Shown here piece by piece: positions 1 to 64,000 of a DNA stretch of 64,000 nt. The position numbers were made by a program, and so were the translations under genes. This stretch comes from Mongoliibacter ruber (GTDB lineage Bacteria > Bacteroidota > Bacteroidia > Cytophagales > Cyclobacteriaceae), in NCBI RefSeq assembly GCF_003003005.1, contig NZ_PVTR01000008.1:186001-250000 (forward strand). Reading direction: 5' to 3'. Every line of letters begins with the position of its first letter. Position 1 is the stretch's first letter. Below the pieces are notes generated by a model. It was not told where the DNA came from. It saw only the letters and a list, made by a program, of their open reading frames with translations, and did not search any database.

Positions 1-381
1 TTTATTTTTTCTGAATACTTTGATATAATCATCCACAAATCCTATAGTACCCAACCACACAGTAGTGATCAGCAAAAGGATGATGTAAATATTGTTGACA
101 TTGGCAAAAAGCAAAGTAGGTATAATGATACCAGCCATGAGCATCAGTCCCCCCATTGTAGGTGTACCCTTTTTCTCTTGCTGACCGGCCAAACCCAAAT
201 CCCGAACTGTTTCCCCAATCTGCATAGAACGGATCCAGTCGATGATGTTTTTTCCAAAAGTAACCGTGATGATCAAGGACAATAGCGCCGCCATACCTGC
301 CCTAAAGGAGATAAAGCGAAATACACCTGTTCCAGGTATATCCATTACGCTGTCCAAATAATCAAAAATCGGATATAACAT
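1..381 (-). CDS. mraY: Phospho-N-acetylmuramoyl-pentapeptide transferase, 5' part
   Basis: N-terminal part only; the gene runs off the left edge. It would transfer phospho-MurNAc-pentapeptide to undecaprenyl phosphate to form lipid I in the inner membrane. The reverse-strand translation begins [14 protein letters not shown] and continues through [22 protein letters not shown] (the conserved N-terminal loop of MraY) and the [11 protein letters not shown] segment that contains the family's Asp-Asp pair. Two hydrophobic segments are visible. The ATG lies one base after the murE stop, so the two are in one transcription unit, in the usual dcw order. Confidence 0.93.
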
Positions 382-382
382 A

Positions 383-1846
383 TTATTCTTTATTCAAAAG
401 ATTAAGCAATTCTCTTACAATTTCTCTATCATCAAATGGGTACTTGACCCCTTTGATTTCTTGATAAGTTTCATGACCTTTTCCCGCCACCAAAATAATG
501 TCACCTTTTTTGGCCATAATACCGGCTGTCTTGATGGCCTCTCTTCTGTCTTCTATGATCATTGTTTTTTTGAAATCCACAGGATTTACCCCTGCTTCCA
601 TTTCTCTTAATATGGCCATTGGTTCTTCATCCCTTGGATTGTCAGAAGTCAAGATTACCTTGTCACTGAATTGGGTTGCGATCTTTGCCATGATAGGCCT
701 TTTGGTCTTGTCTCTATTCCCTCCACAGCCAATCAAAGTGATGACTTGTTCTCCACCTGTCCTCACGCCATCTATGGTTTTCAGGACATTTTCTAGGGCA
801 TCAGGTGTATGGGCATAGTCTACAATAGCCGTCACACCCGCTATGGAAATCTTGTCAAAACGACCTTGCGCCCCCTTAACTTTGGAAAGCTGCATCAACA
901 CTTCCTCCTCCTCTTCTCCCAGCAAGACCGCTGTTCCAAAAACTGCCATCAGGTTGTAGGCATTGAATTCACCTATCATCCTGAACCAGATTTGTCGGTT
1001 GTTAACATCCAACTCTAATCCTTCTATGGTATTGGAAAGTACCTTGGCCTTGAAATCTGCTGGATATCTTAAGCCAAACGTCTGATGAGCAGCCTTACAA
1101 TTCTGTAGCATGACCATTCCTCTTTTGTCATCTGCATTGACTAAGGCAAATGCAGATTTTGGCAAAATGTCAAATAGCCTTTTCTTGGCTTTGATGTATT
1201 CATCAAAGCTGCCGTGATAATCAAGGTGATCATGCGAAATATTGGTAAAGACTGCGCCTGTGATTGTAAGACCAATCGTCCTACCTTGGACAATGGCATG
1301 TGAAGACGCTTCCATAAAGCAATGGGTACAGCCCTTTTCCACCATTTTCCTCAAAAGAGATTGAATGGAAATAGCGTCGGGAGTAGTATGCGTGGATGGA
1401 ATAACCTCTTCATTGATCTTGTTTTCTACAGTAGAAAGCAAGCCAACCTGATACCCCATTTCCACAAACAACTGAAACAGAAGCGTGACGGTACTTGTCT
1501 TACCATTGGTACCAGTTACCGCCACTAGCTTCAGCCTTTCAGATGGATTTTCGAAATAATTGGCAGCCATAATCCCCAAAGCCACTGAGGAATCAAGAAC
1601 CTGCACATAGGTAATATGCTCTAGAATGTTATCGGGGAGCTGTTCACAGACAATCGTAGTAGCTCCTTTTTCTATAGCTGTTTGAATAAATTGATGTCCA
1701 TCTACCTGAGTACCTTTTACAGCTACAAAGGCAGTGTGAAGTGTAACCTTCCGGCTATCAAAGACAAGTTCACTAACTTCCCTTTCCATGTCACCTACAG
1801 TGGAAACCAGCGATACTTTATACAATATGTCTTTTAACACTTTCAT
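383..1846 (-). CDS. murE: UDP-MurNAc-tripeptide synthetase (meso-DAP-adding ligase)
   Basis: 487 aa, normal for MurE. It adds the third stem-peptide residue to UDP-MurNAc-L-Ala-D-Glu with ATP in the cytoplasm. Visible: N-terminal substrate domain with the SRKV segment (31-34), ATP loop TGTNGKTS (111-118), [11 protein letters not shown] (201-211), a Lys-rich KAKKRLF segment (219-225) where the family's carbamylated Lys sits, YAHTPDAL (344-351), and DNPR (402-405). The DNPR motif is known to select meso-diaminopimelate over lysine, so the peptidoglycan is inferred to be DAP type. It starts directly after ftsI and ends one base before mraY, consistent with one dcw operon. Confidence 0.97.
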
Positions 1847-3955
1847 TTATCCTAAAATCAAATTGATGACATGATTTTGTTGCACAGGGGATCCAGGAGA
1901 AATTGACTGGTTTTTGACCCTTCCTTTTCCTTGATAGATCACCCTCAACCCTTTGTTCTCCAATACATATAGTGCATCCCTCAAAGGAAGCCCACTTACA
2001 TCAGGCACCACGGGAGATTCGACCTGATTGGCCTGCCATTGAATGGATTTATCCATAACCTTAGATTTTACATAACCGTCATTGACCCCATTCCCATGAT
2101 TTGAAATCCCGAACCTATTGCAGATCAACTGCAACTCATCAAATTTTCCAGCCTGAATCAATGGAAATTCAAATCCTTTTTGAGCCAAATAATTATCAGC
2201 TGTAAAGGTCTTGTTGATATGTAAATCCTGGGCATGTATTTTATCTGCGATTTCTTTAAAAACCGGCGCAGAGATATCCCCGCCAAAGGCGTTGAATCCT
2301 TTTGGACTATCTATTACCACAATGGCAGAGTATTTTGGATTATCCGCAGGAAAGTATCCAACAAAAGATGTGTAGTACTTTTTGGTGTACCTGCCATCTT
2401 CAAGCTTTTGAGCTGTTCCGGTTTTTCCCGCTATTCTATACTGCTCGTTATACACATTCTTGGCCGTTCCATTTTTCACTACGCCCTCCAAGAGATCCTG
2501 CAATTGCTTGATGGTCTTTTCTGAAGCAATACTTTTTCGCAACACTTCAGTCTGGAATTGCTTGTCTACCTGATTGCCTCTCGCTATGGCTTGTACAATC
2601 ATCGGCTTCACCATTTTCCCATTATTGGCTACTGCGTTATAGAGCATCAGCGTGTGCAAAGGAGTGAGTTTTGTTTCATACCCAATGGACATCCAAGGCA
2701 AAGTCGTACCGTACCAGTATTTGTCACCCGGCTTCTTGAAGTAAGGAGCTCCTTCACCTTTCAATTGGAAATCAATTGGTTTATCAATACCCGCTTTTTC
2801 AATATAACCGACAAATTTGCTCGGATTGTGCCCAAAATGCTGATCCACCAATTTAGAAATACCGATGTTAGATGATTTTTCAAAAACTTCCCTTACGCTA
2901 ATCCTGCCATATCCACCTGTCTTGGCATCCGTCATTTTCCGGTCATAAATCTGGAACACACCATTCCCAGTTTCCACCATGTCATTGAGACTTACTTTAC
3001 CTTCTTCCAAAAGGGCAAGCATAGACATCAATTTAAAGGTAGATCCCGGTTCAGTCAGTCCCTGATCACCAATAGCATAATTATAGCTTTCGCTATAGCC
3101 TCTCCCATTTTTATTTTTCTGCAGGTTACCCAATGCTTTGATATGACCTGTGGCAACTTCCATCACAATGACAGTTCCAAACTGAGCGTCTTTTTCTACC
3201 AATTGCTTTAGCAAGGCTGATTCCGCTACGTCTTGAATATTGATATCCAAAGTGGTCAATACATCAAAACCATCCTCAGGTTTGACGTCTTCAGCATCAA
3301 AAACAGGCTTCCAGTATCCACCTGCAATTCTCTGAAACATAGCCTGACCACTTTTACCCTCTAGGTATTCATTGTAGCTATACTCTATCCCTGCTCCATA
3401 ATTATCATCATTGAGAAAGCCAACAGTTCTACTAGCAAGACTATTGAATGGCCTATAGCGCTTTTCAACCTTTTCAAAAATTACTCCTCCGCCCATTCTA
3501 CCTTTCCTGAAAATAGGCCAAGTGCTCATTGTCTGCATATCTTGATAACCAATCTGACGTCTGTTGAGAATTAGGTAGCGCTTACCATTCACCTTGGCAT
3601 CAGAAATCATCTTTTTGTATGAAGCTGCAGATCGGTCTTTATAGAAGGAAGAAAGCAATCGGCTTAAAGAATCAATGCCTGCATTGAAAACCGGATCCTT
3701 GGCTACAGATGGATCCAACACAACCCTATAAAATGGCAATGAAGTAGCGAGTAAACTTCCATCGGCAGCGTAAATATTTCCTCGGGTAGCATTTACTTGT
3801 CTATAACTGAAATTAGTTGATTCCGCTTTGGCTGCCCATTTTTCACCCTCCACAAACTGCAAACGGACAATCCTAAACAGGATTGTCCCAGCAACTAAGG
3901 CTACTATCAAAAAAGCAACCCTAACTCTTAGCACTATGGAACGTTTGATATTCAC
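1847..3955 (-). CDS. ftsI: Division transpeptidase, class B PBP with PASTA domain
   Basis: 702 aa class B penicillin-binding protein that cross-links septal peptidoglycan. Single membrane anchor at about 11-30, PBP dimerisation domain to about 230, transpeptidase domain with the three active-site motifs: STFK (305-308, Ser305 nucleophile), SSN (361-363) and KTGT (511-514). A single PASTA domain fills about 647-702 (starting VVPDVSGLPLRDAL), unlike enterobacterial FtsI, which has none. The start is GTG; its GTGA overlaps the stop of the ftsL-like gene by 4 bp, suggesting translational coupling. The stop abuts murE. Context (dcw order) makes FtsI much more likely than an elongation PBP2. Confidence 0.95.
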   Translation of the reverse strand: MNIKRSIVLRVRVAFLIVALVAGTILFRIVRLQFVEGEKWAAKAESTNFSYRQVNATRGNIYAADGSLLATSLPFYRVVLDPSVAKDPVFNAGIDSLSRLLSSFYKDRSAASYKKMISDAKVNGKRYLILNRRQIGYQDMQTMSTWPIFRKGRMGGGVIFEKVEKRYRPFNSLASRTVGFLNDDNYGAGIEYSYNEYLEGKSGQAMFQRIAGGYWKPVFDAEDVKPEDGFDVLTTLDINIQDVAESALLKQLVEKDAQFGTVIVMEVATGHIKALGNLQKNKNGRGYSESYNYAIGDQGLTEPGSTFKLMSMLALLEEGKVSLNDMVETGNGVFQIYDRKMTDAKTGGYGRISVREVFEKSSNIGISKLVDQHFGHNPSKFVGYIEKAGIDKPIDFQLKGEGAPYFKKPGDKYWYGTTLPWMSIGYETKLTPLHTLMLYNAVANNGKMVKPMIVQAIARGNQVDKQFQTEVLRKSIASEKTIKQLQDLLEGVVKNGTAKNVYNEQYRIAGKTGTAQKLEDGRYTKKYYTSFVGYFPADNPKYSAIVVIDSPKGFNAFGGDISAPVFKEIADKIHAQDLHINKTFTADNYLAQKGFEFPLIQAGKFDELQLICNRFGISNHGNGVNDGYVKSKVMDKSIQWQANQVESPVVPDVSGLPLRDALYVLENKGLRVIYQGKGRVKNQSISPGSPVQQNHVINLILG

Positions 3956-4332
3956 TTCTTCTGTCTGACTTTTACTGGGGGTTCATTTATTTCTACTATT
4001 CCAAATGGTGCAATCTTCTTGGCTACTTCAGATTGCTTACTGCTGAGCATATACTCAGCCTCCAGTGTAGTAACATCTGCCCTGATATCTTCTACTTCTC
4101 TTTGCAGTACTTCTATCTTTCTGACCATGTTTTCTGCACTGTGATTACTCCATATATATATAAGCGCAAGCATTGCAACATATAAAAATGGAGGTACAAA
4201 CTGTACAGGAACTCCTTCGCCAAATAGACCCGTCATATTGAGTTTTTCTTCAATGAGGGTAAAGAGGTTTTTGCCTCCCCTTTTAGGGGAATTTCCTTTC
4301 TTGATTTTTTTCTTGAAAGTATTTTGGCGCAT
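3952..4332 (-). CDS. FtsL-like division protein
   Basis: 126 aa small bitopic membrane protein in the ftsL position between rsmH and ftsI. Basic cytoplasmic N-terminus (many Lys/Arg in 1-25), one hydrophobic segment around 44-62, then a heptad-like stretch (about 65-95) followed by a short Lys-rich tail. This is the FtsL layout (cytoplasmic tail, TM, periplasmic coiled coil), although primary sequence in this family is poorly conserved, so the name rests mainly on size, topology and gene order. It overlaps the ftsI GTG start by 4 bp and starts 2 bp after rsmH, so it is probably co-translated with both. Confidence 0.8.
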   Translation of the reverse strand: MRQNTFKKKIKKGNSPKRGGKNLFTLIEEKLNMTGLFGEGVPVQFVPPFLYVAMLALIYIWSNHSAENMVRKIEVLQREVEDIRADVTTLEAEYMLSSKQSEVAKKIAPFGIVEINEPPVKVRQKK

Positions 4333-4334
4333 CC

Positions 4335-5240
4335 TTACAGTTTTTTAGCTATTCTAAGTTTGGCACTACGTGCTCTATTATTTACTTCAATCTCTTCCTT
4401 ATCAGCTATGACCGCTTTTCTGGTCACAGGCTCAAGTGGTCTTTGAAGATTTCCGTAGAAGTCTTTTTCAACCTCACCATGAAACTTCCCTTTGTTGATA
4501 AAATTTTTGACCAGCCTATCTTCCAAAGAATGGTAGCTCATGACTACAAGTCTTCCCCCTGGCTTTAGTACCTCTACAGTCTGAAGAAGCATCTCTTCCA
4601 GTGCTTTCATCTCATCGTTGACCTCAATTCTCAAAGCCTGAAACACTTGCGCATAGTATTTGAAATCCTTTCCTCTCGGCGCAAATTTTTTCAGAAAGTC
4701 CTTGAAATCTCCCGTGGTAGAGAAAGGCTTTGAAGCTCTTTCTGAGACAATTGCCTGAGCCAAAGTTTTCGCATTTTTGACTTCGCCATAGATTCCAAAA
4801 ATCTTGTGAAGCTGAGCTTCATCGTAATTATTGAGTAGATCTTTGGCAGTCATATCCATCCCACTACTCATACGCATGTCCAAGTCACCGTCAAACCTCG
4901 TAGAAAAACCCCTTGTGGGCTCATCTATCTGATGTGAGGAAATTCCAAGATCTGCAAGAATTCCATCTACCTGCTTCACACCGTATAGTTTAAGGTATTT
5001 TTTAAAATCCCTAAAATTGGCCTGGACGAAAGTAAACCTCTCGTCATTTGGCACATTGGCTTCGGCGTCGACATCCTGGTCAAATCCATATAGATGTCCA
5101 TTCTTTAAGTATTTCAATATTTCCCCGGAATGTCCACCTCCACCAAACGTAAGGTCAACATAAGTGCCGTTTGGGTCAATAGCCAAGCCTTCAATGCAAG
5201 GTCCTAGCATTACGGGGATATGATAATTAGAAGCTGTCAT
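4335..5240 (-). CDS. rsmH: 16S rRNA (cytosine-1402-N4)-methyltransferase
   Basis: 301 aa, the family's usual length. It methylates N4 of C1402 in 16S rRNA at the ribosomal P site, using SAM. The SAM-binding signature TFGGGGHSGE is at 31-40. Further RsmH hallmarks are DGILADLGISSHQID, RGFSTRFDGDLDMRM, FQALRIEVNDE and SYHSLEDRLVK, and the C-terminus is basic (NRARSAKLRIAKK). It sits 3 bp after mraZ, the standard start of a dcw cluster, and is presumably controlled by the MraZ operator upstream. Confidence 0.97.
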   Translation of the reverse strand: MTASNYHIPVMLGPCIEGLAIDPNGTYVDLTFGGGGHSGEILKYLKNGHLYGFDQDVDAEANVPNDERFTFVQANFRDFKKYLKLYGVKQVDGILADLGISSHQIDEPTRGFSTRFDGDLDMRMSSGMDMTAKDLLNNYDEAQLHKIFGIYGEVKNAKTLAQAIVSERASKPFSTTGDFKDFLKKFAPRGKDFKYYAQVFQALRIEVNDEMKALEEMLLQTVEVLKPGGRLVVMSYHSLEDRLVKNFINKGKFHGEVEKDFYGNLQRPLEPVTRKAVIADKEEIEVNNRARSAKLRIAKKL

Positions 5241-5243
5241 GGC

Positions 5244-5684
5244 CTAAGAAAGATATTGATCCAATAATTTTGATAATTCTGCCTGATCAGCTACAATATT
5301 CTCTTTGTATTTTTCAGGACTCCATATTTCAACAAAACCTCCCACCCCAATCAATATGGCATCCTTATCAATTCCAGCCCAACTGCTAAAAGTCTTTGGT
5401 ATCAGTAGTCTCCCCGCGCTGTCAAGCTCCACTTCGGTCATACTTTCAAAAAAACTTCTCTTGATAAGTCTTTGTACTGGATCTCTATCTGAGAGGGAGG
5501 AAATCTTATGCAAAAGTTTTTTAAACTCAATCTGGGTATATAGCGCAAGACAGCCATCGTCCCCTTGACGTAGAATGAGTTCTACACCATTGGATTCTGG
5601 AATTGCCGCCTTGATCTTGGCAGGCAAAGCCAGACGACCTTTGGCGTCGACCTTACATTCATACCGGCTGTTGAACATTCCCAT
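5244..5684 (-). CDS. mraZ: MraZ transcriptional regulator of the dcw cluster
   Basis: 146 aa with two AbrB/SpoVT-like repeats, each carrying a DxxGRxxxP core: DAKGRLALP (13-21) and a DSAGRLLIP copy in the C-terminal half. MraZ forms a ring and binds repeats upstream of its own gene, usually as a repressor. Two starts are possible: ATG at 5684 (MGMFNS) or ATG two codons later at 5678 (MFNS); MraZ proteins commonly begin MF, so 5678 is attractive. It is the first gene of the minus-strand cluster, and three AAAGTGG boxes lie 60-85 bp upstream. Confidence 0.95.
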   Translation of the reverse strand: MGMFNSRYECKVDAKGRLALPAKIKAAIPESNGVELILRQGDDGCLALYTQIEFKKLLHKISSLSDRDPVQRLIKRSFFESMTEVELDSAGRLLIPKTFSSWAGIDKDAILIGVGGFVEIWSPEKYKENIVADQAELSKLLDQYLS

Positions 5685-5711
5685 GGGCTTATCTTGAGTT
5701 TGCTATAAATA

Positions 5712-5719
5712 CAAAAGTA
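5712..5719 (-). promoter_or_regulatory. Probable -7 box of the mraZ promoter
   Basis: Reads TACTTTTG on the minus strand, an exact TAnnTTTG match to the Bacteroidota primary-sigma -7 element, about 30 bp before the mraZ start. No clear TTTG -33 box is seen; that position is taken up by the MraZ boxes, which would let MraZ block polymerase. Confidence 0.55.
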
Positions 5720-5741
5720 AGAAAAGCATCTACACATCCCA

Positions 5742-5768
5742 CCACTTTCTCCCACTTTTCTCCACTTT
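5742..5768 (-). promoter_or_regulatory. MraZ operator, three direct repeats
   Basis: The heptamer CCACTTT on the plus strand (AAAGTGG on the mraZ strand) occurs at 5742-5748, 5752-5758 and 5762-5768, exactly 10 bp apart, so all three lie on one face of the helix. Known MraZ sites are tandem TGGG- or AAAGTG-type repeats with about 10-bp period upstream of mraZ. The array directly precedes the -7 box, fitting autorepression. Confidence 0.8.
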
Positions 5769-6154
5769 TTTATAAATCTATCCAAAACTTTCAATTAATA
5801 CAATGTTTGATGAAAAAATTCACATTTATTTCGCTTGAAGATCAGGTAGTTGAAAATTATTTGTTTTGATAAAAAATCACTTATTACAGGCTCAAAAAAG
5901 CCAAATTAAAGACAACATTCCTAAACTATATTTGTGTTTTCACCTAAAATCTGCTTCAATGGTAAAAAGTGGGAGAAATTCCCAAGATGATCAAAACATC
6001 GACCATTGAAATGAGTTTTTTTGTCAATTCTATTAAAAATGAAAACCTAAAAGCACCATTCATGGAACTTTAATTAGGAATAAATAATTAACCCTACCAT
6101 AATTGTAGACTAAAAATTTACAAGAAGAAATACCCCCCTATCCTTCCTTATTCT
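5769..6154. other. Divergent intergenic region, mraZ to tlpA-like gene
   Basis: 386 bp of AT-rich sequence between divergent genes. It holds one TATATTTG (5927-5934, plus strand), a possible -7 box for the rightward gene, though it would leave a 5' leader of over 200 nt. A lone AAAAAGTGGGAG (5965-5976, plus strand) resembles a MraZ box in the opposite orientation. No ORF or RNA gene is recognised here. Confidence 0.4.
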
Positions 6155-7375
6155 ATGAAAAATAGCTTATTGATATTATTGACAATTGTACTATTTGGGT
6201 GTCAAAACAATCCTTCTGAACAATTAAATTTTCCGGAGAAGTACCTTGTCAAGCTAGATATAAGTCCAGACAATATACCGTTTGAACTTGCTCTCAAGAA
6301 GAGTGGGGAAAAGTGGTATGCCGAGGTATATAATGCGGAAGAGATTTTGAGTTTCGATGAAGTGCTTGTTAAAAACGATTCCCTTTTCATCTCCATGGGT
6401 GTATTTGATGCCGATCTAAAAGCTAAAATCCAGTCCACCGGGGAATTGACTGGGATATTTGTCAAGAATTACCTAAATGATTACGAGGTTGCATTTACTG
6501 CTCAGGTCTCTCAGGGGCAAAGGTTTCCTGTCAACAAAACACCAGAAGTTGATTTTACAGGCCGCTGGAAAGCAACCTTCGAGAAGGATGATGATAATTA
6601 CGATGCAATAGGAATTTTTGAACAAAAGGGTGACCGGATAACAGGCACTTTCATGACAAAACTAGGAGATTATCGCTATTTAGAAGGCAATGTAAGTGGC
6701 AAAGAATTCTTCATGAGTACTTTTGATGGAAGTCATGCTTACCTTTTTAAGGGGGAAATGGGAGAAGATGGCACAATGAGTGGAGAATTTAGAAGTGGCC
6801 CCAATTATAAAGAAACATTTTCGGCATCAAAAAATAGCACATTTGAACTTCCAGATGCCTACTCGCTAAATTACCTCACTGAAGGATATGACAAACTGGA
6901 ATTTACTTTCCCTGATGTAGATGGTAATGAGGTCTCGCTTTCAGATGAGCAATTTCAGGAAAAAGTGGTTTTGGTCCAGTTGTTTGGAACCTGGTGCCCA
7001 AACTGTATGGATGAAACCAGATTTCTTGGATCTTGGTATGACAAGAACAAAGATTCAGGAGTTGAGATAATAGGTTTGGCCTTTGAAAGCAAAGCTGACT
7101 TCGACTATGCAAGCAACAGGGTCAAAAAAACAAAACAAAAGCTTGAAGCTAACTATACTTTCCTACTTGCAGGAGAGAGCAGCAAAGAAAAAGCTTCCCT
7201 AGCCTTGCCTGCATTAAATCAGGTTATTGCATTCCCTACATTAATATATATCGACAAAAAAGGCAAAGTGCGACACATTCACACAGGATTCAATGGACCT
7301 GGCACTGGGGTTTATTTCGAAAACTGGGTAGAAGAGCACAATAATCTCATAAAAGAATTGCTTTCAGAAATATAA
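6155..7375 (+). CDS. TlpA-like thioredoxin-fold lipoprotein
   Basis: 406 aa lipoprotein: signal peptide with lipobox LFGC (lipidated Cys16). The N-terminal 250 residues form a poorly conserved beta-rich region with FTGRWKATFEKDDD and SGEFRSGPNYKETF segments, as in many Bacteroidota TlpA/DUF4369-type proteins. The C-terminal domain has the redox motif WCPNC (CPNC 281-284) and the FPTLIYIDKKGKV strand with the cis-Pro typical of thioredoxin folds. Predicted role: disulfide reduction or resealing in the periplasm, anchored to a membrane; the partner protein is unknown. A convergent hairpin terminator separates it from the polyprenyl synthase gene. Confidence 0.85.
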   Translation: MKNSLLILLTIVLFGCQNNPSEQLNFPEKYLVKLDISPDNIPFELALKKSGEKWYAEVYNAEEILSFDEVLVKNDSLFISMGVFDADLKAKIQSTGELTGIFVKNYLNDYEVAFTAQVSQGQRFPVNKTPEVDFTGRWKATFEKDDDNYDAIGIFEQKGDRITGTFMTKLGDYRYLEGNVSGKEFFMSTFDGSHAYLFKGEMGEDGTMSGEFRSGPNYKETFSASKNSTFELPDAYSLNYLTEGYDKLEFTFPDVDGNEVSLSDEQFQEKVVLVQLFGTWCPNCMDETRFLGSWYDKNKDSGVEIIGLAFESKADFDYASNRVKKTKQKLEANYTFLLAGESSKEKASLALPALNQVIAFPTLIYIDKKGKVRHIHTGFNGPGTGVYFENWVEEHNNLIKELLSEI

Positions 7376-7397
7376 AAAGGGTCCAAATGGACCTTTT
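7374..7397. terminator. Bidirectional terminator
   Basis: AAAAAGGGTCC, loop AAAT, then GGACCTTTT: about 9 paired bases with one bulged G, flanked by A and T runs. It serves the rightward tlpA-like gene and the leftward prenyl synthase gene, which converge here, and it overlaps the tlpA-like stop codon. Confidence 0.7.
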
Positions 7398-8370
7398 ACT
7401 TTTTCCTCTCAATAGTATATCTGACCAAACCTTCCAACGAATCCCTGTATTCAGACTCAGGAAACTCATTTAAAATCAGCAATGCTTCATCAAAATACTG
7501 ATTCATAACTTTAGTCGCATATTGCAATCCCCCTGACCCTTTCACGAAGTCTATAACTTCATTAACGGATTTTTTGTCTTCGTTTTTGTTTCGGATCAGA
7601 TAAATAATACGTCTTTTATCCATCCAAGAAGAATTGTTCAATGCGTAAATCAGCGGTAAGGTCATCTTTTTTTCTTTGATGTCTATCCCCACAGGTTTTC
7701 CAATTTCGTCCTCTCCATAGTCAAAAAGGTCATCTTTGATCTGGAAGGCCATGCCTACTTTTTCACCAAAATCCCTCATTTTTTCTATCAGGGCATCATC
7801 AGCACCTGAGGTAGCCGCACCTACGGCACAGCAAGAGGCAATCAAACTGGCAGTTTTTTGCCGTATGATTTTGTAATATACTTCTTCAGTGATATCGAGC
7901 TTCCTGGCTTTGGCAATTTGGAGAAGTTCTCCTTCTGACATTTCCCTTACAGCCTGAGAAACTATTCTCAACAGCTCAAAATCACCATTATCCACGCTTA
8001 ACAAGAGCCCCCTTGAAAGTAGGTAATCCCCTACTAATACAGCAATCTTGTTTTTCCATAATGCATTGACTGAGAAAAAACCTCTGCGGTAATTCGCGTC
8101 GTCCACTACGTCATCATGTACCAAAGTGGCGGTATGAAGTAATTCTATCAATGCTGCACCTCTGTAGGAGGATTCAGTGATAGTACCACTGACTCCCGCT
8201 GTCAAAAAGACAAACATAGGCCGCATCTGCTTTCCCTTTCTTCTTACAATATAATTGGTGATATGGTCAAGCAACTTGACTTTACTCTTCATGAAATCAC
8301 GGAATTTCTTTTCAAATTCCGCCATTTCAGTGGCTATCGGTGCTTGTATCTTTTTGAGGTCAGGTTTCAT
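7396..8370 (-). CDS. Long-chain trans-polyprenyl diphosphate synthase
   Basis: 324 aa from the preferred start. It condenses isopentenyl diphosphate units into a long all-trans chain, probably the side chain of menaquinone. First Asp-rich motif DDVVDD (about 86-91) follows LLHTATLVH; the second is KDDLFDYGEDEIGKP, then DIKEKKMTLPLIYAL. An in-frame ATG six codons upstream (8388) would add MCPNCF, which looks unlike the family; MKPDLKK at 8370 is the better start. Monocistronic, convergent with the tlpA-like gene. Chain length cannot be fixed from sequence alone, so no symbol is given (ispB/hepT family). Confidence 0.92.
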   Translation of the reverse strand: MKPDLKKIQAPIATEMAEFEKKFRDFMKSKVKLLDHITNYIVRRKGKQMRPMFVFLTAGVSGTITESSYRGAALIELLHTATLVHDDVVDDANYRRGFFSVNALWKNKIAVLVGDYLLSRGLLLSVDNGDFELLRIVSQAVREMSEGELLQIAKARKLDITEEVYYKIIRQKTASLIASCCAVGAATSGADDALIEKMRDFGEKVGMAFQIKDDLFDYGEDEIGKPVGIDIKEKKMTLPLIYALNNSSWMDKRRIIYLIRNKNEDKKSVNEVIDFVKGSGGLQYATKVMNQYFDEALLILNEFPESEYRDSLEGLVRYTIERKK

Positions 8371-8569
8371 AAAACAATTCGGACACAATAATACGATGGA
8401 TTCATCCTAGGACAAAACCCATTTTCAATTATTACATAAAGAAACAAGTCCTACACCAAAACGTTTGGTAATTTCTACTTATCTTTTTAGATACATGATT
8501 AAATACTTGAGAGGCAGCTAAAAACCAATTCGGTGATCTCTACGGAACGTTTCCACTCACCTTTTTTAT

Positions 8570-8577
8570 TATATTTG
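8570..8577 (+). promoter_or_regulatory. -7 promoter box for the acyltransferase gene
   Basis: TATATTTG is an exact TAnnTTTG element 26 bp before the TTG codon at 8603, so transcription would begin just upstream of that start. This supports the TTG start, because no ATG lies in frame nearby. The -33 element is not obvious. Confidence 0.5.
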
Positions 8578-8602
8578 TCTTTTATGCTAAAAACTAAGAA
8601 CC

Positions 8603-10303
8603 TTGGGCGAAACATACATCAAACACAAATATGACCCTATTCTCCCTCAAAAGGACGAATGGCCTGTGGTTAAGCTCAGTAAGAGCAGGAAGGAATTTAT
8701 CAGGACTGTGGCAGAGGCCAGCAAGCAATCTGTGCTTCAAATCACCAATAACAATATAGACTTACTCAAAGAGGAACTCGAAACTACACTCTACAGAGAA
8801 AAGCTCCGTATCAAACAGAACCCTTGGGCTGTAGATCCCGACGACGAACAGGATTTTTGGAGAAAAGTCAAATCCAACTTGGTCCAACTTAGTCAAGATG
8901 GCAGTTTGAACAAAACACAAAAAAAGAAGAAATACATAGAGATTCTGGACGAAATCACAACCAGATACGCTGAGGAGATCGCCAGTAACTTTATCCATTC
9001 CCACTACAAGCTGACCAGAAGGATGGTCACATATGGGTTTTCCCGATTGCTTAATGCAGCAAGAGTTAAGGGCATTAAATCTATCTTCAGCAACCAATAC
9101 ACCTTACAGGACAAAATCCAGATAGTAGGTGAAACCGATCAGATACGTGAATTGGCTTCCAAAGGAACCATTGTGATGGTACCTACTCACTTTTCCAATT
9201 TAGACAGCATTTTGATAGGATGGATTATATCTGTACTGGGATTACCTCCTTTTATATATGGTGCAGGTCTCAACCTTTTCAACATCGGTATTTTTGCTTA
9301 TTTCATGAATGCCCTTGGCGCCTACAAGGTTGACAGAAGAAAAAAGAACTTGCCCTATTTAGAAACACTTAAAACTTATTCATCTGAAGCAATTCAGTTT
9401 GGAGTCCACAGTCTTTTCTTTCCAGGTGGAACACGAAGCAGATCGGGAATGATTGAGAAAAAACTCAAGCTTGGCCTTTTGAGCACAGCTGTGGAAGCTC
9501 AAAGAGCCAATTTCCAAAAAGGTGTGGATGATGTCGCAGGGAAAATTTTCATCGTGCCTGTCACCATCAATTATCATTTTGTCCTGGAGGCTCCAAGTTT
9601 GATCAGAGAACACTTATCCATCACAGGACAAGAAAGGTACTACAAAGAGTCAGATGAATTTTCCACATCATATAAGATTTCCAAGTTTTTGGTTAAGTTC
9701 TTTACAAAAGGATCAGATATTTCAGTATCTATAGGCAAAGCCATGGATGTGCTCGGCAACTACGTAGATACAGATGGGCATAGCATTGACAAGCATGGAA
9801 GAAAGATCAATACAAGTGATTACTTCAAGGCCAATGGAAAAGTAAGTGTAGATGTACAACGCGAAGAAGAGTACACCCACCATTTGGGAAAAAGAATTGT
9901 AGAAGAATTTCATAAAATCAACAGAATCTTCAGTTCTCACTTGTTGGCTTTTGCCGCTTTTCAAATCATCAAAAAAGAGAATAAAAAAATGGATCTCTAC
10001 AGCCTTCTCAGGCTGCCCGAAGAGGACATTGAGATCTCATATGACTCATTCAAAGCTACATGCGAAAAACTTCTCGAAGAAATCACCGAGCTGGAAGCTG
10101 AAGGAAAAGTTCAAATCGCTCCACATATGAAAGAAGGGATTGATAAAATAATTGATCATGGATTGGCAAATGTGGGTATGTATCACGCTAAGAGACCTTT
10201 AGTGAAAAATCAGGATGGCAATATTGTCACCCAAGATTTGTCATTACTCTATTTTTATCACAACAGACTGGTAGGCTATGAGCTCGAAAAGCATTTCAAA
10301 TAA
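8603..10303 (+). CDS. Glycerol-3-phosphate acyltransferase (PlsB-like)
   Basis: 566 aa membrane-associated acyltransferase predicted to make lysophosphatidic acid from glycerol-3-phosphate. It carries the acyltransferase motif HFSNLD (HX4D; His196, Asp201) and the FFPGGTRSRSG block (around 272-282), which contacts the phosphate substrate. The length and long N-terminal helical region fit the PlsB class rather than the short PlsC class. The start is TTG; the frame is closed by a TAA only four codons further upstream, and a -7 promoter box sits just before it. gpsA, which makes its substrate, overlaps the 3' end by 26 bp, strongly supporting the assignment. Confidence 0.88.
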   Translation: MGETYIKHKYDPILPQKDEWPVVKLSKSRKEFIRTVAEASKQSVLQITNNNIDLLKEELETTLYREKLRIKQNPWAVDPDDEQDFWRKVKSNLVQLSQDGSLNKTQKKKKYIEILDEITTRYAEEIASNFIHSHYKLTRRMVTYGFSRLLNAARVKGIKSIFSNQYTLQDKIQIVGETDQIRELASKGTIVMVPTHFSNLDSILIGWIISVLGLPPFIYGAGLNLFNIGIFAYFMNALGAYKVDRRKKNLPYLETLKTYSSEAIQFGVHSLFFPGGTRSRSGMIEKKLKLGLLSTAVEAQRANFQKGVDDVAGKIFIVPVTINYHFVLEAPSLIREHLSITGQERYYKESDEFSTSYKISKFLVKFFTKGSDISVSIGKAMDVLGNYVDTDGHSIDKHGRKINTSDYFKANGKVSVDVQREEEYTHHLGKRIVEEFHKINRIFSSHLLAFAAFQIIKKENKKMDLYSLLRLPEEDIEISYDSFKATCEKLLEEITELEAEGKVQIAPHMKEGIDKIIDHGLANVGMYHAKRPLVKNQDGNIVTQDLSLLYFYHNRLVGYELEKHFK

Positions 10304-11336
10304 AAAATCGATTGGAGTAGTGGGGATGGGCAGCTTTGGCACAGCTGTAGCAAACATCCTTGCAGCCAAAAATAAAGTAATTGCCTATGCCAGGCGGGCA
10401 GAAGTGGTGGAAGAAATCAACACCATGCACACTGTAGATGGCAGCAAGATACATGAAGACATCCTTGGAACCCAAGACCCTGAATACCTTTGTAAATCCT
10501 GCGATACGATTTTTTTCATGGTTCCTTCTGCAGCATTTCAAGAAGTGATTCGCGCTTTTTCTCCATTCCTCTATCCATATCACATGGTCATACATGGCAC
10601 AAAGGGGCTTTGTCTTAATCTGCCTGAAGGAAAATCTCTAGAAGAAGTGGCCAAAATCAGTCGTAAAAACATCCTCACCATGAGTGAGGTCATACTCAAA
10701 GAAACTGTTGTAATCAGAGTAGGATGTCTTGCGGGCCCGAACTTGGCAAAAGAACTTTCTGCAGGACAGCCCGCTGCCACTGTAGTGGCAAGTCGCTTCA
10801 ATGAGGTGATTCTGGAAGGACAGCGCTTACTCAGAAATGACAAATTTCAAGTGTACGGCAACTCAGATATCGTAGGCGTTGAATTGAGTGGTGTGTTGAA
10901 AAACATCATCGCCATTGCTTCAGGAGCATTGGCAGGATTAGGCTTAGGTGAAAATGCCAAAGGTTTACTAATCTCAAGAGGAATGGTCGAGCTGGTTTAC
11001 CTTGGAAATGCCTTAGGGGGCAGTCTCAAATCTTTTATTGGATTGGCAGGGATTGGCGACTTAGTCACCACATGTAACTCTACCCTATCTCGCAACTACA
11101 CAGTCGGTTTCAGACTTGCAAAAGGTGAAAAACTTCCCGACATCTTAAATACTATGGAAGAAGTCGCAGAAGGAATCAATACTGTTCGTCTGATGAAGGC
11201 TTTTGTGGAAGGCACTGGTATGAGAGCACCAATTACTGAGAATTTATACAAAGTTTTATTCGAGGACTTAAAAATAGAAGAAGCACTTCAATACCTTATG
11301 AAATACCCATTCAGTGTTGATGTGGATTTTATTTGA
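10278..11336 (+). CDS. gpsA: NAD(P)+-dependent glycerol-3-phosphate dehydrogenase
   Basis: 352 aa cytoplasmic enzyme reducing dihydroxyacetone phosphate to sn-glycerol-3-phosphate for phospholipid synthesis. Rossmann motif GMGSFGTA starts at Gly16, GxGxxG type. Further family blocks: MVIHGTKGL, LAGPNLAKELSAGQPAA, VELSGVLKNIIAIASG (catalytic Lys region) and GLAGIGDLVTTCNS. It begins inside the acyltransferase gene (26-bp overlap), so the pair is probably translationally coupled. A stretch around KISRKNILTMSEVILKETV is slightly longer than in E. coli GpsA but leaves the core intact. Confidence 0.96.
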   Translation: MSSKSISNKKSIGVVGMGSFGTAVANILAAKNKVIAYARRAEVVEEINTMHTVDGSKIHEDILGTQDPEYLCKSCDTIFFMVPSAAFQEVIRAFSPFLYPYHMVIHGTKGLCLNLPEGKSLEEVAKISRKNILTMSEVILKETVVIRVGCLAGPNLAKELSAGQPAATVVASRFNEVILEGQRLLRNDKFQVYGNSDIVGVELSGVLKNIIAIASGALAGLGLGENAKGLLISRGMVELVYLGNALGGSLKSFIGLAGIGDLVTTCNSTLSRNYTVGFRLAKGEKLPDILNTMEEVAEGINTVRLMKAFVEGTGMRAPITENLYKVLFEDLKIEEALQYLMKYPFSVDVDFI

Positions 11337-11349
11337 CTCTAAAGACTGA

Positions 11350-12642
11350 ATGGAAGACAAAGGACTAAAAAGAGGCATTCAACGCTGGGATTTGGTATTC
11401 CTAATCATCAATTCCGTAATTGGAGCTGGTATCTTTGCACTACCTGCAAAAGTGTTTGCCCTTTCTGGCGTGTACTCCATTCTTGCCTTCTTAGCTTGCA
11501 CTTTGGTCATGATGGTGCTGATTTTGGTATTTGCAGAAGTCAGTTCCAGGTTTGAAAAAACCGGTGGCCCTTACCTATATGTGCTGGAAGCCTTTGGCCC
11601 AATCCCTGCATTTGTCATTGGATGGCTCCTTATGCTGACAAGGTTGTTCAGCTATGCCACACTGATCAACCTATTGGTGTTGTATCTTTCATTCTTTTCA
11701 GATGTTTTTAACCAGACAGAAGTAAGGGTTATCATAATCATATTGATCACAGGACTGATTACTTATGTCAATTGGATAGGGGTGAAAAACACCGCTAAAA
11801 TCAGTAACATACTCACTGTCGCCAAACTTTTCCCCTTGGCAATATTTATCATAGTCGGTTTATTTTATATTGATTTTGACCTTGTACAGGCCGGTCCATT
11901 GCCGAGTTGGGAAGATTTTTCCGCCTCCACCCTTCTTTTGATTTTCGCTTTTGGGGGATTTGAGGCTGGGTTGGTCAACAGTGGTGAAATCGTAAACCCC
12001 AAGAAAAACCTTCCATTTGGATTGATCACCGCAGCGGCAATTATCGCTGGATTTTACATCATGATTCAAGTAGTCTCTATAGGTACATTACCTGATTTGG
12101 CCACTTCTGACAAACCACTTGCAGATGCTGCCACAGGATTTATGGGTTGGTGGGGCGGCATGTTCATCACCCTGGGAGCCGTAGTTTCCATCATGGGTAC
12201 TCTGAATGTTCAGATTCTAAGTGGTTCAAGGTTACCTTTTGCGTTAAGCCTGGAAGACCAATTGCCTCAGTTTTTTGCTAAAATCCACCCTAGGTTTGCC
12301 ACACCATTTGTTTCCATTGCATTTTTTGCAGCATTGGTAGCCTTTGTGGCCATTGTATGGGGCTTTATGAGCTCACTGGCTGTATCGGTGATTTCCAGAC
12401 TTATACTGTATGGAATGGTGGCCGCTTCATTGATGAAGCTCAGGAAAAAAGAAATCAAGCGGGATTATTTCAGAATTCCTTACGGCAATCAATTTGCAGT
12501 TGTAGGAATATTGGCTACCCTGTGGTTACTTTCCGGGAGTCAAGCGGAGGAGATTTGGGACACTTTGATTTGGACCGGATTGGGACTAGCTCTTTTCGCA
12601 TTACACAAAATAATTGCACTTACTATCAAAAAAAGGACTTAG
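11350..12642 (+). CDS. APC-family amino acid permease
   Basis: 430 aa integral membrane transporter with about 12 hydrophobic segments across its length. The first segment carries the APC signature NSVIGAGIFALPAK, with the unwound Gly-rich turn that binds the substrate amino group; FAFGGFEAGLVNSGE matches the conserved TM6 region. It begins 13 bp after gpsA, so it may share its transcript, but no functional tie to lipid synthesis is evident. Substrate cannot be predicted. The last segment is short and ends in a Lys-rich tail. Confidence 0.85.
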   Translation: MEDKGLKRGIQRWDLVFLIINSVIGAGIFALPAKVFALSGVYSILAFLACTLVMMVLILVFAEVSSRFEKTGGPYLYVLEAFGPIPAFVIGWLLMLTRLFSYATLINLLVLYLSFFSDVFNQTEVRVIIIILITGLITYVNWIGVKNTAKISNILTVAKLFPLAIFIIVGLFYIDFDLVQAGPLPSWEDFSASTLLLIFAFGGFEAGLVNSGEIVNPKKNLPFGLITAAAIIAGFYIMIQVVSIGTLPDLATSDKPLADAATGFMGWWGGMFITLGAVVSIMGTLNVQILSGSRLPFALSLEDQLPQFFAKIHPRFATPFVSIAFFAALVAFVAIVWGFMSSLAVSVISRLILYGMVAASLMKLRKKEIKRDYFRIPYGNQFAVVGILATLWLLSGSQAEEIWDTLIWTGLGLALFALHKIIALTIKKRT

Positions 12643-12688
12643 ACTTCCTTTTATTTTTCTAGATTAGGTTTCATACAAACCCAGCCCA

Positions 12689-14344
12689 ATGAAAACCTAC
12701 TTATGTTTTTTTCTCCTGTTTGGCATTAGCCTTATCAGTACATTGTCCGAAGCTCAAATTATTGATATTTCTTTTTCTGAAAACTTCAATAGCACAGCCG
12801 AGCAATATCAGGTTCATGACATTACCTTTAGAGGGAATTCAAAAAATGAACAAAACCCTTTTGAGGTCATTTTTGGAGCTGTCTACACGGGACCTCAGGG
12901 ACAAAGAATGAATATCCCTGGTTTTTTCAATGGAAATGGAGAGTGGATATCCCGCTTCTCTGCTTCTGAAAAAGGCACCTGGAGCTTTGAAACATATGGG
13001 TCAATGTCAGAACTCAGTGGCCATACAGGGCAAATTGAAATCAAAGAAAATACCAGATCAAATCAAAAAGGCGCAGTCATCATAGACCCTCAAAATCCTC
13101 AGGCATTTGTGTACGAAGATGGATCTTCCCATTTTCTTTTAGCTTATGAACTCGACTGGCTGTATGCTTTGGATTATGAAAGTAAAGAGGGGCTTCCACG
13201 TACAAATCGAATTTTGGATGATGTGGCTGCCAATGGCTTCAACCATGTCGTGATGAATCTGTATGCCTATGATGTAGGATGGGGAATTGCCAAAGATGTG
13301 CCGGAAGAATATTTCTTTGGGAAACCTGATTACGGAATCTTTGAAGGAGGAAATGAAAACCCTGACTTCAGCAGGCTAAACCTGAAACTTTTCCAGCATC
13401 TGGATCGGGTTTTTTCCGCCATGCAGGAAAAGGGACTTGATGCCCATCTGATGATTTATGTCTGGAACAAAATGGTCAACTGGCCTGAAATGTACAGTAA
13501 AGCTGACAACATGTATTTTGATTATTTGATAGACCGTTATCAAGCCTTTAGCAATGTCATCTGGGACATTTCCAAAGAAGCCTTGGACTATGGAAGATGT
13601 GACATTCCATACCTCCACGAGCGCATCAGCAGGGTGAGGGCAAGAGATGCTTTCAAAAGACTGCTCACTGTCCATGATTATGAATACAACTCCAGGCATG
13701 AAGACAAAGTGGATTTTGTCTCCATTCAGAGCTGGAGACCCAACCTCTATTCTTTGATGCTTCAGGGAAGGCAGCTTCACAGTAAACCAGTTGTCAATAT
13801 CGAACACGGTGGATATGAGGAAGGTCCTTTTATCTCTTTCCTAGGCAACTATACCAATGCTGAGACCTGCTTGGAAAGAACTTACGAATGTGTATTTGCC
13901 GGTGTTTATGGCTCATATTATTGGCAGGATGCGGCTTGGAATATTGTGGTTTGGGATGCTTTGGATGATAAACATGATTTTGACAAACCCCGCTATGACT
14001 ACTACAAACATATGTCTGGACTGTTTGGGAAATTGGACTTCAATGATTTTAAACCTTCAGTCCCCAAACTGACAACAAACGACAAAGGAGGAAATGACAA
14101 TCTTGCAACCAACGGTTATGGCATGTATGATGGCAAAGGCAAATACCTGATGCTCATCCCAAAGGAAACCGAAAGAACCAATGTAATTATAACTAAGCCA
14201 GAGAGTGGAAAAGTGAAAATCACTTGGATGAACCCGTTTACTGGTGAATATCAAGACAATGGAGAAATGGACTGGTCAGGATGGATGGAAGTAATCAGCC
14301 CTTGGCAATATGCAATGAGCGTGTTGATTATTGAAAGTATTTGA
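12689..14344 (+). CDS. Secreted DUF5060 glycoside-hydrolase-like protein
   Basis: 551 aa with a Sec signal peptide (cleavage near SEAQ). The N-terminal beta-sandwich resembles DUF5060 (FEVIFGAVYTGPQGQ, GFFNGNGEWISRFSA, KGTWSFET), followed by a TIM-barrel-like segment (VYEDGSSHFLLAYELDWLYA, NGFNHVVMNLYAYDVGW, ALDYGRCDIPY, VVNIEHGGYEEG) and a C-terminal beta domain (GKVKITWMNPFTGEYQ), as in DUF4038/apiosidase-like GH140 relatives. Glu residues in SKEALDYG and NIEHGGYE are candidate acid/base and nucleophile. Likely an extracytoplasmic plant-glycan hydrolase; the substrate is unknown. It is followed by a secreted nucleoside hydrolase-like gene. Confidence 0.72.
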   Translation: MKTYLCFFLLFGISLISTLSEAQIIDISFSENFNSTAEQYQVHDITFRGNSKNEQNPFEVIFGAVYTGPQGQRMNIPGFFNGNGEWISRFSASEKGTWSFETYGSMSELSGHTGQIEIKENTRSNQKGAVIIDPQNPQAFVYEDGSSHFLLAYELDWLYALDYESKEGLPRTNRILDDVAANGFNHVVMNLYAYDVGWGIAKDVPEEYFFGKPDYGIFEGGNENPDFSRLNLKLFQHLDRVFSAMQEKGLDAHLMIYVWNKMVNWPEMYSKADNMYFDYLIDRYQAFSNVIWDISKEALDYGRCDIPYLHERISRVRARDAFKRLLTVHDYEYNSRHEDKVDFVSIQSWRPNLYSLMLQGRQLHSKPVVNIEHGGYEEGPFISFLGNYTNAETCLERTYECVFAGVYGSYYWQDAAWNIVVWDALDDKHDFDKPRYDYYKHMSGLFGKLDFNDFKPSVPKLTTNDKGGNDNLATNGYGMYDGKGKYLMLIPKETERTNVIITKPESGKVKITWMNPFTGEYQDNGEMDWSGWMEVISPWQYAMSVLIIESI

Positions 14345-14485
14345 GGGATATATAGTAGAAATAAAGTTGAAATACGGTAGAAATACAGTTGAGATAGCTG
14401 GATATAGTATTGAAAAATGGTAGATGTAGATTTAAGGAAATTTCATAGTAAAATGAATAGTCGGACAATGGAAACAGATAGAATT

Positions 14486-15427
14486 ATGAAAAAAAAGAAG
14501 GGTGTAATTGGTAGTTTGATTTTGGCAATGCTGCTTCTCTCCGTTTTGCCAAGCTTTGCCCAAAAACAAAAAGTATGGCTGGATTCGGATACCGGAAATG
14601 AAATGGATGATTTGTATGCCATCGTCAGGCTACTCAAAGACCCTTCTGTGGATGTAGTGGGGCTTAGTTCTGCGCACTTTAATAATCCGGATCTACTCGT
14701 CTTTGAAAAGTGGAATGCCTATGACACCAAAGACCTGAATACCCTGGAAGACTCTCAAAGACTGAATGAATTGATCTTAGAGACCATGAATCTTTCCAAA
14801 ATTCCACATCCCAAAGGTGGAGACCGTCAAATTGGAAGGGCTTGGGGAGGAACAGAACCTAGAGATTCCCCAGCTGCCAGACAAATTATCGAGATCGCAA
14901 AATCACTCCCTGACGGCGAAAAATTAGATATTCTCACCCTTGGTGCCTTGACCAATATTGCTTCTGCAATCATAATTGACCCTGAAATTTTGCTTAAAAT
15001 CCGGGTCTTTTCCCTTGGGGCAAAATATAATCAGCAAAGTAGGGCTTGGAGCAAAAACGAGTTCAACATCCGAAATGACCTCAATGCGTTTGATTACATG
15101 TTGGACTTACAAGACTTGGATTTTACAGTTATGCCACTTGAGACGGCACTACCACTCAAATTTGACAGAGAAGAGACTTACGAAAAAACAGATGATTCCA
15201 TTCCTATCGAAAAAATCCTGGCAGACAGGTGGAGAGAACAAAATCCCCAAGACAAGACAAGGGTGATGTGGGACTTGGCCTTGGTGCAAGCCTACCTTTT
15301 GCCACAACATTCAAAGATGATGCGTGTCAACAGTCCTCCTGAAAACAAATCGTTTACTGTGAATATTTTCTCCGAAATTGACAAAGATGCATTGATGGAG
15401 GACTTCTGGACATACCTTAGAAAATAA
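14486..15427 (+). CDS. Exported nucleoside hydrolase-like protein
   Basis: 313 aa from the chosen ATG. An N-terminal DSDTGNEMDD motif (DxDxxxxxDD) is the Ca2+/ribose-binding signature of inosine-uridine-preferring nucleoside hydrolases; LTLGALTNIASAI is the second family block and MWDLALVQAYLL the third. The open frame extends to 14417, but the upstream part is low-complexity, while MKKKKG at 14486 begins a clean signal peptide ending PSFAQ. Predicted to cleave ribonucleosides, or a related N-glycoside, in the periplasm. Several Bacteroidota homologues lie beside glycan-degrading genes, as here. The 141 bp upstream hold repeats of GTAGAAAT type but no gene. Confidence 0.82.
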   Translation: MKKKKGVIGSLILAMLLLSVLPSFAQKQKVWLDSDTGNEMDDLYAIVRLLKDPSVDVVGLSSAHFNNPDLLVFEKWNAYDTKDLNTLEDSQRLNELILETMNLSKIPHPKGGDRQIGRAWGGTEPRDSPAARQIIEIAKSLPDGEKLDILTLGALTNIASAIIIDPEILLKIRVFSLGAKYNQQSRAWSKNEFNIRNDLNAFDYMLDLQDLDFTVMPLETALPLKFDREETYEKTDDSIPIEKILADRWREQNPQDKTRVMWDLALVQAYLLPQHSKMMRVNSPPENKSFTVNIFSEIDKDALMEDFWTYLRK

Positions 15428-15684
15428 CCGTAATTCAAAGGTTACCTGACTTAACATCATAAAGCTTTTCTAAACTATCCCTAGCGGTTCAAGTCAGTTG
15501 AATTCAAACTGGCTTGAACTGTTGTTCCCCTCAAGCTGACTAACATGTTCATTTATTTTTAATTGCCTTTTACATGGACAATGTTTTAGTAATTTCACAT
15601 TATTGACAATATTTTGATACAGATCAGATAATATCTCTTTAGGTTTTTTGTTTATTTGTCAATGATTTACAAAAATCCTGTCGC

Positions 15685-17013
15685 ATGAGAAACATCCTAT
15701 TAAGACCTGGAGCGGAAGAATTGAATTACGAAATCAGGGGTATCGTCAAAAAAGCCCGAGAAGTAGAAGCATTGGGCTATCCTATCACTTGGGAAAATAT
15801 CGGTGACCCTATTCAAAAGCACAATACTATACCATCTTGGATGAAAGCGATTGTTTCAGAACTGGTTCAGGATGATAAAACCTACGGTTATGCAGACTCT
15901 AAAGGCGTCTTAGAAACCAGACAATTCCTTGCCCAGCTCAATAATGATAAAGGCGGCGCACAAATAGGAGCAGAAGATATATTATTTTTCAATGGTCTTG
16001 GGGATGCGATAGCCAAATTGTACCAATTTCTTATACCTACGGCTAGAATAATAGGCCCTTCCCCAGCGTACAGTACTCATAGCTCAGCAGAAGCTGCACA
16101 TGCTAATGCTGGACCAATTACCTATAAGCTAGATCCAGACAATCAGTGGTTACCGGACATGAATGACCTTTACAATAAGGTCAAATATAACCCTTCGGTG
16201 GTTGGGATTTTGATTATCAATCCGGACAATCCTACAGGGATGGTATATCCCAAGGAAGTACTGGAAGATTTTGTTGAGATCGCAAAAGAATTTAATCTTC
16301 TGTTGATAGCTGATGAAATTTATCAAAACATCACCTACAATGGCATAGAGGCTACCGCTCTCTCAGAAGTCATAGGCGAGCTTCCTGCAATTTCGCTTAA
16401 AGGCATTTCAAAAGAATTCCCATGGCCGGGATCGAGATGCGGCTGGATGGAATTTTACAACAGAGATGCTTCCAAAGAATTTTCCAAACTCTGCCAGACG
16501 CTTGAAAATGCGAAAATGATTGAGGTGTGCGCAACCATTCTACCCCAGTTATCCATTCCACTCATCATGAGGCATCCTAAATACAAAGCTTACAGGCAGG
16601 AACAAAATGAGCGTATTGGACAAAGAAGTCAGATCATGGCCGACATTTTGGGAGATATCCCCGGCATCAAGTTCAATCCTACCCAAGGTGCTTTTTACAA
16701 CACTATCGTCTTTGATGAAATCCTTTTGAAACCTGATCAATTTCTGGAAATTGAAGACCCGAAAGTCAAAGCGCTTTTAGAAAAATGGCTTCAGGAAAAA
16801 GACATGCCCATGGACAAGCGCTTTGTCTATTACTTATTGGCTGCACATCAGATTTGCGTTGTTCCTATCAGTTCTTTTTGTTCAGACTTAAGAGGGTTTA
16901 GGGTGACATTATTGGAAGAAAATGAAGAAGTCTTCAGAGAAACTTTTGAAAAACTCGGTGGCGCTATCCGTCAGTACCTGAATTCTTCGAAAAAAGAAAC
17001 GGTTGCTTCCTGA
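15685..17013 (+). CDS. PLP-dependent class I/II aminotransferase
   Basis: 442 aa fold-type I aminotransferase. Visible features: IINPDNPTGMVYP (substrate/PLP loop), LLIADEIYQNITY (Asp binding the pyridine N), SLKGISKEFPWPGSRCGW (PLP Lys in SKEFP, Arg nearby) and a C-terminal FRVTLLEENEEVF block with the carboxylate-binding Arg. It resembles the alanine/aspartate aminotransferase-like group, but the donor and acceptor cannot be named. The 257-bp upstream gap is AT rich and holds no gene. The 3' end overlaps the convergent hydrolase gene by 50 bp, which is unusual. Confidence 0.87.
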   Translation: MRNILLRPGAEELNYEIRGIVKKAREVEALGYPITWENIGDPIQKHNTIPSWMKAIVSELVQDDKTYGYADSKGVLETRQFLAQLNNDKGGAQIGAEDILFFNGLGDAIAKLYQFLIPTARIIGPSPAYSTHSSAEAAHANAGPITYKLDPDNQWLPDMNDLYNKVKYNPSVVGILIINPDNPTGMVYPKEVLEDFVEIAKEFNLLLIADEIYQNITYNGIEATALSEVIGELPAISLKGISKEFPWPGSRCGWMEFYNRDASKEFSKLCQTLENAKMIEVCATILPQLSIPLIMRHPKYKAYRQEQNERIGQRSQIMADILGDIPGIKFNPTQGAFYNTIVFDEILLKPDQFLEIEDPKVKALLEKWLQEKDMPMDKRFVYYLLAAHQICVVPISSFCSDLRGFRVTLLEENEEVFRETFEKLGGAIRQYLNSSKKETVAS

Positions 17014-18010
17014 GGTAAACCAGCTGCTTGCGTTTTAGGATTCTTCCAATTGAGGAATAAACCATTCCCTCATGTTCTCGGACTTTGAGATCCTTGTCAG
17101 GACTAAGATCCTCCTTTGGCAGATTTTCAACACCAATTATCAAATCTGACAAATCAGGTTGACCGGCATCAATCCATGCCGTATACCAAAAATCAGCTGC
17201 CATCTTGATAGATCGCTTCATCTGCCTTTCTACCTGACCAGCCAACATGCTATTATATGCCACAGTAAACTCCCTTGAATATACCTGAGTATTGATACCT
17301 CCTCTTTCCTCAAAGCTATATTTCTTATCTTGTGCAAATCTCTCCGTCAGGATTTTCTCGAATCGCAATACCGAATCCAAAGCTAAATGTGAACCAGTCA
17401 CAGCTTCCCAAACCGATAGTTGAGGCTGTTCGTGGTAAACCGCTTTCCCCACAAAGAAATCAAAATCATCTGATAAAAGCTCAGGAATTCTACTTTCCCA
17501 AAACGCATGTATACCATATTGACCTGTCAGTTGGCCATTGTAATTTTTGGTGGTGTGCAAAGGCACGTGCATGTCTCCTATATAATGCCCTAAATCGGCA
17601 GACAATCTCAGAATGGCTTTGGTATCCCTTCTTTTCATCGCCTCAGTCAACTGGATTTTGACATGGTAAACGTTCCAAGGCCCTATTCCCATCTCTCTCA
17701 AAGAAGTCTCTTCATAAATTCCCAAAGCCTGATTCCAATATCTTGGAAGCGTATAGACAGCACTATCCCCATAACTGTCAACATCAATAAAATGCTTTTC
17801 TGCTTCTCCCTTTACAGCATACCGGCGTCGGTCTGGATTGACTGCATTTTCAGATATATAGTCAATGTACCGCTTATAGAACACAATCATTTCTGGAGGA
17901 AGAGAAAAAACAGCTTGCCTATTGATCTTCCTATGGGCATAAAAACCCCAAGCTTGCAGCTGTCCTGTAGTTAAAATAAGCAGAGAAAGGAGTACGTAAA
18001 AAACTTTCAT
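16964..18010 (-). CDS. Zinc-dependent phospholipase C/S1-P1 nuclease-like hydrolase
   Basis: 348 aa from ATG 18010, the start of a clean signal peptide (MKVFYVLLSLLILTTG...QAW). Cleavage before Trp21 would expose an N-terminal Trp, which in the PLC/S1-P1 superfamily binds the zinc cluster through its amino group. Other likely ligands: His26 (YAHRK), the EKHFIDVDSYGD block, HYIGDMHVPLH and GIHAFWESRIPE. It acts outside the cytoplasm on phosphodiesters; whether on lipid or nucleic acid is not determinable. The open frame extends 28 codons further (18094), but that extension lacks signal-peptide logic. Convergent with the aminotransferase, overlapping it by 50 bp. Confidence 0.8.
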   Translation of the reverse strand: MKVFYVLLSLLILTTGQLQAWGFYAHRKINRQAVFSLPPEMIVFYKRYIDYISENAVNPDRRRYAVKGEAEKHFIDVDSYGDSAVYTLPRYWNQALGIYEETSLREMGIGPWNVYHVKIQLTEAMKRRDTKAILRLSADLGHYIGDMHVPLHTTKNYNGQLTGQYGIHAFWESRIPELLSDDFDFFVGKAVYHEQPQLSVWEAVTGSHLALDSVLRFEKILTERFAQDKKYSFEERGGINTQVYSREFTVAYNSMLAGQVERQMKRSIKMAADFWYTAWIDAGQPDLSDLIIGVENLPKEDLSPDKDLKVREHEGMVYSSIGRILKRKQLVYLRKQPFLFSKNSGTDG

Positions 18011-18132
18011 CTTTAAAAATAACCAATCAAAAACTTTAAATAAAACAAAATATATTACCTTTGACGACTTAGAGCGAAATTTCAAACGAATCACTCAAAA
18101 CAGCTCCATTTTTGTTTATGTTTTGATTTTCT

Positions 18133-18163
18133 TTTGTGTTTCTAAAATTATCAGTTAACTTTG
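18133..18163 (+). promoter_or_regulatory. rpsT promoter, consensus Bacteroidota type
   Basis: TTTG at 18133-18136, exactly 19 nt, then TAACTTTG (18156-18163, TAnnTTTG). This is the textbook spacing and sequence for the Bacteroidota primary sigma factor, 53 bp before the rpsT ATG. Confidence 0.85.
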
Positions 18164-18215
18164 CACTCCGTTTAGGTAAAGGGTATAAACAAAGAAATTA
18201 AGTTAATAAAAGGAT

Positions 18216-18470
18216 ATGGCAAATCACAAATCGGCACTTAAAAGAATCCGTGCAAACGAAGCCAAGCGTTTGAGAAACAGATATCAGCACAAAACTACTA
18301 GAACCTTCATCAAAAGGTTAAAGACTACGACTGATAAAACTGAAGCGCAAGAGTTGTTGAAGACAGTTACCTCTATGATTGATAAACTTGCCAAAAAGAA
18401 TATCATTCACAGGAACAACGCATCCAACAAGAAATCTAAATTGACTAGATTAGTCAATTCAATGGCATAA
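18216..18470 (+). CDS. rpsT: 30S ribosomal protein S20
   Basis: 84 aa, very basic, all-helical. Starts MANHKSALKRIRANEAKRLR and contains the family's HRNNASNKKSKLTRLVN C-terminal block. Binds 16S rRNA in the body of the 30S subunit. Its own consensus promoter lies 53 bp upstream and a strong intrinsic terminator begins 16 bp after the stop, so it is monocistronic. Confidence 0.98.
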   Translation: MANHKSALKRIRANEAKRLRNRYQHKTTRTFIKRLKTTTDKTEAQELLKTVTSMIDKLAKKNIIHRNNASNKKSKLTRLVNSMA

Positions 18471-18485
18471 GAAATTTATCCGTTT

Positions 18486-18520
18486 AAAAAGCCTTGGAAT
18501 TACTTCCAAGGCTTTTTTTG
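18486..18520 (+). terminator. Intrinsic terminator of rpsT
   Basis: A 14-bp perfect stem (AAAAAGCCTTGGAA / TTCCAAGGCTTTTT) around loop TTAC, ending in a run of seven T. It can work in both directions, but only rpsT faces it closely. Confidence 0.9.
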
Positions 18521-18608
18521 TTTTTAAGCTCTTACTATTTTTACTCACACCCCTCTTTTTGAGTCAACGGGGCCGTACCAGTTTTTTTTACTTTTAACTC
18601 CAAAGCAA

Positions 18609-19307
18609 ATGGACAGCTATACATCAATCAAAATCTCTCTGCTTTCAGAAGAAGATCGACCAAGAGAAAAACTCCTGCTCAAAGGTAAATCCTCACTTTC
18701 AGATGCAGAACTCATTGCAATTCTTATTGGCTCGGGAACAAAACAACTTAGCGCCGTAGACCTCGCAAAGCATATCCTGAGCAAGGTCAATTACAACCTC
18801 GCTGAATTGGCCCGGATGAGTATTGCAGACTTACAGAAATTCAAGGGTATTGGTGAAGCAAAAGCAATCTCCATTGTCGCTGCAATGGAATTGGGCAGAA
18901 GGAGAAAACTCATTACAGAACAACCAAAGAAAGTCAAAATCAACTCATCAGCAGATGTATGGCATTTTATGAAGCCTGATTTATTGGATGAATCTGTGGA
19001 GCATTTCTATATTTTGCTGCTCAATCGTAATAATCAGGTCATCAAAAAACAACTCATAAGTTCCGGGGGAACGAGTGGAACGGTTGCCGACCCCAAAATC
19101 ATTTTCAAACATGCTTTAGATAATCTGGCATGCTCTATTGTATTGGTACACAACCACCCATCGGGAAACCTAAAACCTTCAGAGCAAGACCGTCGTCTGA
19201 CCAACAGACTGAAGGAAGCTGGCAAAAACCTTGAAGTCCCTGTCATAGATCATGTGATATTCACAGATCTTGCCTATTTTAGCTTCGCAGATGAAGGTTT
19301 GATCTAA
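18609..19307 (+). CDS. radC: RadC/JAB-domain protein
   Basis: 232 aa. N-terminal helix-hairpin-helix-like region (LQKFKGIGEAKAISIVAAMELG) and C-terminal MPN+/JAB metal-binding domain with LVHNHPSGNLKPSEQD, the HxH...D zinc signature, plus an upstream catalytic-Glu region. Named RadC by family; its role in DNA repair is doubtful in the literature, and the biochemical activity is unproven. It stands alone between rpsT and the DUF1684 gene. Confidence 0.92.
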   Translation: MDSYTSIKISLLSEEDRPREKLLLKGKSSLSDAELIAILIGSGTKQLSAVDLAKHILSKVNYNLAELARMSIADLQKFKGIGEAKAISIVAAMELGRRRKLITEQPKKVKINSSADVWHFMKPDLLDESVEHFYILLLNRNNQVIKKQLISSGGTSGTVADPKIIFKHALDNLACSIVLVHNHPSGNLKPSEQDRRLTNRLKEAGKNLEVPVIDHVIFTDLAYFSFADEGLI

Positions 19308-19416
19308 ATTATTATGAAATCCAACCTGCTTAGAGCAGATACCGTAGCTCAAATTCGAGATGATACATGCCTGACAGGTAAGAAGGTGCGAGCATAATAA
19401 AATCATTTAATAACAC

Positions 19417-20040
19417 ATGAAAACAAACACCATTCTTATTATCGGAGTGCTGACAGTAATAGCTCTAGCTATAGCATACACCCTTACTGGAACAGACAAC
19501 CCTGAAACTTATATCGAAAATGTAGAAAAGGAGCGGGATAGGCAGTATAAGTTTATCCGCTTCAATGTAGAATCCCCACTGACAGAAGAACAAAAACGCA
19601 GTTTTGGTGAACTTGAGTATTTCCCTATTGATCCAGAATACAAAGTAAGGGCGAGAATGGTACCACTAGAAAACAAAAAAATGGTAGAACTCCCCATGAC
19701 GGATGGCACTCTGGAAAAATACCTGCAACACAGTTATGCTGAGTTTGAATTGAAAGGCCAAAGCATCAAGCTATTGTTACTGCAATCTCAAAAAGACCCC
19801 GACAGGCGTAATTTTTTTCTGGCTTTTGCCGACGCCACAAGTGGGGAGGAAACCTATGGTGGAGGAAGGTATATCAACCTACGCCAGGACGGAAAAAGCA
19901 GCATCACCATAGATTTTAATCTGGCCTACAACCCCTACTGCGCCTATAATCCCGATTTTGCTTGCCCCTTGCCGCCAAAAGAGAACATAATGGATATGCC
20001 GATATTGGCGGGAGAGAAGGATTATGAGAAAGACAGATGA
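19417..20040 (+). CDS. DUF1684-family protein
   Basis: 207 aa, with an N-terminal hydrophobic segment (about 5-22) that is a signal anchor or uncleaved signal peptide. The rest matches the DUF1684 pattern: ENVEKERDRQYKFIR, SPLTEEQKRSF, LEYFPIDPEYKVRARM, FADATSGEETYGGGRYIN, and the conserved end FNLAYNPYCAYNPDFACPLPP. The NPYCAY...CPLPP block with two Cys and aromatic residues is the best conserved part of this family. Function is unknown; probably a soluble domain facing the periplasm. Confidence 0.85.
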   Translation: MKTNTILIIGVLTVIALAIAYTLTGTDNPETYIENVEKERDRQYKFIRFNVESPLTEEQKRSFGELEYFPIDPEYKVRARMVPLENKKMVELPMTDGTLEKYLQHSYAEFELKGQSIKLLLLQSQKDPDRRNFFLAFADATSGEETYGGGRYINLRQDGKSSITIDFNLAYNPYCAYNPDFACPLPPKENIMDMPILAGEKDYEKDR

Positions 20041-20079
20041 AATGTAGATTTTAAAATTTAGAATTAGGATCTGACATAT

Positions 20080-20164
20080 CAGTAAATTGAGGGCTTGTTT
20101 CGTTGCAGAGGTTAGTGGGTGGTGTTCATGAAAACAGGAAGCTAACCAATTTACTGAACAAGCC
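20080..20164 (+). repeat. Interleaved inverted repeats (possible pseudoknot RNA)
   Basis: In the 326-bp gap between the DUF1684 gene and pheT. CAGTAAATTG (20080-20089) is matched by CAATTTACTG (20147-20156), and GGCTTGTT (20092-20099) by AACAAGCC (20157-20164), so the pairs interleave (A-B-A'-B'). GGTTAG (20110-20115)/CTAACC (20142-20147) lies inside. This could be a folded RNA or the remnant of a repeat element. The rest of the gap holds short palindromes and a -7 box for pheT. Confidence 0.5.
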
Positions 20165-20331
20165 ATGAACTTATTTCTCCCTAAAAAAGGGGTGTTACCC
20201 AAAGGTTGTATTTCCGGACCCTTAAGATTGGAGCTTTTAGCTCGATCTCAAGAATTGTAAGGTGTATTTCATTTTTCACCATTAGGTGGCACATTTTTCA
20301 TACATCCACTACTTACCTAAGTCAATTCTCT

Positions 20332-20339
20332 TAAATTTG
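20332..20339 (+). promoter_or_regulatory. -7 promoter box for pheT
   Basis: TAAATTTG, an exact TAnnTTTG match 27 bp before the pheT ATG, giving a very short 5' leader. There is no clear TTTG at -33. No T-box or leader peptide was recognised. Confidence 0.5.
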
Positions 20340-20366
20340 TACCTTATTCTGAACTGAAGTTTATTC

Positions 20367-22778
20367 ATGAAAATATCAATCAATAGATTAAAGGATTTTA
20401 TTCAATTAGAACATAGCCCTGAGGAGATAGCCGACCTGCTGACAGGTAGTGGATTGGAAGTCGAGGGAATTGAACTTTTTGAATCCATCAAAGGTGGATT
20501 AGAAGGGGTGGTTATCGGAGAAGTGCTGACCTGCGAAAAGCATCCCAATGCCGACAAACTGAGCATAACCACCGTGGATACAGGAGAAGCTGTGGTACCA
20601 ATAGTATGTGGAGCCCCGAATGTCTCCAAAGGTCAAAAAGTAGTGGTTGCCAAAGAGGGATGCATGCTTTACCCTGTTACCGGAGAACCCTTCGAAATAA
20701 AAAAAGCCAAAATTCGCGGCGAAGTATCCCAAGGAATGATTTGTGCTGAAGATGAAATCGGCATTGGTGAAAGCCATGCAGGCATCATGGTGTTGGACAC
20801 AGATTTGCCAAACGGAACTCCTGCAGCTGAGTATTTCAAGGTGATTAGAGACCATGTGTTGGAAATCGGTCTTACACCCAACAGGGCTGATGCCGCTTCT
20901 CACCTAGGCGTAGCCAGGGATTTGAAAGCATTGCTCAAAAGAGAAACATGCCTGCCCTCAGTAGAGGAATTCAAGGTAGACAATACCTCCAGGAATATAC
21001 CTGTGAAGATCGAGAGTGCGGAAGATTGTCCCAGATATGCTGGTTTGACGATTTCCAATATCAAAGTAGGGCCTTCACCCGAGTGGCTCCAAAACTACCT
21101 GAGAGCCCTTGACCTTGAACCCATCAATAATATAGTAGATATCACGAATTTCATTCTGCATGACTTGGGTCAGCCACTTCATGCCTTTGATGCAGATAAA
21201 ATTTCCGGAGGAAAAATCATTGTCAAAAAACTTCCGAAAGGGTATCCTTTTGTCACCTTAGATGATAAAGAAAGAAAACTTTCCGGAGAAGAGTTGATGA
21301 TCTGTGATGAAAAAGGAGGACTTTGCATCGCTGGGATTTTTGGCGGAAAAGGTTCAGGTGTATCAGATGAGACTACCTCTGTTTTCTTGGAATCCGCTTA
21401 TTTCTCGCCGGATGTGATACGGAAAGGTGCGCAACACCACGGATTAAAAACGGATGCTTCATTTAGGTTTGAAAGAGGTACAGATCCAAATATGCCTGTA
21501 TATGCCTTGAAGCGTGCTGCCATCTTGATCAAGGAGATTGCCGGAGGTGAAATAACTTCTGAAATCTCTGATTTCTATCCTAATCCGGTAGCTGACTTCG
21601 AAATCAAGGTCAGTTATGCAAATATTCATAGGTTGATCGGTAAAGAAATTTCCAGAGAAGAAATCAAAACCACTTTGGAAAACCTTGACATCCGCTATAT
21701 CGGTGAAACCGAAAAAAACATCACTGTCGCTGTCAAGCCTTATCGGGTGGACGTTACCCGTGAGGCCGATGTAATTGAAGAAGTACTGCGGATACATGGT
21801 TTTGACAATGTACCTTTGTCCGAAAACCTAAATTCGGATTATCTTGCTGAGCATCCATCCAAGGACCTCAACAAACTCCAATACAAATTGAGTGAGGTAC
21901 TTTCAGGTCTTGGGTATTTTGAAATCATCACCAATTCGCTCACAAAACCTATTTATGTAGAGAAATCCGGTTTTCTGAATCCTGAAAACAATGTGGAAAT
22001 TCTTAACAAGTTGAGTGAAGACCTCGGTGTGATGCGGCAGACTTTGCTTTTTTCAGGATTGGAAGTATTGGCGCATAACATCAACAGGAGACAAAAAGAC
22101 CTGAAATTATTTGAATTTGGCACGACCTACCAAAAAGCATCGGAAGGATACAACGAAGAGAAAAAATTAGCAATTTTCCTAACTGGAGACAAAGCCGCTG
22201 AAAGTTGGCTTGAGCCATCTAAGCAGGTTGCCTTCCCCGACCTTTACGCAGTCATTGATTTGCTATGTGACAAATTGGGTATAGAAAACACAGATGTAGA
22301 AATCATCCATAATGCACCTTTTGATTATGGGTTGAAATTAAAATTGGGAACAAAAGACCTAGGATATATCGGTGTGGTAAATGAAAAACTCTGTAAACTA
22401 GCTGAGGTAAAACAAGAAGTCCTTTATGCAGAACTGAGTTGGGACTTGTTGAGCAAAAAATCGAAAGGATTGAAAAAATATGCCGATATTTCAAAATTCC
22501 CCGAGGTAAGGAGAGATCTTTCACTTGTTATTGATAAGGAGGTTACTTTTGATCAAATCAAAAAAATAGCGTTGAAATCGGGAGGCAAGCTACTGCAGCG
22601 CATTGGGGTATTCGATGTGTATCAGGGAGAAAAAATCGAATCTGGAAAGAAAGCATATGCATTAAGTTTTTATCTTCAGGACAAAGAACAGACATTGACC
22701 GATAAAATCATCGACAAGACGATGGGACGTTTGATCTCAACATTTGAAAATGAAGTAGGCGCATTAATTAGAAAATAG
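20367..22778 (+). CDS. pheT: Phenylalanine--tRNA ligase beta subunit
   Basis: 803 aa, full length for bacterial PheT. It forms the (alpha-beta)2 enzyme charging tRNA-Phe and holds the editing site. Domains in order: N-terminal fold (MKISINRLKDFIQL), EMAP-type tRNA-binding OB domain (about 40-155, HPNADKLSITTVD, IVCGAPNVSKGQKV), B3/B4 editing domain (ITNFILHDLGQPLHAFDADK), B5 domain around 410-475, synthetase-like core (LTKPIYV, FEFGTTY) and C-terminal FDX-ACB anticodon domain (ISKFPEVRRDLSLVID). pheS is not in this window. The coiled-coil gene follows after 3 bp. Confidence 0.97.
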   Translation: MKISINRLKDFIQLEHSPEEIADLLTGSGLEVEGIELFESIKGGLEGVVIGEVLTCEKHPNADKLSITTVDTGEAVVPIVCGAPNVSKGQKVVVAKEGCMLYPVTGEPFEIKKAKIRGEVSQGMICAEDEIGIGESHAGIMVLDTDLPNGTPAAEYFKVIRDHVLEIGLTPNRADAASHLGVARDLKALLKRETCLPSVEEFKVDNTSRNIPVKIESAEDCPRYAGLTISNIKVGPSPEWLQNYLRALDLEPINNIVDITNFILHDLGQPLHAFDADKISGGKIIVKKLPKGYPFVTLDDKERKLSGEELMICDEKGGLCIAGIFGGKGSGVSDETTSVFLESAYFSPDVIRKGAQHHGLKTDASFRFERGTDPNMPVYALKRAAILIKEIAGGEITSEISDFYPNPVADFEIKVSYANIHRLIGKEISREEIKTTLENLDIRYIGETEKNITVAVKPYRVDVTREADVIEEVLRIHGFDNVPLSENLNSDYLAEHPSKDLNKLQYKLSEVLSGLGYFEIITNSLTKPIYVEKSGFLNPENNVEILNKLSEDLGVMRQTLLFSGLEVLAHNINRRQKDLKLFEFGTTYQKASEGYNEEKKLAIFLTGDKAAESWLEPSKQVAFPDLYAVIDLLCDKLGIENTDVEIIHNAPFDYGLKLKLGTKDLGYIGVVNEKLCKLAEVKQEVLYAELSWDLLSKKSKGLKKYADISKFPEVRRDLSLVIDKEVTFDQIKKIALKSGGKLLQRIGVFDVYQGEKIESGKKAYALSFYLQDKEQTLTDKIIDKTMGRLISTFENEVGALIRK

Positions 22779-22781
22779 CAC

Positions 22782-23066
22782 ATGATTCACGAAGAACTTC
22801 AGCGAATGGAGAAGCTAGCCGCTCAGGTAGGCAAGAAACTCCGACACTTGGAAGAGGAAAATATGAACCTTTCCAAAGACCTTAATACCTTGCGTCAGAA
22901 GTTGGCAGATAAGGAGCAAGCGCTGGAGGATTTTAAAAATCAAATTAAAATAGCTAAACTTGTAAATAGCATACCGGTAGAAGATATGGAATCTGCCGAA
23001 TTGAGAGAAAAAATCAATAATTACATAAAAGAGATCGACAATATAATTGCCTATCTGTCTGAATAA
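22782..23066 (+). CDS. Small coiled-coil protein upstream of zapA
   Basis: 94 aa, no recognised family. Almost entirely heptad-repeat, charged helix (EELQRMEKLAAQVGKKLRHLEEENMNL and on), with no signal peptide or TM segment. It lies between pheT (3-bp gap) and zapA (1-bp gap), so it is surely co-transcribed. In size and character it resembles the division factor ZapB, which partners ZapA in other bacteria; that identification is only an inference from position and coiled-coil form. Confidence 0.75.
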   Translation: MIHEELQRMEKLAAQVGKKLRHLEEENMNLSKDLNTLRQKLADKEQALEDFKNQIKIAKLVNSIPVEDMESAELREKINNYIKEIDNIIAYLSE

Positions 23067-23067
23067 T

Positions 23068-23352
23068 ATGGAAACACTTTCTATCAGGTTGAAAATCGGA
23101 GATCGGGAATACCCCATGAAAGTGAAAGCTGAAGATGAAGCTAAAATCAGACATGCCGGCAAGTTGATCAACGATAAAATAAAGAGATATAGGGAAGAAT
23201 TTGGTTTAGACGACAGGCAAGACTTACTGGCAATGGTGGCGTTTGACTCTATGGTGGAGTCCATGGAGCAAGACATGATCAACACCGAAGACAGTGAGTT
23301 GATCCGCTCAAGCGTAAAAAGAATCAATGACGAACTGGACACTCTATTGTAA
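23068..23352 (+). CDS. zapA: Cell division protein ZapA
   Basis: 94 aa from ATG 23068 (METLSIRLKIGDREYPMKV). ZapA binds and bundles FtsZ filaments at the Z ring. The N-terminal beta-hairpin with the IGDREYPMKV strand and the long C-terminal dimerisation helix (LLAMVAFDSMVESM, then a charged coiled coil) are typical. The frame is open to 23047, but those seven codons overlap the previous gene and are not family-like. The start lies 1 bp after the coiled-coil gene, and rny follows 64 bp later. Confidence 0.9.
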   Translation: METLSIRLKIGDREYPMKVKAEDEAKIRHAGKLINDKIKRYREEFGLDDRQDLLAMVAFDSMVESMEQDMINTEDSELIRSSVKRINDELDTLL

Positions 23353-23416
23353 ATATTCCACTCTCATTTCAGGGTTTTTAAACTTCCCCGGTAGGTAAAC
23401 ATATATATATAAACCT

Positions 23417-24982
23417 ATGGGAGAGTCATTATACATCATAATCGCAGGCGTAATAGGCCTGGGTTTGGGCGCAGTCATTTCTGGGCTATTTTTGAAAAAC
23501 AACAGTAAAAAAATCGAGGAAGAGGCAAGGGAGAAAGCCAAAAGCATTATCAGAGAAGCTGAAATCACAGCTGAAGCCACCAAAAAAGACAAAATCCTCG
23601 AAGCCAAGGAAAAGTATTTGAGGCTCAAATCGGAGTTTGAAGAAGAGGCAAATAAAAAAAAGAACCTCATCATTACCAATGAAAACAAACTGAAGCAAAG
23701 AGAGCAAAGTCTATCCAAAGAACTGGAGCAAATCAAGAGGAAAGAAGCAGAGCTAGACAGCAAAAAAGAAAATCTTAGCGCACAACTTCATGCAGTTCAA
23801 ATAAAAAAAGACGAACTGGACAGGGTTACCAATCAGCGAATTTCGGACTTGGAAAAAATTGCAGCGCTGACAAGAGAGGAAGCACGAGATCAATTGGTAG
23901 AAATGCTCAAAGATGAAGCTACTACCAAAGCTTCATCACAAATCAAGGACATTCTAGATAATGCCAAGCTCACAGCGACCAAGCAGGCCAAGAAGATAGT
24001 TTTGGACACCATCCAAAGAACCGCTACAGAACATGCCATAGAAAACTGTGTCTCTGTATTCAACATTGAGTCCGACGATGTCAAAGGGAAAATTATCGGC
24101 AGAGAAGGGCGTAACATCCGAGCCTTGGAAGCTGCCACAGGAGTAGAAATCATCGTTGATGATACTCCGGAGGCAATCATCATTTCAGGCTTTGATCCGG
24201 TAAGGAGAGAAGTTGCCAAACTTTCCCTTCACAGACTGGTACAGGATGGAAGAATCCACCCAGCAAGAATTGAAGAAGTCGTAGCCAAAACTGAAAAGAA
24301 CATAGAGGACGAAATCATAGAAATCGGTGAGAGGACATGTATAGACCTTGGGATTCACGGTCTGCACCCAGAACTGATCAGGATGGTAGGTAGAATGAGA
24401 TTTAGGTCGTCTTATGGCCAAAACCTCCTTCAGCACTCAAGAGAAGTGGCTAAGCTTTGTGCTACAATGGCAGCAGAAATGGGCTTGAACGCCAAGCTGG
24501 CCAAAAGAGCAGGACTGCTTCATGATATTGGAAAAGTATGGCCAGAAGAAGCCGAATTACCTCACGCGGTGTTGGGAATGGAACTGGCAAAAAAATACAA
24601 GGAGCATCCTGAAGTTTGCAATGCCATAGGTGCCCACCATGACGAGATCGAAATGACCTCCATGATATCACCGATTGTGCAGGCATCTGATGCCATCTCC
24701 GGTTCAAGACCAGGAGCACGTAGAGAAATCATGGACAGCTATATCAAGCGTCTGAAAGAACTGGAAGAGTTGGCACTTGCCTTTGATGGAGTCAACAAAT
24801 GCTTTGCCATGCAGGCAGGACGTGAATTGAGAGTCTTGGTTGATGCTGAAAATGTAGATGATGCAACTGCAAGCAAGCTATCTTTTGACATCTCACAGAA
24901 GATCGAAAAAGAAATGCAGTATCCAGGACAAATCAAGATCACTGTAATCAGAGAAATGAGGGCAGTGAATTATGCTAAATAA
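23417..24982 (+). CDS. rny: Ribonuclease Y
   Basis: 521 aa endoribonuclease that starts mRNA decay at the membrane. One N-terminal TM helix (about 5-25), a long coiled coil (about 30-190, with repeated KKxxxE), a KH RNA-binding domain ([29 protein letters not shown]) and an HD phosphohydrolase domain with [12 protein letters not shown] and the metal pair His369-Asp370 in LLHDIGK, then AHHDE. C-terminal block [15 protein letters not shown] matches the family. It follows zapA in the same direction; a terminator lies 160 bp after the stop. Confidence 0.96.
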
Positions 24983-25140
24983 ATAATAAAATAATTAGCT
25001 ATTTCACAAGTATGCACTGGAAAGGTGGTTTTCCACTAATTAGATATTCATGGATATTTTCTCTCTACCAAATGTTAATTCTCGAAATTTAAAGTAGTAC
25101 TATGGTTGAGGATAATCATCAATAAATAAAATTGACTTTA

Positions 25141-25174
25141 AAAAAGGTGCAGGAAGAACTCTGCACCTTTTTTG
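25141..25174 (+). terminator. Intrinsic terminator downstream of rny
   Basis: AAAAAGGTGCAG / CTGCACCTTTTT with an 8-nt loop and a T run. It sits in the 443-bp gap 24983-25425. The 158 bp between the rny stop and this hairpin hold no ORF and only a weak GTGG-TTTT-CCAC hairpin; a small RNA ending here is possible but unsupported. Confidence 0.85.
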
Positions 25175-25425
25175 TTTAAAAGTTATTCTTAAACTGTTAA
25201 AACTTTTCCAAAGTTTTATAGCTTTTCATCCTAACAAAACAACAAATTTGCATGTAAGCAATGGTCCCTATAATGCTTAAATCTCAATTCAAACAGTAAG
25301 TCTGAACCCAATTTCAATCAATATCGAATCCCAAAACTTCGGGATCGGGTAACTTAAAAAAGTAACAAAACTAAGATTGGAGCAAAATAAGGTCATAACA
25401 TCATATCTCTTGAAAACTCTCTAAA

Positions 25426-26217
25426 ATGCTTTTTTTACACAACCTTTTTTTCTCTCTCGGAGAACTGATTTACTCCAGTTTTTTAACCCTGAAAGTCCGC
25501 TCAAAAATTCAAAAACTCAGTAAAGGAGACACCAACATTCTGGAAAACCTTTTCCCTTATTACAAAAACCTGAATCAGGAACACCGCAAAGACTTTGTCT
25601 CAAGACTAGAATGGTTTATTGCCGAAAAGGAATTTGTGCCACGCGGAGATCTGAAAACAGTAACTCCGGAAATGAAACTCCTCATAAGTGCTACTGCCAT
25701 TATGGTTACTTTTGGTTTCAAAGGAGTATTTCTTCGTCATTTCAGAAAAATCCTCATTTATCCCAACTCATACTATTCCTCCATCAACCAGCAATACCAT
25801 TACGGAGAAGTTAATCCCAAACTGGGCATGATTGTGCTTTCATGGGAAAAGTTTGTGGAAGGATTTATGCATTCCCAAAGCGGTGTCAACCTAGGCATTC
25901 ATGAGATGGCCCATGCCATGAAACTGGAAAACCAAATCCATTACAACCGGGAAAGTAATTTTTTCAACCCACATCGATGGGAAGTGTATGCCAAAGAAGC
26001 AAAGCAAGAACAAAATAAAATTCTCAAAGGAGAGTCCGATATTTTCAGAGCATCTGCGGGAAAGAACATGCATGAGTTTTTCGCGGTAGCCTTGGAAGTG
26101 TTTTTCGAAAAACCGCTTGAGTTTTCAACCTATAATCCAAAGCTTTATAAAAGCTTGGTTTACCTTTTGAAACAGGATCCTTTGGCTTTGAGTGGAAATG
26201 GGAGTAGTGCCGTTTAA
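25426..26217 (+). CDS. MtfA-like zinc metallopeptidase (M90)
   Basis: 263 aa. Contains HEMAH (HEXXH, residues 159-163) in NLGIHEMAHAMKLEN, with a downstream Glu-rich HEFFAVALEVFFEKP segment that supplies the third zinc ligand in this group. ITWEKF-like and LIYPNSYY blocks match the MtfA/zincin M90 family. E. coli MtfA links the glucose PTS regulator Mlc to proteolysis, but Bacteroidota lack that circuit, so the role here is unknown. The N-terminus is hydrophobic (about 1-20), possibly membrane-associated. No promoter was recognised in the upstream gap. Confidence 0.8.
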   Translation: MLFLHNLFFSLGELIYSSFLTLKVRSKIQKLSKGDTNILENLFPYYKNLNQEHRKDFVSRLEWFIAEKEFVPRGDLKTVTPEMKLLISATAIMVTFGFKGVFLRHFRKILIYPNSYYSSINQQYHYGEVNPKLGMIVLSWEKFVEGFMHSQSGVNLGIHEMAHAMKLENQIHYNRESNFFNPHRWEVYAKEAKQEQNKILKGESDIFRASAGKNMHEFFAVALEVFFEKPLEFSTYNPKLYKSLVYLLKQDPLALSGNGSSAV

Positions 26218-26292
26218 TCTATTTTAAATCGTACTTAAAATCACTTTATGTACACCACATCGGTAAAAAAAAATGAACTACCGTACACCTTT

Positions 26293-26410
26293 GTGCCTTT
26301 AGGCCTGCCTGTTCGGTAAGCTGGTACAAAATACATCTCGTACCTAAAGGCACGAAAACCGCCTAACAAACATCAATTCCTACCCACATTTTGTCCCTAA
26401 AGGGACTAAA
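26293..26410. repeat. Palindromic repeats in the 26218-26533 gap
   Basis: GTGCCTTTAGG (26293-26303) pairs with CCTAAAGGCAC (26343-26353). Separately, GTCCCTAAAGGGAC at 26393-26406 is a near-perfect palindrome flanked by TTTT/AAAA. These look like members of the same loose family as GTGCCTACGGCAC and ATGCCTATGGCAT near 37.2 kb. No gene was found in this 316-bp gap. Confidence 0.55.
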
Positions 26411-26533
26411 AATCATCATTGTTTTTGCCTTGATTAGTAAATTTTCTTTTCTAAAAATTGAAATGATATTGACCAACGGTATTGCTAACCCGTTTATTTT
26501 TTGCCTATTTCGCTTCAACAGAATTCTTAACTT

Positions 26534-27817
26534 ATGAACGTCAAAACCTTCTTTACCCTATTGGCACTTTTGCTTTGCAATCATCTTGTTTCTGCTCAGA
26601 CCATACAGCCCCAATACCAAAAGCAAGTTTCTGCATTAGTCGAAAAACCGGAAATCAAAAAAGCATTTGACTATATCCGTGAAATCGATGAGCAGACGAT
26701 CGCCGATATGATCACCTTGACTGAAATACCTGCCCCTTCTTATCATGAGGAGGAAAAAGGAAAAGCTTTAGCCGAAATGCTCAAAGCAGCAGGGGCAGAT
26801 TCTGTATGGACAGATGAAGTCGGTAATGTCATTGGATTGAGAAAGGGAACAAAAAGGGAGAAAACCATATTGGTGGAAGGTCATTTGGATACTGTATTTC
26901 CTTTTGAAACTGATGTGACAGTCAAGCAAAGAGGTGACACGCTGTTTGCACCGGGGATCGGTGATGCCAGCAGATCGGTGGCGATGATTGTGGCTTTGTT
27001 GAAAACCATGCAAGCCAATAATATCCAAGCAGAACAGGACATCTGGTTTACCGGAACCGTTGGAGAGGAAGGCTTAGGGGATCTGTATGGCGTCAAACAC
27101 CTCTTTAGAGATGGTGCACATCCTTTGGCTGCTCATATTGCCATAGATGGAGGAGGGTTGGAAGATATCGTCAATGGCGGCATTGGTTCATTGCGCTACA
27201 AAGTCACCTTCAAAGGCAGTGGAGGACATTCTTACGGCGCATTTGGCATTGGCAACCCGCACAACGCTCTATCTCAGGCTGTGGTGGCATTTGTACCCAA
27301 GGCTGATGCGTTTACCAAAGAAGGCCCTAAAACCACTTACAGCATTTCTGTACTAGGCGGAGGCACCTCTGTAAACTCCATCCCTTATGAATCATGGATG
27401 TTAGTGGATATGCGATCTGAAAGCCAGGAAAACCTGAAGGGAATCAATACGCTATTTTTAGAGTCCATGGAAGAGGGTTTGGAAAAGGAAAACCAAATCA
27501 TCCGAAGGGGAAAACCACTGACAGTGGATATAGAAAAAGTCGGAGACAGACCCAGTGGTCTAGCCAGTCCTGAGACCCCATTGATCCAACAAACCATGGC
27601 CATTGCCAATTTCTTGACCGGAAAAGAACCCAGGTTAAGTTCAAGCTCTACCAATTCCAATATCGCTTTTTCCAAGGGTATACCAGCTGTGACCATCGGC
27701 AGAGGTGGAGAAGGTGGAAGCGTGCATTCTCTTGACGAATGGTGGATGAATAAAGACGGGTATTTGGGAATTCAGCAAGCCTTACTCTTGACGCTTATGC
27801 AGGCAGGGTATATGTAG
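26534..27817 (+). CDS. Secreted M20-family metallopeptidase
   Basis: 427 aa with a signal peptide (cleavage near VSAQT). M20/M25/M40 di-zinc hydrolase: metal-ligand blocks VEGHLDTVF (His, Asp), PGIGDASRSVAM (bridging Asp), TGTVGEEGLGDL (catalytic Glu pair), and the dimerisation domain with GSGGHSYGAFG. C-terminal VTIGRGGEGGSVHSLDEW carries the last His ligand. Likely a periplasmic peptidase or amidohydrolase of the PepT-like group; the exact substrate is open. Its 3' end is the breakpoint at which a truncated nucleotidyltransferase gene begins on the other strand. Confidence 0.88.
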   Translation: MNVKTFFTLLALLLCNHLVSAQTIQPQYQKQVSALVEKPEIKKAFDYIREIDEQTIADMITLTEIPAPSYHEEEKGKALAEMLKAAGADSVWTDEVGNVIGLRKGTKREKTILVEGHLDTVFPFETDVTVKQRGDTLFAPGIGDASRSVAMIVALLKTMQANNIQAEQDIWFTGTVGEEGLGDLYGVKHLFRDGAHPLAAHIAIDGGGLEDIVNGGIGSLRYKVTFKGSGGHSYGAFGIGNPHNALSQAVVAFVPKADAFTKEGPKTTYSISVLGGGTSVNSIPYESWMLVDMRSESQENLKGINTLFLESMEEGLEKENQIIRRGKPLTVDIEKVGDRPSGLASPETPLIQQTMAIANFLTGKEPRLSSSSTNSNIAFSKGIPAVTIGRGGEGGSVHSLDEWWMNKDGYLGIQQALLLTLMQAGYM

Positions 27818-28036
27818 TATATCATACCCCATTCGTTTAAACACTAGGATTAGCTTAGAAAAGTTCTCTTCTGATGTATCTATCCAAAAATCTACGTCGG
27901 CAGAATGGCGCTGATATCCATGAAAATTTACCGCTCCACCACCTACCAAAAGCATCCTTACACCTTCTCGGGATGCCTCTTTTAAAAATTCATCTATGTT
28001 TTGTTTCCAGATTTTTCCCATGTGTACTAGGCTCAA
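27818..28036 (-). pseudogene. Truncated nucleotidyltransferase (MNT-like)
   Basis: Only the N-terminal 65-70 residues of a nucleotidyltransferase fold remain: MLLVGGGAVNFHGY followed by HSADVDFWID, i.e. the GG...DxDxW active-site region. Past GYDI the frame runs antisense into the end of the M20 gene, where it reads unrelated residues to a stop at 27782. The real gene should be two to three times longer. The start may be M at 28036 or the ATG at 28021. It overlaps its upstream partner gene, as this pair usually does. Confidence 0.65.
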
Positions 28037-28202
28037 TGACGAAATTTTCTTGTGAAGTTTTAACGGTTGTCTTGGAAGGAAACTTCAACACATTTTCGCA
28101 AAGATCCAGAAAGCTATTAAAACGTTCAATTGGTTCAAGTTTTAGAAAGGCTTCCTGTTGTTCCTGCTTACTTTCTTTTTTGGTTTGAAACTTAATTTCC
28201 AT
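27990..28202 (-). CDS. Small partner of the truncated nucleotidyltransferase
   Basis: 70 aa (start MEIKFQTKKESKQEQQEA; the open frame extends to 28289 without family-like sequence). The pattern PIERFNSFLDLCENVLKF resembles small helical proteins encoded just before Bacteroidota MNT-type nucleotidyltransferases. It overlaps the next gene by 47 bp. Such pairs are often proposed as toxin-antitoxin modules, but with the nucleotidyltransferase truncated this copy is probably inactive. The region 28290-28474 behind it holds no gene. Confidence 0.45.
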   Translation of the reverse strand: MEIKFQTKKESKQEQQEAFLKLEPIERFNSFLDLCENVLKFPSKTTVKTSQENFVIEPSTHGKNLETKHR

Positions 28203-28474
28203 ATCAGATGGATTTAGGTTTTTAAATATAACAAACTGATTTGAGATTTCTGAAAAAATTCCAACCCACACCTTTATCGCAGCTAACAAGATTTTAATAA
28301 ATATGAAAATCCAAATAATTTAATATGTGTAACCGCTTTCATACCAGAAGAATCTAATTAATAGAATTAACCTCTGTTTTCGAACCAATATCTATTAATA
28401 TCACTTTGCCAAATAAGCCTCTTTTAATTGATTGGTGGCATGATTGCGGATAATCATAAAAACTTTAAAATGCT

Positions 28475-28834
28475 TTAAAGATCAAGGACAATCAAGAGGT
28501 TTTCATTTACTTTTTTTACTTCACTAGCAGGTATAATGCCTATTTTTTTAATTAACCTTTTATTGTCAATTGCCCGCAATTGATCAATCATAATATCACA
28601 TGATTTATCGACATTAGCGATACCTTTCTGAAGATGAACGCGTAGTATTTTACTGCTCGGCTGTACATTAGAAGTGATCGGGCAGACCAAAGTGGAGGGA
28701 TGTACTTTATTGAGAAGGTCTGTTTGGACCACCAAAACAGGCCTGGTTTTACCCGCTTCTGTCCCGAATCTTGGATCAAGATTTGCCAACCAAACCTCGA
28801 ACCTTTTAACCTTCCCCATCTTCAATTTGCTCAA
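28475..28834 (-). CDS. MazF/PemK-type toxin (intact copy)
   Basis: 119 aa (or 114 aa from the ATG at 28819). The PemK/MazF fold is clear: KRFEVWLANLDPRFGTEAGK, RPVLVVQTDLLN, VCPITSN, then DQLRAID in the C-terminal half, which carries the usual catalytic Arg/Thr surroundings. It would cleave mRNA when released from its antitoxin. The start overlaps the antitoxin gene by up to 29 bp, so the two are coupled. A 3'-truncated second copy lies at 33473-33625 with about 95% identity over the shared part. Confidence 0.88.
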   Translation of the reverse strand: MSKLKMGKVKRFEVWLANLDPRFGTEAGKTRPVLVVQTDLLNKVHPSTLVCPITSNVQPSSKILRVHLQKGIANVDKSCDIMIDQLRAIDNKRLIKKIGIIPASEVKKVNENLLIVLDL

Positions 28835-29039
28835 ATTCAGATAAAACCTGCATGGATTCCATACCTACAAGCTTAGATTCAGCAGCTAGGACCTTTTCTA
28901 AAAACTTCCGCTTTTGGATTTTATTATAATAAGCCAATGCCTCATTGACATAACGGTTCCTTGACTTTTCTAATTTGAATATAAGTTCCTCGGTTTCTTG
29001 GAATATATCATCATCCAATTTGAGTGATAGGTTTTTCAT
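28806..29039 (-). CDS. Ribbon-helix-helix antitoxin for the MazF-type toxin
   Basis: 77 aa. N-terminal KNLSLKLDDDIFQETEELI followed by a basic NRYVNEALAYY helix matches a ribbon-helix-helix DNA-binding dimer; the acidic C-terminal tail (EFEQIEDGEG) is the usual toxin-binding end. It precedes and overlaps the toxin gene, the standard antitoxin-first order. Two palindromic sites upstream are its likely operator. A decayed copy lacking this N-terminus and the operator lies at 33604-33708. Confidence 0.8.
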   Translation of the reverse strand: MKNLSLKLDDDIFQETEELIFKLEKSRNRYVNEALAYYNKIQKRKFLEKVLAAESKLVGMESMQVLSEFEQIEDGEG

Positions 29040-29049
29040 ATTGTTTAGT

Positions 29050-29072
29050 AGTAAATACTAAAAGTATATACT
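29050..29072 (-). promoter_or_regulatory. Likely operator of the mazF-type TA operon
   Basis: Two 10-bp near-identical palindromes, AGTAAATACT (29050-29059) and AGTATATACT (29063-29072), lie 11 bp upstream of the antitoxin ATG, 13 bp centre to centre. Paired palindromes are typical of RHH antitoxin autoregulation. Both are missing from the decayed copy at 33.7 kb. Confidence 0.55.
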
Positions 29073-29211
29073 TTTTTTCTTTTTGTATAGTTTTGGATTG
29101 AATAAATTTATTCTGCTTTAAAATTATCCAGACCATATTGCTCCTGATTTCTGATATCCAAATCTTCCAAAGAAATTTAAGGTTTGTTAGGGAATAAGAA
29201 TTTCAACAAAA

Positions 29212-29550
29212 TTACCTCACCCCATTCTTCCTCCACAAAAATACCGGCAAAGCCAAAAATACCCCCACCACACTGAAAACAAGCCCTCCAATGGTTCCGA
29301 TGGCCAGGGAAAACCAGAAAATTTCGTTTTGGCCTTCCATGATAAAAGGAATCAAACCAAAACAGGTAGACAAAATCGTCAATAAAATAGGCACGGCTTT
29401 GCCTCCTACAGCTTTCACCACCCTGCGGTTGTATACCCCGATTTTTCTGTTGTTCAGGTCATTGACGATAAAGATGGCTGCATTGACCGCCACACCTCCC
29501 AAAATCATCTTTACACCTTCCCGTAATACTTCTTTTAAGATTTTTTTTGA
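29212..29550 (-). pseudogene. RND permease C-terminal fragment, fused to nucleotidyltransferase scrap
   Basis: Residues from GGVAVNAAIFIVND to WRKNGVR are 98% like the C-terminus of the intact permease at 33823-36930; the other 90% of the gene is absent. Upstream of the join, the same frame reads KKILKEVLREGVKMIL, which resembles LKEASREGVRMLL of the truncated nucleotidyltransferase at 27818-28036. The join lies at a shared GG-x-AVN coding stretch. No proper start exists (stop codon about 15 codons before the join), so it is not expected to be expressed as a functional protein. Confidence 0.8.
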
Positions 29551-29897
29551 AACTATAAAAAAAGTTTAAAATTATGCAGATTCCAAAATTACTTATCATT
29601 TAGTTTGAATTTAGGAGGGTAACCTGAATTGACAAAATAATATTTTGAATTATAGTATTTAAATAAGATAATATAGTAAGAAATTAAACTAAAAAGTTTA
29701 TTTATTTTTTTGGAATTAAGACTTTTAATTTTAGGTTTCAGAAATAAATAAGCTCATTGAAAGATTATTTATGATTAAAATGTGTTTGTTAAACCATGTT
29801 TATCAATGGATATGGATCACCAATAGCTTAAACAATAGAAGATCTATATTTTATTCTGGAGTAATAAGTCAAGCTTGTACTATTTCTAATAAAATAT
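29551..29897. other. AT-rich leader region of the peptide cassettes
   Basis: Markedly AT-rich compared with the flanks and without a convincing gene. The open frame ending NRDEWSESSADLNVRGV (29771-29953) probably results from the conserved element that follows rather than from a gene. No exact TAnnTTTG box was found; TTTG-like motifs are present at several places. It presumably holds the promoter for cassette 1. Confidence 0.4.
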
Positions 29898-29953
29898 CCA
29901 ATCGCGATGAATGGTCAGAGTCTTCAGCTGACCTTAATGTCCGAGGAGTCTAA
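29898..29953 (+). promoter_or_regulatory. Conserved upstream element, cassette 1
   Basis: A block of about 50 bp shared with 31431-31486, starting AATCGCGATGAATGGTCA and ending near GTCCGA. It contains a stem GGTCAG (29913-29918) / CTGACC (29928-29933) with a 9-nt loop. The last pair changes from G-C here to C-G in cassette 2, which keeps the stem. It also encodes a short frame, MNGQSLQLTLMSEESNI, conserved in copy 2. In cassette 1 that frame is open into the peptide gene. Confidence 0.6.
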
Positions 29954-29975
29954 TATTCAAAAAAATCCAAAGAAA

Positions 29976-30167
29976 ATGAAAAAGTTCAACTTAGAAATGT
30001 TAAGACTTACTTCAGATAAGGTATTGGGAAGAAGTCAGATGAAGAAGATTACGGGGGGGTATAGTACAACCTTAAGATGTTCTGATTGGTCAAGAACAAT
30101 GCAAGTGCACAGGTGCAATCAAAGCACCATTAACTTTTATTGTCGTGAAGGTGGCTCTTGTACCTGA
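29976..30167 (+). CDS. Double-glycine leader peptide 1, Cys-rich core
   Basis: 63 aa from MKKFNLEMLRL. Residues 1-28 form a leader ending GRSQMKKITGG, the type cut by C39 peptidase exporters after the GG; the 35-residue core begins YSTTLRCSDW and has four Cys, ending GGSCT. The frame crosses a run of seven G at the GG codons. The leader is nearly identical to that of peptide 2. An in-frame ATG 23 codons upstream (29907) lies in the conserved element and is a less likely start. Family resemblance: Bacteroidota GG-leader natural-product precursors. No modifying enzyme is encoded nearby, so the product may be unmodified or disulfide-bonded. Confidence 0.75.
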   Translation: MKKFNLEMLRLTSDKVLGRSQMKKITGGYSTTLRCSDWSRTMQVHRCNQSTINFYCREGGSCT

Positions 30168-30194
30168 AAGTTTTGAAGGATTGAATCTTTTTTT

Positions 30195-30217
30195 GGCAGC
30201 CCATTTAAGGGGCTGCC
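30195..30217 (+). promoter_or_regulatory. Intercistronic hairpin, cassette 1
   Basis: GGCAGCCC, 7-nt loop, GGGCTGCC: an 8-bp perfect GC-rich stem between peptide 1 and the propeller gene. No T run follows, so it is more likely an mRNA-stabilising or partial-termination structure that favours the peptide over the downstream gene. Cassette 2 has a hairpin in the same place. Confidence 0.6.
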
Positions 30218-30261
30218 TCAATAAATACTTCATAATTATGGTTACTCTAAACAGGCTTCAA

Positions 30262-31404
30262 ATGAGAAAAATCCTTAGGTTAATTGCATCGATTTCATTT
30301 TTACAGCTTATGACTTCTCCTTTCATACAAGCGCAAGTTAAGCTGGAAAAAGTCAATGAGTTCCGCATTGCCTCTTTTGAAACATTTGATATTGTAGACT
30401 ATGATCCAGAAAAGAAGAACTATTTGGCATATGCACCAAGAGTTTCCGGGTTTGAGGTTGTTGTTATTGATGAAAAAGGGAGAGTTTTAAGTAAAAAAAA
30501 CCTTCAAGGGCAAGGTCCGGAGCAATTCAATTCTGCTTTGAATTTTCTGGGCTTTTCTGGTTCTGAAAACATTTTGGTCATTACCCCAAACGAACTCATT
30601 ACTTACGATAATCAGCTTAATTATAAAGGAAGAAAAAAACTTTTAGTAGAAGACATATTTGTCACTTCAAGACTGACTAGTGCTCCAATTTTTTACTACC
30701 CAGAAGATAAACAGGGAAAACAGGTGTACGCTGTTGCCCCTTCTCTAACGTCAGTTTTTATGACAGTAAGTAGTCTTGAAAACCAGTTTCTTGTTAAATT
30801 CTTTGATCCTGACTCAAATAAGCAAATTAGTTTCTTGCCTCTAAAGGATAGAAGTATTTATGGCAAGTTGGATAAAAGTGTTTTTCCTATGTATGCCCCA
30901 ATAGTTACAATCGATAGAAACAAGAAAACTTTATATGCGACAGCCACATTGGACGGGGAAATTTCTGTCATGGATATCCCGTCAGGTAAGGTGATTTCCA
31001 CGGTTAAAATCAACCATGGGAAATTCGGTAGTTTTAATAAGTTTCCAGTTAGTGACAGATCATTGTCGAGTTATTCCCAATATACACTTGCCTCAATGAA
31101 CCAAAAATTGGTCAGCATTGAAGACGGGGTATTTGTTTTGGATTATGTCAGGGAAATCGAAAAGGAAGTTTTTGAAAGGAATTATCAGGAGGATCCCAAA
31201 TACCATCACTTTCAGGATCCCAAATACCACCGCATGATCTTCTTTGATGAGAAAATACAACTTTCAAATGATATTCCAATGCCCAAAAATGGTAAATTGA
31301 TGATTAGCCTTCCAGGCAATAGGCTACTCTTCAAGATTGTTGACCCGGAGGTAGAATTGGATTTTATTAGATATGAAGTTTATAAAGTTGTTCTAAATAA
31401 ATGA
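30262..31404 (+). CDS. Secreted beta-propeller-like protein of cassette 1
   Basis: 380 aa from ATG 30262 (MRKILRLIASISFLQL..., signal peptide cut near FIQAQ); ATG 30238 adds eight residues and is also possible, while the open frame to 30145 is not signal-like. No domain is firmly recognised. Repeated short beta-rich units (VVVIDEKGRVLSKKNLQGQGP, NELITYDNQLNYKGRK, TLYATATLDGEISVMDIPSGKV) suggest a six-bladed propeller like the DUF4221/BF3164-type proteins of Bacteroidota. A duplicated segment, DPKYHHFQ/DPKYHRMI, is visible near the C-terminus. Function unknown; its position after the peptide gene implies a joint role at the cell surface. Confidence 0.7.
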   Translation: MRKILRLIASISFLQLMTSPFIQAQVKLEKVNEFRIASFETFDIVDYDPEKKNYLAYAPRVSGFEVVVIDEKGRVLSKKNLQGQGPEQFNSALNFLGFSGSENILVITPNELITYDNQLNYKGRKKLLVEDIFVTSRLTSAPIFYYPEDKQGKQVYAVAPSLTSVFMTVSSLENQFLVKFFDPDSNKQISFLPLKDRSIYGKLDKSVFPMYAPIVTIDRNKKTLYATATLDGEISVMDIPSGKVISTVKINHGKFGSFNKFPVSDRSLSSYSQYTLASMNQKLVSIEDGVFVLDYVREIEKEVFERNYQEDPKYHHFQDPKYHRMIFFDEKIQLSNDIPMPKNGKLMISLPGNRLLFKIVDPEVELDFIRYEVYKVVLNK

Positions 31405-31430
31405 GATGAAAATAGGACTTATAAAAATAT

Positions 31431-31486
31431 TCAATCGCGATGAATGGTCACAGGCTTCGGGTGACTTTAATGTCCGATGAAAGTAA
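31431..31486 (+). promoter_or_regulatory. Conserved upstream element, cassette 2
   Basis: Second copy of the element at 29898-29953. Stem GGTCAC (31446-31451) / GTGACT (31461-31466) with the same 9-nt loop; one end pair is G-U instead of G-C and the inner pair is swapped C-G for G-C. The short frame reads MNGHRLRVTLMSDESNI and stops, with a double change TCT to AGT that keeps Ser. Both an RNA structure and a small upstream ORF are therefore plausible. Confidence 0.6.
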
Positions 31487-31508
31487 TATTTAATAAAATC
31501 TAAAAATC

Positions 31509-31723
31509 ATGAGAAAGTTAAATTTAGAAATGCTCAGACTTACTTCAGATGAGGTATTGGGAAGAAGTCAAATGAAAAAGATTACGGGGGGGGTAACACT
31601 TATTCATGTAGATGCTATGGAAGTGTAGGCCAATGGACGGGGAATTATTCAAGTGATCTAGATGCAGCAAGAGCAATAGGGACTTGGTGTGCAAGTGGAA
31701 ATGGTTCTTGTTCAATGATTTAA
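31509..31723 (+). CDS. Double-glycine leader peptide 2, frame broken at a G8 run
   Basis: Leader MRKLNLEMLRLTSDEVLG...MKKITGG differs from that of peptide 1 at only four positions. A run of eight G (31586-31593) then puts the frame off: as written, translation ends at TAG 31626-31628 with a 39-residue product (TLIHVDAMEV tail). With six or nine G, the frame continues to TAA 31721-31723 and gives a core of about 42 residues beginning NTYSCRCYGSVGQW, with four Cys and ending GNGSCSMI, echoing the GGSCT end of peptide 1. The break is therefore either slippage (phase variation), a fixed mutation, or a sequencing error in a homopolymer. Confidence 0.7.
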
Positions 31724-31749
31724 ATTTTTTCAATTATAAAAAAGTACTT

Positions 31750-31790
31750 AATGCGTTGGTTCCTTCGCATTATGAAGGGACTAACGCATT
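31750..31790 (+). promoter_or_regulatory. Intercistronic hairpin, cassette 2
   Basis: A 17-bp stem with two G-U pairs (AATGCGTT...AACGCATT as outer arms, CCTTC/GAAGG inner) and a 7-nt loop, 27 bp after the peptide 2 stop and 18 bp before the DUF4221 gene. It is longer than the cassette 1 hairpin but in the same place and also without a T-rich tail long enough to be a sure terminator. Confidence 0.65.
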
Positions 31791-31807
31791 AATTTATTTT
31801 ACTAAAC

Positions 31808-32959
31808 ATGAAAAAACTGATATTTATTTTAGTCTTTCTAAGTTTTTCTTGCTCAAAAAAAACTGACACAAACAAATTGGGCTATTTCACAGGTACCCAT
31901 ATTTCTATAGACACCTTAGTTATTTATTCAAATAATGAAATTATCTATACTACCAAAAAAATTACTGGATCCGACATCAGTTTAGACAGGAATTACTTAT
32001 TCAATTTTAACGCCTTTGACCATACGCTTGAACAAATCAACTTGGATAAGCTTAAGCTCGAGAAAAAACTTCCATTTGAAAAAGAAGGCCCCAATGGTAC
32101 AGGTTATTTTGTCGATTATATAAATATTACAGAAGATAATTATGTTTTGGTAAAAGGAATCAATAAAACCGAACTCTTTAATCTAAATGGGGAGAAATTA
32201 AGAACAATAGAATATGAAAACTATTCTTTAGGTTGGGATAAAGGTGGAGAAGTACATATTCCAAGTCCTTTGCTTGACACCTATTTTGATAGATTGTTTG
32301 TGCTTATTAACAAGGAACTGGAAAAAAGCTATGCTCTGGGGATCCTTGATACCGAATCAAATGAAATTAACTCAATATCATTAAATTCATACCAGGGCTT
32401 TGAGTATTACACCTTTAGCATAACCGTATCTAAAGCTACCATCAATACTCCTCAAAAAATTTATTTAAGCTTATTTGATAGGAAGTTGATGTTGTCAAAT
32501 CAAGTAGATAATGGGATTTTATTATATGATATTGAAGATAATAGAATTTATACCAAGTTTAATCATAGTCAACTGCATAATGATAAAAAGGAGAAAGATT
32601 ATCAATTTGAACATGAATCATTTGAAAGTAAAGATGCTGAATACAGTAAGTTTCTTCAAGAGATCAATTTCTTGCACCCTTTTTGGGATGAAATAAACCA
32701 GATTTTTTTCCGATTCTCCTATGAGGAATTGGAATCTGGTAATAAGGATGATGATCATGTAAAAATAAAAACATACTTGACTGCTTTGGACAAAGATTTT
32801 AATCTGTTGGGCGAAATGTACCTACCCGAATTAAATAAATTACCTTTAGAAGGTACTTACACCCAATTTCCAAAACATTTTGCCAAAGATGGAAATATCT
32901 GGATATATGAAAATATTAATGATGAGATGGGTTTTGTGGTTTTGACTATATCTAAATAA
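31808..32959 (+). CDS. DUF4221-like lipoprotein of cassette 2
   Basis: 383 aa lipoprotein: signal peptide MKKLIFILVFLSFSC with lipidated Cys15 followed by SKKTD. The body is beta-rich and matches the DUF4221 style (LPFEKEGPNGTGYF, LFNLNGEKLRTIEY, IYLSLFDRKLML, FAKDGNIWIYENIND); an LxxxGP element is shared with the cassette 1 protein (NLQGQGPEQF). Probably a six-bladed propeller attached to a membrane. DUF4221 genes are seen near GG-leader peptide and C39 exporter genes in Bacteroidota, which fits this site. AT-rich, like the whole island. Confidence 0.75.
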   Translation: MKKLIFILVFLSFSCSKKTDTNKLGYFTGTHISIDTLVIYSNNEIIYTTKKITGSDISLDRNYLFNFNAFDHTLEQINLDKLKLEKKLPFEKEGPNGTGYFVDYINITEDNYVLVKGINKTELFNLNGEKLRTIEYENYSLGWDKGGEVHIPSPLLDTYFDRLFVLINKELEKSYALGILDTESNEINSISLNSYQGFEYYTFSITVSKATINTPQKIYLSLFDRKLMLSNQVDNGILLYDIEDNRIYTKFNHSQLHNDKKEKDYQFEHESFESKDAEYSKFLQEINFLHPFWDEINQIFFRFSYEELESGNKDDDHVKIKTYLTALDKDFNLLGEMYLPELNKLPLEGTYTQFPKHFAKDGNIWIYENINDEMGFVVLTISK

Positions 32960-33002
32960 AATGCTAGAGTACTTATTTACCAAGTAACCTTTTACTCTTT
33001 AA

Positions 33003-33476
33003 AATTTCCTCTTGAAAACCACCTTCCCCTTCTAAAAACAACCCGACTTTAAAGACTGGGGGCCCACCTGTCTAAGAATAGTCGCTAAGCACTTTGGCAT
33101 GCTGATCTCCTTAAAGGAAATACGTGAAATATCAGAAACGACAAGGGAAGATAGCAGCTTGCTAAAACTAAGTAATGCCGCAGAGGCTATGGGATTTAAA
33201 ACTATTGGGACCAAGATGGATTTATTTAAACTTTATATGGCTCCTTTACCACGTATTCCGGGTCATTCGGAGCCTGTGTCTTCGGATCGTTGGTATTTAA
33301 GCCATTGGCTTGATTGTTAATGAAGTAAAATACTCCTTTACCATGAGTTCGAAGGCACAGCCTTCGGACAACTGAGGAAAGATACGGTCCATATTTCTAA
33401 TCCAGCCTATGGTCTGATTCAATATACCAAGGAAGAATTCATTTCACGATGGATCGGCAACAATGCCAATGAGCAG
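33003..33476 (+). pseudogene. Decayed C39 peptidase domain of a peptide-exporting ABC transporter
   Basis: Reads NFLLKTTFPF, then a stop (TAA 33033-33035, where Tyr is usual), then KQPDFKDWGPTCLRIVAKHFG...ETTREDSSLLKLSNAAEAMGFKTIGTK, and later VHISNPAYGLIQYTKEEF, matching the C39 peptidase domain from start to near its end. The catalytic Cys in the family's DCG motif is Trp (DWGPTC). The middle (about 33240-33380) is scrambled, and the TM/ATPase parts are absent. The remnant ends where copy B of the duplicated block begins. It is the right protease class to cut the GG leaders upstream. Confidence 0.8.
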
Positions 33477-33625
33477 ACCAAAGTGGAGGGATGTACTTTA
33501 TTGAGAAGGTCTGTTTGAACCACCAAAACAGGCCTGGTTTTCCCCGTTTCTGTTCCGAATCTTGGATCAAGATTTGCCAACCAAACCTCGAACCTTTTAA
33601 CCTTCCCCATCTTCAATTTGCTCAA
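33473..33625 (-). pseudogene. MazF-type toxin fragment (copy B)
   Basis: First 50 residues of the toxin at 28475-28834 with a single change in the well-aligned part (GTETGK for GTEAGK). It stops matching after STLVC, where the C39 remnant joins, and ends in unrelated residues. The C-terminal half with the catalytic region is missing. Confidence 0.85.
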
Positions 33626-33708
33626 ATTCAGATAAAACCTGCATAGACTCCATGCTTACGAGCTTAGATTCAGCAGCCAGAGCCTTTTCTAAAAATTTCC
33701 GCTTTGGA
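33604..33708 (-). pseudogene. Antitoxin remnant (copy B)
   Basis: C-terminal third of the RHH antitoxin remains (SKLVSMESMQVLSEFEQIEDGEG by translation). The N-terminal DNA-binding part and operator were lost in a deletion of about 180 bp whose ends, in copy A, are the two direct repeats TTTTGGATT (28912-28920 and 29091-29099); copy B keeps a single joined TTTGGATTG. Confidence 0.75.
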
Positions 33709-33822
33709 TTGGATAAATTTGTTCTGCTTTAAAATTATCCAGACCATATTGCTCCTGATTTCTGATATCCAAATCTTCCAAAGAAACATAAGGCTTATCA
33801 GGAAATAAGGATTTCAATAAAA

Positions 33823-36800
33823 TTATTCAACCCCATTCTTCCTCCACAAAAATACCGGCAAAGCCAAAAATACCCCCACCACGCTGAATATCAATCCGCC
33901 AATGGTCCCTATGGCCAGTGAAAACCAAAAGATCTCATTTTGGCCTTCCATGATAAAAGGAATCAAACCAAAACAGGTAGACAAGATTGTCAGCAAAATA
34001 GGCACAGCCTTGCCTCCGACAGCTTTCACCACCCTGCGGTTGTACACCCCGATTTTTCTGTTGTTCAAATCATTGACAATAAAGATGGCAGCATTGACCG
34101 CCAAGCCTCCCAACATCACAAATGCCGCATATCCTCCCTGGTCAAAGTAAAAATCAAAAAGAGAAAAAATCAGGAACAGGCCGATAAAGGAAATTGGAAT
34201 AATGACGATAATGTAAAATGGCTGTTTGAGGTTTTCGAAGAGTATGGAAGTAATGAAAAATATCCCCACCACCAAAACCAATATCAAGCTATACTGCCTT
34301 TTGGCCTTGTCAAAATTCCAGGACCAGGTATTTTTCTCAGCAGTGTATCCAATCGGCATCAGGGTTTTCATTTCTTTCAATACCTCATCGAGGTATTCAT
34401 TCCCAAACTTGGCAGAGCCCATATATTCAAAAGCCACCAAGCGGATATATTGCCTGTCCTCCTTGTGCAAGGCAGTGGTAGTGGTTTCCTTTTGGAGGCT
34501 GCCGAAACTACTGACTTTGAACACCCGGTCTTCACCGGCAATCATACTTTGCTCCTCCAAGTCATAGCGGGAAAAGCCTGCTGAAGTTTTTTCTCTGACC
34601 ACCACGCCATAATTTTGATCATCCAAGGTCAGGTAAGCAGTTGGGTTCTGAGGTTTGGAAATATCACCCAAAGCGGATACCAGTTCATATTGATTCGTGC
34701 CTTGGAGTGCCATGGCAGCCTGGTCCAACCTGAGCACAAATTCTTCAGATTTCAGTTCATTCCAGCCCAAACGCTCGTTGGTATTGACTTCTTGGATACG
34801 TTTATGTTGCAAAAGTTTCTCTGCCAAAACCTCTGCCTGTCTCTCCAATTCATCAAAATTATAACCTTTCATAGATACCCTAAAAGAAGGGATTCCTTCT
34901 CCTCCTGCACCAGTGTAAAAGCCCTGCCCTACTCCATAAATAGTCCACCTTGCCCCGGACCAATCGGTGGACTTTACTGAAAGCCTTCCCTTCAGTTGGT
35001 AGGGCAAAGCACTTTTCTCATATTCCTCTTTGAAGGTGATCACAATCTGCCCAAACTGTCCCGATGGCACATAGGTCACAAACTGATCTATACCCTCAAC
35101 TCCTTTCAGGTACTTTTCAAATTCCTTAATCAAGAAATCCATTTGGTCCAAAGTATTGCCAAATGGCAAGCGGGCATTGACATATAGCCTCGTTTTCTCT
35201 GCCTCTCTGTAACTTGATTTTTCAAAAACTCCCCGCACAAACATCCTCAATGAACCTCCCAATGCTTTGTCCACATAAGGTCTCATCTCTTCCTGATAAA
35301 AAGTGCTTCCAACGGATTTGTTGTACCACTCCTGCCCCTCCCACTTTGCCGGAAGGTAGAATATAGGAATGCCAAAGAGCAAAATCAGGGCAGTCACAAA
35401 TGCTTTTCTATACCTGGCAAAAAAGTCAATTCCTCCTGAATAAAACTGAAAGGCTTTTGCCCGTTTTCTCAACTGCTTAAAAGTAAGCTGTCTTCCTTTT
35501 TTGGCTTTGTCCCCAAAAAGCAAAGCATACATGGCAGGTGTGAAAAACAAGGCTACCAATAGCGAGACACCCAACATCACCGAAACTACAATCGAAAACT
35601 CAGAGAGATTTTTCCTGTCTTCCTCTGGTAGGAAAAACACAATCATCAATGCTGCAATCGTGGTCAGGGATGCTGCTAACAAGGCCACAAACACATTTCT
35701 GTTTTTATGCTTGTGCAAATGGTCAATCATGATGATGGCATTGTCCACGATCAAGCCAAATGAAATAGTCAAACCCGCTAAAGAGTATAAGTGGATATCA
35801 ACCTTGAGTAGGTATAGAATAATGGCGGTAATGCTAAGGTTGACGACGATACCCAAAAACAGCGTCGAAAGGTATCGTAGATTCCTATTGATCAGAAAAA
35901 TAAAAACCACAAGGATCAGGATAGAAAGGCCCGATCGCTTGTAGATCTTGTTCATTTCCTTTTCCAAAAACTCCGTGTCGTCATTCTCCAACCTTACCTC
36001 CACGCCTGCAGGAAGCTGTTTCTGAGCCTCTTGGACTGCCGCTTTGATGTTTTTGGCCAACAAAATCTTATTCACCCCATCCCTGTTGATAATGGACAAA
36101 GTCACAGAATTGTTGCCATTGATGCGGTAATAGGATTGGGCTTCGGCTTCTTCAAGGGTGATCTGAGCCAAATCCCTTAGCATGACTTCTTTTCCCGATT
36201 GGGTGGTGATGATCAGGTTTTCGAGTTGGGAAATATCTTGTAATGACCTGTCAACTTGGATAAAAAGGGTTTCCTCTCTGTTGTTGACCACAGCACCGGG
36301 GTATGACCTGCCAAAAGCATTTCGGATGACCGATTCTACCGCCCCTTTACTTAAACCCAGGCTTTGCAGTCTTTGGATGTCGTAAGTGATATATAGCTGC
36401 AGGTTGTTTGCACCACGGACGGCAATCTCTTCTATTTCTTCAAAGCGGTTGAGAGAAGATTTGAGTACATCTTCGGTGATTTTTTTAATTTCAAAAGTGG
36501 CAAAAGGCCCATTGACAGAATAGGTCAAAATCGGGGTTTTCATTTCCGATCTCCTTTCTTCCGATTGGGTAACCAAGGGATAACTTACCTTTTGGTCCAG
36601 GGAAGGATATACTTGCCTGACAATAGACGACACCTCGAATTTTTTGAATTCCATGTCGGTGTTTTTGTCAAATCGAAGCGTGATATTTCCTCTGTCGTAA
36701 TTGGATACAGAATAGATCCTTTTCAATTCAGCCAATTGAGAAAGCGCTCCTTCCAATGGAGATGTGGCCAGTTTTTCTACCAGTTCAGGAGAGGACTGCG

Positions 36801-36930
36801 GCACGCTGTAACTGACAGTCAATACAGGTTCCCGTTCTCTGGGATTCAGGTCCACAGATAGCTTGGGCACCAAGGCAAAGCCAATGATACTCAACACTAC
36901 AAACGCTATGATTACCCTAAATGGAGTCAT
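33823..36930 (-). CDS. RND efflux permease, second of a pair
   Basis: 1035 aa inner-membrane proton-driven transporter with 12 TM segments and two large periplasmic loops. N-terminus MTPFRVIIAFVVLSIIGFAL, RxRxxP-like REREPVLTVSYSVP, and TM4 GLIVDNAIIMIDHLHK with a single Asp (DN) instead of the DD pair of AcrB-type pumps. The last segments (LGGLAVNAAIFIVND, GGKAVPILLTILSTCFGLIPF) are intact; a fragment of these is duplicated at 29212-29507. It lies 598 bp downstream of the first permease and may be separately transcribed. Together with that gene and the adaptor it would form a heteromeric RND pump; no TolC partner is adjacent. Confidence 0.92.
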   Translation of the reverse strand: MTPFRVIIAFVVLSIIGFALVPKLSVDLNPREREPVLTVSYSVPQSSPELVEKLATSPLEGALSQLAELKRIYSVSNYDRGNITLRFDKNTDMEFKKFEVSSIVRQVYPSLDQKVSYPLVTQSEERRSEMKTPILTYSVNGPFATFEIKKITEDVLKSSLNRFEEIEEIAVRGANNLQLYITYDIQRLQSLGLSKGAVESVIRNAFGRSYPGAVVNNREETLFIQVDRSLQDISQLENLIITTQSGKEVMLRDLAQITLEEAEAQSYYRINGNNSVTLSIINRDGVNKILLAKNIKAAVQEAQKQLPAGVEVRLENDDTEFLEKEMNKIYKRSGLSILILVVFIFLINRNLRYLSTLFLGIVVNLSITAIILYLLKVDIHLYSLAGLTISFGLIVDNAIIMIDHLHKHKNRNVFVALLAASLTTIAALMIVFFLPEEDRKNLSEFSIVVSVMLGVSLLVALFFTPAMYALLFGDKAKKGRQLTFKQLRKRAKAFQFYSGGIDFFARYRKAFVTALILLFGIPIFYLPAKWEGQEWYNKSVGSTFYQEEMRPYVDKALGGSLRMFVRGVFEKSSYREAEKTRLYVNARLPFGNTLDQMDFLIKEFEKYLKGVEGIDQFVTYVPSGQFGQIVITFKEEYEKSALPYQLKGRLSVKSTDWSGARWTIYGVGQGFYTGAGGEGIPSFRVSMKGYNFDELERQAEVLAEKLLQHKRIQEVNTNERLGWNELKSEEFVLRLDQAAMALQGTNQYELVSALGDISKPQNPTAYLTLDDQNYGVVVREKTSAGFSRYDLEEQSMIAGEDRVFKVSSFGSLQKETTTTALHKEDRQYIRLVAFEYMGSAKFGNEYLDEVLKEMKTLMPIGYTAEKNTWSWNFDKAKRQYSLILVLVVGIFFITSILFENLKQPFYIIVIIPISFIGLFLIFSLFDFYFDQGGYAAFVMLGGLAVNAAIFIVNDLNNRKIGVYNRRVVKAVGGKAVPILLTILSTCFGLIPFIMEGQNEIFWFSLAIGTIGGLIFSVVGVFLALPVFLWRKNGVE

Positions 36931-37110
36931 GGGGAAAATGTAGATTTTTGATTTAAGATTTTTGATTGACGAGGCTCAATCTCTATTGAACTTTGTTTTA
37001 AGATTTCTCACTTGCTTTTTATTATTTTTTATTCTTTGTAAATCATTTTACTTTTCGTCTCTCGCTTTTTAAGTAATCTGCTGAACTGAACTTAAATAAG
37101 TCTCATAATC

Positions 37111-37468
37111 CGTAAACCTGCCTAACGGATAGGCAGGTCGTCATTTGTAAATTGGCTTACTACTTTTGTCTGTTATTTAATATCGTCCGTGCCTACGGCA
37201 CTATATCACTCCTCCATTAATTTCTGATCCCGGCAATAAATTACCGGGCTATTATTTCGGTCATGCCTATGGCATTGATTCATCGTCATTAAGATGGGAT
37301 CGTTCAAGAATTCTTCCTTTCACCCAACATCCCCGAAATACTCCAGGGCAGGCTTTCAACATTTCAATTCCTAATTCCTCGTTTGCAAGTCCATTCAACC
37401 ATCCTACCAAAAAAGGCTTCTTAATTCGTAAATCTGCCTAACGGACAGGCAGGTCTTCATTCGTAAAT
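37111..37468. repeat. Repeat-rich gap between the two RND genes
   Basis: In the 598-bp gap 36931-37528. Direct repeats of about 42 bp at 37111-37151 and 37427-37468 each contain the hairpin CCTGCC...GGCAGG. Between them lie palindromes GTGCCTACGGCAC (37189-37201), CCCGGCAATAAATTACCGGG (37229-37248) and ATGCCTATGGCAT (37263-37275), the last two separated by CTATTATTTCGGTC. Looks like an accumulation of REP-like elements; no gene is present. Confidence 0.7.
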
Positions 37469-37528
37469 ATTCTGTCATTCTTCATCCTGTCCTCAACTCT
37501 TAACCTACAGATTTCTTAAATCTAAAAT

Positions 37529-40500
37529 CTAAACTTCCGCCTTTCCCCTCGCCAAAACCCAATACGCCAATGGCACAAAGTACATCGCCGTAAAGGTGCC
37601 GATGGTCAATCCTCCAATCACGGAAAACACCAATGGACGCTGAAGGTCAGCTCCCAAACCTGAACTGAAAACCACTGGCAACAAAGCCAGAATAGTTGTA
37701 ACTGAGGTCATCAGTATCGGTTTGAGTCGGATTTCTCCTGCTTCATACATGGCTTGTTCCAAGGCTTTTGCCGGAGAAAGTGTATCCACATATTTAACCC
37801 TAAGTCGGTTGATGGTATCAATTTTTAGAATGGCATCATTGACCATAATCCCCAACATCACGACCAAACCTATAGCTGACATGACATTCAGCGAGGTCCC
37901 GGTCAAGAGCAAGACAGTAAATGCACCTGCAATTCCCAGAGGCAAAGTGAATATCACCACCAAAGGCTGCACAAAGCTCTCAAACTGTGCCGCCAAAATA
38001 AAGTAGAGCAGCAGCACCGCCACCATCAATATCCCCAACAACTCACTGATGGTCTCTCTGTCTTTAAAATATTGTCCAACAAATGAAACCCCAAGGTTTC
38101 TCTGGTTACCCCAATTCAGGATTTCCTGATTGTACTGGGCAGGCTCATTTTCTTCCAAATACAAGGATTGGAAAACCCCTCCTTTGTCCGCTGTAACAAA
38201 TTTGTAATGGTTTTCATATTCAAAACGGATAAAATTAGCCAAAGCATATTCCTGCCCGTCCTTGCCTTGGATATAGGAATTGCGCAACAAATCTTCGAAA
38301 TCTCTTTTATCCGCTTTTAACTTAATCGGGGTGATTTCACCAAACCTTTTGATGTCTGTAATGCCATACACGCCGAAAAGTCGTTTTACCTTTTCCTGAA
38401 GGTCATTGGGGTTGACACCATAAGTGGCCATTTCAGTTGACTTCAGCCTGAATACTACCGAGGCTTCTTTTTGCAATCCAGGTCCTCTAGAAAAGTCCTC
38501 TACTGGAAACTCTCCCAACCATGTATCCATTTCAGCCTCTCCAACAGGTTTTTTGGTGGTCAGGTCTTTCCACCTGACTTCGTAATACGGCAAGTTGGAA
38601 GCGAAAAGTTGGTCAAAAGCATTCGGAGCATCTTCTGTTTGCACCACTGCATTGGAAAAATTTTCCTGAATCAATTGTTCCATACGAAGCATTTGATCCT
38701 CCTTTTGTTCTTGATTTTCAAAAAGGAAATAAAGGGTTGATTCCTGCAAAGAACTTTCACCATCAAACAATAAAAACTGTCTCACGCCAACATCACTTTC
38801 AGCCTTGAGGTATTTTCCGCTCATTGCTTCCAACAGAGAAAGTACACGGTCTCGGTTTTGGATAACACCAATCGGTTCATTCCAGTTGACGGTCAAAATT
38901 GCATCTGTTTTCTCTATCGGAGGAAGGCCTCTGGTTTCCAACAGCAAGGCCAAAGCCAATCCAGCCGGAATCAACACCACAAAAAGGACAAAACTGAGTT
39001 TTCTATTACTGAAGATCTTTTTGTATAACTTTTTATACCCTCCCAAAATCTTGATAAATAACCTAGAGTCTTCTTGTATGGGTTTGTCTTTTGGATGATT
39101 TCGGAAGAAGAATCTATAGAGCATGGGCAAAAAGATAAATGCCACCAATAGAGACACGCCCAAGATAGCCGCTACAGCCACCGCCTGATCAAAGAACAGG
39201 GCTCCGGAAATTCCTGAAAGAAAAACCAACGGAACAAATACCGCCAAAGTCGTCAGCACGGAGCTGATCAAGGCAGACATGACTTCGTTGACTCCTTCCA
39301 CACAGGCTTCAAAAAGCGGTAAACCTTCTTTTCTCTTTCTGGTGATATTATCCAATACGATGATGGAATTGTCAATCAGCATCCCCAAACCCAAAGCAAG
39401 GCCTGAAAGGGAAATCACATTGATGGAGATATCGAAGAAATAGAATACCAGAAAGCTGATGATCAGAGAAGAGGGCAGTGATAGTCCAATGATGATGGGG
39501 GTTCGGTAATTCCCCATAAAAACAAACAAAACCCCAAAGGCGAAAAGACCTCCAAAAAGCAAACTGGTTTGTAGATTGCTGATCCCTGCATTGAGCAAAA
39601 CCGACTGGTCTTGGGTCATCTCAAATGCCACCTGCGGATAATCAGTTTTGAAGATTTCCACCGCCTCATAGATTTTAGGCAGCAATTCATTCATTTTGGC
39701 AGCAGCTTGTTTGTGTACCGTGATGACCAAGCCTTCTTCTTGCCCAAAAAGGTGGTAACCCAAAGGTTCACTCGTCTCATATTGTACAGTGGCTACCGTA
39801 CTTAAATCCACCGTGACACCTTCGGAAGAAGTCACTGGAAGTTTCATGATATCTTCAGGACTATCCACCCTTGTGGCCAACCTCAAATAATACCGAAACT
39901 GCCCATCTTCTACCGAAATTCCCGGAAGTTCCTCATTGCCATATTTGACGGCATTGATGACGTTTTCTTCAGTCATTCCAAGCCCGCGGAGGATTTCAAT
40001 CTTTGGGCTGACAGTAATCATCCGTTCTTTTTTCCCATTGATATCTACCAAAGAAACTCCCTCCAACTGCTCCAGTCTTTTCTTGAGGACATTTTCTGTA
40101 AGCAAACTGACTTCTGTAAAATCAAATCCTTCCTTGGGCACTACCTGCACCCTTACGACAGGAATATCATTGGTATTGATTCGGATGACTTGTGGGCGGC
40201 TGAGGTCAGATGGCAAGGTATTGGTCAAGCGGTCAATTTTTTCATTGACTTCTATATAGGCCAGTTCCATTCTGGTACCATAATCAAACGTCAGCCTGAT
40301 AGTCCCCACTTCCGAACCCGCCTTGCTGTCCATATCTTCCAAGCCACCTAGCGTCATTAGACCTTCACGGATAGGAGAAAGCACATTTTGCTCGATGGCC
40401 TCAGGGGAAGCATTGGGGTAATTGACTTTGACCAGAATCTGAGGAACGTCAATGGGAGGCAGCAACGAAATCGGAAGTGTACGGAAAACGATGACTGAAA

Positions 40501-40564
40501 AAACCATCAAGGCCAAAAATGTCATCAGCACTGCAATAGGTCTTGCCAATAAAAACCTTACCAT
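37529..40564 (-). CDS. RND efflux permease, first of a pair
   Basis: 1011 aa, 12 TM segments, full length for the hydrophobe/amphiphile RND family. N-terminus MVRFLLARPIAVLMTFLALM is the classic RND start; TM4 reads GLGMLIDNSIIVLDNITRK (DN rather than DD), and TM10-11 carry GIMVNDAILKIDTI and KPILMTSVTTILALLPVVF. It starts 4 bp after the adaptor gene, so the two are an operon. Substrates (drugs, bile-type lipids or metabolites) cannot be read from sequence. Its protein differs clearly from the second permease, arguing for a heterotrimer or two alternative pumps. Confidence 0.93.
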   Translation of the reverse strand: MVRFLLARPIAVLMTFLALMVFSVIVFRTLPISLLPPIDVPQILVKVNYPNASPEAIEQNVLSPIREGLMTLGGLEDMDSKAGSEVGTIRLTFDYGTRMELAYIEVNEKIDRLTNTLPSDLSRPQVIRINTNDIPVVRVQVVPKEGFDFTEVSLLTENVLKKRLEQLEGVSLVDINGKKERMITVSPKIEILRGLGMTEENVINAVKYGNEELPGISVEDGQFRYYLRLATRVDSPEDIMKLPVTSSEGVTVDLSTVATVQYETSEPLGYHLFGQEEGLVITVHKQAAAKMNELLPKIYEAVEIFKTDYPQVAFEMTQDQSVLLNAGISNLQTSLLFGGLFAFGVLFVFMGNYRTPIIIGLSLPSSLIISFLVFYFFDISINVISLSGLALGLGMLIDNSIIVLDNITRKRKEGLPLFEACVEGVNEVMSALISSVLTTLAVFVPLVFLSGISGALFFDQAVAVAAILGVSLLVAFIFLPMLYRFFFRNHPKDKPIQEDSRLFIKILGGYKKLYKKIFSNRKLSFVLFVVLIPAGLALALLLETRGLPPIEKTDAILTVNWNEPIGVIQNRDRVLSLLEAMSGKYLKAESDVGVRQFLLFDGESSLQESTLYFLFENQEQKEDQMLRMEQLIQENFSNAVVQTEDAPNAFDQLFASNLPYYEVRWKDLTTKKPVGEAEMDTWLGEFPVEDFSRGPGLQKEASVVFRLKSTEMATYGVNPNDLQEKVKRLFGVYGITDIKRFGEITPIKLKADKRDFEDLLRNSYIQGKDGQEYALANFIRFEYENHYKFVTADKGGVFQSLYLEENEPAQYNQEILNWGNQRNLGVSFVGQYFKDRETISELLGILMVAVLLLYFILAAQFESFVQPLVVIFTLPLGIAGAFTVLLLTGTSLNVMSAIGLVVMLGIMVNDAILKIDTINRLRVKYVDTLSPAKALEQAMYEAGEIRLKPILMTSVTTILALLPVVFSSGLGADLQRPLVFSVIGGLTIGTFTAMYFVPLAYWVLARGKAEV

Positions 40565-40568
40565 AAGC

Positions 40569-41642
40569 CTATTCCTTTACCACCTGTACAGGCGCCTGAT
40601 GTGCCAATTGAAGATTATTGCTGATAATCACGGTTTCCCCTGCTTCAATCCCACTCAATACCTCTACTTCACGGCCATTGTCTTTTCCAGCCTCCACATA
40701 ATTCCACTTGGATTCATTGCCATTGACCACAGTGAAGACCACAGGCCTGCCTGACCTGGATACTACTGCTTGCTTGGGCACTACTATGCTGTTGTTTTGC
40801 GGTGCTTTGATAATGGCCCTGGCATTCATTCCCGGCAAAAGTCCTTTGCCATCCGTCACTTGTATGCCTACCTGAACCAATCCGTTTTCATCCACCTTGG
40901 GATTGATGCTGCGTACTTTTCCTGTATATACTCCTCCACCAGAACCTACAGGGGTAATTTCAGCTACCTGACCCATTCCGATCATATGAATATCAGATTC
41001 CAATACTTTGACCTTGAGTTCCAGCTGAGAAGGGTTAATGATTTCCAATAATTCATCGCCTGCACTGACCAATGAACCTGTTTTGGATTGAAGATCAGCA
41101 ACCCTTCCGGAAGTAGGGGCCTTGATGATGCTTTTTTCAAGTTCGAGTTCGGCTTCTTTCAGTTCCAATTGTGCGGTAAACAATCCACTTTTGGCCATCA
41201 ACTGATCCCTAACTGGGATTATCCTTACAGAATCACCTGATGTGAAAATTCCATCAAAACTAAGAATCTCTGACTGGTAGGTGGCTTCAGCATTTTTAAG
41301 GTTGATTTTGGCTTTTTCGAGTTTGAAAAGGCTTTCTGTCTGATCCAACTTGGCCAGCACTTTTCCTTTTTCCACATAATCGCCTTCTTTCACGGCCAAC
41401 TCAGTCAGATAGCCTGACCTTTCAAAAATCACCTTGAGTTGATCCAGTGCTTCGATTTTCCCCGAGGCATTGATGAGGTAGTCAAAAGTTCGTTTTTCGG
41501 AGACAGCAACCCTCACCGGAGTAGGTTCCACTTCACTTCGAAAGCTATCCATAGGCTGTTCCTGCGAAGTAGTCTTTTCCTCAGAACAGGAAGAAGCCAA
41601 TCCAGTCAAAAGAACCAAAACAACAATTAATCTCAAATTCAT
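40569..41642 (-). CDS. RND periplasmic adaptor (membrane fusion lipoprotein)
   Basis: 357 aa lipoprotein with lipobox ASSC (lipidated Cys19). It has the adaptor layout: barrel-sandwich halves (DYLINASGKIEALDQLKVIFERSGYLTELAVKEGDYVEKGKVLAKLD and APTSGRVADLQSKTGSLVSAGDELLEI), a helical hairpin of coiled-coil type, a beta-barrel (VGIQVTDGKGLLPGMNARA) and a membrane-proximal end. It bridges the RND permease to an outer-membrane channel. First gene of the operon, 4 bp before the first permease; no TolC gene follows. Confidence 0.93.
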   Translation of the reverse strand: MNLRLIVVLVLLTGLASSCSEEKTTSQEQPMDSFRSEVEPTPVRVAVSEKRTFDYLINASGKIEALDQLKVIFERSGYLTELAVKEGDYVEKGKVLAKLDQTESLFKLEKAKINLKNAEATYQSEILSFDGIFTSGDSVRIIPVRDQLMAKSGLFTAQLELKEAELELEKSIIKAPTSGRVADLQSKTGSLVSAGDELLEIINPSQLELKVKVLESDIHMIGMGQVAEITPVGSGGGVYTGKVRSINPKVDENGLVQVGIQVTDGKGLLPGMNARAIIKAPQNNSIVVPKQAVVSRSGRPVVFTVVNGNESKWNYVEAGKDNGREVEVLSGIEAGETVIISNNLQLAHQAPVQVVKE

Positions 41643-42073
41643 ACAAGTTTCTTGAAAACAATACTTAAATAAACTAAGAAATTAAATAAATCAAAAAGAA
41701 TTGGAAAAAAGATGTTGGTTGAGGATCAATTAAGTTCAGAAAACCCACAAACATCCTTTGTGTTACAGAGGCTCATTTTTGACAATACAAAAAAGTTTAT
41801 TCTGGTTTTTTAGTCAATTGAAACGGATAAGTAAAAACCTCAAAGACAAAAAAGTCATCCGTGACAACGGCATCAAGGACAGCATCAACATCGCTGATCT
41901 CAAACAGAAAATTGAGAAGGTGGATGAATTCAGGTTCCTTTAGAAATTAAGATGTAGTATTCCGCTTGAATTAACTCGCCTCTAAAAAAGGGGATCAATG
42001 GATATTGATGGATACTAAATAGATATTAGGATATTTCAAGAGGCTTTTCGGGATTCAAGGGTTGAATTAGTGA

Positions 42074-42143
42074 AAAACCTGCCAGGTTTTTAAGCTTTAT
42101 CAGCTTTAAATTAAATCATATCAGTAAGAAAGCTGGCAGGTTT
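42074..42143. repeat. AAACCTGCCAG palindromes in the 41643-42189 gap
   Basis: AAAACCTGCCAGGTTTT (42074-42090) is a perfect 17-nt palindrome; AGCTGGCAGGTTT (42131-42143) is an inverted partial copy. The gap also has an open frame at 41758-41943 (RISKNLKDKKVIRDNGIKD...), which shows no family match; it could be the scrap of a lost gene. Otherwise nothing was recognised in the 547 bp. Confidence 0.55.
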
Positions 42144-42189
42144 AATGAATCCAGTTTGATAACTGACGTCAATTTTAGTAAATTCAACT

Positions 42190-42798
42190 ATGGAAAAAGA
42201 GGCGTCTAAATCATTGGTAAAAGAGCCCGATTTGAGTTACGGGAAATATTCCTACGCCGACTACCTGACCTGGGAGATGGAGGAAATGGTCGAGCTGATC
42301 AAGGGCAAGATTTTCAAAAAAACCGCTGCTGCTCCACGAAGAATTCATCAATGGCTGACAGGAAACCTTTACACTGAAATGAATCTTTTTTTGAAAGGAA
42401 AAAAGTGCCAGGCCTATATTGCACCATTCGATGTGAGACTTCCGGTCAAGTCCAAAAAAGACGAACATATCCATACTGTGGTGCAACCGGATATCTGCGT
42501 GGTTTGTGACTTGGAAAAATTGGATGACAAAGGCTGTGTGGGTGCCCCTGATCTCGTGGTGGAAGTACTTTCTCCAGGCAATAAGCAGATGGAACTTCAG
42601 CGAAAATATGAAGTATATGAGGAATCAGGTGTAAAAGAATATTGGATCGTGGATCCGGAAGGGAAAACTGTTTTGATCTACACCTTGACCCAAGGAAAAT
42701 ATTCTGCCTCGCGCTGGATGACCGAAGGTGATGTAGCGAGGTCTTCCGTGATTCCCGGTTTTGAACTGGATTTGGACGAATTTTTTAAAGACGCTTAA
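42190..42798 (+). CDS. Uma2-family endonuclease-like protein
   Basis: 202 aa of the Uma2/DUF820 group, a PD-(D/E)XK nuclease fold. Core: QPDICVVCD (PD), then a gap, GAPDLVVEVLSPGN (catalytic ExLSP style) and KYEVYEESGVKEYWIVDPEGKTV, ending VIPGFELDLDEFF. Such genes multiply in cyanobacteria and Bacteroidota, and their biological role is unclear; transposon relations have been suggested. Stand-alone here, preceded by palindromes at 42074-42143 and followed by a 179-bp gap with AT-rich ATATCTATTAATATC sequence that also occurs near 28390. Confidence 0.85.
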   Translation: MEKEASKSLVKEPDLSYGKYSYADYLTWEMEEMVELIKGKIFKKTAAAPRRIHQWLTGNLYTEMNLFLKGKKCQAYIAPFDVRLPVKSKKDEHIHTVVQPDICVVCDLEKLDDKGCVGAPDLVVEVLSPGNKQMELQRKYEVYEESGVKEYWIVDPEGKTVLIYTLTQGKYSASRWMTEGDVARSSVIPGFELDLDEFFKDA

Positions 42799-42977
42799 AC
42801 AAACCTATTACCCTACTCAGCTTTGACTTTAGCACATTTTTTTTAATTAAGGATTGCTTCGAGTCAATATCTATTAATATCAAATATCAATGAATAACTT
42901 GTCCGCCGTGGTGGATCGAAATTAACCTATAACAGGTCTCATTTCAATAGTGGGAGAGTTTCCTATATATATAAATC

Positions 42978-44240
42978 CTAATACCCATACTTCCCTTTCC
43001 ATCTGGAATTCAAATACTTTCTGAGTTCATTTTCACGGGCATTATTGCCTGGGTCATAGAGTTTGGAGTTCTTGATTTCATCAGGCAAAAATTCCTGAGC
43101 TACAAAATTCCCTTCATAGTCATGTGAATACTTATACTCCTTGCCATAGTTGAGATCTTTCATCAACTTGGTTGGAGCATTGCGCAAGTGCAGTGGAACA
43201 GAAAGGTCGCCTTTTTCTCTAACCAAGGCCTGCGCTTTATTGATCGCCATATAAGAGGCATTGCTTTTAGGGCTGCTTGCCAAATACGTGACGCACTGAG
43301 AAAGAATTATTCTTGCCTCTGGATAACCTATGATTTTCACTGCTTCAAAACAATTGGTTGCCAATAACAAAGCATTTGGATTGGCATTGCCAACATCTTC
43401 AGAGGCCAGAATGACTAAGCGGCGTGCGATAAACTTCACATCTTCTCCCCCCTCTATCATTCTCGCCAACCAATACACCGCTGCATTGGGATCAGACCCC
43501 CGGATGGATTTGATAAAAGCAGAAATGATGTCATAATGTTGTTCGCCTGACTTGTCATACAAAGCTACTTTTTGCTGCGCGATGGTGGTCACGATTTCAT
43601 TTGTAATCACACAGGGCTCTTCATTGATTCCTTCGATGACAATTTCAAACAGGTTCAATAATTTCCGGCCATCTCCTCCAGACAGCCTCAACAAAGCTTC
43701 AGTTTCTTTTAACTCAACAGTTTTCTTTTTTAGCAGAATATCCTTTTCCAAAGCCTGAACCAGCATACCTTCCAATTCAGATTTGCCCAGTGGATTTAAA
43801 GTGAAAACCTGACACCTTGAAAGCAAGGCAGCATTGACTTCAAAAGATGGGTTTTCAGTTGTTGCTCCTATCAAGCGGATCACACCTTTCTCTACCGCTC
43901 CCAATAAGGCATCTTGTTGAGATTTGTTGAAGCGGTGGATTTCATCAATAAAAAGTACCACGCCCATTTGAAACCTAGCTTTCTCGATTACTTCACGGAT
44001 ATCCTTCACTCCAGAGCTGATCGCACTCAAAGTATAAAAAGGAGCTTTTATTTCATTGGCTATGATATTGGCAATGGTGGTCTTGCCCACTCCCGGAGGT
44101 CCCCAAAGGATCAGCGAGGGCACATTACCGGATTTTATGGCTTTATGCAAAAAAGAAGTTGGCGCCGAAAGGTGTTCCTGTCCAATAAGTTCTTCCAAAC
44201 TTGTCGGACGCATTCTTTCTGCCAGTGGGGTATTGCTCAT
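42978..44240 (-). CDS. rarA: Replication-associated recombination protein A (AAA+ ATPase)
   Basis: 420 aa of the RarA/MgsA/WRNIP1 family, related to clamp loaders and active at stalled replication forks. Starts MSNTPLAERMRPTSLEELIGQEHL. Walker A GPPGVGKTT, Walker B LFIDEIHRFNKSQQD, sensor 1 IGATTENPSFEVNAALLSRC and the C-terminal block RGSDPNAAVYWLARMIEGGED typical of RarA. Cytoplasmic. Alone on its strand, with the yefM-yoeB pair divergent upstream. Confidence 0.95.
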   Translation of the reverse strand: MSNTPLAERMRPTSLEELIGQEHLSAPTSFLHKAIKSGNVPSLILWGPPGVGKTTIANIIANEIKAPFYTLSAISSGVKDIREVIEKARFQMGVVLFIDEIHRFNKSQQDALLGAVEKGVIRLIGATTENPSFEVNAALLSRCQVFTLNPLGKSELEGMLVQALEKDILLKKKTVELKETEALLRLSGGDGRKLLNLFEIVIEGINEEPCVITNEIVTTIAQQKVALYDKSGEQHYDIISAFIKSIRGSDPNAAVYWLARMIEGGEDVKFIARRLVILASEDVGNANPNALLLATNCFEAVKIIGYPEARIILSQCVTYLASSPKSNASYMAINKAQALVREKGDLSVPLHLRNAPTKLMKDLNYGKEYKYSHDYEGNFVAQEFLPDEIKNSKLYDPGNNARENELRKYLNSRWKGKYGY

Positions 44241-44344
44241 TTTTCATTTGGATTTATAAAAATGCAAATTAACAATATGCTTTGGCTTTGCGGGATAATT
44301 GCACGAATAAAGGTGTGCAAAGAAAACTTAATCACTAAGAAAGA

Positions 44345-44362
44345 GTACAACAAATTGTACAA
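44345..44362 (+). promoter_or_regulatory. Likely YefM operator
   Basis: GTACAA-CAAA-TTGTAC is a 16-nt inverted repeat, and the right arm forms TTGTACAA with a TGTACA core (44356-44361). TGTACA-core palindromes are the known YefM binding sites in E. coli. The site lies 39 bp before the yefM-like ATG. Confidence 0.65.
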
Positions 44363-44400
44363 TAAAAATACTGTTTTTATCTTGTGAAAAAATTAAAACT

Positions 44401-44652
44401 ATGGAAATCACTAGCTATTCCAATTTCAGGCAAAACCTAAAATCATTTTTAGATAAAGTTTTTATAGACAAAGAACCCTTATTCGTAACAAGGTCAAATG
44501 GTGAGGATGTTGTAGTACTTTCAAAATCAGATTACGAAAGCATGCAAGAGACTTTTTATCTGCTTAAAAGCCCAAAAAATGCGGAAAGATTGATGAAAGG
44601 GCTTAAAGAATATGAAAATATGAAAGGACAGGAAAGGTCACTAATTGAATAA
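44401..44652 (+). CDS. yefM: YefM/Phd-type antitoxin
   Basis: 83 aa. MEITSYSNFRQNLKSFLDKVFIDKEPLFVTR followed by VVVLSKSDYESMQET is the YefM/Phd fold: N-terminal DNA-binding dimer and a C-terminal, probably disordered, toxin-binding tail. The gene precedes the toxin with a 5-bp gap, and its putative operator lies just upstream. It both neutralises YoeB and represses the operon, alone or with the toxin. Confidence 0.9.
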   Translation: MEITSYSNFRQNLKSFLDKVFIDKEPLFVTRSNGEDVVVLSKSDYESMQETFYLLKSPKNAERLMKGLKEYENMKGQERSLIE

Positions 44653-44657
44653 CTCTT

Positions 44658-44912
44658 ATGAAAATTATTTTTTTAGATTCTGCCTGGGAAGATTACTTAT
44701 TTTGGCAGCAACAGGATAAAAAAACTTTGAAAAAAATTAATTTGTTAATCAAGGATGCCCAAAGATCACCCTTTGAAGGTTTGGGTAAACCTGAGCCTTT
44801 GAAACATCATCTTTCAGGCTGGTGGTCGAGAAGGATTGACCTTGAACATAGGTTGATCTATAAGCTAGAAGATGACTCGCTCATCATAATGCAGTGCAGA
44901 TACCATTATTGA
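44658..44912 (+). CDS. yoeB: YoeB/Txe-type mRNA interferase toxin
   Basis: 84 aa RelE-fold toxin that cleaves mRNA in the ribosomal A site. Clear YoeB pattern: DSAWEDYLFWQQQDKKTLKKIN, GKPEPLKHHLSGWWSRRIDLEHRLIYK and the C-terminal CRYHY with the conserved catalytic His and C-terminal Tyr. Fifth-base spacing from the antitoxin stop implies coupled translation. The module appears complete and functional. Confidence 0.93.
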   Translation: MKIIFLDSAWEDYLFWQQQDKKTLKKINLLIKDAQRSPFEGLGKPEPLKHHLSGWWSRRIDLEHRLIYKLEDDSLIIMQCRYHY

Positions 44913-44969
44913 CTTATAGTTCAGAACCTTTAACCGCTTTCTCCAATTCCTCCTGAAACAGATCAAAAT

Positions 44970-46181
44970 CTATTGTAAAAGCTCAAAAAATGCCCTTACA
45001 TCTTGAATTATGATTGACTTTTCATTTACAATCAACTGGTCATTTTGTGTCAAAGTGATAATAAAGCCCTTATCCATTTCAAAAAAATTCATTGCCTCAA
45101 CCAAACCAGCCACTTCCCTATCCCTATTATCGGGATGTAGATTTTCCGTAACCTGTATCAGCCATTTACAAACAGAGCCCTCAAAAACCACAAAATCACA
45201 CTCCTGCCTATCTTTGAAGTAATACAGCTTTTTGTTTTTTTTCCTGAAATTCAAATAAACAAGATTCTCCAAAAGCCTACCCTTATCCTTTGTAAAACTC
45301 AATGAATTGGATTTGGCAAATCCGTTATCAATGCAATAAACTTTCTTGGGATTTTTCGATATACTTTTAGAGGACCAACTGAAACGTGGTAGGAAAAACA
45401 GCAAATAGGAATCTTCCATCCAAGACAGGTAATCTGATACAGTGGTAGGAGAACCGACATTGAACGTATTACGGATACCGTTGAAACTTACCTCTTTCCC
45501 AATATTGGATATTAGAAAAAGAGCGATATCCATCAGGACATGGGTATTTTTTATCCCATACCTGATAGCTATATCCCTATACAAGATGTCTTTCAGTAAC
45601 ATCTGAAGTATTTCAGGATTTTGATCTCTTAGGAATTCGGGAAAGCCACCTTTGACCACATAGTCATTGAAATTTTCCTGACTATCATCTAGGCCTAAAA
45701 ATGTGAGGTATTCTTTATATGAAAAGGGGAATACTTCATGACTGAGATATCTACCGGTCAATCTTGTACCCATTTCTCTGCTCAAAAGTGAAGCATTCGA
45801 ACCTGTGACAAATACTTTCTCCACTCTTTCATGTAGCTGTCTCACAAAAATCTCCCAACCCTCCACGTTCTGGATTTCATCAAAAAAGTAAGCTTCTACA
45901 TCCTCTCCCATGATTTCATCTAACTTTGAGAAGTCCCCTACTTCAAAACCAAATACTCTTGAATCTTCAAAATTAAAATAGGCGACTTTTTCAAAATATT
46001 TTTTGACTATCTGTCGCATCAGGGTACTCTTTCCAGATCTTCTTATACCTGAAATCACCTCGACATGAGTAGAGGATGGTTTGAATATCTCTAACGTGTC
46101 ACGTTTGATGAAACCAAAATCTTTGGCTAAAACACGTTTTTGACCATCGTATGCGGCTTCTATATCTTCCTTAAAAACCAT
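44970..46181 (-). CDS. ATP-binding protein with DUF4143 domain
   Basis: 403 aa. N-terminal AAA domain: Walker A GIRRSGKSTLMRQ, Walker B AYFFDEIQNVEGWE and sensor VFVTGSNASLLSREMGTRLTGR. The central and C-terminal part is DUF4143: SNIGKEVSFNGIRNTFNVGSPTTVSDYLSWMEDSYLLF and the PD-(D/E)XK-like YYFKDRQECDFVVFEG. These proteins are widespread, often in accessory regions, with unknown substrate. It sits beside a TA pair and upstream of threonine aldolase, with a 307-bp leader (46182-46488) holding AACGTA repeats and no gene. Confidence 0.88.
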   Translation of the reverse strand: MVFKEDIEAAYDGQKRVLAKDFGFIKRDTLEIFKPSSTHVEVISGIRRSGKSTLMRQIVKKYFEKVAYFNFEDSRVFGFEVGDFSKLDEIMGEDVEAYFFDEIQNVEGWEIFVRQLHERVEKVFVTGSNASLLSREMGTRLTGRYLSHEVFPFSYKEYLTFLGLDDSQENFNDYVVKGGFPEFLRDQNPEILQMLLKDILYRDIAIRYGIKNTHVLMDIALFLISNIGKEVSFNGIRNTFNVGSPTTVSDYLSWMEDSYLLFFLPRFSWSSKSISKNPKKVYCIDNGFAKSNSLSFTKDKGRLLENLVYLNFRKKNKKLYYFKDRQECDFVVFEGSVCKWLIQVTENLHPDNRDREVAGLVEAMNFFEMDKGFIITLTQNDQLIVNEKSIIIQDVRAFFELLQ

Positions 46182-46418
46182 GGATATAAGTAATTTACAT
46201 CACAAAGATAAAGTTTATTTTGTAAAAGTAAATTATCTTACATTATAAACGTATAAAGGTTTACGTTTACAACGTAAGGTTATAAATAGTGCTTCCTTGT
46301 GTCTCTAAAGGTTAGTCACTGCCAGATTTTTTATTCAAGCTTTGAATATCATCAAATTCCAATCTGAAATTATTGATAGTATTTCGCGGAAATTGATATA
46401 TGGCTGAGCTATTTCTAC

Positions 46419-46439
46419 TTTATTTCACGAAGTATATTT
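46419..46439. repeat. 21-bp inverted repeat, left copy (around threonine aldolase)
   Basis: TTTATTTCACGAAGTATATTT matches the reverse complement of 47533-47553 at 20 of 21 positions. Related motifs (GCGAAGCATATAT, ATCACGAAGTGAATAT) follow at 46441-46488, and GTAGAAATA-type sequence also appears at 14352-14395. Confidence 0.55.
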
Positions 46440-46488
46440 AGCGAAGCATATATCCATCAATATCCACCTAATATCACGAAGTGAATAT

Positions 46489-47505
46489 CTATTCAATATC
46501 TTTCAATCTTTCCCCAAATCTCTCCAACATCTCATCATCAAAATCCAAATGCGTCACAAACCTGATTTGATCCTTGCCGAATTTGACAGCCTTGATGTCT
46601 TGGGCATTTAACTTTTCCAGCATTTCGGCAGGGGTAATTCCAGACAATTTTGCAATTACAATATTGGTCATGACAGGGAATACTTCAGCAACCAAGGAGT
46701 GTTGGTCCAACATTCCCCCCAATTTTCTCGCCCTTGCATGGTCCTCCTTCAATCGCTCAATATGATGATCCAAGGCATAGATTGCCGCTGCCGCCAAGAA
46801 ACCTCCCTGACGCATACCGCCACCAAAAGCTTTTCTAACTTTTCTGGCTCTCTTAATATCAGCTTTAGTTCCCAATAACACTGAACCCACAGGACAACCC
46901 AAACCTTTACTCAAACAAATGGAAATCGTATCAAACATCGCTCCCCAATCTTTAGGACTTTCACCCGATTCTACCAAAGCATTGAAAATGCGAGCACCAT
47001 CCAAATGCAATTTCAAACCGTGTTGCTCACAGATGGCTTTGATAGGCCTGATTTCTTCCAAAGTATAAATGCTTCCTCCGCCTTTGTTCATCGTGTTCTC
47101 CAAAGAAACCAATGTCGTCTCAGGTGCATGTACGTCATCTGGATTGATGGAATCTAGGATATCCTGAGGACTGATTTTACCATAAGCACCATCCAGCAAC
47201 TTCACAGAAGCATGGGAATTGGACATGATACCGCCACCTTCGTAGAGGTAGATATGTGAATATTTATGGCAAATCACCTCTGTCTGCAAACCCGTATGCA
47301 AGCGAATGGCGATCTGATTGGTCATGGTGCCTGATGGGCAAAACAAACCCGCTTCCATGCCAAACATTTCCGCCAACTTTTGCTCCAATGCATTCACCGT
47401 AGGGTCTTCCCCAAAGACATCATCCCCGATTTCCGCAGCCCACATGGCTTTCAGCATTCCTTGAGTCGGTTTAGTTAGGGTATCACTTCTTAGATCTATT
47501 ATCAT
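46489..47505 (-). CDS. ltaE: Low-specificity L-threonine aldolase
   Basis: 338 aa PLP enzyme that cleaves L-threonine/L-allo-threonine to glycine and acetaldehyde. Starts MIIDLRSDTLTKPTQGMLKAM (the family signature begins DLRSDT). GDDVFGEDPTVNALE, LEGARIF-like LHLDGARIFNALV and ISICLSKGLGCPVGSVLLG (PLP Lys in SKGLG) are all present. Ordinary in sequence, but framed by 21-bp inverted repeats. Confidence 0.95.
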   Translation of the reverse strand: MIIDLRSDTLTKPTQGMLKAMWAAEIGDDVFGEDPTVNALEQKLAEMFGMEAGLFCPSGTMTNQIAIRLHTGLQTEVICHKYSHIYLYEGGGIMSNSHASVKLLDGAYGKISPQDILDSINPDDVHAPETTLVSLENTMNKGGGSIYTLEEIRPIKAICEQHGLKLHLDGARIFNALVESGESPKDWGAMFDTISICLSKGLGCPVGSVLLGTKADIKRARKVRKAFGGGMRQGGFLAAAAIYALDHHIERLKEDHARARKLGGMLDQHSLVAEVFPVMTNIVIAKLSGITPAEMLEKLNAQDIKAVKFGKDQIRFVTHLDFDDEMLERFGERLKDIE

Positions 47506-47532
47506 ATGCTCTATTTAAAGGATGTGCAGTAG

Positions 47533-47553
47533 AAATATACTGCGTGAAATAAA
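47533..47553. repeat. 21-bp inverted repeat, right copy
   Basis: Reverse complement of the left copy at 46419-46439 with one mismatch, 28 bp before the threonine aldolase start. Together the copies span the gene plus about 50 bp on each side, but no transposase or target-site duplication was seen. Confidence 0.55.
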
Positions 47554-47659
47554 TTGAAATATACTTTCAGTGATATAATATCAAGCATCATACGTTTTTA
47601 TAAGTACCTCATTACGCTTAAAACTAAATGTTATTTCTACTATATTTCTATAAATTATT

Positions 47660-48595
47660 TCAATGATATTTCAAATATTTCATTTTCGAACTTTTATCTG
47701 GTATTAAGCCCCTAATCGCCTCAGCAGCCTCTATCGGCCTATCTGTTGCAAGGATGTCGGCTCCGTTGTTGATGAGTTCAGTATAAACCTGATCTCCTCG
47801 AGCGATGGCACTCCGGTCAAGGTTACCCATGGTGCCCAGAATGGTAAAGACTCCTTTTTCATGCAACATCTGGTTGAATTCGGCTGGTCTTTCAGAAAGA
47901 CCGGTAAAAGCTATCCACCTGTCAACAGGAATACCGGAATTTTCAAACCTTTCGAGTTCTTCCTCATTCCTGATTGTAACTGAAAGCATCAGTTCGGGAT
48001 GCAAACGGTGCACTTTTATGGCCGCTCCCACACTGTAGGTAATCACAGCTGCATAGGGTTCGGCATTATATTTTTTGATGGCTTCCACGACAAGTTCAAA
48101 GGGTACCTCACGTTTGACATCCACAGTAAAAACTGTTTTTCCTTTTCCCCACTCCAACACTTCTTCTAAAGTTGGAATAAGGAAATCGGTCAAGTTCCCA
48201 TCATTATCCTTCAATCTCAGTGCTCTGATTTCTTCAAAGGTGTGATCAATGACCTTACCCGTACCATTAGATGTTCTATCCAGTGTATTGTCATGCATGA
48301 GTACCATCACAGAGTCTTTGGTCAGTGCGACATCAAATTCGAGGATAGAAGGCGTATGAAGAAGTGTGTTTTCAAAAGTCTCAATGCAGTTTTCCGGGAA
48401 CCTAGGATATGGTCCCCCTCTATGTGCAGAGACCATAGGAATTCGATCAGGTGTCCAAATGTAAAAATCTTCCATTTCTGAAAGGCTTTCAACTTGAATT
48501 ATATGAATCTGATCCTGATTTTGTTTTTTACAGGAAACAAAGGCAAGTCCAGCCAATACAGCTGTAATGAGAAAAGCTCTATTTTTCATCAACAT
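47660..48595 (-). CDS. Glycerophosphodiester phosphodiesterase lipoprotein
   Basis: 311 aa from ATG 48595 (MLMKNRAFL; ATG 48589 also fits). Lipobox AFVSC gives a lipoprotein. GDPD TIM barrel: VSAHRGGPYPRFPENCIETFEN (catalytic His-Arg and Glu), EFDVALTKDSVMVLMHDNTLDRTSNGTG (second His) and AERPIEAAEAI near the end. It hydrolyses glycerophosphodiesters to glycerol-3-phosphate in the periplasm. The open frame runs 54 codons upstream, but that part is antisense-like and has no signal peptide. It overlaps the DUF2721 gene by 17 bp. Confidence 0.9.
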   Translation of the reverse strand: MLMKNRAFLITAVLAGLAFVSCKKQNQDQIHIIQVESLSEMEDFYIWTPDRIPMVSAHRGGPYPRFPENCIETFENTLLHTPSILEFDVALTKDSVMVLMHDNTLDRTSNGTGKVIDHTFEEIRALRLKDNDGNLTDFLIPTLEEVLEWGKGKTVFTVDVKREVPFELVVEAIKKYNAEPYAAVITYSVGAAIKVHRLHPELMLSVTIRNEEELERFENSGIPVDRWIAFTGLSERPAEFNQMLHEKGVFTILGTMGNLDRSAIARGDQVYTELINNGADILATDRPIEAAEAIRGLIPDKSSKMKYLKYH

Positions 48596-49037
48596 TTTTA
48601 TCTTTTTTAAACCAAAAATCAAGGCTGGCAGATCTTGATCGGAATAAGTCTTCCATATCCTGAATCTCCAGATTAAGTGCTTTATTGGAGACCATAATTT
48701 CCACAAAAGAAATGGCCAATGAAACCAAAAGTGCGAACATACTCCCAATAAATACATAATTGGCAGCTTGCTGTGCTTCGATAAAAATCAGATACATACA
48801 GATCACACAAAGCAAAAAGCTTAGGACCCCACAAAGCTGCATGTATTTGATCATACTGAGTCGGCTTTTGAGATTTTGGATCTGCCCGATAATGATCTTT
48901 TCATCTGGATTTTCCAAATATTTTTTGTGCAGTCCCCTGATCAGGTTAGCAGTAGCCAAAAATCTATTGGTAAATGCCAGCATCATGAGTGTGATGGCGG
49001 AAAATAACAAAGCTGGTGTGGAGAGTTGGAGTTCCAT
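48579..49037 (-). CDS. DUF2721-family membrane protein
   Basis: 152 aa with three hydrophobic segments (about 8-30, 67-88 and 92-113) joined by a charged linker (LIRGLHKKYLENPDEK) and ending in a hydrophilic tail. Matches the small DUF2721 family of unknown function (LSTPALLFSAITLMMLAFTNR, LSMIKYMQLCGVLSFLLCV). It overlaps the GDPD start, so the two are co-transcribed; a role with the lipoprotein phosphodiesterase is only a guess. Confidence 0.78.
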   Translation of the reverse strand: MELQLSTPALLFSAITLMMLAFTNRFLATANLIRGLHKKYLENPDEKIIIGQIQNLKSRLSMIKYMQLCGVLSFLLCVICMYLIFIEAQQAANYVFIGSMFALLVSLAISFVEIMVSNKALNLEIQDMEDLFRSRSASLDFWFKKDKNVDEK

Positions 49038-49127
49038 TCATTCTTTACTTTAATGAAAGGCTAAATTAATCAATCCTATTTTAAACATACTCAATATATT
49101 TTGGACCTATTATTTAATTCGAAAAAG

Positions 49128-49165
49128 AAAACCCCAAACCAAGCTATAGCTCAGTTTGGGGTTTT
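49128..49165. terminator. Bidirectional terminator
   Basis: AAAACCCCAAAC (49128-49139) pairs with GTTTGGGGTTTT (49154-49165), and an inner AGCTATAGCT adds to the structure. It lies between the anti-sigma gene end (49196) and the DUF2721 gene, and has T runs on both strands. Confidence 0.85.
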
Positions 49166-49195
49166 ATATGATTTGGTTAAGGTCTTTAATTTTTA

Positions 49196-50014
49196 TCACC
49201 CAACATTACCGATCACTACCAAATTCTCTAAGGTAGGACTATCGGAACCACCTTTCGGCTCTATAGTGACCGCGAAAGTACCTGCTGCAGCCACAGCTTC
49301 CATTTGCTGAAGGCTATATTTCTGGCCTGGATTGATCAATCCTATACCTACCGGGCCATCGTCTCCGATTGCCCAAAGCTGATAGTCTCTACCTTCATCC
49401 AAATCAGCCAATGTATTCACTGAAATAAACACAGATTGTTTTCCTTGGTCCCACCAAACATCAATGGCAGCATCTTTTTGGATTTCAAAAGGATCTCCAC
49501 TCATTGGGATTCTCTCGAAGTTACCTGCAAGGAGCGTTTCAAGCTGGGTATCTACTTGCTCATAGTTAACTTTATATTGATCCAATTCCTCTGCAAGTAC
49601 TGATTGCTCTTGTAACAATGCGGTAAACCTATTGTCCAGGTTTTGGTATTGAAGGGCAAAGAAAACCGCTGCTATCGTAGCAATCACAGCTGTCACACAT
49701 GCGGCAACAAAATATGATTTCCAAGGGGTAAGAACCACCTCTTTGGAGGCTGGTTTGGGTGCTACAGAAGATTTTTCTGCAGCAACAAAATCATCCTCAA
49801 GGGAATCAAAGATTTTGGCTTTCACTTTGGCTGAAGGAGCTTTCCCTGTTTTGTTATCAAACTCAAAGAAGGCTGCTTCTACCTGATCCAGTTCGGCCTG
49901 GATTTCAGGATATTTTTTGGCCATGCGAATGACTTCCTCTCTCTCCCTCTCACTCAATTCTCCTAAAACAAAGAGTTCGAGCTTTCCTGTCGATATGTAA
50001 TTTTGAATATCCAC
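49196..50014 (-). CDS. Anti-sigma factor (RskA-type)
   Basis: 272 aa, start GTG (the G of the sigma TAG overlaps: TAGTG). N-terminal cytoplasmic region with GELSEREREEVIRMAKKYPEIQ, a TM segment (about 110-130, YFVAACVTAVIATIAAVFFAL), a coiled linker and the RskA-like periplasmic domain (VWWDQGKQSVFISVN, DYQLWAIGDDGPVGIGLINPG). It holds the ECF sigma factor inactive at the membrane until released, probably by proteolysis; the signal is unknown. No typical ZAS zinc motif is seen. Confidence 0.88.
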   Translation of the reverse strand: MDIQNYISTGKLELFVLGELSEREREEVIRMAKKYPEIQAELDQVEAAFFEFDNKTGKAPSAKVKAKIFDSLEDDFVAAEKSSVAPKPASKEVVLTPWKSYFVAACVTAVIATIAAVFFALQYQNLDNRFTALLQEQSVLAEELDQYKVNYEQVDTQLETLLAGNFERIPMSGDPFEIQKDAAIDVWWDQGKQSVFISVNTLADLDEGRDYQLWAIGDDGPVGIGLINPGQKYSLQQMEAVAAAGTFAVTIEPKGGSDSPTLENLVVIGNVG

Positions 50015-50547
50015 TAGATTTTTTCTAAATTCTTTTTCAATAAATTAATAGCTGCACGGATTCTCGATTTGACTGTCCCTAAGGGGATGTCGAATTCTTC
50101 TGCTATCTCGGAGTGGGTGTATCCCTTGAAGTAGATGCATTCGACTACAAACCGCTGTTCCGCATTCAAGTCGAGGAGGAGTTCTTTGACGCCTATTCCA
50201 TCTACCAGTTCGGATGTACCTGATTCGCTTTCCAATCCATATACGTAGTCATCTATCGTATTGGTCTTACTGCCTTGTGAAAACTCCTTTGATCTGGTTT
50301 TATCAATAGCTGCATTTCGGCAAATATTGGCCATCCAAGTGTACAAGCGACCTTTTGACTCGTCATAACTGTCTATTTTTCTGGTAATCTTGATGAAGGA
50401 GTCATGAAAGACTTCTTCTACAATATCCGGATCGGTGATAATCCTGCCAATGACCGTAAATAGTGCCCTGGAATATTTTTCGTAGAGATATTCTACGGTC
50501 TTTCTATCCCGTGCCCTAAGTCCGGCTATAAGTTCTTTCTCTTCCAA
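50014..50547 (-). CDS. ECF-type RNA polymerase sigma factor
   Basis: 177 aa. Region 2 (ALFTVIGRIITDPDIVEEVFHDSFIKITRKIDSYDESKGRLYTWMANICRNAAID) and region 4 (LNAEQRFVVECIYFKGYTHSEIAEEFDIPLGTVKSRIRAAI) are both present, with a normal linker. Pairs with the anti-sigma gene, which starts within its stop codon. The target regulon cannot be read from this window; no promoter of the pair was identified. Confidence 0.93.
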   Translation of the reverse strand: MEEKELIAGLRARDRKTVEYLYEKYSRALFTVIGRIITDPDIVEEVFHDSFIKITRKIDSYDESKGRLYTWMANICRNAAIDKTRSKEFSQGSKTNTIDDYVYGLESESGTSELVDGIGVKELLLDLNAEQRFVVECIYFKGYTHSEIAEEFDIPLGTVKSRIRAAINLLKKNLEKI

Positions 50548-50588
50548 TTTTTATTACTTTATGGAACCATTATTCCTTTTAAAAAGAA

Positions 50589-50620
50589 AAACACAAGACC
50601 AAATATTTGATCTTGTGTTT
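50589..50620 (-). terminator. Intrinsic terminator between lpdA and the sigma gene
   Basis: Stem AAACACAAGA...TCTTGTGTTT with a central AAATATTT, 16 bp stem with one mismatch. On the minus strand it is followed by a T-rich run, so it terminates lpdA. Confidence 0.8.
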
Positions 50621-50643
50621 CCAATATAGCGATATTTTTAAAA

Positions 50644-52044
50644 TTATAAATGTATCACCTCATCATATGCAGCTGCGGCTGCTTCCATTATCGCTTCGGA
50701 CATGGTTGGGTGAGGATGAACAGTCTTCACCAATTCCATTCCTGTAGTCTCAAGCTTACGGATAGCCACAATCTCAGCGATCATTTCTGTTACATTGGCA
50801 CCTATCATGTGTGCGCCAAGCAATTCACCATACTTTGCATCAAAGATCAATTTAACAAAACCATCTTTGGCTCCGGCAGCTGAAGCCTTACCAGAAGCTG
50901 AAAAAGGAAATTTACCCACTTTGATATCATATCCTGCTTCTTTGGCTTTGGCTTCTGTGTAACCTACAGAAGAGATCTCCGGACTGCAATAAGTACAACC
51001 TGGGATATTATTGTAATCTAAGGCATCAGGATGGTGCCCTGCTATTTTTTCTACGCAAATAATTCCTTCAGCTGAAGCCACGTGCGCCAATGCCGGACCA
51101 GGAGTCACGTCACCGATAGCGTAGTATCCCGGCATATTGGTCTTGTAGTACTCATCTACTTGGATTTTACCTTTGTCCACCAAAATACCCACATCTTCCA
51201 ATCCAATATTTTCCACATTGGAAACTACACCTACCGCAGAAAGTACGATATCACACTCTATCGTAGATTCATTTCCTTTTTTATCTTTTACGCTGACTTT
51301 ACATCCTTTTCCTTTGGTATCTACCGCAGTTACTTCGGTGCTGGTCATGATCTTCATACCTGCCTTTTTGTAGATTTTTTCCAAAGCTTTGGATACTTCT
51401 TCGTCCTCATTTGGCACGATCCTATCCATGAATTCAACAATGGTTACTTCTACACCAATAGCACCGTATACATAGGCAAATTCGACCCCAATGGCACCTG
51501 AACCCACTACGACCATTTTCTCTGGCTTTTTATCCAATGTCATGGCTTTGCGGTAGCCTACTATCTTTTTGTCGTCAATCTTCAATGAAGGTAATTCTCT
51601 CGCTCTACCACCTGTCGCAATAATGATGTTGTCTGCAGAATAGGTAGTCTTCTTACCATCTTTATCTTCAACTTCTACTTTCTTGCCCGGCTTTACTTTA
51701 CCCCAACCTAGGATTTGATCAATTTTATTCTTTTTCATCAAAAATTGAACTCCCTTAGACATGCCACCTGCTACGTCACGGCTTCTTTTGATCATGCTGG
51801 TAAAATCCACTTCCGCATCTTTTACCTTGATGCCGTAATCTTCCGAATGGTTGATATATTCGAAAACCTGTGCACTTTTGATCAAAGCCTTGGTAGGAAT
51901 ACAACCCCAGTTGAGGCAGATACCCCCCAACTCAGCGGCTTCCACAATAGCAGTTTTGAGCCCCAATTGTGAAGCGCGGATTGCCGCCACATAACCTCCG
52001 GGACCAGAACCTAAAACAATCAAATCATATTTTGTCGAAGACAT
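50644..52044 (-). CDS. lpdA: Dihydrolipoyl dehydrogenase
   Basis: 466 aa flavoprotein, E3 subunit of 2-oxoacid dehydrogenase complexes and of the glycine cleavage system. Redox-active pair in GGICLNWGCIPTKAL (CxxxxC), FAD motif GSGPGGYVAAI, NAD motif VVVGSGAIGVEFAYVYG, and C-terminal catalytic His-Glu in TVHPHPTMSEAIMEAA. It reoxidises lipoamide with NAD+. It stands alone with its own promoter; E1 and E2 genes are not in the window. Confidence 0.96.
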   Translation of the reverse strand: MSSTKYDLIVLGSGPGGYVAAIRASQLGLKTAIVEAAELGGICLNWGCIPTKALIKSAQVFEYINHSEDYGIKVKDAEVDFTSMIKRSRDVAGGMSKGVQFLMKKNKIDQILGWGKVKPGKKVEVEDKDGKKTTYSADNIIIATGGRARELPSLKIDDKKIVGYRKAMTLDKKPEKMVVVGSGAIGVEFAYVYGAIGVEVTIVEFMDRIVPNEDEEVSKALEKIYKKAGMKIMTSTEVTAVDTKGKGCKVSVKDKKGNESTIECDIVLSAVGVVSNVENIGLEDVGILVDKGKIQVDEYYKTNMPGYYAIGDVTPGPALAHVASAEGIICVEKIAGHHPDALDYNNIPGCTYCSPEISSVGYTEAKAKEAGYDIKVGKFPFSASGKASAAGAKDGFVKLIFDAKYGELLGAHMIGANVTEMIAEIVAIRKLETTGMELVKTVHPHPTMSEAIMEAAAAAYDEVIHL

Positions 52045-52076
52045 ATTCTTTTTGTTTAATTTTCAAATAAGCTATG

Positions 52077-52084
52077 CAAAAATA
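52077..52084 (-). promoter_or_regulatory. -7 promoter box for lpdA
   Basis: TATTTTTG on the minus strand, exact TAnnTTTG match 33 bp before the lpdA ATG. A T-rich TTTT tract sits at the -33 position instead of TTTG. Confidence 0.5.
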
Positions 52085-52127
52085 GGGCTTTTGGGGAGAG
52101 AAAAAAATTTGGATAGGAAGGTTTGGG

Positions 52128-52673
52128 TTCACGCAAAGACGCCACGATGCAAAGAAAAAAATTTTAAATTAAATTAGCTTGATTCTAAAATTTATCCCCA
52201 TTCCAATAAAGAGCTGAAATCAATGACTGAAAATGATATAGCCAGAGAAATTTTTGATTCTGCATACCACATCCATTACACGCTCGGTCCAGGTCTGTAT
52301 GAAATTGTTTATGAAAATATCTTAGCTCATGAACTTACAAAAAAAGGATTGCATGTAGTACGTCAAAAGGAAATTAAAGTAAGTTGGGATGGCCTTATCT
52401 TTGAGCAGGGTTTTAAAGCTGATTTAATTGTAGAAAGAAAAGTTTTAATCGAAATTAAGGCAGTAGAAGCCCTTCATCCCAACCATTTTAAGCAGGTAAA
52501 CACCTATCTAAAACTTACGGATATCAAATTGGGGCTGTTGATAAACTTCAATGAAAAGCTCATAAAATATGGATTTAAAAGGATTGTAAACGGTTTAGAA
52601 GATTAAAAAAATGAACACCTAAATTCCAAGCCCAATTTTTATTAATCTTTGCTTCTTCGCGTCTTTGCGTGAA
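52128..52673. repeat. Inverted repeats framing the GxxExxY gene
   Basis: Left arm 52128-52154 and right arm 52647-52673, each 27 nt, share TTCACGCAAAGACGC at the outside and GCAAAG at the inside (24 of 27 positions complementary). The unit of about 550 bp carries only the GxxExxY gene and sits between the promoters of lpdA and fabG. No target duplication or transposase was seen. Confidence 0.75.
52223..52606 (+). CDS. GxxExxY-family protein
   Basis: 127 aa. Contains GPGLYEIVYENILAHEL (GxxExxY motif), DLIVERKVLIEIKAVEAL (nuclease-like Asp-Glu-x-Lys), HFKQVNTYLKLTDIKLGLLINFN and a conserved KYGFKRIVN end. The family has a PD-(D/E)XK-like core but unknown function; it is common and often repeated in Bacteroidota genomes. 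It lies inside the 27-nt inverted repeats, with no partner gene. Confidence 0.9.
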   Translation: MTENDIAREIFDSAYHIHYTLGPGLYEIVYENILAHELTKKGLHVVRQKEIKVSWDGLIFEQGFKADLIVERKVLIEIKAVEALHPNHFKQVNTYLKLTDIKLGLLINFNEKLIKYGFKRIVNGLED

Positions 52674-52719
52674 ATTTTTTATTTTTGACGTTTACGTCAC
52701 TAATCTAAAAATACAAAAC

Positions 52720-53466
52720 ATGGGATTATTAACCGGAAAAACAGCTCTTATCACAGGAGCTTCAAAAGGAATAGGAAGAGCCATTGCCATTCGTTATGCA
52801 CAGGAAGGCGCAAACGTGGCTTTTACATATTTGTCAAGTGTAGAAAAAGGACAGGCTCTGGAAAATGAATTGGCTGCTTTTGGCATTCAAGCAAAGGGTT
52901 ATCGCTCGGATGCTTCTGACTTCAAAGCCGCTGAGGAATTGGTAAATACAGTAGTGGCTGACTTCGGATCTCTTGATGTCCTTATCAACAATGCCGGAAT
53001 CACCCGTGATAATCTTTTGATGAGGATGACCGAAGAGGCCTGGGATGATGTCATCGGAGTCAACTTAAAATCCTGTTTCAATACTGTCAAAGCCGCTACC
53101 CGTACCATGATGAAGGCCAAAAGTGGCTCCATCATTAATATTACTTCTGTTGTGGGTATCAAGGGCAATGCAGGTCAAGCCAATTATGCTGCTTCCAAAT
53201 CGGGTATCATCGGCTTTACCAAATCTGTTGCGCTGGAATTGGGTTCAAGAAATATCCGATGCAATGCGGTAGCTCCTGGATTTATCGAAACTGAGATGAC
53301 TGGGGTATTGGATGAAAAAACCGTGCAGGGCTGGAGAGATGCCATACCTATGAAGCGTGGTGGTCAACCAGAAGAAGTAGCCAATACCTGTGTATTCTTA
53401 GGATCTGACATGAGTTCTTATATTTCGGGTCAGGTAATACAAGTGGATGGAGCAATGCTGACTTGA
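52720..53466 (+). CDS. fabG: 3-oxoacyl-[acyl-carrier-protein] reductase
   Basis: 248 aa from ATG 52720 (MGLLTGKTALITGASKGIGR). Cofactor motif TGASKGIG near the start, NNAGITRDNLLMRM, catalytic Ser in NITSVVGIKGN, Tyr and Lys in QANYAASKSG, and the C-terminal FLGSDMSSYISGQVIQVDGAM. FabG uses NADPH in fatty acid elongation. An open frame runs 17 codons further upstream but is not family-like. A TATTTTTG -7-like box sits at 52680-52687, touching the right arm of the inverted repeat. Confidence 0.95.
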   Translation: MGLLTGKTALITGASKGIGRAIAIRYAQEGANVAFTYLSSVEKGQALENELAAFGIQAKGYRSDASDFKAAEELVNTVVADFGSLDVLINNAGITRDNLLMRMTEEAWDDVIGVNLKSCFNTVKAATRTMMKAKSGSIINITSVVGIKGNAGQANYAASKSGIIGFTKSVALELGSRNIRCNAVAPGFIETEMTGVLDEKTVQGWRDAIPMKRGGQPEEVANTCVFLGSDMSSYISGQVIQVDGAMLT

Positions 53467-53566
53467 TTTTAGATTGTAGATTTACGGTACTTCATTATTC
53501 GAAATTGGGTGCTCTTTATTCGAAATTAAGAATGTTAAATAATGAATGTCGAAATAGACAAGAAGT

Positions 53567-53605
53567 TGACCCTGCAGGAAAAAGAATTTCTTTCTTGCAG
53601 GGTCA
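53567..53605 (+). terminator. Terminator downstream of fabG
   Basis: TGACCCTGCA (53567-53576) pairs with TGCAGGGTCA (53596-53605), followed by a T run. It lies in the 352-bp gap 53467-53818, which also holds two TTATTCGAAATT copies and the 53751 palindrome but no gene. Confidence 0.8.
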
Positions 53606-53750
53606 TTTTTTTACCACATACACATAGGTCGACACAGAATTTCAATAGACTATAAAATTGAAAATGACTCAAAACTACGTGCTCTATGATTCTATGGGGT
53701 AAATCAAAAAAAAGATTTTTAGGATTGTTCAGGTGCAAATTGATATAGAA

Positions 53751-53783
53751 AGACCTTCGGGGTTTTGAAAACCCCAAAGGTCT
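53751..53783. repeat. AGACCTT-GGGGTTTT palindrome
   Basis: AGACCTTCGGGGTTTT, centre G, AAAACCCCAAAGGTCT: 16-bp arms with one mismatch. A near copy is at 57606-57637. It may also act as terminator or as upstream hairpin for the M23 peptidase gene. Confidence 0.6.
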
Positions 53784-53818
53784 ATCCAAATCGCACGGTA
53801 TTTGCATTTTATTAATGT

Positions 53819-55117
53819 ATGAATACCAAGTCATTAACATTAATTTTCATTTTCGCAATTTTATTAATGGGTTGCCAAGGCACCAATATCCGGAAAATAT
53901 TAGGTCCAAGTAATCCCTATGAACAGTACAGAGACTTTCTCCAATCCTCGGAGTTTGAAAACACAGCAATGGTCAGGGATTGGGTTCAGGCTGGAGAAAA
54001 GGCGATTTCTTCGCCGATTGTGGTCAATCTTCCTTATCAGGAAATCACCCATTTTGAGAAAAACGAGCCACAGGCAGTCTATCTGGAGTTTGAAGCAAGA
54101 GAAGGGCAATTGATTTCATGCGAGGTAGCACTTATTTCCAGTCCTGATGCCAGGTTTTTTATTGACCTTTTTGAAATCACAAACCAGGGTCGAAAGAACC
54201 TACAATTTGCCAAAGACACCAATAGGCTTGAACATCAGGTCAGAAATGCGGGCAGGTTGGGGCTAAGAATTCAACCTGAATTGTTCAGAGGTGGCCTAGT
54301 AGAAATCACCGCACAGCAAAATCCTTCCTTAGCATTTCCCATCCCAGATAAAAACCACCGCTCCATCGCCTCATTTTTTGGAGATCAAAGGGATGGAGGA
54401 AGAAGAAGGCATGAGGGAGTGGATGTGTTTGCACCCAAAGGTACACCTGTCCTTGCTGTGAGTTCAGGAAGGGTCACTCGTGTAGGGCTAAATAATTTAG
54501 GGGGAAAGACTGTAAGCGTGAGTAATGATGGTTACTCTTTTTATTATGCCCATTTGGATAGTCAGATGGTCAGATCCGGTCAGGGCGTCCGTGTCGGTGA
54601 TACTTTAGGTACTGTTGGAAATACAGGCAATGCCATCACCACACCGCCGCATTTGCATTTTGGGATTTACAGAAGAGGAGCTGTGGATCCTTTTCCGTTT
54701 TTTGAAGAAGTGGGTTTGCAAACTACCCATACGGCAGCAGATTCTGCAAATTTAGGTCAGTTGGCACGTGTGAAGGTGAGCACTGCAAACTTGAGAAACC
54801 AACCCAGCACCAATGCTACAATCACACAAAAGCTTTCCCAAAATGAGATCATCCAACTTCAGGCAAAAGTCAATGACTGGTACAGGGTCAAATTACCTGA
54901 TGGAACAAGTGGATATATTTTTGAAAACTTGCTTACCTATGAATTGTCTGCATTTGAATCCTTGGAAGAAAATGAGGGCTTGATGATCAGGGAGAACTTT
55001 GATGACAAGCATACCTTTGAAGCTTCCAAACTTGGTAAAAATTTAGAGTTGATCGGGGAGTTCCAGGAATCGAGATTACTCAGAACTGAATCGGGAAGGT
55101 ATTATTGGGCCTATTAA
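53819..55117 (+). CDS. M23 peptidase/LytM lipoprotein with SH3-like domain
   Basis: 432 aa lipoprotein (lipobox LLMGC). The M23 domain has RRRHEGVDVFAPKGTPV (zinc His and Asp) and TPPHLHFGIYRR (catalytic/zinc His), preceded by GDQRDGGR. A bacterial SH3-like domain follows (RVKVSTANLRNQPSTNATI, KLPDGTSGYIFENLL). It would cut peptidoglycan cross-links in the periplasm or activate other hydrolases. A long N-terminal domain of unknown type occupies about 25-180. Monocistronic, with a terminator overlapping its stop. Confidence 0.9.
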   Translation: MNTKSLTLIFIFAILLMGCQGTNIRKILGPSNPYEQYRDFLQSSEFENTAMVRDWVQAGEKAISSPIVVNLPYQEITHFEKNEPQAVYLEFEAREGQLISCEVALISSPDARFFIDLFEITNQGRKNLQFAKDTNRLEHQVRNAGRLGLRIQPELFRGGLVEITAQQNPSLAFPIPDKNHRSIASFFGDQRDGGRRRHEGVDVFAPKGTPVLAVSSGRVTRVGLNNLGGKTVSVSNDGYSFYYAHLDSQMVRSGQGVRVGDTLGTVGNTGNAITTPPHLHFGIYRRGAVDPFPFFEEVGLQTTHTAADSANLGQLARVKVSTANLRNQPSTNATITQKLSQNEIIQLQAKVNDWYRVKLPDGTSGYIFENLLTYELSAFESLEENEGLMIRENFDDKHTFEASKLGKNLELIGEFQESRLLRTESGRYYWAY

Positions 55118-55150
55118 CCTTTGAGGTCTTTTTTTGACCTCGAAGGTTTT
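55116..55150 (+). terminator. Terminator of the M23 peptidase gene
   Basis: AACCTTTGAGGTC (55116-55128), loop of T, GACCTCGAAGGTTTT (55136-55150). Stem of 12-13 bp with one mismatch and a T tail. It begins 2 bp before the end of the CDS. Confidence 0.85.
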
Positions 55151-55189
55151 AATTTCAAAGGAGGCTTTCGAAATTAGAAGCATATGAGT

Positions 55190-55351
55190 CTATTTTTTCA
55201 CCTTCGACAAATCAATCCTGTAAAACTCATATTCGTCTTCATTTGGTTGTTCAGGCTTTTTGATAAAAAGACCTTTCAATGTCAGAAACCAGTTTTCTAC
55301 GTCCAATTCCTCCTTTATTCCTTGATGTGCAGGAAATTGCGACTCCTTGTA
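55190..55351 (-). pseudogene. Possible gene remnant (C-terminal piece)
   Basis: On the minus strand the frame reads YKESQFPAHQGIKEELDVE then NWFLTLKGLFIKKPEQPN and ends EFYRIDLSKVKK. It has amphipathic, protein-like composition but no ATG, and is closed upstream by a TAA (55352-55354). It looks like the 3' end of a lost gene. No family is recognised. The rest of the gap (55118-55512) shows nothing further. Confidence 0.35.
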
Positions 55352-55512
55352 TTAGAATCAAAATAAAAACTTGAAGACTGATTTTTTTCACCCAACTAAC
55401 TTAGTAAAAGTTTTTGAAATGGTAAGGCTAGAAAAAAAATACATCAGTAAACGTAACAATTATTTCTAAAACAATGTATATTGAATTGATATCATTTTAA
55501 TATCATAACAAT

Positions 55513-56361
55513 ATGGAAAAAATAACAAAACCCTTTTCAGGCTATTTAATGGTTTTGGTGGCGATAGCCCTGATTCCGGCCACTATTTTCTCATTTGCCA
55601 GTGGCACCACTTGGCTAGGAATACTATTTACCGTATTCTTTATATTGGTGCTGCCAGGTTTTTTTACCCTTCAACCCAATAAGGCAATGGTCCTGATCCT
55701 TTTCGGTGCTTACAAGGGCACGGTCAAAGCCAATGGTTTCTTTTGGGTAAACCCCTTTATGACCAAAAACAAAATTTCACTCAGGGTAAGAAATTTTGAA
55801 AACAAACCACTCAAAGTCAATGACAAAATCGGTAATCCGGTCATGGTAGGAACCATTGTTGTTTGGCAGGTAGAAGACACTTTCAAGGCTACTTTTGAGG
55901 TAGAAGATTATGAAAACTTCATTCACTTACAGTCGGATGCTGCGGTGAGAAAAATGGCGGGGAAATACCCTTATGATGATTTTGAGGCTGAAGATGCTGA
56001 AATCACCTTACGTTCCGGTGTGGAAGATGTCAATCATTCACTGGAAGCTGAGATTTCTGAACGCTTGCATCATGCCGGCATCAAAGTCATCGAAGCAAGG
56101 ATTTCCCACTTGGCCTATTCGCAGGAAATCGCTTCTGCCATGCTACAAAGACAACAAGCCACAGCTATCGTAGCGGCAAGAAGGAAAATTGTGGATGGTG
56201 CAGTTGGAATGGTGGAAATGGCTTTGGAAGACTTGAAGATAAAAGGTATCATAGATTTCGAAGACGAGAGAAAAGCGGCCATGGTCAGTAACTTGATGGT
56301 AGTGCTTTGCTCAGATCGATCTGCAAGTCCAGTCTTGAATGTGGGAACACTCAATCAATAA
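55513..56361 (+). CDS. SPFH/Band 7 domain membrane protein
   Basis: 282 aa. Two hydrophobic segments at the N-terminus (about 9-30 and 34-52), then an SPFH domain (LGAYKGTVKANGFFWVNPFMTKNKISLRVRNFEN, VNDKIGNPVMVGTIVVWQVEDTFKATF) and a helical C-terminal part (QEIASAMLQRQQATAIVAARRKIVDGAVGMVEMAL). A stomatin/flotillin-type scaffold that organises membrane domains. First gene of a four-gene set that ends with a ribbon-helix-helix protein, a combination conserved in Bacteroidota. Confidence 0.88.
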   Translation: MEKITKPFSGYLMVLVAIALIPATIFSFASGTTWLGILFTVFFILVLPGFFTLQPNKAMVLILFGAYKGTVKANGFFWVNPFMTKNKISLRVRNFENKPLKVNDKIGNPVMVGTIVVWQVEDTFKATFEVEDYENFIHLQSDAAVRKMAGKYPYDDFEAEDAEITLRSGVEDVNHSLEAEISERLHHAGIKVIEARISHLAYSQEIASAMLQRQQATAIVAARRKIVDGAVGMVEMALEDLKIKGIIDFEDERKAAMVSNLMVVLCSDRSASPVLNVGTLNQ

Positions 56362-56367
56362 TCCTGT

Positions 56368-56859
56368 ATGGTAGTCAATGAGGTACATACTTTCAGAGGC
56401 ACTTGGCTAATGTATGCCATCCTAATGCTGGAAATGCCAACCCTGATCATGATGGTGATCCTTTGGCAAACCGGTCATCTAGGGGATGAGGGGCCGATTG
56501 CAGTTGCTGTGGTTGGTTCTATAATGGTCTTGGTCTTTTTATTGATCATGAACATCAAACTGCAAGTGAGGTTGGACAGGTATGGATTGGCATTTCGAAA
56601 TCCGCCTTTCATCAATGGCTGGAAAAAATTCAGCGTTGAAGAAATCCTTGAAGCAAAGGTCAAAAAAACCGATGGTATGTTTGAATATGGTGGAATAGGC
56701 CTGCGCATGGGGAGAAAGTTCCGGGCATATATTTTCATAGCCGACTACCTCCTAGAAATCAAAACTCACAAAAGAAAATATGCCTTTAGCCTCAAAGATC
56801 CAGTGCTTGCAGAAGAACTGCTTGCAGAATGGAAAGAGCAAACCTCAATTGACAGCTAG
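56368..56859 (+). CDS. Two-TM membrane protein, SPFH-operon paralogue 1
   Basis: 163 aa, unknown function. Two hydrophobic helices (about 14-35 and 45-63), then a soluble beta-rich domain with LDRYGLAFRNPPFINGWKKFSVEEI and GGIGLRMGRKFRAYIF. The pattern resembles a small PH-like (bPH) domain after two TM helices. The next gene has the same layout (WxxY-type segment GGWGIRYNF), so the two are probably paralogues. It begins 6 bp after the SPFH gene. Confidence 0.7.
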   Translation: MVVNEVHTFRGTWLMYAILMLEMPTLIMMVILWQTGHLGDEGPIAVAVVGSIMVLVFLLIMNIKLQVRLDRYGLAFRNPPFINGWKKFSVEEILEAKVKKTDGMFEYGGIGLRMGRKFRAYIFIADYLLEIKTHKRKYAFSLKDPVLAEELLAEWKEQTSIDS

Positions 56860-56861
56860 TT

Positions 56862-57344
56862 ATGAGCAACTACGTATTCAAAGAAACACAGAAATTTAAC
56901 CAACCCTGGATTTGGGGAATTGTACTGGTAGCCTCTGGTATCATATTTTATGGATTGTTTAACCAACCGGTGAAAGACTGGGAAATGGCCATTCCCATCA
57001 TAATACTTGCCTTAGTCATTTTACTTTTGGCCAAAATGCAGCTTAAAACACGTATAGACAATTCCACCCTTTCTTTCAGTTTCTTCCCTTTAATCGGAAA
57101 AAGGACTTATAAAATTACTGAAATAGAAAAACTTGAACTCATTGCGTACAACTCTATATTCAAATTTGGAGGTTGGGGAATCCGATACAACTTTGCTATG
57201 TGGGGATATAATGTCAGTGGCAATCAGGGTTTGATAGTTACCTTGAAGGATAAAAAATTTCTAATCGGAACCCAAAAACCGGAAGAAATGCAAAAAGCCA
57301 TCAAACAGTTTGAAGAATTTAAATCAGTATACAATGCCCGCTAA
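56862..57344 (+). CDS. Two-TM membrane protein, SPFH-operon paralogue 2
   Basis: 160 aa, unknown function. TM helices at about 17-35 and 42-58, then a PH-like region (RIDNSTLSFSFFPLIGKRTYKITEIEKLEL, FKFGGWGIRYNFAMWGYNVSGNQGLIVTLKDKKFLIGTQ). Starts 2 bp after paralogue 1. Its last 11 bp overlap the RHH gene. Likely a membrane partner of the SPFH scaffold, an inference from the operon only. Confidence 0.7.
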   Translation: MSNYVFKETQKFNQPWIWGIVLVASGIIFYGLFNQPVKDWEMAIPIIILALVILLLAKMQLKTRIDNSTLSFSFFPLIGKRTYKITEIEKLELIAYNSIFKFGGWGIRYNFAMWGYNVSGNQGLIVTLKDKKFLIGTQKPEEMQKAIKQFEEFKSVYNAR

Positions 57345-57492
57345 AAAACCATTTGCCCTTCGTCTTGACGAAAAAATGATGAAAGCCGTAGAAAAATGGG
57401 CTGCTGATGAATTCCGCAGTACCAATGGGCAGATCGAATGGATTGTCTATGAAGCTTTGAGGAAATCCGGGAGATTAAAAGAAAAAGAATAA
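57334..57492 (+). CDS. Arc-type ribbon-helix-helix protein
   Basis: 52 aa from MPAKKPFALRLDEKMMKAVEKWAADEFRS (the open frame starts at 57310). The beta strand PFALRLD followed by two helices (MKAVEKWAADEF, NGQIEWIVYEALRKSGR) is the Arc/MetJ ribbon-helix-helix fold. Small RHH proteins with this exact pattern sit behind SPFH genes in many Bacteroidota. It may be the operon's regulator, but no operator was found. Confidence 0.8.
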   Translation: MPAKKPFALRLDEKMMKAVEKWAADEFRSTNGQIEWIVYEALRKSGRLKEKE

Positions 57493-57605
57493 AGTTTCCT
57501 GCCTTTTAGGCTCTCGCTTTTCCAAAAATTACGATAGATAAATTACGAAGCTTTGTGATTATCAGACATCTACTAAATTTTTCCTGATTTTTACTTTATT
57601 GACTG

Positions 57606-57637
57606 AGGCCTTCGGGGTTTTGAAAACCCCAGAGGTC
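57606..57637. repeat. AGGCCTT-GGGGTTTT palindrome
   Basis: AGGCCTTCGGGGTTTT then GAAAACCCCAGAGGTCA, a variant of the palindrome at 53751-53783 and a hairpin in the convergent gap 57493-57690 between the RHH and TolC genes. It likely serves as a terminator. Confidence 0.6.
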
Positions 57638-57690
57638 AACATCAACCCATCTTTGCTTCTTGACTCTTATCTCTCGCATCTCTATTCTCT

Positions 57691-59172
57691 CTATTCTACA
57701 TCCGGAGAATATAAGAGTTGACTACTCTGAAAGTCATACAAAGTCAACTGCCTCAATTCATAATAGGCTGTCCAATAATCTCTTAACGACTGTATATAAG
57801 CCCTTCTATTCTGATCTTTTTCCTGTTGGGCAATATTCAGGTCAGTAATCGTCACATTGCCATTTTGATATCTTCTGAGTGAAATATCATAGCGTTTATC
57901 GGCCACTTCATCCGATAACTGCGTAATCTCTAACCTTTCCCTCAACATGCTGAAGTTTTTGACTTTGGTAAAAATCTCCTGTTCAAAATTGATGATATCT
58001 TGTTCAACGGTATATTCTACCAGTTTTTTATTTGCTTCTGCCTGACCCATTCGGGCTTTATTTCGACCCCAGTCCAAGATTGGTACTAGAAAAGAGAGGT
58101 TTACCAAAGTCTGTCTATTCGGATCAAAATAAATGTCCTGCCAATTCAAGGCTGCGTTGTTCAGACCATAACTGGCGTTTAAAAACATATTGAAACGTTG
58201 TCCTCTTGCCTGCGCCACCCCTGATTCAGCTTGTAAAATCCTTCTATCAAAACCCAGGGCCTCTGCCCTATTTTGAAACGCTAAATCTATTGCTTGTTCA
58301 ACATTAACAACAAAGTCAGGGACCTCTTGAGGAGGAATTAGATTGATTTCTGCGGCTTCATTCAGACCTACATATGATTTCAACCTTAACGAATTTGCTT
58401 CAAGATCCAATCGAGCCTGGGCCAAATCCTGCCTTGCCTGTAGCACCTGCAACTCAACCTGCAATAGTTTGTCCTCATAGGTAGTCCCGATATTGTACCT
58501 GCCCTGTTCAATCTTGAGTATTTCTTGTGTATTGTTGAGGTTTTTACTCGCTATTTCAAAATTGACTTGGGATATCAAAAAATCGAAGAAAAGCTGGGTT
58601 ACCGTCTGGCTAATTTGCTCCATTTCTTCTATAAACTCACGCTTACTCTCCTCATAGACCAGGGGTTCTATTTTTTTATCCCATTTCAGGGGATTGAAAG
58701 CAAATATCGGTTGGCTTAACCTAACATTTACCGGCACACCAGACCACTGGGTTTGTGGTACGCCAGCTGGGGTCAAGAAATTATCAAATCGGTTGGTAGA
58801 AGAGTTGATAGAAATATTACCACCTGTAGCGGCAATGGTCTGCTCCATACCAAGTTCCAGGTCCATGAAGTTTTGCCTCACCTCCCTGAATCCTATACTT
58901 CCATCAGGTTGCACAACACTATTCACAGATTGGGAAAACCCCGGCACAGTTCCACCCAACCTCAACTGGGGATTGTAGTTGGATCGGAAAAACCGGTAAT
59001 TCCAATACCTATTTTCCCTTCTAGTTTCTGCTCTTAGAGCTGCGGGGGAGCGACCTTTTGCACGAGTCACTATTTCATCCAGGGAAAATGAAAGTCTTTC
59101 CTGAGAAAATGAAGAATGGGGTAAAATCAAGGCTAGCATCAACACTGAGCCAGCAAGGAAGCTTTTATTCAT
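57691..59172 (-). CDS. TolC-type outer-membrane efflux protein
   Basis: 493 aa with a signal peptide (MNKSFLAGSVLMLALILPHSSFSQ). Two coiled-coil repeats typical of TolC: QTQLDTALVL-like helices as QILKIEQGRYNIGTTYEDKLLQVELQVLQARQDLAQARLDLE and, in the second half, ITQLSDEVADKRYDISLRRYQNGNVTITDLNIAQQEKDQNRRAYI. It forms the outer-membrane channel of a tripartite exporter. It overlaps the permease gene by 8 bp, so the three genes are one operon. Confidence 0.92.
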   Translation of the reverse strand: MNKSFLAGSVLMLALILPHSSFSQERLSFSLDEIVTRAKGRSPAALRAETRRENRYWNYRFFRSNYNPQLRLGGTVPGFSQSVNSVVQPDGSIGFREVRQNFMDLELGMEQTIAATGGNISINSSTNRFDNFLTPAGVPQTQWSGVPVNVRLSQPIFAFNPLKWDKKIEPLVYEESKREFIEEMEQISQTVTQLFFDFLISQVNFEIASKNLNNTQEILKIEQGRYNIGTTYEDKLLQVELQVLQARQDLAQARLDLEANSLRLKSYVGLNEAAEINLIPPQEVPDFVVNVEQAIDLAFQNRAEALGFDRRILQAESGVAQARGQRFNMFLNASYGLNNAALNWQDIYFDPNRQTLVNLSFLVPILDWGRNKARMGQAEANKKLVEYTVEQDIINFEQEIFTKVKNFSMLRERLEITQLSDEVADKRYDISLRRYQNGNVTITDLNIAQQEKDQNRRAYIQSLRDYWTAYYELRQLTLYDFQSSQLLYSPDVE

Positions 59173-60484
59173 ACCTTAAAGAAGTTATAGGATCTTGACT
59201 TGCAGCTTTTCTGGCAGGAGCTATTCCGAAGATCAAGCCAACAGTAGCTGCCACTCCAAATGATAACATAATAGAAGGAATCGTGACGACAGTAGGGAAA
59301 TCACCGAACTCGGCAACCAAAAATGCCAGAACTACGCCCAGTATCACACCAATCAAACCACCGGAAACACTAATCATAATTGCTTCAAATAGAAATTGAT
59401 TGACAATATCGGATTTTTTCGCACCTAACGAAAGTCTTAGGCCTATTTCTTTTATCCTTTCCAATACTGAAGCAAGCATGATATTCATGATCCCTATACC
59501 ACCAACCAAAAGTGATATTCCTGCAATCGCCCCTAGTACAATATTGAATATGTTTTGAGTACGCTGCTGCTGTTTGAGAAGTAGTTCAGGAATGGTGATT
59601 TCGAAATCAACTACATTGAAATGTCTCCTTTCCAAAAGTTTGGAAACCACCTCAGCCGTAGGTGTTAGGGCCTCACTATTTCCTACCTGAATGGTCAATT
59701 TATCAATTTGATGGTAATTAGAGGAGGCTTTTTCTTCACTTCTCAAATTGGAAGGCACCAATAAGTCTCTGTTCTTGAAGCGTACCAACATGGTCTGAAT
59801 AGGCACATAGACATCCATGTTGAAATCTCTGATGCCCAACTTGGAAATACTCTGCTCCGAGACATACCGCTCTTCCATTACACCAATGATTTCGAGCCAC
59901 TGATTTCCACTTTTAATTCGTTTGCCTATTGGATTTTCCTTCGGAAAAAACTTACTGACAACTGAACGTCCAATAATGCAGACAGGCTCTCCATCCCTTT
60001 GGTGTTTTTCAGTAAACATCATACCATCGGCCAGTTGAAAATCCAACACATCGAAATAAGCGGGAGTGACACCCACAAGTTTGGCCGATCTCCTTATTCC
60101 CGCATTGACCAAAAAAGTTTCAATCTCTATTTCCGGACTGATATTCACCACTCCGGGAACAGTTTCAATTATAGCCTCAACATCTAATAATTTCAATCCT
60201 GGGGAAAATTTACCTCTTTCATCTTCTACATCAGCATCTTCATCCAAGGATTCCTCTCTTTGTTCAGATACAGGTTCGATCACTATATTATTCACACCGA
60301 CTAACCTGATCTGTTCCAAAATTTCCTGTTGGGCACCATTTCCAATGGCCAACATGGCAATCACTGCTGCTACACCGAATATTATCCCTAGAGCGGTCAG
60401 TAATGACCTCAACTTATTGGCAATAACAGCTTCCAAGGCAATATGAAAATTTGCCAGTAACCTGGTCTTATCATCCACTGTCAT
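59165..60484 (-). CDS. FtsX/MacB-type ABC permease without ATPase domain
   Basis: 439 aa. N-terminal TM (about 25-50: NKLRSLLTALGIIFGVAAVIAMLAIG), a long periplasmic MacB_PCD domain (NGAQQEILEQIRLVGVNNIVIEP to about 285), then three TM segments of FtsX type (GAIAGISLLVGGIGIMNIMLASVLERIKEIGLRLSLGAKKSDIV, AIMISVSGGLIGVILGV, VAATVGLIFGIAPARKAAS). This is the MacB permease body, but the ATP-binding domain normally fused at the N-terminus of MacB is absent and no ATPase gene is in the window. Confidence 0.9.
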   Translation of the reverse strand: MTVDDKTRLLANFHIALEAVIANKLRSLLTALGIIFGVAAVIAMLAIGNGAQQEILEQIRLVGVNNIVIEPVSEQREESLDEDADVEDERGKFSPGLKLLDVEAIIETVPGVVNISPEIEIETFLVNAGIRRSAKLVGVTPAYFDVLDFQLADGMMFTEKHQRDGEPVCIIGRSVVSKFFPKENPIGKRIKSGNQWLEIIGVMEERYVSEQSISKLGIRDFNMDVYVPIQTMLVRFKNRDLLVPSNLRSEEKASSNYHQIDKLTIQVGNSEALTPTAEVVSKLLERRHFNVVDFEITIPELLLKQQQRTQNIFNIVLGAIAGISLLVGGIGIMNIMLASVLERIKEIGLRLSLGAKKSDIVNQFLFEAIMISVSGGLIGVILGVVLAFLVAEFGDFPTVVTIPSIMLSFGVAATVGLIFGIAPARKAASQDPITSLRYE

Positions 60485-60486
60485 AC

Positions 60487-61806
60487 TCAGTCTTCTATTT
60501 GTAGCTCAGTAAGATTTTCCGGACTTGCAGATATTTCATCAAAATCAGGATTTCTTTTTCCGTTCAACTCTTCTAAAAGATTAACCGCTACATTTTCTGA
60601 CCAAGTGGGTGTAGATAAATATACTACATCTCCAGCACTTACACCTGATTCTACAATTACATGATTTGAGTTTGACAAACCCAATTTGACCTCTTGTTTC
60701 TTCCCATTCCTGAGATGTACGTAATTGATGCTATCATTTTCGGTATACAAAGCTTCTAAAGGAACAAAAGTTGCCTCCTCGATTTCCTCCGCTACAATAG
60801 TATTACTAGTGGTCATGGCTGGCCTTAATAATTCGTCCGTTTCATTGACTACTATAGTCACCTCAAAAACTTTAGCATCTGAATTTGGTCTTTGCTGACC
60901 GACATTCGCAACTTTGCTTACCTTACCAGTCAGTTTCTTTTCAGGAAAGGCATCCAGCCCAAGGTCGACTCGCTGCCCTACTTTCACCTTTCTGATATCT
61001 ACTTCATTGACGTAAGTAATACTTTGCATAGTAGTCAAGTCTGGAAGTGTAGCCACTACGGGATTCCAAGAGGACACCTGTGAACCTTCTTTTACCTTCC
61101 CTCCTCTACCCCATACGTAGATAACCATTCCATTTTGGGGAGCTGTGACGGTGAACTTCTCCAATACCGCCTCCATTTGATTCACATCGGATTGCACATC
61201 TCTGAGTTTGGCGGAAACTTCCACCATTCTCGCTTTTTCTTGTAACAGCTTGATCCTATACCTATCTTTTGCCTGTTGCAAATCCCTCTCAGCTCGTGCA
61301 ACATTGTTTTCGTTTTGCTTGATTATCGCAGGAGGTTCAAACTGAGACTGCTCTAAGATCAACTCCCTCTCTTCTACCTCGTATTCGAGATTGAGGATAT
61401 TATCCCGTTCTTGTCTCAACACAAGCGCCGTGTCCAACTGTGTCTGCTCGTGCAATGCTTGGGCCTGTTCTAAGTCCAGCCTTTTATCCTCAAACCGACC
61501 AAAAAGTTCTGTTCTGTCAAGCGCCGCAATAAATTCACCTTTTTTGACCACGGTGCCTTCATCTACCATTTCTTCAATGGTGAAGTTTCCAATTCTAAAT
61601 CTACGTGCGTCTGTAGGCCCCATTACTTGCACAGAATTTAGTGCTTGCAATTCTCCAGAGGTGCTGATTTCCACTTTAAATTTTCCGCTTTTAACCTCCG
61701 CCAAAATGTCATTACCATCTTTATTGGACTTAGGTCTAAAAATAAAAAAAGCCAGAATAATTAAAAAAATTACTGATATCGCTATATAAATCTTTCTTTT
61801 CTGCAT
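60487..61806 (-). CDS. MacA/HlyD-type periplasmic adaptor
   Basis: 439 aa membrane fusion protein with an N-terminal anchor (about 5-25, IYIAISVIFLIILAFFIF). Barrel-sandwich segments (VEISTSGELQALNSVQVMGP, MVDEGTVVKKGEFIAALDRTELFG), a long helical hairpin (about 95-225) and a beta-barrel (DAFPEKKLTGKVSKVANVG) followed by C-terminal residues. It would link the permease to TolC. First gene of the operon. The 318-bp gap upstream holds a -7-like box and two hairpins. Confidence 0.9.
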   Translation of the reverse strand: MQKRKIYIAISVIFLIILAFFIFRPKSNKDGNDILAEVKSGKFKVEISTSGELQALNSVQVMGPTDARRFRIGNFTIEEMVDEGTVVKKGEFIAALDRTELFGRFEDKRLDLEQAQALHEQTQLDTALVLRQERDNILNLEYEVEERELILEQSQFEPPAIIKQNENNVARAERDLQQAKDRYRIKLLQEKARMVEVSAKLRDVQSDVNQMEAVLEKFTVTAPQNGMVIYVWGRGGKVKEGSQVSSWNPVVATLPDLTTMQSITYVNEVDIRKVKVGQRVDLGLDAFPEKKLTGKVSKVANVGQQRPNSDAKVFEVTIVVNETDELLRPAMTTSNTIVAEEIEEATFVPLEALYTENDSINYVHLRNGKKQEVKLGLSNSNHVIVESGVSAGDVVYLSTPTWSENVAVNLLEELNGKRNPDFDEISASPENLTELQIED

Positions 61807-61976
61807 ATGCTATCTTAGGCTAAATAGGTTTCTATCAAAATTACTAACTATAGAATTGCTTCTCTGTCCAATAGGCATTTTATAAAACCATTAACATAAT
61901 TATCAGGCGATTGAACTTGAATTTGGGTTTAAGAGAATAAATAACAAGTTCTTTTAAGCAAAAAATAAGGATTTAG

Positions 61977-62031
61977 TACCTTTGAGGCAAATCTCAATGC
62001 ATGAAATCGAGCCTGCCTGAAGCAGACAGGC
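61977..62031 (+). promoter_or_regulatory. -7 box and hairpin in the 61807-62124 gap
   Basis: TACCTTTG (61977-61984) is an exact TAnnTTTG match, about 140 bp before the methyltransferase gene; no TTTG at -33. GCCTGCCTGAAGCAGACAGGC (62011-62031) forms a hairpin of the same CCTGCC type as in the 37.1-37.5 kb repeats, and CCCGACTAATCGGG lies further on. Nothing else was recognised. Confidence 0.45.
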
Positions 62032-62124
62032 ATGACGAAAATGACACAAAGTGGGATTCCATGCGAAGATTTCAACGCATGCCCCGACTAATCGGGATAA
62101 CTGCTAAAAAACAATTATAAACAC

Positions 62125-62889
62125 ATGAAAACTATTATCAGTTTCGTTATCCGATATATCCCAAGAAAATACCTTCAGCTGGTATCTCATTTTTTCTTGA
62201 AAGTTCTATCCATTTTTTATTTTGGCAAAAAAGTCCAGTGTAACGTCTGTGACAAATCCTTCCGGAAGTTTTTACCTTATGGAAGGAAAGCAAGAGAAAA
62301 TGCACTCTGTCCAAACTGTCTAGCTTTGGAAAGACATCGTTTGATGTGGCTTTTCTTACAAAATGAAACCCCCTTTTTTACGGCAAAACTTAAGGTATTA
62401 CATGTTGCTCCTGAACTTTGTTTCATTAAAAGAATGGAAGCTTTACCCAACTTGCAATACATTACAGGTGACATAGAATCTCCATTGGCAAATGTAATTA
62501 TGGATATTCACCAAATTCCTTTTGAAAATAATAGTTTTGACGTTGTTTTTTGCAATCACGTGATGGAACATGTAGATGACGATATTTTAGCTTGTAAAGA
62601 AATCAATAGGGTATTGAAACCAGGTGGATGGGGTATTATACAATCGCCTGTATACGACTTGGAAAAGACCTTAGAAGACAGCTCGATCACCGATCCTGTT
62701 GAACGAGAACAGATGTTTGGACAAAGAGATCATGTGAGAAAATATGGGAAAGATTATGCAAAAAGGCTGAGTTCTTCTGGTCTCCATGTATCTGAGAACC
62801 ATTTTGTAAAAAACTTGGATAGGTCGGTAATCGATAAACATGCACTCCCTGAAAATGAAGTCATTTTTTATTGCACTAAGGGTGATTAG
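62125..62889 (+). CDS. Class I SAM-dependent methyltransferase with zinc-ribbon start
   Basis: 254 aa. N-terminal Cys pairs CNVC (about 37-40) and CPNC suggest a small zinc-binding module. The methyltransferase core has KVLHVAPE (SAM motif I-like), DIHQIPFENNSFDVVFCNHVMEHVDDD (motif II/III) and EINRVLKPGGWGIIQSPVY. Substrate unknown; the neighbouring glycosyltransferases suggest a sugar or lipid-linked glycan. Its last 4 bp overlap the convergent glycosyltransferase gene. Confidence 0.85.
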   Translation: MKTIISFVIRYIPRKYLQLVSHFFLKVLSIFYFGKKVQCNVCDKSFRKFLPYGRKARENALCPNCLALERHRLMWLFLQNETPFFTAKLKVLHVAPELCFIKRMEALPNLQYITGDIESPLANVIMDIHQIPFENNSFDVVFCNHVMEHVDDDILACKEINRVLKPGGWGIIQSPVYDLEKTLEDSSITDPVEREQMFGQRDHVRKYGKDYAKRLSSSGLHVSENHFVKNLDRSVIDKHALPENEVIFYCTKGD

Positions 62890-63848
62890 CCTTTGAGCCA
62901 CTTGATAGACAATTCGTAGGCTAGACCAAGACCGTATGCTGTCAATTGGAAAATCGAAAAAACCAAAGCCAATGACCCAATAGAAACCTGGCCATATTGA
63001 ATACTGGCCATTGCGAAAATAGAAAGACTCCAAATTGCCAAAATCAAGGCCTGAAAGCCGAATAACTCGGGAATCAACCAAAAGGTGAACAACATGGAAA
63101 ATAAAAAAAGCAAAAACAGAAATGGCATAAAATGAACAAGTTTTATAGCGTCACTGTGGAAGCGGGAAACATTGACTCGGTTTCTACCAAATGAAAAACC
63201 CTGTTTGATGAAACTCTTAAAGTCGTTTTTCCTCTTATGATATACAAAAGCATCAGATACCAATTCTAGTTTGAACCCCGCCTTTTTGATTCTGATACTG
63301 ATTTCAATATCTTCTGCTTTATTGGGATCGGCAAACCCACCAACCTTTTCAAAAACTTTTCTGGAAAAACCCATATTGAACCCACGGGCTTGATACTTTG
63401 ACGGGTCTTTCATTTTGCCTCTAATCCCACCGGTCGTCAACCAAGATGTCATAGCGAAATCCATGGCTTTTTGAGCTGAAGAAAAATCATCAGAGGCGGC
63501 ATCTGGACCTCCATGAGCATCAAGTTTTCTTTCAGATATAGATTTTTTTAAGGTCCTTAGGTAATTTTCGGGAATGATACAGTCCGAATCAAAAAAGATA
63601 AAATAGCTGCCTTTTGCCTTTTCTATTCCATAATTCCTCGCAAAACCTTGCCCCACATTTTGTATAAAAAAGTACTTAATGTTCAGAACTTCTTTGAAGG
63701 CGTCCACTTCTTTACGGCAGTTAAGCACTGAACCATCCTCAATTATCAAAACTTCAAAATCATTGAAACTTTGATGACTCAGACTTTGCAGCAAGTCTAA
63801 GATTTCTTTGGGCCTATTGTAAACCGGTATGATAACAGAGAAAAACAT
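62886..63848 (-). CDS. Family 2 glycosyltransferase
   Basis: 320 aa from ATG 63848 (FSVIIPVYNRPKEIL). GT-A motifs: EDGSVLN and the metal-binding DSD in FIFFDSDCIIPENYL, with the acceptor region WLTTGGIRGKMKDPSKYQARG and PNKAEDIEISIRIKKAGFK (ED). The C-terminus has two or three hydrophobic segments (about 225-310) that anchor it in the inner membrane. The ORF tool's extra residue is a TTG before the ATG. The ATG overlaps the stop of the next upstream gene (TGATG). Confidence 0.88.
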   Translation of the reverse strand: MFFSVIIPVYNRPKEILDLLQSLSHQSFNDFEVLIIEDGSVLNCRKEVDAFKEVLNIKYFFIQNVGQGFARNYGIEKAKGSYFIFFDSDCIIPENYLRTLKKSISERKLDAHGGPDAASDDFSSAQKAMDFAMTSWLTTGGIRGKMKDPSKYQARGFNMGFSRKVFEKVGGFADPNKAEDIEISIRIKKAGFKLELVSDAFVYHKRKNDFKSFIKQGFSFGRNRVNVSRFHSDAIKLVHFMPFLFLLFLFSMLFTFWLIPELFGFQALILAIWSLSIFAMASIQYGQVSIGSLALVFSIFQLTAYGLGLAYELSIKWLKG

Positions 63849-64000
63849 CAACCCTCAAAGTTGAATTCCTCATCAATGTTGTAATCTGCTTTTCTGCTGG
63901 TATTTGATGTCATCATTTCAGCCAAAAACCCAGTCAAAAATAGCTGGACACCAACTATCAATGCCACCAGCGCCAAAAAGAACAATGGCTGGTCAGTAAT
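63848..64000 (-). CDS. Family 2 glycosyltransferase, C-terminal part (runs off the edge)
   Basis: Only the last 50 residues lie in the window: ITDQPLFFLALVALIVGVQLFLTGFLAEMM and a hydrophilic tail NTSRKADYNIDEEFNFEG, then TGA. The hydrophobic pattern LFFLALVALIVGVQLFLTGFLAE is the C-terminal TM of DPM1/GtrB-type polyprenyl-phosphate glycosyltransferases. Stop overlaps the ATG of the following gene by one base, so the two are an operon. Confidence 0.75.
   Translation of the reverse strand: MTDQPLFFLALVALIVGVQLFLTGFLAEMMTSNTSRKADYNIDEEFNFEG

Follow-up and report, generated by a model that had tools for sequence, protein, structure and literature searches.

Layout of the locus

The window analysed here, a 64-kb stretch of the Mongoliibacter ruber genome, carries two consecutive units of the same order, each made of an upstream element, a small gene with a double-glycine leader, an intercistronic hairpin and a gene for an exported protein of about 380 residues (Table 1). 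A previous sequence-only reading had drawn this plan, and it holds well: 169 nt of upstream element plus leader are repeated with 86% identity (29891-30059 and 31424-31592), the leaders of the two units are nearly identical, both second genes have the expected length, and a hairpin lies between peptide and partner in both cases. That reading had overlooked the direct repeats that flank the locus, the 5′ stub of an exporter gene and the trace of a gene for a C39-VKOR-thioredoxin protein. The DNA from 29793 to 30062 aligns at 76-80% to the equivalent junction in several relatives.

Table 1. Features of the M. ruber locus, numbered from the first nucleotide of the window.
Feature	Position	Strand	Remarks
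Trace of C39-VKOR-thioredoxin gene, 3′ end	29793..29858	+	One in-frame stop; tblastn with the 523-aa protein of a relative gave 64% over 22 aa (E 6e-4)
Upstream element, unit 1	29903..29946	+	Conserved CGCGATGAATGG and predicted H-type pseudoknot; covariation; no Rfam match; stems S1 29913-29918/29928-29933, S2 29922-29927/29941-29946
Peptide 1	29976..30167	+	28-aa leader ending in ITGG, then core YSTTLRCSDWSRTMQVHRCNQSTINFYCREGGSCT; leader profile and translation
7-G tract, unit 1	30053..30059	+	Encodes GG cleavage site of peptide 1, in frame
Intercistronic hairpin, unit 1	30195..30217	+	8-bp stem, z -1.7
Propeller 1, partner of peptide 1	30262..31404	+	380 aa, signal peptide, no lipobox
Upstream element, unit 2	31436..31479	+	Same predicted pseudoknot as unit 1; stems S1 31446-31451/31461-31466, S2 31455-31460/31474-31479
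Leader frame of peptide 2	31509..31628	+	Stop reached past GG site; leader profile and translation
8-G tract, unit 2	31586..31593	+	At GG site of peptide 2; frame lost here
Core of peptide 2, GNTYSCRCYGSVGQWTGNYSSDLDAARAIGTWCASGNGSCSMI	31592..31723	+	Frame differs from that of leader
Intercistronic hairpin, unit 2	31748..31792	+	20-bp stem, z -8.2
Propeller 2, partner of peptide 2	31808..32959	+	DUF4221 lipoprotein, 383 aa
C39 ABC exporter gene, 5′ stub	33021..33503	+	Stops, frameshift, Trp at catalytic Cys position

Sequence comparison and covariation support an H-type RNA pseudoknot as the upstream element. It appears to be uncatalogued, as nothing in Rfam reached gathering score and searches with E up to 10 returned only low scores far below it. 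An operator-like DNA site is a less likely reading, given that the dyads interleave with each other and that many of the changes are compatible with G-U pairing. The pseudoknot was detected solely ahead of leader-peptide genes, which are so far the only targets of this covariation-supported motif.

Peptides and G tracts

Peptide 1 is intact, with 63 residues including the export leader and a core of four cysteines that ends in GGSCT. The second peptide had been described as a similar small gene with a four-cysteine core ending in a G-x-SC motif, and here the description fails in part: the core ending in GNGSCSMI does exist, and it matches the cores of relatives whose partners resemble propeller 2, but the leader frame passes through eight G and stops after ITGGVTLIHVDAMEV, leaving the core in another frame. 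An intact open reading frame for peptide 2 is ruled out, with the frameshift falling precisely on the GG cleavage site. The two tracts are the only runs of at least seven G or C in the window and both fall at a leader/core junction, as one would expect if slippage made peptide production phase-variable. We find this improbable: a plain frameshift or a homopolymer assembly error suffices, and the tracts of relatives at this site are mostly short, 73 of 118 showing no run of at least four and just three reaching at least seven.

Exporter remnants

The stub adjoining unit 2 downstream is the only C39 match of the whole genome. Tryptophan replaces there the catalytic cysteine that is present in all 45 C39 frames of related loci, and the fragment resembles the cassette-type scars of relatives. 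The sequence-only reading had suggested looking for C39 exporters elsewhere in the genome, and none was found; HlyD is likewise missing from the genome, and is present in three of the four relatives searched as controls. In the sister species the equivalent site, beside the same RND gene, carries an intact exporter of 736 aa. With a broken stub as the sole C39 match, export as it was earlier proposed cannot work in M. ruber, and with peptide 2 frameshifted the picture of a working exported-peptide system has to be given up for this organism. As for modifying enzymes, said to be absent nearby, the statement is right for the window, but related operons encode a C39-VKOR-thioredoxin fusion and a DUF6734 or LanC-like protein.

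Partner proteins

Judged by its profile score, propeller 2 is a clear member of DUF4221 (PF13970, 117.9 bits for a gathering cut-off of 23.4), and its AlphaFold2 model (pLDDT 86.1) matches 3s9j, a DUF4221 protein, with E 9e-14. Propeller 1 has no Pfam match above cut-off and stays below the DUF4221 gathering cut-off; its predicted structure (pLDDT 86.6) nevertheless shares the DUF4221 fold by structure search, 3s9j being the top PDB match (E 6e-12). The genome has seven more DUF4221 genes distant from any leader peptide, and the fold is therefore not specific for immunity. Our literature search found no published function for DUF4221, and no paper on DUF4221, NVEALA or the present peptide/partner system.

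Recurrence and pairing in the Cyclobacteriaceae

The leader pattern is not due to chance, because its profile scores 2e-20 at this locus and recurs in 45 of 391 genomes of the family, with 136 peptides, up to eight of them consecutive; this recurrence rules out a chance origin of the units. The pairing of one peptide with one propeller had been expected to fall if peptides lacked propeller neighbours in nearly all relatives. The relatives show the opposite: of 117 peptides with a cysteine-rich core, 108 have a partner-sized gene on the same strand no more than 500 bp downstream (nine have none), mostly from three families, that of propeller 1, DUF4221 and DUF5128. Two other families of partners do not consist of propellers: one is a thioredoxin-like lipoprotein and the other, by eye, a carboxypeptidase-regulatory-like protein.

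This pairing is both widespread and specific. Between genomes, similarity of cores follows similarity of partners with r 0.757 (100 units, 41 genomes), a value reached by none of 500 shuffles, and within families 1, 2 and 3 the correlation is 0.90, 0.82 and 0.79, against 0.07 for leader and partner. Across genera it is 0.711, compared with 0.03 ± 0.03 for a within-genus shuffle and 0.02 for the leader. In 91 of 93 cases, where 19.6 were expected, a core and its closest counterpart in another genome have partners of the same family. On these sequence comparisons, it is the core and not the leader that predicts the partner. To be sure, linked inheritance of neighbours can by itself create a correlation between core and partner.

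Related operons encode C39-VKOR-thioredoxin, C39-ABC and HlyD proteins. Exporter 5′ fragments outnumber full-length exporters, 47 to 32, and 19 of the fragments directly precede another leader. Partner genes frequently occur alone, 43 of 148 lacking a leader peptide upstream, and a full-length partner has persisted beside most of the 16 broken peptides.

Proposed exchangeable peptide/immunity cassettes

We propose, with a probability of roughly 60%, that the two units belong to a system of exchangeable cassettes, each pairing a toxin-like peptide with its cognate immunity protein and served by a C39 exporter with VKOR-thioredoxin and HlyD. A unit comprises a predicted 5′ RNA pseudoknot, followed by a double-glycine leader that is constant over its 28 aa, a core that varies and is rich in cysteine, then a hairpin and lastly the cognate exported partner. 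As a rule this partner is a propeller of the six-bladed type, from DUF4221, DUF5128 or the propeller 1 family. In intact relatives, where the operon runs C39-VKOR-thioredoxin, peptide, partner, C39 ABC exporter and HlyD, the exporter would cut the leader at GG, the VKOR-thioredoxin protein would oxidise the core to form disulfides, and the core would be set free as a bacteriocin-like toxin, while the exported partner, probably the antidote of its matching peptide, would shield the producer in the envelope. Core and partner are inherited together, and homology of the shared leader and pseudoknot at one edge of the cassette, and of the 5′ end of the exporter gene at the opposite edge, would allow cassettes to be swapped, leaving exporter stubs behind.

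The earlier guess of a receptor, immunity factor or surface partner was reasonable, and immunity is favoured by orphan partners and by broken peptides next to intact partners. That the partner is instead a factor for maturation, folding or display (disulfide isomerisation, carrier, surface scaffold) is unlikely: one partner family is thioredoxin-like and partners are exported just as the peptide is, but the operon already has a dedicated disulfide-forming protein, and partners that so often lack a peptide, or outlive a broken one, do not behave as helpers. We think it similarly unlikely that the peptides serve in signalling or adhesion, each with a propeller as its surface receptor or sensor. 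One-to-one pairs with diverse cores fit peptide and receptor equally well as toxin and immunity, and Bacteroidota do have lipoprotein propellers that bind a ligand at the surface, such as BtuG for B12; proteins of this sort are among the weaker fold matches. However, the cassettes were not seen to move with any TonB transporter, kinase or regulator, and up to eight different pairs per genome, with many peptide-less partners, would be unusual for pheromone systems.

In M. ruber itself the units are orphans, since the exporter is lost and peptide 2 frameshifted, and would confer at best immunity against the peptides of relatives. The locus may also be merely decaying, with no present function, a reading we hold at somewhat less than even: the loss of exporter and HlyD, the frameshift and the operon traces on either side suit it, yet neither partner frame is broken, and peptide 1 and the two pseudoknots are likewise intact; orphan immunity or recent loss is therefore as likely as decay. 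Decay in M. ruber does not conflict with what we consider the best explanation of the wider family.

For that wider family, we give about even odds to a polymorphic toxin-immunity system in which a fixed leader would serve dozens of disulfide-type toxins, interchangeable and each with a propeller immunity protein of the outer envelope, recombination between leader/pseudoknot and exporter would trade the cassettes, and one uncatalogued H-type pseudoknot would govern all peptide genes in many genera. This would yield some 100 new candidate antibacterial peptides with matched candidate antidotes and, as the propeller of each peptide is predictable, the idea can be tested pair by pair.

Comparison with known systems

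A conserved GG leader with a short core, seen here over 136 compared leaders, is the mark of PCAT-exported double-glycine peptides (class II bacteriocin- or microcin-like); the C39 peptidase-ABC exporter that goes with them is found in the relatives, and M. ruber has no more than a broken stub of it. Some Algoriphagus operons, though not the window, encode a GT-like protein that, at 23.2 bits, stays below the cut-off of 27.3 for the family-2 glycosyltransferase expected of glycocins. The leader resembles TIGR04149, of rSAM-modified RiPPs in Bacteroidota, but membership was rejected: none of the seven peptides tested reaches the curated 25-bit cut-off (10.5 and 20.6 for the window peptides, the second read through its frameshift, and 23.4 for the best relative). 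No radical SAM enzyme was noticed among the clustered open reading frames of the operons.

The bacteroidetocins (PMC6671954) share several traits with the present system, as Bacteroidota peptides with a double-glycine leader, a C39 ABC exporter and an operon-encoded thiol oxidoreductase. Their mature peptide has four conserved cysteines; each of the window cores also has four, and the number varies among relatives. The bacteroidetocin leader has 15-16 residues, and the producers of these well-studied peptides appear to be without an immunity gene (PMC6671954), which speaks against the immunity reading. By contrast, the present leader is constant with 28 residues, each peptide has one cognate partner, and there are tandem polymorphic arrays and a pseudoknot. 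Many of the present DUF4221 members (PF13970; 3s9j) are tied to one peptide each, and propeller families of Bacteroidota without a known role might in this way gain a function, as specific immunity or binding proteins for one peptide each.

The logic of the arrays resembles that of the orphan toxin-immunity modules of CDI and Rhs systems (PMC3150448), where a constant N-terminal part precedes a toxin part that varies and is linked to a partner gene of its own, delivery-gene fragments lie between the modules of orphan arrays, and immunity genes outnumber delivery genes. Here too, the variable part is linked to a cognate partner and the constant part is not. Unlike these systems, there is no large two-partner-secreted CdiA or Rhs delivery protein, peptide 1 being 63 aa long with its export leader included; the constant part is the 28-aa leader, the payload a putative disulfide-type peptide of 30-60 aa with a putative toxin role, and the stubs are exporter 5′ fragments instead of toxin fragments. 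The cassette logic of polymorphic toxins would thus extend to small C39-exported peptides.

The two units and their missing exporter

Both units lie on the + strand and follow the same order, with an upstream element, a leader peptide, a hairpin (of modest strength in the first unit, very strong in the second) and an exported protein, the partner. The stretch spanning upstream element and leader is a direct repeat of 169 nt, 86% identical between the units. The sequence-only reading had described two equivalent units, and this description stands for their order, the hairpins, the open reading frames of both partner genes and peptide 1 with its four-cysteine core. It does not stand for peptide 2, the frame of which is broken at a tract of eight G where unit 1 has seven, these two tracts being the only G/C runs of at least seven nucleotides in the 64-kb window.

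Features of the cassette block
Feature	Position	Strand	Remarks
First bracketing repeat	28682-28914/33473-33705		94% identity
Second bracketing repeat	29092-29391/33703-34002		89% identity
VKOR-thioredoxin gene, last residues	29793-29858		upstream of units; also DNA alignment across junction
H-type pseudoknot, unit 1	29903-29946	+	strong covariation
Peptide 1	29976-30167	+	intact, four-Cys core
H-type pseudoknot, unit 2	31436-31479	+	strong covariation
Peptide 2 leader frame	starts 31509, stop at 31628	+	runs through 8-G tract
8-G tract, unit 2	31586-31593	+	7 G in unit 1
Peptide 2 four-Cys core	31592-31723	+	frame differs from leader's
C39 ABC exporter fragment	33021-33503		directly downstream of units; 60% identity to exporter's first 137 residues

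The idea of a working exported-peptide system in this genome had to be abandoned. Beyond the exporter fragment, no other C39 match was found in the M. ruber assembly (100% complete by the tool's estimate). The fragment carries stops and one frameshift, and in its D-C-G-P-T-C motif Trp stands in place of a Cys that the 45 related C39 frames all keep. This genome also has no HlyD component, which was found in three of the four relatives that served as controls. Because the export step is missing, the window units are orphans. The sole genome of the genus seen besides, a Mongoliibacter sp. MAG, has an intact 736-aa exporter and HlyD at the equivalent site, adjoining the same RND gene. On both sides the block is flanked by direct repeats made up of 3' fragments, mazF-like and RND-efflux, which suggests that it lies within a duplicated or inserted segment.

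Cassettes in other genomes of the family

The leader profile matches 45 of 391 genomes and 16 of 84 genera of the Cyclobacteriaceae (hosts include Cecembia, Aquiflexum, Cognataquiflexum, Arthrospiribacter, Nitritalea, Rhodonellum, Mariniradius, Pleomorphovibrio and Algoriphagus), and across 395 genomes of the phylum it finds almost nothing outside the family. Loci fetched from the matching genomes gave, together with the window, 136 leader peptides. The usual intact operon encodes a C39-VKOR-thioredoxin protein (about 520 aa; Pfam C39, VKOR and Thioredoxin_4 each above cut-off), the peptide, the partner, a C39 ABC exporter (about 733 aa) and an HlyD-like protein (434 aa), often followed by DUF6734 or LanC-like proteins and then by further peptide/partner units. 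In G395, G344a, G002 and similar loci, the accessory gene 3' of HlyD codes for DUF6734 or for a LanC-like protein with glycosyltransferase-like genes, possibly an undescribed peptide modification.

Exporter 5' fragments outnumber full-length exporters (47 vs 32), and 19 of them lie at most 400 bp upstream of another leader; the typical cassette is therefore peptide, partner and exporter stub. The window's stub is most simply a scar of this type. Some further genomes of the set are without an intact exporter too, and in several it is encoded at a different site. In Algoriphagus boritolerans (G195), where no intact exporter was seen in the genome, six leaders of a seven-peptide array (L057) each have the 5' stub of an exporter some 180 bp ahead of them.

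Partners without a leader peptide within 500 bp upstream are common (43 of 148, some of which may have peptides missed by the profile), whereas 9 of 117 intact peptides have no gene downstream. Truncation or a frameshift, as in peptide 2 of the window, affects sixteen peptides, most of which keep a full-length partner. Retention of full-length partners in the window would fit immunity; recent decay fits too.

Core and partner travel together

The proposed pairing of peptide and propeller was borne out among relatives. A gene of at least 150 aa lies within 500 bp behind 108 of the 117 peptides whose core is rich in Cys. When the 400 bp that follow each of the 136 peptides are considered, 94 genes come from three families, that of propeller 1, the partner in unit 1 (34), DUF4221 (34) and the DUF5128 six-bladed propeller (26, assigned by Pfam); most of the remaining downstream genes belong to smaller families. 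Over 100 distinct pairs from 41 genomes, compared between different genomes, partner similarity follows core similarity with r 0.757 (0.00 ± 0.02 when shuffled, 0.13 ± 0.04 when shuffled only among one genome's units), a correlation that can arise from co-inherited neighbours without physical specificity. The r values inside each of these three large families are 0.90, 0.82 and 0.79. Between genera, core and partner still give 0.711, leader and partner 0.021. Since the leader lies physically closer than the partner to the core and yet shows no such correlation, it is core and partner that make up the inherited unit. The window units obey this rule with r 0.86 (unit 1) and 0.54 (unit 2, using the out-of-frame core).

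Only propeller 2, the partner in unit 2, matches the DUF4221 model. AlphaFold2 modelled both partners with confidence (pLDDT 86.6 for propeller 1, 86.1 for propeller 2), and these predictions give them the same propeller fold, since the DUF4221 protein 3s9j is the nearest solved structure to each (E 6e-12 and 9e-14, respectively). Seven more DUF4221 genes, some in tandem, lie on contigs C2, C3 and C5 of the M. ruber genome (L144-L148) with no leader peptide of this system nearby. On another contig than the window's, at L148:4256-5763 (- strand), a Cys-rich peptide of 63 aa that bears a Sec-type signal (MLVSLMITSFSVSVFANESFCGHDPVSG...) precedes a DUF4221-type gene; this may be the same pairing served by a different export route.

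A pseudoknot ahead of the peptide

An upstream box, CGCGATGAATGG, with two interleaved stems behind it is common to seventy units. Across 64 distinct sequences, 5.84 of the 6 pairs form in stem 1 (4.91 ± 0.09 when 5' and 3' sides are swapped between sequences) and 5.64 of 6 in stem 2 (5.07 ± 0.06), a small shift being allowed in the search for the partner strand in data and control alike; one stem-1 position shows five standard pair types, and G-U pairs are frequent. The loop lengths, 3, 0 and 7-9 nt, agree with an H-type pseudoknot. Each of the 60 boxes that a strict pattern found in the loci lies ahead of a leader, all 26 pattern matches in seven whole genomes lie at leader peptides, and the only two perfect matches in the M. 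ruber genome are those of the window; part of the Algoriphagus units have different upstream sequences instead. No Rfam match was found for the element, a candidate new cis-regulatory RNA. As it sits in unit 2 about 30 nt past the stop codon of propeller 1, we infer that it controls translation or mRNA processing of the peptide.

Likely function and known counterparts

The computations on architecture, pairing, scars and pseudoknot are sound; to a toxin/immunity reading we give a probability of roughly 0.6. In intact relatives, the C39 exporter would recognise and cut the leader, as is established chemistry for this exporter family. The VKOR-thioredoxin protein would oxidise the core, by analogy with bacteroidetocins, which need a thiol oxidoreductase (PMC6671954). 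The released peptide would then act on related bacteria, and the exported partner would give protection. The cassettes resemble CDI arrays in layout, with exporter stubs here and fragments of the delivery gene cdiA there; the orphan toxin-immunity modules of CDI arrays may widen the immunity repertoire (PMC3150448). The system is akin to known C39-exported bacteriocin-like peptides, from which it is distinguished by the scale of its cassette arrays, its paired propellers and its RNA motif.
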